Below, in pieces: positions 1 to 13,472 of a stretch of 13,472 bases of DNA. The translations under genes were made by a program, and so were the position numbers. Where the stretch lies: the NCBI GenBank assembly GCA_015485455.1, contig WFTN01000251.1:1-13472 (forward strand). The letters run 5' to 3'. Under the pieces are notes generated by a model that had not been told where the DNA came from, ran no database searches, and saw only the letters and a program-made list of their open reading frames with translations. Every line of letters starts with the position of its first letter. The first letter of the stretch is position 1. Origin of the DNA: Planctomycetota bacterium. GTDB lineage: Bacteria > Planctomycetota > GCA-002687715 > DRQF01.

Positions 1-1
1 C

Positions 2-655
2 ACAATCCCCAGCCTCTCACTCAGTCGCCTCGCCAAGTTCAATACCGCAAGCATCGCTCTGGTGGGAGCCACACAGACAGCCAATTCCCAAGGTTTCTAC
101 ATGGAGCAGCACTTCACCGAACAAGACCGCAAAGATGCGAGTGAGGGCAAGATTGAAATAAACTTGCCAAGCAAGACCCTGGCTCTGCGCCTCATCGGGG
201 ATGAGAAAAAACCTCTGCCATGGGGGGAAGTGTCCATCATACCTCTCGCCGAGGATTCCTTATCCCAAGCACTCCGTCGGCAATTGGTTGATAACAAGGA
301 TGCTCTCGAGGGTTTTCAGCCAGAAATTCAATTCAATTCGGTGAAGTCAAGAACAGGGCACCATCCTGATTATCTGGAAGGCTATTCCCTAAGACCTCCT
401 TCGTTCTTGCGTGGAGCTAAAATCCGAGGGCGTTTTGCCAAGTACGGAGCCTAGTACAATAGCCGCCGAAAAGGTCGTGCCGATTCCGATGGGTATCTAT
501 TCACTTCTCTCGCTGGGCTCAGAACCGGAAATCTCTATGTCCTTTATATTTGGGGGAAATCCCGTAATCCCCAAAAACCAGACCGCCGACTGGTCTTTAG
601 AGCCGAGGCTGGAATCACAGACTTAGGCGCAATTACTGTCAACCACTTCGATTAG
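2..655 (+). pseudogene. 3' part of a carboxypeptidase-regulatory-like (Ig-fold) protein, interrupted by in-frame TAG
   Basis: The frame is open from the left edge, so the gene starts outside the window; it runs to a TAG at 452-454 and then stays open in the same frame for 66 more codons to a TAG at 653-655. The part before the stop contains ALRLIGDEKKPLPWGEVSI, which resembles the opening strand of a carboxypeptidase-regulatory-like domain (V-x-D-x-x-G-x-P-x-x-x-A/E-V). The part after it contains RADSDGYLFTSLAGLRTG followed by LYVLYIWGK, the typical closing strands of the same fold (T/A-D-x-D-G-x-F-x-x-x-x-L-x-x-G-x-Y-x-L). The fold therefore seems to span the stop, which suggests a recent nonsense mutation, a sequence error or readthrough rather than two genes. 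The GTG at 62 is not a convincing start because the frame is open upstream. Substrate and exact role are unknown. The family assignment rests on motif pattern only. Confidence 0.55.
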
Positions 656-873
656 CGACCGAATCCCCAGCTCAAAGTGGCCTCTATGGCCTCATACCCC
701 AACCAAATTTCATCTTGACAAACGCAAAATTGCTGCTCTTGGCCTAATTCCGGCCTTTTCTTAAACTTGTGGGCGTCCTGCTCGCTCTTCGCCTGTCGGT
801 CGCCATCCCATATTGACGATTCAAGACCGCGGCCTGGCCCAGGCATACAGGGCATTCCCAAAGGAAGACCGAG

Positions 874-2703
874 ATGACCAGTGAAACTGTAGGGTTTAGT
901 GACTTCGACCTAAACCCAAAGATCTTAGAGGCGATTGAGAAAGTTGGCTACGAAACGCCCTCTCCAATCCAAGCTGCTACCATTCCCCTTTTGCTCGAAG
1001 GACGAGACATTGTCGGGCAAGCCCAAACTGGCACCGGCAAGACCGCTGCCTTCGCCCTGCCATTTCTTTCCAAGATCAATGTCAAAAATCGAGCAACCCA
1101 GATGTTGGTCTTGGCGCCAACCCGCGAGCTCGCCATTCAAGTGGCTGAAGCCATGCAAAAGTATGCGGGTAGGATGGCAGGTTTCCATGTGCTCCCTATT
1201 TACGGCGGCCAATCAATTGAAACTCAGCTCCGAGCTCTCAAGCGCGGAGTTCACGTCGTGGTGGGAACGCCCGGTCGTGTCATGGATCACATCCGCCGTG
1301 GAACCCTCAAGCTCGACCAACTGACCGGCATGGTCTTGGATGAGGCTGACGAAATGCTGCGGATGGGTTTCATTGACGATGTTAAATGGATCTTGGAGCG
1401 AACACCCGACTCCCGCCAAACAGCCTTGTTTTCTGCCACCATGCCTGACGTTATTCGCAAGATCGCAGCCAAGCATCTGCGTAACCCAGAGCATATTTCC
1501 ATCAAGGTCAAGACGGCCACCGCTGATACCATCAATCAGCGTTCCTGGTTGGTGGCGGGCATGCACAAATTGGATGCCCTCACCCGCATCTTAGAAGCCG
1601 AGCCTTTCGATGCCATGTTGGTCTTCGTACGAACGAAGATCACAACAACAGCCCTGGCGGAGAAACTCGAAGCTCGGGGATTCGCGGCAGCGGCCCTGAA
1701 TGGTGACTTGGCTCAAGCTCAGCGGGAAAGAACAGTCCAACGTCTTAAATCGGGTAAACTCGACATCTTGGTGGCAACGGATGTTGCGGCCCGTGGTTTG
1801 GATGTTGATCGTATCAGTCACGTCATCAATTTTGACATCCCTTACGACACCGAAGCCTACATTCATCGTATTGGCCGAACGGGCCGGGCTGGCCGCAAAG
1901 GCGAAGCCATCATTTTCGTTTCCCACCGTGAACGAAGAATGCTTCGGACTATTGAACGAGCCATTGGCAGCCGCATTCAATCCATGCGCTTGCCAACGGT
2001 GGCCGAAGTTAATGTCAGACGTGTGAGCCTCTTCAAAGACCGTATCAACGAAGTTTTGAATCAGGGCGATCTGGGCTTCTACGCTGGCCTGGTAGACGAG
2101 TTCCTCAGTGAAAACGACGTGGAAGCTCGGGACTTAGCAGCAGCTCTGGCCCGCATGAGCCGCGGAGACCGGGCCCTCCTCCTGGAGGAATCCAAAAGCG
2201 AACGCGAAGGCTTTGCCGGCGACTTCCAAAAGCGAGATCGTGGCGACCGCCAAAAGCGAAAGGACAAACGCCCCGGTCGTGACCGAGACGCAGGTCATGC
2301 TCGGGACCACGGCGGCCCCGGTGGCGGGTTCGAAAAGTTCCGCATTGAGATTGGCGCTGTTCATGGTGTCAAACCAGGAAATATTGTCGGCGCAATCGCC
2401 AATGAGGCGGGAATCAACGCAGACGACATCGGGCGCATCGACATTCAACATGACCACAGCTTCGTTGACTTGCCCGCGGGAATGCCGGCGAACATTTTCC
2501 GCCTCTTAATCCACACTCGCATCAGGAACCGCCAACTCAAACTCTCCAGAGCCGGGGCAACTCCAGGAGGAGCCAGAGACGGCTTCAAGGGCAAGTTCAA
2601 CCGCGACGGGGGCAACAAGCACAAGGGCCCTAAGAAATCGGGGGGCTTCAAAGGGAAAGCCAAGAGCAGCGGTGGAAAGAAGAAATTCCGCAAGCCATCT
2701 TAA
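874..2703 (+). CDS. deaD: DEAD-box ATP-dependent RNA helicase with DbpA-type RNA-binding domain
   Basis: This cytoplasmic ATP-dependent helicase unwinds short RNA duplexes; DeaD/CsdA relatives act in ribosome assembly, RNA decay and cold adaptation. All core motifs are present in the 609-residue product: aromatic-Gly Q-motif region with SPIQ at 29-32, motif I AQTGTGKT (49-56), PTREL (81-85), GG (110-111), TPGR (131-134), DEAD (155-158), SAT (186-188), DVAARGLD (about 302-309) and HRIGRTGR (330-337). After RecA2 comes the helical extension usual in DeaD (about 360-437), a charged Arg/Lys/Asp linker (440-480), a DbpA RNA-binding domain (about 485-558), and a Gly/Lys/Arg-rich tail (about 559-609) of the kind that binds RNA non-specifically. 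Length matches DeaD (about 600-650). The ATG at 874 is chosen because AAGGA at 861-865 sits 8 nt upstream. The 218 bp before it (656-873) hold no convincing gene and could be a 5' leader. Family call is firm; the deaD symbol is by architecture. Confidence 0.95.
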   Translation: MTSETVGFSDFDLNPKILEAIEKVGYETPSPIQAATIPLLLEGRDIVGQAQTGTGKTAAFALPFLSKINVKNRATQMLVLAPTRELAIQVAEAMQKYAGRMAGFHVLPIYGGQSIETQLRALKRGVHVVVGTPGRVMDHIRRGTLKLDQLTGMVLDEADEMLRMGFIDDVKWILERTPDSRQTALFSATMPDVIRKIAAKHLRNPEHISIKVKTATADTINQRSWLVAGMHKLDALTRILEAEPFDAMLVFVRTKITTTALAEKLEARGFAAAALNGDLAQAQRERTVQRLKSGKLDILVATDVAARGLDVDRISHVINFDIPYDTEAYIHRIGRTGRAGRKGEAIIFVSHRERRMLRTIERAIGSRIQSMRLPTVAEVNVRRVSLFKDRINEVLNQGDLGFYAGLVDEFLSENDVEARDLAAALARMSRGDRALLLEESKSEREGFAGDFQKRDRGDRQKRKDKRPGRDRDAGHARDHGGPGGGFEKFRIEIGAVHGVKPGNIVGAIANEAGINADDIGRIDIQHDHSFVDLPAGMPANIFRLLIHTRIRNRQLKLSRAGATPGGARDGFKGKFNRDGGNKHKGPKKSGGFKGKAKSSGGKKKFRKPS

Positions 2704-2704
2704 C

Positions 2705-2733
2705 TTGACAGAAAGAATGCAATGACGTCCAAT
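2705..2733 (+). promoter_or_regulatory. Possible sigma70-type promoter for the cyanophycinase gene
   Basis: A perfect TTGACA (2705-2710) is followed after 17 bp by TCCAAT (2728-2733), a 4/6 match to TATAAT. Transcription would begin near 2740, which would leave almost no leader for the ATG at 2743 but a 45-nt leader for the ATG at 2785. The -10 is poor and the group's promoter consensus is unknown to me, so this is only a candidate. Confidence 0.3.
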
Positions 2734-2784
2734 CATCGGTGAATGAACTGTCGAGAGATCTTTCACCCCTGTTTGGACTCATTC

Positions 2785-3600
2785 ATGCGTCAACTCCTCG
2801 TTTTGGTGGTCCTGTCTTTTTGTGGTTGTGCCACCTCTCCCCAAAGTTCTTCCACTCACGGCCCCTTGGTCATCGTCGGAGGAGGCGGCACACCTACCTC
2901 CGTGGTCAGAAAAGCAATCGAACTCGCCGGTGGCCGCAAAGCCATCGTCGCTGTCTTACCGCAGGCCAGCAATCGTAAGAGCAGGGGGCAAGAATCAAGG
3001 GAGATGTTCTTAGCTGAAGGTGCCCAAACCGCCTTTATTGTCCGTGATCTAAACTCCCCAGAAGCTAAGAACAAGATCCAGACTGCAACGCTGATCTGGA
3101 TGCCCGGCGGCAGCCAAAACCAACTGATGGAAAGCATCAGAAATGCGGGATTGGGAGCAACTTTGTTGGCAATGCACACCCAGGGCGTCGTATTCGGCGG
3201 AACCAGTGCCGGGGCCGCCGTCCAATCACAACTTATGATCACCGGTGAGGCTGAGCTTAGGGCGATTCTCCCGGAAAGAACCAAATTGGCCCCCGGGTTA
3301 GGCCTCATCACAGGCGCCATCATCGACCAGCACGCCATTAAGAGGCGACGTTTCAACCGTCTCCTCTCCGCCGTTCTTGATCACCCCAAACGAGTCGGTA
3401 TTGCCATCGACGAAAAAACAGCAGTTATCTTCCAAAACGAGAGTTTTGAGGTTATGGGAGAAAGTACAGTACTCGTCATTGATGCCCGCAACTCCCTGTC
3501 CATGACCCCAGAAAGCCAGAAGCCCCACGGAGCAAGGAACATCATGCTCCATGTGCTTCGTCCGGGAATGTCATACGATTTCGAGAATCATGGAAGATGA
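2785..3600 (+). CDS. Cyanophycinase-like serine peptidase (family S51), probable lipoprotein
   Basis: Cyanophycinases cleave cyanophycin (multi-L-arginyl-poly-L-aspartate) to beta-Asp-Arg dipeptides with a catalytic Ser. From the ATG at 2785 the product is 271 aa, close to CphB. It begins MRQLLVLVVLSFCGC, a short basic start, hydrophobic stretch and Cys at 15 that look like a lipoprotein signal, although the residue at -3 is Phe rather than Leu. Family marks are VIVGGGGTPT (29-38), WMPGGSQ (105-111), the nucleophile elbow GGTSAGA with Ser141 (138-144), APGLGLITGAIIDQH with His183 (169-183), and GIAIDEKTA (205-213). An upstream ATG at 2743 is in frame, but it would put 14 polar residues ahead of the signal and lacks a clear ribosome site. 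The gene lies 81 bp after deaD, possibly with its own promoter. Activity on other beta-linked or small peptides is possible, since S51 also contains alpha-aspartyl dipeptidase. Confidence 0.87.
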   Translation: MRQLLVLVVLSFCGCATSPQSSSTHGPLVIVGGGGTPTSVVRKAIELAGGRKAIVAVLPQASNRKSRGQESREMFLAEGAQTAFIVRDLNSPEAKNKIQTATLIWMPGGSQNQLMESIRNAGLGATLLAMHTQGVVFGGTSAGAAVQSQLMITGEAELRAILPERTKLAPGLGLITGAIIDQHAIKRRRFNRLLSAVLDHPKRVGIAIDEKTAVIFQNESFEVMGESTVLVIDARNSLSMTPESQKPHGARNIMLHVLRPGMSYDFENHGR

Positions 3601-3648
3601 CAAATCCTGCCCTTCCCAAGACCAATTCTGGTAAGCTGATCCGCTCCC

Positions 3649-3668
3649 GAATCGATCGATCGCGATTC
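3649..3668. other. Short inverted repeat in the cyanophycinase/FG-GAP intergenic region
   Basis: GAATCG (3649-3654) and CGATTC (3663-3668) form a 6-bp stem around an 8-nt loop made of ATCG units. A second small inverted repeat, CTCAC-CGC-GTGAG, lies at 3686-3698. Neither is followed by a T-run, so they are not clear terminators; they could be protein-binding sites or chance. The rest of 3601-3798 shows no supported gene. Confidence 0.25.
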
Positions 3669-3798
3669 TCAGGTGCGTCGTATCACTCACCGCGTGAGAA
3701 CCATGGCGTCCGTGGAAGGGATAGAAATATGGGATTACATGGGGCCACAAGGCCAAGAGTAGCATGGTAGTCACCTCAGACTCCCATGAGGAAAAGCT

Positions 3799-4884
3799 AT
3801 GAGATTGATTTTGCATGTGGGACTCCTCTTCCTTGCTGCTATGAGCGGCCACCTAAACGCCCAAAAATCCTCTTCGTCGCTCACTACGGCCAAAGTAATT
3901 TTGGCGAAGCCCATAAGGCTGAAGGCAGATGGCAAGCTGATCGACTCAGCAGCGTTCCGCTCCCACAGTGGGCCGGCGATCTACGACATCAATCACGACG
4001 GTTTGGACGACTTAGTCGTCGGCAACTACAAAGGCCATTTTCAGGTCTACTTGAACATCAAAAGTAATAAAGAGCCTGAGTACAAAGGTGCTGGCTTACT
4101 CAAAGCCAAGGGCAAGGTCATCAAACTCAATAATTGGTGATGTATTGGTCTCAATCCGCAGTTTGCGGATCTCAACGGCGATGGCATCAAAGATCTCTTC
4201 ACTGGATGTTTCGAAGGAGTGATCTATCTCCTTCAGGGTCAAGAAGACGGAAGCTTTTCCCCAGCCAAACCACTCCTCAACAAATCTGGCAAACGCCTCA
4301 TGTTGGGCCAATATTGGGACTACTCCCTTAAACGATGGAACAACAACCAGGGGCCGTTTCGATCAATCATTGGCATAAGCGTCACCGCCGTTGATTGGGA
4401 CCAAGATGGAGACCTGGACCTCCTACTCGGAGGTTACGACGGCAGCATGCACCTCTGTGAGAACGTCGGAAGTAAATCGAATCCGCGATTCAACGATGCG
4501 TCCACTTCTGTCATGACCGGAAAAACTCCCTTGATCATCAAAGGTGCCCACGGGATTCCCGAGGTAGCCGATTGGGATGGCGATGGGAAATTTGATCTCA
4601 TCAGTGGAAGTGGCGATGGCGGCGTTGTTTGGTTCCGCAATATCGGGACTGTAAAAGCCCCCACTTTCACGACCGCCCAAACAATCATCAATCAGCCAAA
4701 TGGCAAGAAACTCGGCGAGAAACACCCGGGAACCAGAACACAGGTTCATGTGGTTGATTTCGACCACGACGGAGACTTAGACCTCCTTGTCGGCGACTAC
4801 GGCAAGCGAACGATGTCAGACGGCAGCCAAAGTTCCCATGGCTGGGTCTGGCTATACAAGCGGCAAGAGGCGTCAAAGAAATAG
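3799..4884 (+). CDS. Secreted FG-GAP/VCBS beta-propeller protein with in-frame TGA (candidate selenoprotein)
   Basis: The reading frame gives 361 residues if the TGA at codon 114 (4138-4140) is read through; otherwise it stops after 113. A clear ribosome site, GAGG at 3788-3791, lies 7 nt before the ATG at 3799. Residues 1-21 are a signal peptide ending LNA before Gln22, so the protein is exported. Five calcium-loop repeats of type D-x-N/D-x-D-G-x-x-D follow: 63-71, 124-132, 199-207, 258-266 and 320-328, each followed by short beta strands, as in a beta-propeller or VCBS protein. The TGA sits between repeats 1 and 2, in NNW-TGA-CIGLNPQFAD. The downstream part has no ribosome site or signal of its own, and its repeats are intact, so it is not a separate gene. 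As I recall, relatives in Planctomycetota-type genomes have a Cys-Cys-Val/Ile-Gly motif here, which would place selenocysteine at the first Cys. Pseudogene or sequence error is the alternative. Binding partner and function are unknown. Confidence 0.75.
4138..4170 (+). promoter_or_regulatory. Candidate bacterial SECIS element (TGA plus downstream hairpin)
   Basis: The TGA at 4138-4140 is followed after 13 nt by a perfect 7-bp stem: ATCCGCA (4154-4160) pairs with TGCGGAT (4164-4170) around the loop GTT (4161-4163). If the last A-T pair opens, the loop is AGTTT. Bacterial SECIS elements are stem-loops within the coding sequence just after the UGA, with a G early in the apical loop that lies roughly 16-37 nt from the UGA; here the loop starts 21 nt downstream. 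The pairing depends on synonymous choices (CCG, GCG), but the encoded Pro-Gln-Phe-Ala-Asp is also a natural propeller motif, so chance is possible. No selB, selA or tRNA-Sec gene is in the window. Confidence 0.45.
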
Positions 4885-4931
4885 AACAAATCGACGGCGG
4901 GCATACACCGCTGTGAAGCGAGAGCACTAGC

Positions 4932-6086
4932 ATGAAATCCAAGTCCTGTTTTTCGATGAACCCAGATCCTTATCGAGCCGGACTTGAGATTGGCGAATCC
5001 TTGGCGGCCATCAACCCTGAGATCGTTTTTCTCTTCTCATCGATTCACTTCGACGGCTCAGACGAACTTTCTGAGGCGATCTATGAAGTGTTAGGCAACG
5101 ACGACCTCATCTTGATCGGTTGCACGAGCGACGGATGCTTTGAGCGTGAACTTTGCTCTCAAGCCAGGTCGACGGCCATTGGCATCAACAGTGAAGGACA
5201 ATGCCAGTGGGTCATCCATCACCAGCACAACATTGGTGAACATCCCTACGAATCAACTCAGCTTTGCGTCAAAAGAATCATGGCCCAGTGCGGTGGCGCA
5301 ACGCCAAAATTTGCTTTTTTCACCACAGATTTTCGAACCGACACCTGCTTGATCGCCGAAGCTCTTGAAGAAGCTCTCACTTTTCCCGTCGTCGGAGGAT
5401 CCGCCGGAGATGACAACCAGTTGCTGAGGTCTTTTGTCTATGTCAACCGCCGGGTATTCGAGGACACTATCGTCATGGTCGCCGCAGTCGGCGCTATCAA
5501 CTTCGACATTCGCGTTGCCAAAGACATGCTATTCGTCGGACGGCCAGCCCGCATTACTGCTTGTGAGGGCACTTTGCTCAAGAAGATCGATGGTCTTGAT
5601 GCTATGGAGTTCGTTGAGCGAGAAATCGGTAAGCCAGTCGAATCCATCGACAAAGGTGTTCTTAATCTCCTGCTCACAGATAACTCAGGAGATAGCACAA
5701 TTCGCTCGGTTCTTCTTCCGGAAGACAAGTTCGATGAAACATCAGTGCGACTCTTCGCAAAGGCCCGAGAAGGAGACATGATTCAACTTTGTTTCTCGCC
5801 CCCCGAGACGCTCCTTCAGAACATGGCGGAGACCTGCAAAGACATTTCTTCTCTTCCTTTCAAACCAACTGCCGCTATTGTCACCAGTTGCTCTGGGCGG
5901 CAGCTGGTCCTCGGTGACGCCATTTCGCAAGAATTCAAGCTCATCCTGGAACACTGCCCGAGTTTAGAGGCCATGGCCGGCTTTCCTTCTTTCGGAGAAT
6001 TCGCACCTTCCAAGGTCTCTCCCAGCAAGACCCTCTTCCACAACATGACGTCGGTTGTCCTACTTCTTTCGGGAGAATCGGCATGA
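4932..6086 (+). CDS. FIST N and C domain sensor protein
   Basis: FIST proteins are cytoplasmic or membrane-linked sensory modules proposed to bind small ligands, possibly amino acids, and to feed signalling proteins. This 384-residue product is a stand-alone FIST with no signal peptide or membrane helix. Family features in order: IGCTSDG (62-68), the FPVVGGSAGDD turn (151-161) ending the FIST_N half, GRPARIT (203-209) at the start of FIST_C, TSCSGR (318-323), the GFPSFGEFAP loop (350-359) and FHNMTSVVLLL (369-379), the standard FIST_C ending. The ATG at 4932 is 47 bp after the FG-GAP gene; only a weak GAGAG lies upstream, and an ATG at 4956 is a less likely alternative. The stop overlaps the start of the next gene by 4 bp (ATGA), so the two are almost surely co-translated and the FIST protein is the likely ligand-sensing partner of that kinase. 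It is rich in Cys (about 11), unusual enough to note, though no metal motif is clear. Confidence 0.9.
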   Translation: MKSKSCFSMNPDPYRAGLEIGESLAAINPEIVFLFSSIHFDGSDELSEAIYEVLGNDDLILIGCTSDGCFERELCSQARSTAIGINSEGQCQWVIHHQHNIGEHPYESTQLCVKRIMAQCGGATPKFAFFTTDFRTDTCLIAEALEEALTFPVVGGSAGDDNQLLRSFVYVNRRVFEDTIVMVAAVGAINFDIRVAKDMLFVGRPARITACEGTLLKKIDGLDAMEFVEREIGKPVESIDKGVLNLLLTDNSGDSTIRSVLLPEDKFDETSVRLFAKAREGDMIQLCFSPPETLLQNMAETCKDISSLPFKPTAAIVTSCSGRQLVLGDAISQEFKLILEHCPSLEAMAGFPSFGEFAPSKVSPSKTLFHNMTSVVLLLSGESA

Positions 6087-8452
6087 CTCAGTTCTTCAGC
6101 ATTGGTCGCAAGACGCCTCCCGGTTTTGACCCAACCCGGCCGACGAAACGCATGCTACTCACTGGAGTCATCACCCTTCATTGTGACGATTTGGAACAGG
6201 CATACACCCTTCTTCCCGAATTCATCAGTCGCGTGCAAGGCATCGTGTTAACTCAAGGCAGGAAGTTCAGCCAGGAGTTTATCAGCGAGCAACTCGTTCA
6301 TCTTCAATTACCTGGCCATTTGATGCCGGAGGCTTCCTCATTAGCTCAAGCTACAATGGAACTCATGAGTGATCGCCAGATCGCTTTAGACCACAGCAAG
6401 AACATGAGCATTGAGTTAACGAGGCTTCAAGACGCCCTTAGTCGGACAAAGCGGAGCTACAACGACAACATGGACCGGCTGATCATGCGTGCAAATGAAA
6501 TTAACCGCATGTTCGAGTTGTCTATGATTGGTAGTTTTCGCACCAATCTCGCGGGCAAGCTCATTTTAGCCAACCCAGCCCTCTTGAAGATCATCGGCTA
6601 CGAATCCTTGGAAGCACTCAACCAAGTCGGCGTTCGTGAGACTTACCAGAATCCTGAGGACAGACAAAAGCTCACCTCCATGGCTCTTGAGGCCCCAGTC
6701 TCTTCTTTCGAAACGACCCTCATTCGGGGCGACGGGATGCCAGTCGATGTCCTCTTGAGCGCCTATGTGGTGAATGGAGACAATGGCGAGCCCCGCTTTC
6801 TGGAAGGCAATATGATCAACCACACCGCAAGAAAAAAGGCGATGGAAGATCTCCGGCAAGCCAATCTCACCTTGGAGCATGAACGCAATATGTTCATTGG
6901 CGGCCCCGTAGTCGTCTTCAATTGGAGGAATGCTGAGAGTTGGCCAGTTACTTATGTATCGCCCAATGTGGAGGATGTGTTCGGATATACCCCAGCAGAA
7001 CTTCTTTCCGGTGAAATACATTATTCCTCTCTCATTCATGCTGGAGACCAAGAAAGGGTAAGCATCGAAGTAGCCCATGGCATTCAGGCGAAAGGCAGCA
7101 GTTTCTCGCATCAGCCCTACCGCATTCTCCGCAAAGATGGGCAAACAATTTGGATCGATGACTTTACCACGATCCTTTGGGATGAGAACGGCAATGCCAC
7201 TCATTTCTTGGGCTACGTCGTCGACATCACCAAGCGCATCGATGCTGCAGCCGAGAAGGAATCTTTAGAGAGGCAGCTTCAACATGCCCAGAAGCTGGAG
7301 AGTCTGGGCGTCTTGGCTGGGGGGATTGCCCATGACTTCAACAATTTGCTCATGGCGATACTTGGCAATGCTGACCTAGTCTTGGAGGAGCTAAAACCCG
7401 ATGCCCCCTCTTACCCTATGGTCAAGGAAATTGGCCGAGCGTCCATGCGCGCCGCAGACCTTGCCAAACAAATGTTGGCCTACTCAGGCAGAGGTCGATT
7501 CGTCTTGGAGACCATTGACGCCAGCCGACTCTTGGAGGAGATGGGAAACATCTTAGAGATTACCATCTCAAGAAACGTCACCCTCAAATTCAATCTAAAC
7601 CCTCAGATTCCCACGTTCGAAGGCGACGCAACCCAGGTCCGCCAAGTCGTGATGAATCTCATCACCAATGCCGCAGAGTCCATTGGAAACGACCTTGGAG
7701 ATGTAACCCTGTCGACCGGACAAAGTTTTTGCGATCGACAATTCTTCGAAACCAAGAGCAACACACTCTGGCTCTTAGCCGAAAGAAAGATGCCAGAGAA
7801 GACCTACGTCTTCATTGAAGTGCAAGATACAGGATGTGGCATGGATCGGCCCACAATGGACAAGATTTTCGACCCATTCTTCACCACAAAGTTCACCGGT
7901 AGGGGGTTGGGGATGTCCGCGGTCTTGGGCATCATCCGAGGACATAAGGGTGCGATTGAAGTCGAGAGTACCTGTGGCGTCGGCACTACATTCCGTATCT
8001 ACTTCCCTGTTGCCAAGACAGCAGCCTCCCCAGCACGCCAAGGCGTCAAATCTACCCACGACAATTCGCCTTGGCGTGGAGAAGGTACAGTACTCGTGGT
8101 TGACGATGAAAAAACAGTATTGACAGTCGCAGCTGGTATGTTGGATTGTTTGGGATTCAAGTCGGTGACCGCAAGCTCGGGTGAGCTTGCAACTGAGATC
8201 GTTCGTGAAGGCAAGCAGGAGTTTTCTTGTGTCCTTCTCGATTTAACGATGCCCAAGATGAACGGAGCCGAAACTTTTCGGGCCATGAGGAAAATCAATC
8301 CGCGCCTGAAGATAGTCCTTTGCAGTGGCTACAGTCAGCAAGATGCCACCAAAGAGTTCGCCGATTTGGGACTCGCCGATTTCCTGCAAAAACCATACTC
8401 CTTAGCCCGCCTGCGGGGAACACTGCGTCGCCTCAATGCCAAGTCAACTTAG
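6083..8452 (+). CDS. PAS-domain hybrid sensor histidine kinase with C-terminal receiver
   Basis: This 789-residue kinase autophosphorylates on His and passes phosphate to its own receiver. No membrane segment is visible, so it is cytoplasmic. Layout: an N-terminal region of about 110 residues that I cannot assign, a coiled coil (about 110-150), PAS 1 (about 155-275, FELSMIGSFRTNLAGKLILAN), PAS 2 with PAC (about 285-395, VSPNVEDVFGYTPAEL and FLGYVVDITKR), a DHp H-box LAGGIAHDFNNLL with His417, and the ATPase domain with N-box NLITNAAES (Asn529), DTGCGM (582-587), FDPFFTTK and GRGLGMSAV. The receiver starts near 667 with Asp674-Asp675, phosphoacceptor Asp720 in LLDLTMPKM and Lys770 in LQKP. The H-box and G-boxes are typical of hybrid kinases in the HPK4/NtrB-like style. 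Its start overlaps the FIST stop (ATGA) with GGGAGAA 5 nt upstream, indicating translational coupling. No output domain or regulator follows; it ends 50 bp from the convergent cheR. Confidence 0.93.
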   Translation: MTQFFSIGRKTPPGFDPTRPTKRMLLTGVITLHCDDLEQAYTLLPEFISRVQGIVLTQGRKFSQEFISEQLVHLQLPGHLMPEASSLAQATMELMSDRQIALDHSKNMSIELTRLQDALSRTKRSYNDNMDRLIMRANEINRMFELSMIGSFRTNLAGKLILANPALLKIIGYESLEALNQVGVRETYQNPEDRQKLTSMALEAPVSSFETTLIRGDGMPVDVLLSAYVVNGDNGEPRFLEGNMINHTARKKAMEDLRQANLTLEHERNMFIGGPVVVFNWRNAESWPVTYVSPNVEDVFGYTPAELLSGEIHYSSLIHAGDQERVSIEVAHGIQAKGSSFSHQPYRILRKDGQTIWIDDFTTILWDENGNATHFLGYVVDITKRIDAAAEKESLERQLQHAQKLESLGVLAGGIAHDFNNLLMAILGNADLVLEELKPDAPSYPMVKEIGRASMRAADLAKQMLAYSGRGRFVLETIDASRLLEEMGNILEITISRNVTLKFNLNPQIPTFEGDATQVRQVVMNLITNAAESIGNDLGDVTLSTGQSFCDRQFFETKSNTLWLLAERKMPEKTYVFIEVQDTGCGMDRPTMDKIFDPFFTTKFTGRGLGMSAVLGIIRGHKGAIEVESTCGVGTTFRIYFPVAKTAASPARQGVKSTHDNSPWRGEGTVLVVDDEKTVLTVAAGMLDCLGFKSVTASSGELATEIVREGKQEFSCVLLDLTMPKMNGAETFRAMRKINPRLKIVLCSGYSQQDATKEFADLGLADFLQKPYSLARLRGTLRRLNAKST

Positions 8453-8502
8453 CCAAATAAGTAGCTCTCGTTCCAGGCTCAGAAGTCAACGCAATATCTG
8501 TT

Positions 8503-9312
8503 CTACTTCACTTGGTAGGCGCCAGATCCTAAGGATTCCACCGCTGCTCCCAGGCTAGCTGGTATCTCCCCTCCACCGACGAAGAAATACCCACCGGGGC
8601 CCAATAGTCGCATGAGGTTGTCCAAGATCTTCTTCTTTGTCTCCACATCAAAGTAGATCAAGACATTGCGAATAAAAACGACATCTGGCTTGGGCAAACG
8701 GGGCCATGGACGAACAAGATTGAGCTGGGAGAATTTGACCATAGAGACGATTTCCTGAGATAGGTGCCAATTGACACCATTCTGTTTGAAAAACCGACTT
8801 TTGAGACTTGGAGGTAAACCCCGGCGCAATTCCACGTCCGAATAGACTCCACTTTTGCACCGTTCGATCATCTGAGAGGATATATCTGTTGCCTCGAATT
8901 CAACTTTCCAATTCGCCAACGCTGGAAATTTGTCCTTGATGATCATGCAAACGCTGAAGGGTTCCTGGCCACTCGATGCGGCAGCGCACCAAATGCGGAG
9001 ACTTTTCTTGTCGCTATTCTTCTCGATGATCTTGGGGAGGACCTTCTCTTCGAAGACTTTGAATGGAGCATTGTCCCGAAAGAAATAGGTTTCATTGACC
9101 ATAAGTTGATCAACAACCTTGTCAGCCAACTCTGAAAACGGGCGACGAATAAGCGTATTCATCAACTCGTCAACAGATTCATAGCCATCTTCTTTGCAGA
9201 TGATTTGAAGGCGCGTCTCCACGAAATAGTTTTTGCTATCGTCGAGGACCATGCCGGTTCTTTCACGGATAAACTCCCGTACCGCCACGAAATTGGATTT
9301 AGTAGTCGCCAT
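8503..9312 (-). CDS. cheR: CheR-type chemoreceptor glutamate methyltransferase
   Basis: CheR uses S-adenosylmethionine to methylate glutamates on chemoreceptors, giving adaptation together with CheB. The 269-residue product has the helical CheR N domain (1-70), the hallmark NETYFFRD (73-80), the SAM-binding motif WCAAASSGQEPFS (108-120), ATDIS with Asp143 (141-145), GVYSDVELRRGLP (155-167) and the catalytic-domain signature NVLIYF (216-221). The SAM loop reads SSGQEP where most CheR have STGEEP, a mild variant. It is the last gene of the operon; only 6 bp separate it from cheB, and its ribosome site (GAGAGGTTAA on the minus strand) overlaps the cheB stop. Downstream, 50 bp separate it from the convergent kinase gene; I see no strong hairpin terminator there. 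There is no C-terminal TPR extension, so it is the minimal, classical form. Confidence 0.95.
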   Translation of the reverse strand: MATTKSNFVAVREFIRERTGMVLDDSKNYFVETRLQIICKEDGYESVDELMNTLIRRPFSELADKVVDQLMVNETYFFRDNAPFKVFEEKVLPKIIEKNSDKKSLRIWCAAASSGQEPFSVCMIIKDKFPALANWKVEFEATDISSQMIERCKSGVYSDVELRRGLPPSLKSRFFKQNGVNWHLSQEIVSMVKFSQLNLVRPWPRLPKPDVVFIRNVLIYFDVETKKKILDNLMRLLGPGGYFFVGGGEIPASLGAAVESLGSGAYQVK

Positions 9313-9318
9313 TTCGAA

Positions 9319-10515
9319 TTAACCTCTCAAACCTACAGGACGTCTTTGTACTGTCATGATAATATCACTAGCGATTTGCTCTAAGGGCAAGACGCGATCA
9401 CTTCCGTTTGCTTTAGTGATTGCACCAGGCATCCCCCAAACAACACTGCTTTCCTCATCCTGCGCAATAACACGCCCACCCGCATCACGAACAGCCAAAG
9501 AACCAATCATCGCATCACACCCCATGCCCGTAAGGACAACGGACAGAACATTCCCGCCGAATACTTTCACAACGCTCCTGAGCATTGGGTCAGCGGCAGG
9601 CCGGCAAAAATTCTCGGCTGGCCCATCATCTGGTTTCGCAACCACGTGAACCCCTTGCCGTTCCACCAAAAGATGACGATCTCCTGTGGGAAAGTAGATC
9701 GTTCCAGCCTTAATCGGGGTAGCCTCTTTCACTTCCAGCACTTCAAGAGGACAATCTCGAACGAAACGTTCCACAAGTTTGCTGGCAAAATTCGAGGGGA
9801 TGTGTTGGGTGATAACAATGGGAATTGGAAGAGTCGCGGGCAGAGCTTTAAGGACAATTGACAAAGCATTCGGGCCTCCCGTGGAAGACGAAATGGCAAC
9901 AATGTCGAATGATCCTGATTTCGTTCTTCTCCCTGCTGGGCTTGAGGCTGTGTTCGAAGCAGATGCACTTGAAGGGGACTTCTTCTTCGCTGGGCTTCGA
10001 TCCCTGCGATCCTTCGTTGCCGGGCGCGATTTTCGAATCAACGTGCGCCGAACGGGAGTCTCCCCTCGCCGACCTCGCTTAGAAACGGCAGCTCGCCCCC
10101 CTTGGGCTTGACCATACAGCCGCCGGATTTTGGGAACCAGCTCTCGTTCCATGGCCGACATGGCTTCAATCCGTTCTTTCCCGGCGACGGGCTTACAAAC
10201 ACATTCGTTTGCTCCCAAAGTTAAGGCCTCGAACGTTTGCTTGGAGCCTTTTTCTGTCAGGCTAGAGAACATGATAACAGGCAAAGAGGGCCACCGTTTT
10301 CGAATGAGCGGTAATGCCTCAAGCCCACTCATCTCTGGCATCTCAATATCCAAGATAACAACGTCTGGGTTGTATTTTTCGATGGCTTCGATGCCCAAAA
10401 GCCCATTGGCTCCAGTTCCACAAACACGAATCTCTTTGTCGGAGGAAACGACCGCACGGAGTAAGTTCCGCATGACAGTTGAATCGTCAATTAGCAGGAC
10501 GTTAATCATATTCAT
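9319..10515 (-). CDS. cheB: CheB-type protein-glutamate methylesterase/deamidase
   Basis: CheB removes receptor methyl esters and deamidates glutamines, and is activated by CheA phosphorylation. From the ATG at 10515 the product is 398 aa: a receiver domain (about 1-120) with Asp10-Asp11, phosphoacceptor Asp56 in VVILDIEMPEM and Lys in CVCKP; a long linker (about 135-203); and the methylesterase domain with catalytic Ser in ISSSTGGP (about 211), His in TQHIPSNFA (about 238) and Asp in LTGMGCDAM. The linker of about 65-70 residues is very rich in Arg, Lys, Ser and Ala, longer and more basic than in enteric CheB. A TTG five codons upstream is in frame, but the ATG at 10515 is preferred: GAGGTG (10528-10523) lies 7 nt before it and the phosphoacceptor then falls at 56 as in the enteric protein. 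It lies about 49 bp after the MCP gene and 6 bp before cheR. Confidence 0.95.
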   Translation of the reverse strand: MNMINVLLIDDSTVMRNLLRAVVSSDKEIRVCGTGANGLLGIEAIEKYNPDVVILDIEMPEMSGLEALPLIRKRWPSLPVIMFSSLTEKGSKQTFEALTLGANECVCKPVAGKERIEAMSAMERELVPKIRRLYGQAQGGRAAVSKRGRRGETPVRRTLIRKSRPATKDRRDRSPAKKKSPSSASASNTASSPAGRRTKSGSFDIVAISSSTGGPNALSIVLKALPATLPIPIVITQHIPSNFASKLVERFVRDCPLEVLEVKEATPIKAGTIYFPTGDRHLLVERQGVHVVAKPDDGPAENFCRPAADPMLRSVVKVFGGNVLSVVLTGMGCDAMIGSLAVRDAGGRVIAQDEESSVVWGMPGAITKANGSDRVLPLEQIASDIIMTVQRRPVGLRG

Positions 10516-10564
10516 GAGACGACACCTCAAACAAAATTCTAAATGCGGCCCAAGGCGCCACTGG

Positions 10565-12331
10565 CTACTTCAATCTAAAACCCGCGAGCAAAGCGTTGAG
10601 GTCATTTGCGAGGGCCGTCATAGCCTTCACCCTCTCCTGATTGCTCTCCGCTAACCGTTGGGTTTGTGTTGCACCATCTGCAACACTGGCAATATTCTCA
10701 GCGATCTCTGATGTTTGCACCGCCGCATCAGAAATGCTATTGCCGATCTCGTTGGCTGTGGCTGTTTGCTCCTCAACCGCCGAAGCAATGTTATTCTGAA
10801 TATCGCTAATTTCGTCAATGATGAGAGAAATACTCTCAATCGCCTGAACTGCTCTATCTGTATCGGATTGAATGGCGTCAATTTTAACAGAAATTTCTTC
10901 TGTTGCCATGGCGGTCTCTCTTGCCAGGTCTTTGACCTCACTGGCAACAACGGCAAAACCCTTGCCAGCCTCACCCGCGCGAGCAGCCTCAATAGTTGCA
11001 TTGAGAGCAAGAAGATTGGTTTGTTGGGCGATGGAGGTGATCGTACTCACGACCTTTCCGATGTCGACGCTACTCGCTCCCAGCTTCTTCACCGTGGTGT
11101 TCGTGTCCTCGGCTACCACAACTGCATTATTGGCAACTCTTGCTGCCTCCGTCGTATTGCGAGAGATTTCTTTGATGCTAGCCCCAAGTTCCTCTATGCC
11201 CGCCGCAACGGTCTCTACGCTCCGACTAATCTCAATACTCGCTGTCGACACAGAGGAAGCTCGATCAGATGTCTCCGTAGCGTTGCGTTCAACTTGCTGC
11301 GTTGAGCCCGACATCTTATCTACAGATCCAACCAACGTCCCGGAAGACTTAGAGATGTCTGCCAAGCTCCCGCGAATCGTTGCAAGAAAGTTATCGAATC
11401 CCCGAGCGATCCGGTCAACAACGCCATCGCCCTTGGATCCAATCGAACCCCGCAAATCGCCAGATTTTGCAGCCGACACGACGAGAAGAGTCTCTTTCGC
11501 CTTCTTCTGAGCAGCAATGTCATTGCGTCTCTGCTCAGCCACCTCTGACCATTTAACCGAACGACTTAAGACTGCAGAACTCATATGCTCTACTGTTTCT
11601 GTGACCGCGGCACTGAGTTCACTCATCTCTCGGCTCGAGTGGCTGTCCAGAGACACAGAAAGATCGCCGCCGCCCACCAGCTTGATAACTCTAACCGCAT
11701 CCTGAACGCTGTGAGAAATTCGCTTGGCTACAAAGATTCCAGTGAAAATGGCTAGTGAGCTAAAGAAGAGAGCAATGACAGCGTTCCAGATACCAAGGGC
11801 AACAAGGTCCTCTTCTCCCATGGTCTGAAGTCGATGGAGACCATCTTGGGCGCAAACAACAAATCGCGCGGCTGCATCTCGAAGAGTTTTCTCAGCCTTC
11901 CCAACCGCCTCTGATCCATTTTTCTTGTCTAACTTCGTGAGCCCGCGTGCAGCCTTTTCCAACTCATCCAAGGTTGTGACTTGGTCTTGGAAGAGCGAAA
12001 CAAGATCACTATCGACAGGATCGACATCAACGTCATCCTCACCGACTTTTATTGCGCCACCGTTGAGAAGCAGGTCAACATTCCTGCGGATATCCGACGC
12101 TGCACTTTCAATAGCGCGACTACTCCCAGAACCCCCGCTCAGAGCCTCAGCCTGAAGAAGATTGCCAAGCGCACTTTGATCTGCTGCCACGCGAATTCGG
12201 ACCGAGTCGGCCTCCGCCTCCCGGATTTCGAGAGTTATTTCCCCTAACGACAAGGCAAAACCGATCAATGCGACAATAGCAATAGCGAAGATTTGCTGAG
12301 AAATTCTAAGCTGAGAAAAAAAATTAGTCAT
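10565..12331 (-). CDS. Methyl-accepting chemotaxis protein (transmembrane chemoreceptor)
   Basis: This 588-residue receptor detects a stimulus outside the inner membrane and controls CheA through CheW. It has a short cytoplasmic start, TM1 (about 11-31), a periplasmic domain of about 145 residues (32-177) that is mostly helical with an acidic loop ([14 protein letters not shown], 96-109), TM2 (about 178-202), a HAMP domain (about 203-256), a second HAMP-like segment (about 282-320, [18 protein letters not shown]), then the long coiled-coil signalling domain. The conserved hairpin tip [21 protein letters not shown] is at 434-454 and [15 protein letters not shown] follows. I do not recognise the ligand-binding domain beyond a helical-bundle type. 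The C-terminus (AGFRLK) lacks the NWETF-like CheR tether. AAGG on the minus strand lies 7 nt before the ATG. It sits 27 bp after cheW. A run of eight T in codons 3-6 is a possible slippage site. Confidence 0.95.
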
Positions 12332-12358
12332 CCAAGAACCTTAGCCCCATCTGTGTAA

Positions 12359-12793
12359 TTAGGATTCGATGCTCACGGCTTTATCCTTATCCAGGACCAA
12401 GAGCAGATCTTTCTCAAGTTTGTAGGTACCAACAATGAGTTCACGCATATCGTCGGCCAAGGTCTCTGGAGGCTCTTCAAAATCCTCAGCCCCCACCTCA
12501 ACGACGTCACCGATCTCATCGACGAGAAGGCTAAATAATTCGCCATCTGATCGAACAACAACGTTCATAGGTCGTCCCTTGGCCAAAGGTCCAAGGTTAA
12601 GACGAGTCCTCAAATCCAGCGTCGTCACGATCTCTCCTCGAAGATTCATGAGTCCGGTCACGACCTTGGGAGAACATGGAACAGGAGTTGATTCATGGTG
12701 CAAGATGACCTCTTGGATATCCAAGACATCAACACCCAAGAGCAGATCATCTACTCGAAAGGAACAAAGTTGTTTCTTGTCATTGACCAACAT
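12359..12793 (-). CDS. cheW: CheW coupling protein
   Basis: CheW is the small SH3-like adaptor that joins receptor tips to CheA in the chemosensory array. The 144-residue product is a single CheW domain: CSFRVDDLLLGVDVLDIQEV (10-29) for the first strands, the conserved GLMNLRGEIVTTLDLR turn (47-62), NVVVRSDGELFSLLVDEIGDVVEV in the middle and a closing strand GTYKLEKDLLLVLD. Length is usual for CheW. It follows the cheA stop by only 2 bp (TAA-AC-ATG) with GAGGT as ribosome site inside the end of cheA, so translation is coupled. Its tip-binding surface seems complete. It could also serve other receptors in the genome, but the gene order ties it to the neighbouring CheA and MCP. Confidence 0.95.
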   Translation of the reverse strand: MLVNDKKQLCSFRVDDLLLGVDVLDIQEVILHHESTPVPCSPKVVTGLMNLRGEIVTTLDLRTRLNLGPLAKGRPMNVVVRSDGELFSLLVDEIGDVVEVGAEDFEEPPETLADDMRELIVGTYKLEKDLLLVLDKDKAVSIES

Positions 12794-12795
12794 GT

Positions 12796-13472
12796 TTAGA
12801 CCTCACACAATTGTGGCTTAGAATCCAACAAACTTGGAGCCAACATGCCCACAATTTCATCCAGATCCAATAACTCTGTAATCGTATCGTCGATAACGAT
12901 GGCACCGCGAACACCTTGCCTCTTCGATCCTTCGTCGAGTTCAATGCGTACATCGAGAACATCAACAATGCGTTCGACAACGAGACCAATACTCTTCTCT
13001 CCAACCTCGTAGACAATGACGTAAACCGTCTCTGCCTCTTCTTCGCCTTCTTCCCAGTTGCCGAAGGAGCAACCGATAGCGTCGGCGACTTTGAAGAGCG
13101 GCATGATACCACCGCGATACTGCAAGACTTCTTGGTTCCCCGTCATCTCTATGTTCGACTTGAGAGTCTCTTCGATGCGGGCCACCTCGCGCAATTCCAT
13201 TGCCAAAGGTGCAGAGCAACCGGTTTCAACCACCAAGACCGGAACTGCTGGTCCCCGAGAGTCTTCAGAGTCAATGATTTTCTTGGTGGCGGCAATGGCC
13301 TCGCCGACTTCACCCAAGAGGCCAGCAATTCGTGCCAGGCCCGTAACGTCCAAGATCAATGCCACCTGACCGTCGCCGAGAATAGTAGCTCCGGCATAGT
13401 GTGGCATACCACTGAGTTGCTTACTCAAGGGCTTCACCACAATTTCAATGCTGTCCCGGACCTCCCCAACAA
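12796..13472 (-). CDS. cheA: CheA histidine kinase, C-terminal part (end of P5 plus an extra CheW-like domain)
   Basis: Only the last 225 codons are in the window; the frame is open to the right edge, so the GTG at 13440 is not the start. The visible part begins in the end of the P5 regulatory domain, with IEIVVKPL and the very typical GATILGDGQVALILDVTGLA. After a linker of about 20 residues a second CheW-like domain follows: PVLVVETG at its start, ELREVARIEETL, EVLQYRGGIMPLFKVADAI (the usual R-G-x-x-x-P-L turn), VYVIVYEVGEKSIGLVVERIVDV, and GAIVIDDTITELLDLDEIV at its end. CheA is the array's ATP-dependent kinase, phosphorylating CheB and CheY-type receivers. The tandem CheW-like ending is known in some CheA classes and would give an extra interface for CheW or another P5 in the array rings. 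P1 to P4, including the phosphorylated His and the ATP site, are outside the window. Confidence 0.92.
   Translation of the reverse strand, partial: VGEVRDSIEIVVKPLSKQLSGMPHYAGATILGDGQVALILDVTGLARIAGLLGEVGEAIAATKKIIDSEDSRGPAVPVLVVETGCSAPLAMELREVARIEETLKSNIEMTGNQEVLQYRGGIMPLFKVADAIGCSFGNWEEGEEEAETVYVIVYEVGEKSIGLVVERIVDVLDVRIELDEGSKRQGVRGAIVIDDTITELLDLDEIVGMLAPSLLDSKPQLCEV

What the first reader, a model, noticed from the sequence alone, without database searches (positions are those of the whole stretch)
3799..4884. FG-GAP/VCBS secreted protein with an in-frame TGA: candidate new selenoprotein
Seen: one frame runs from a good ribosome site and signal peptide through five calcium-loop repeats, broken only by TGA at 4138-4140. 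The next codon is TGT (Cys), so the readthrough product would carry a Sec-Cys pair. There is no other frame damage over 361 codons, which argues against an old pseudogene. From memory, related propeller proteins have a Cys-Cys-Ile/Val-Gly-x-x-P motif at this spot; if so, Sec replaces the first Cys, the standard sign of a selenoprotein. TGA also ends neighbouring genes (cyanophycinase, FIST), so the whole code is not reassigned. A selenoprotein of this extracellular family is not one I know of.
Basis: partly seen in the sequence, partly recalled or inferred. Interest (0 to 1): 0.85.

Follow-up and report, generated by a model that had tools for sequence, protein, structure and literature searches.

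The report
New secreted propeller selenoprotein family
An apparently exported beta-propeller protein of planctomycete bacteria carries a conserved in-frame stop codon, followed by a conserved RNA hairpin, that very probably inserts the rare amino acid selenocysteine; the family is missing from the catalogues of selenium proteins that were checked.

Summary
In detail: 3799-4884 is one open frame of 361 residues with five calcium-loop repeats, broken only by TGA at 4138-4140, followed by TGT. It is not an error or pseudogene. A family profile run over 199 genomes of the phylum gave 84 matches: 80 have TGA at this exact codon, 79 of them followed by a Cys codon; two have Cys there instead; two are not members. 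A hairpin 19 nt after TGA shows compensatory changes (0 of 500 shuffles as high on four of five measures) and synonymous-site constraint, and fits the published bacterial SECIS model. Three Cys homologs, in three places on the tree, have all lost it. Of 59 genomes with the TGA gene, 56 have SelB; two of the other three have tRNA-Sec. The window's own assembly (77% complete) has a SelB fragment, but SelA, SelD and tRNA-Sec were not found; a same-genus genome has SelB and an adjacent selD/tRNA-Sec pair. No FG-GAP family is in a 2026 list of 119 prokaryotic selenoprotein families, and NCBIfam gives no match. The predicted fold is a five-bladed propeller with a signal-peptide-like N-terminus. A redox role of the Sec-Cys pair is inferred, not shown.

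The parts
3788..3793 (+). Shine-Dalgarno-like GAGGAA before the start codon
   Evidence: read from the sequence
3799..4884 (+). FG-GAP/VCBS propeller selenoprotein gene, 361 residues with Sec at 114, stop TAG
3799..3861 (+). signal-peptide-like N-terminus (residues 1-21, inferred by eye)
   Evidence: hydrophobic stretch and helix 8-19 in the model, low confidence there; 61 of 70 phylum Sec genes with a readable 5' end have a similar segment by a simple hydrophobicity rule; no signal-peptide predictor was run
4138..4140 (+). TGA read as selenocysteine (residue 114)
   Evidence: TGA at this column in 80 of 84 phylum matches, Cys in 2
4141..4143 (+). Cys 115 (TGT), partner of Sec
   Evidence: a Cys codon follows TGA in 79 of 80 phylum genes
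4154..4170 (+). bacterial SECIS-like hairpin: arms 4154-4159 and 4165-4170, apical loop 4160-4164 (AGUUU), 19 nt after TGA
   Evidence: model in PMC13188914 section 5
3985..4011 (+). calcium-loop repeat 1 (residues 63-71)
4168..4194 (+). calcium-loop repeat 2 (residues 124-132)
4393..4419 (+). calcium-loop repeat 3 (residues 199-207)
4570..4596 (+). calcium-loop repeat 4 (residues 258-266)
4756..4782 (+). calcium-loop repeat 5 (residues 320-328)

Best explanation
The gene encodes an exported five-bladed FG-GAP beta-propeller selenoprotein. SelB and tRNA-Sec read TGA 4138-4140 as selenocysteine with the help of a SECIS hairpin at 4154-4170 (strongly supported by comparative evidence). The product carries a Sec-Cys pair just before the first strand of blade 2 (predicted). 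The pair most likely forms a reversible vicinal selenenylsulfide and serves as the redox-active site of an extracytoplasmic thiol or peroxide oxidoreductase (inferred; about even odds). Sec is the prevailing state of the family in the genomes searched; the three Cys forms lie in three separate places on the tree and have lost the hairpin. The confidence below is for 'genuine selenoprotein with its SECIS', not for the redox role.
For: TGA at the same codon in 80 of 84 profile matches in 199 phylum genomes, 79 followed by Cys. The protein continues at least 213 codons past TGA in all 68 of 80 phylum Sec genes whose stop lies in the fetched DNA. Purifying selection on both sides of TGA, own gene versus same-genus gene: pn/ps 0.29/0.73 before, 0.21/0.81 after, synonymous sites near saturation. 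Hairpin: 93.0% of cells paired, 4 of 6 pairs with double changes, 0 of 500 shuffles as high on four of five measures and 6 of 500 on the fifth, slid versions 30-45% paired. Pro wobble base and Val/Ala second base covary: A-U 57, G-C 17, G-U 3, C-U 2, no A-C. Third base of that Val/Ala codon is G in 82 of 83 against 40% in the same ORFs. 78 of 84 Sec genes meet the core bSECIS rules as I coded them; all three Cys homologs break the stem. The three Cys rows need three changes of label on the tree. SelB in 56 of 59 TGA genomes against 78 of the 140 others (Fisher p 7e-9, not corrected for kinship); tRNA-Sec in two of the other three. G182, one contig and 99% complete, has a Cys form and neither SelB nor tRNA-Sec. 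Own genome: SelB fragment 80% identical to the same-genus SelB, each next to an aminotransferase gene whose best NCBIfam match is the same. Same-genus genome: SelB, and SelD beside a tRNA-Sec with anticodon UCA.
Against: The window's own assembly lacks detectable SelA, SelD and tRNA-Sec; at 77% completeness the loss of all three as independent genes would be unlikely (about 1%, my arithmetic), though SelD and tRNA-Sec are neighbours in the same-genus genome. SelA was not sought in any relative. G135 and the genome of L037 have the TGA gene but no tRNA-Sec was found at E <= 1e-9, and G135 has no SelB match. G188 has SelB and tRNA-Sec yet a Cys form. One TGA gene (L220) lacks the following Cys. 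Six of 84 Sec genes miss one SECIS rule. The hairpin controls do not fully remove relatedness (shuffles) or the bias of a structure taken from these sequences (slides), as the tool says. No protein or selenium data exist here; catalysis could not be tested.
Confidence: 0.95

Rival explanations
1. Pseudogene or sequencing error: TGA is a genuine stop and the downstream part is decaying or misassembled.
For: Single incomplete assembly for the window itself; most of the Sec machinery was not found there.
Against: Same codon TGA in 80 of 84 matches; purifying selection on both sides; covarying hairpin.
Confidence: 0.01
2. TGA is decoded, but as another residue (Trp, Cys or Gly by reassignment or a suppressor), not as Sec.
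For: No tRNA-Sec detected in the own assembly; Cys is the residue in the three non-TGA homologs.
Against: TGA remains a stop in neighbouring genes and in 31 of 75 family genes with a readable stop; the SECIS-like hairpin goes with the TGA forms and is broken in the Cys forms; association with SelB and tRNA-Sec.
Confidence: 0.03
3. It is a selenoprotein, but the Sec-Cys pair binds metals or metalloids (mercury, copper, arsenic) or traps selenium, rather than catalysing redox turnover.
For: Listed selenoprotein families with CU, GxUC or UxxU motifs include mercury- and metal-related proteins (Table 1 of PMC13188914); no recurrent redox partner gene among the 78 neighbour proteins scanned at 20 loci.
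Against: Beside Sec only one invariant Cys and no invariant His or Met except the start, in the 21-row alignment.
Confidence: 0.25
4. Two separate proteins: a 113-residue product ending at TGA and a downstream ORF from GTG 4219.
For: Such ORFs exist mechanically.
Against: The 26 codons between TGA and 4219, with the conserved UCIG..PQF.D.N.DG..D motif, lie in neither product; a SECIS-like hairpin follows the TGA.
Confidence: 0.01

Closest known systems
Bacterial selenoproteins with a bSECIS element (e.g. FdhA, SelD; list in PMC13188914)
   Same: in-frame TGA, hairpin directly downstream with G in the apical loop at 16-37 nt, Sec/Cys exchange among homologs, association with SelB and tRNA-Sec
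   Different: by their names no propeller or FG-GAP family is among the 119 listed; the review says the majority of characterised ones have a thioredoxin-like fold; here Sec forms far outnumber Cys forms in the genomes searched
FG-GAP/VCBS beta-propeller proteins (integrin alpha heads, CRTAC1, ITFG2)
   Same: FG-GAP Pfam families; the sequence profile matches ITFG2 (2e-7), CRTAC1 (1.9e-6) and integrin alpha-4 (3.1e-6); Foldseek best hit CRTAC1 9etn_A, E 1.1e-7, but TM-score only 0.43
   Different: five blades predicted here (integrin heads have seven, recalled); none is known to me to carry selenocysteine
Five-bladed propeller glycosidases GH62/GH43 (blade number recalled)
   Different: 11% identity; catalytic residues not compared; no claim of glycosidase function
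Vicinal-disulfide propellers (PQQ methanol dehydrogenase) and Cys-Sec of mammalian thioredoxin reductase (both recalled)
   Same: adjacent chalcogen residues that can form an eight-membered ring
   Different: unrelated proteins as far as I know; the order here is Sec-Cys; comparison recalled, not tested

Membership tests
bacterial selenoprotein | in-frame TGA conserved among homologs with conserved coding sequence downstream | tested here: met
   80 of 84
bacterial selenoprotein | SECIS hairpin 16-37 nt downstream, 3-9 nt loop with early G, MFE <= -7.5 | tested here: met
   own gene -9.7 kcal/mol for the 45 nt from TGA, 19 nt spacing, loop AGUUU; 78 of 84 Sec genes meet core stem, early G and MFE; covariation
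bacterial selenoprotein | Sec/Cys exchange at the same position | tested here: met
   L041, L166, L186 have Cys
bacterial selenoprotein | Sec machinery in the same genome | tested here: inconclusive
   own genome: SelB fragment present; SelA, SelD and tRNA-Sec not found in a 77% complete assembly; same-genus genome has SelB, SelD and tRNA-Sec, SelA not sought there; 56 of 59 TGA genomes have SelB
bacterial selenoprotein | selenium found in the protein | not testable with these tools
   needs 75Se labelling or mass spectrometry
FG-GAP/VCBS beta-propeller | FG-GAP repeats with calcium loops and propeller fold | tested here: met
   Pfam FG-GAP_3 and FG-GAP over cut-off; model pLDDT 79.2, pTM 0.81 from a 6-row alignment, five sheets by strand order
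catalogued selenoprotein family (NCBIfam models) | match to a family model | tested here: not met
   0 NCBIfam families at E <= 0.001; no FG-GAP entry in Table 1 of PMC13188914
GH43/GH62 five-bladed glycosidase | catalytic acid residues | not tested
   only fold similarity
thiol/selenol oxidoreductase | redox activity of Sec-Cys | not testable with these tools
   the pair is invariant in 21 of 21 aligned rows, 20 as Sec-Cys and one as Cys-Cys

The most novel reading that the evidence does not exclude
A previously undescribed and widespread class of exported selenoenzymes in the window's phylum (probably Planctomycetota), with at least two further genomes in a Verrucomicrobiota sample, places a vicinal Sec-Cys redox pair on a five-bladed calcium-loop propeller, a scaffold not known to me to use selenium, and does selenium-dependent redox chemistry outside the cytoplasm.
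Probability: 0.5. Interest if true: 0.85.

Novelty: new member of a known kind. Interest (0 to 1): 0.75.

Why it matters
It adds a family to the prokaryotic selenoproteome, on a scaffold outside the usual thioredoxin-like ones, in 59 of 199 genomes sampled from the window's phylum, up to three copies each. A standard gene call ends at the TGA and would split such genes. The deep-Sep authors say that selenoproteins lacking Cys homologs may be filtered out (PMC12013277, passages); few Cys homologs turned up here, which may be why the family was missed. It makes directly testable what selenium does on an exported propeller.

Tried and rejected
Rejected: pseudogene, sequencing error, global TGA reassignment, two separate genes (see rivals). 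The six tRNA-Sec model hits in the own genome (31-40 bits) were below cut-off; ARAGORN calls the tRNAs at these places Ser (four), Cys and Tyr. Gene neighbourhood gave no lead: 78 of the 211 ORFs that a simple caller found at 20 of the 84 loci were scanned, and no Pfam family occurred in more than four. Rfam had no match in the window at gathering scores. GH43/62 fold similarity was not taken as function. The promoter and terminator scan stood near chance. Verrucomicrobiota sample: 4 of 194 genomes matched at E <= 1e-25: G202 (the centre of the sample) and G383 (partial) with TGA, G340 and G284 partial without. Dropped rows: two profile matches in the phylum set (L225, L226) that are not family, and an upstream non-family FG-GAP stretch of L037; two short Sec rows (L223, L224) from the tree; five exact duplicates from the hairpin alignment, 79 of 84 kept. 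The profile was built from 20 Sec forms and one Cys form, so divergent Cys forms may be under-counted. Of the first 59 relatives, 48 have a tRNA-Sec match over cut-off, but the weaker ones (47-60 bits) may be other tRNAs, so this count was not used.

Literature: eight searches. selenoprotein + FG-GAP gave 2 papers and selenoprotein + VCBS gave 1, unrelated by title and abstract; selenocysteine + FG-GAP gave 0. Seen: PMC13188914 (abstract, section 5, section 7 parts 1-2 of 3, passages); PMC4807772 (passages, section 17; its table of candidate selenoproteins is in a supplement that could not be opened); PMC12013277 and PMC9312934 (passages). All others: listing only. No bioRxiv and few subscription papers are held.

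Full report
What is there. The frame at 3799-4884 has a ribosome-site-like GAGGAA, a hydrophobic N-terminus, five calcium-loop repeats, one in-frame TGA at 4138-4140 followed by TGT, and a TAG stop. Pfam assigns FG-GAP repeats. The window lies in a 77% complete assembly of 614 contigs. No tool named its phylum; the three closest named homologs are all Planctomycetota records (L037-L039), so I take it as probably Planctomycetota.

Conservation of the TGA. A search of 59 relatives with the read-through protein gave matches in 37 genomes, and all 28 places with E <= 1e-30 carry one in-frame TGA. I built a 21-row alignment (A1) and searched 199 phylum genomes at E <= 1e-25: 62 genomes, 84 places. 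Reading the codon at the aligned site in all 84: TGA in 80, Cys in two (L166, L186), two not family. The codon after TGA is TGC or TGT in 79 of 80 and CGC in one (L220). L037 to L040 from the named-genome collection also have TGA-TGC; L041 has TGC-TGC. In A1 the Sec and the following Cys are the only invariant Cys-type columns. All 68 of 80 phylum Sec genes whose stop lies in the fetched DNA continue at least 213 codons past TGA. Between the own gene and the same-genus gene, non-synonymous change is well below synonymous change on both sides of the TGA, with synonymous sites near saturation.

The SECIS hairpin. The 45 nt starting at TGA align without gaps (79 distinct sequences of 84). A stem pairs columns 17-22 with 28-33 around a five-base loop. 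93.0% of cells pair, four of six pairs show changes on both sides, none of 500 shuffles reaches the observed value for four of the five measures (6 of 500 for pair types), and sliding the partner drops pairing to 30-45%. These controls do not fully remove relatedness or the choice of the structure. RNAalifold on its own proposes the central four pairs. The most telling coupling joins the wobble base of a Pro codon to the second base of a Val/Ala codon: CCA goes with GTG, and CCG mostly with GCG (A-U 57, G-C 17, G-U 3, C-U 2, A-C 0). The third base of that Val/Ala codon is G in 82 of 83 genes against 40% of Val/Ala codons in the same ORFs. Folding energy is lower than the mean of synonymous resamples in 76 of 83 genes for the 45-nt segment. 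The published bacterial model asks for a 3-9 nt loop, G in one of its first two positions, 16-37 nt from UGA and MFE <= -7.5 (PMC13188914 section 5); the window's hairpin has loop AGUUU, 19 nt, and -9.7 kcal/mol for the 45 nt. 78 of 84 Sec genes meet core stem, early G and MFE; four lack the early G and two have one mismatch. All three Cys homologs break the stem.

Sec machinery. SelB (over cut-off) is in 56 of 59 genomes with the TGA gene and in 78 of the 140 others (Fisher p 7e-9, kinship not corrected). Of the three without SelB, G149 and G152 have tRNA-Sec and G135 does not. G182, one contig and 99% complete, has a Cys form and neither SelB nor tRNA-Sec; G188 has both and still a Cys form. 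Among the genomes of L037-L041, tRNA-Sec was found for L038, L039 and L040, not for L037 (TGA form) or L041 (Cys form). In the own genome SelA, SelD and tRNA-Sec were not found, but a SelB piece runs off a contig end (283.8 bits, cut-off 242), is 80% identical to SelB of the same-genus genome, and lies beside an aminotransferase gene with the same best NCBIfam match as the one beside SelB there. That same-genus genome has SelD directly beside a tRNA-Sec with anticodon UCA, so one missing stretch could explain two of the three absences. SelA was sought in the own genome only.

Evolution. On a tree of 85 rows the three Cys forms sit in three different places, with branches that force three changes of the label. 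Sec-to-Cys conversion three times, with loss of the hairpin each time, is the simple reading; the tree is drawn with a midpoint root, so other orders of change are not excluded. The family is common in the phylum sample (59 of 199 genomes with TGA) and rare in the Verrucomicrobiota sample (2 of 194 with TGA, one being the genome the sample was drawn around); there L256 shows TGA TGT and the same hairpin (read by eye).

Novelty. By name, no FG-GAP or propeller family is among the 119 families of a 2026 review (Table 1); NCBIfam of June 2026 gives no match; the literature searches named under Tried and rejected found none. A 2016 study reports selenoproteins in two planctomycetes, with a list in a supplement that could not be opened, so a listing there cannot be excluded. 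The way Sec is inserted looks like the ordinary bacterial one; the family, its scaffold and its motif are new to these sources.

Noticed in passing
window 4932-8452: A FIST-domain protein (weak NosP match, below cut-off) overlaps by ATGA a hybrid histidine kinase with PAS-like and receiver-like parts: a likely sensor pair.
   Followed up: partly
window 8503-13440, minus strand: By their translations, a chemotaxis-like cluster: CheR-, CheB-, methyl-accepting- and two CheW-like genes (names by eye, no family search).
   Followed up: no
window 2743-3600: Cyanophycinase over the TIGR02069 cut-off with a lipoprotein-like N-terminus (by eye), directly upstream of the selenoprotein gene.
   Followed up: partly
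L220 (G010:C58): A family member with TGA followed by CGC (Arg) on a long branch: Sec without the neighbouring Cys, perhaps another function or early decay.
   Followed up: no
L201 and L221: Divergent members with extra Cys near the pair (FC-Sec-CCG and GCV-Sec-C).
   Followed up: no
L216 and L218 (G158): Two TGA family genes in tandem in a genome of two contigs.
   Followed up: no
L256 (G383, Verrucomicrobiota sample): TGA-TGT with the same hairpin inside a frame of 1174 codons as one search counts it: a possible multidomain form.
   Followed up: partly
G021, G043 and G143: Three SelB-like matches in one genome (in G043 one is just below cut-off, in G143 one is a fragment), against one in most genomes.
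   Followed up: no
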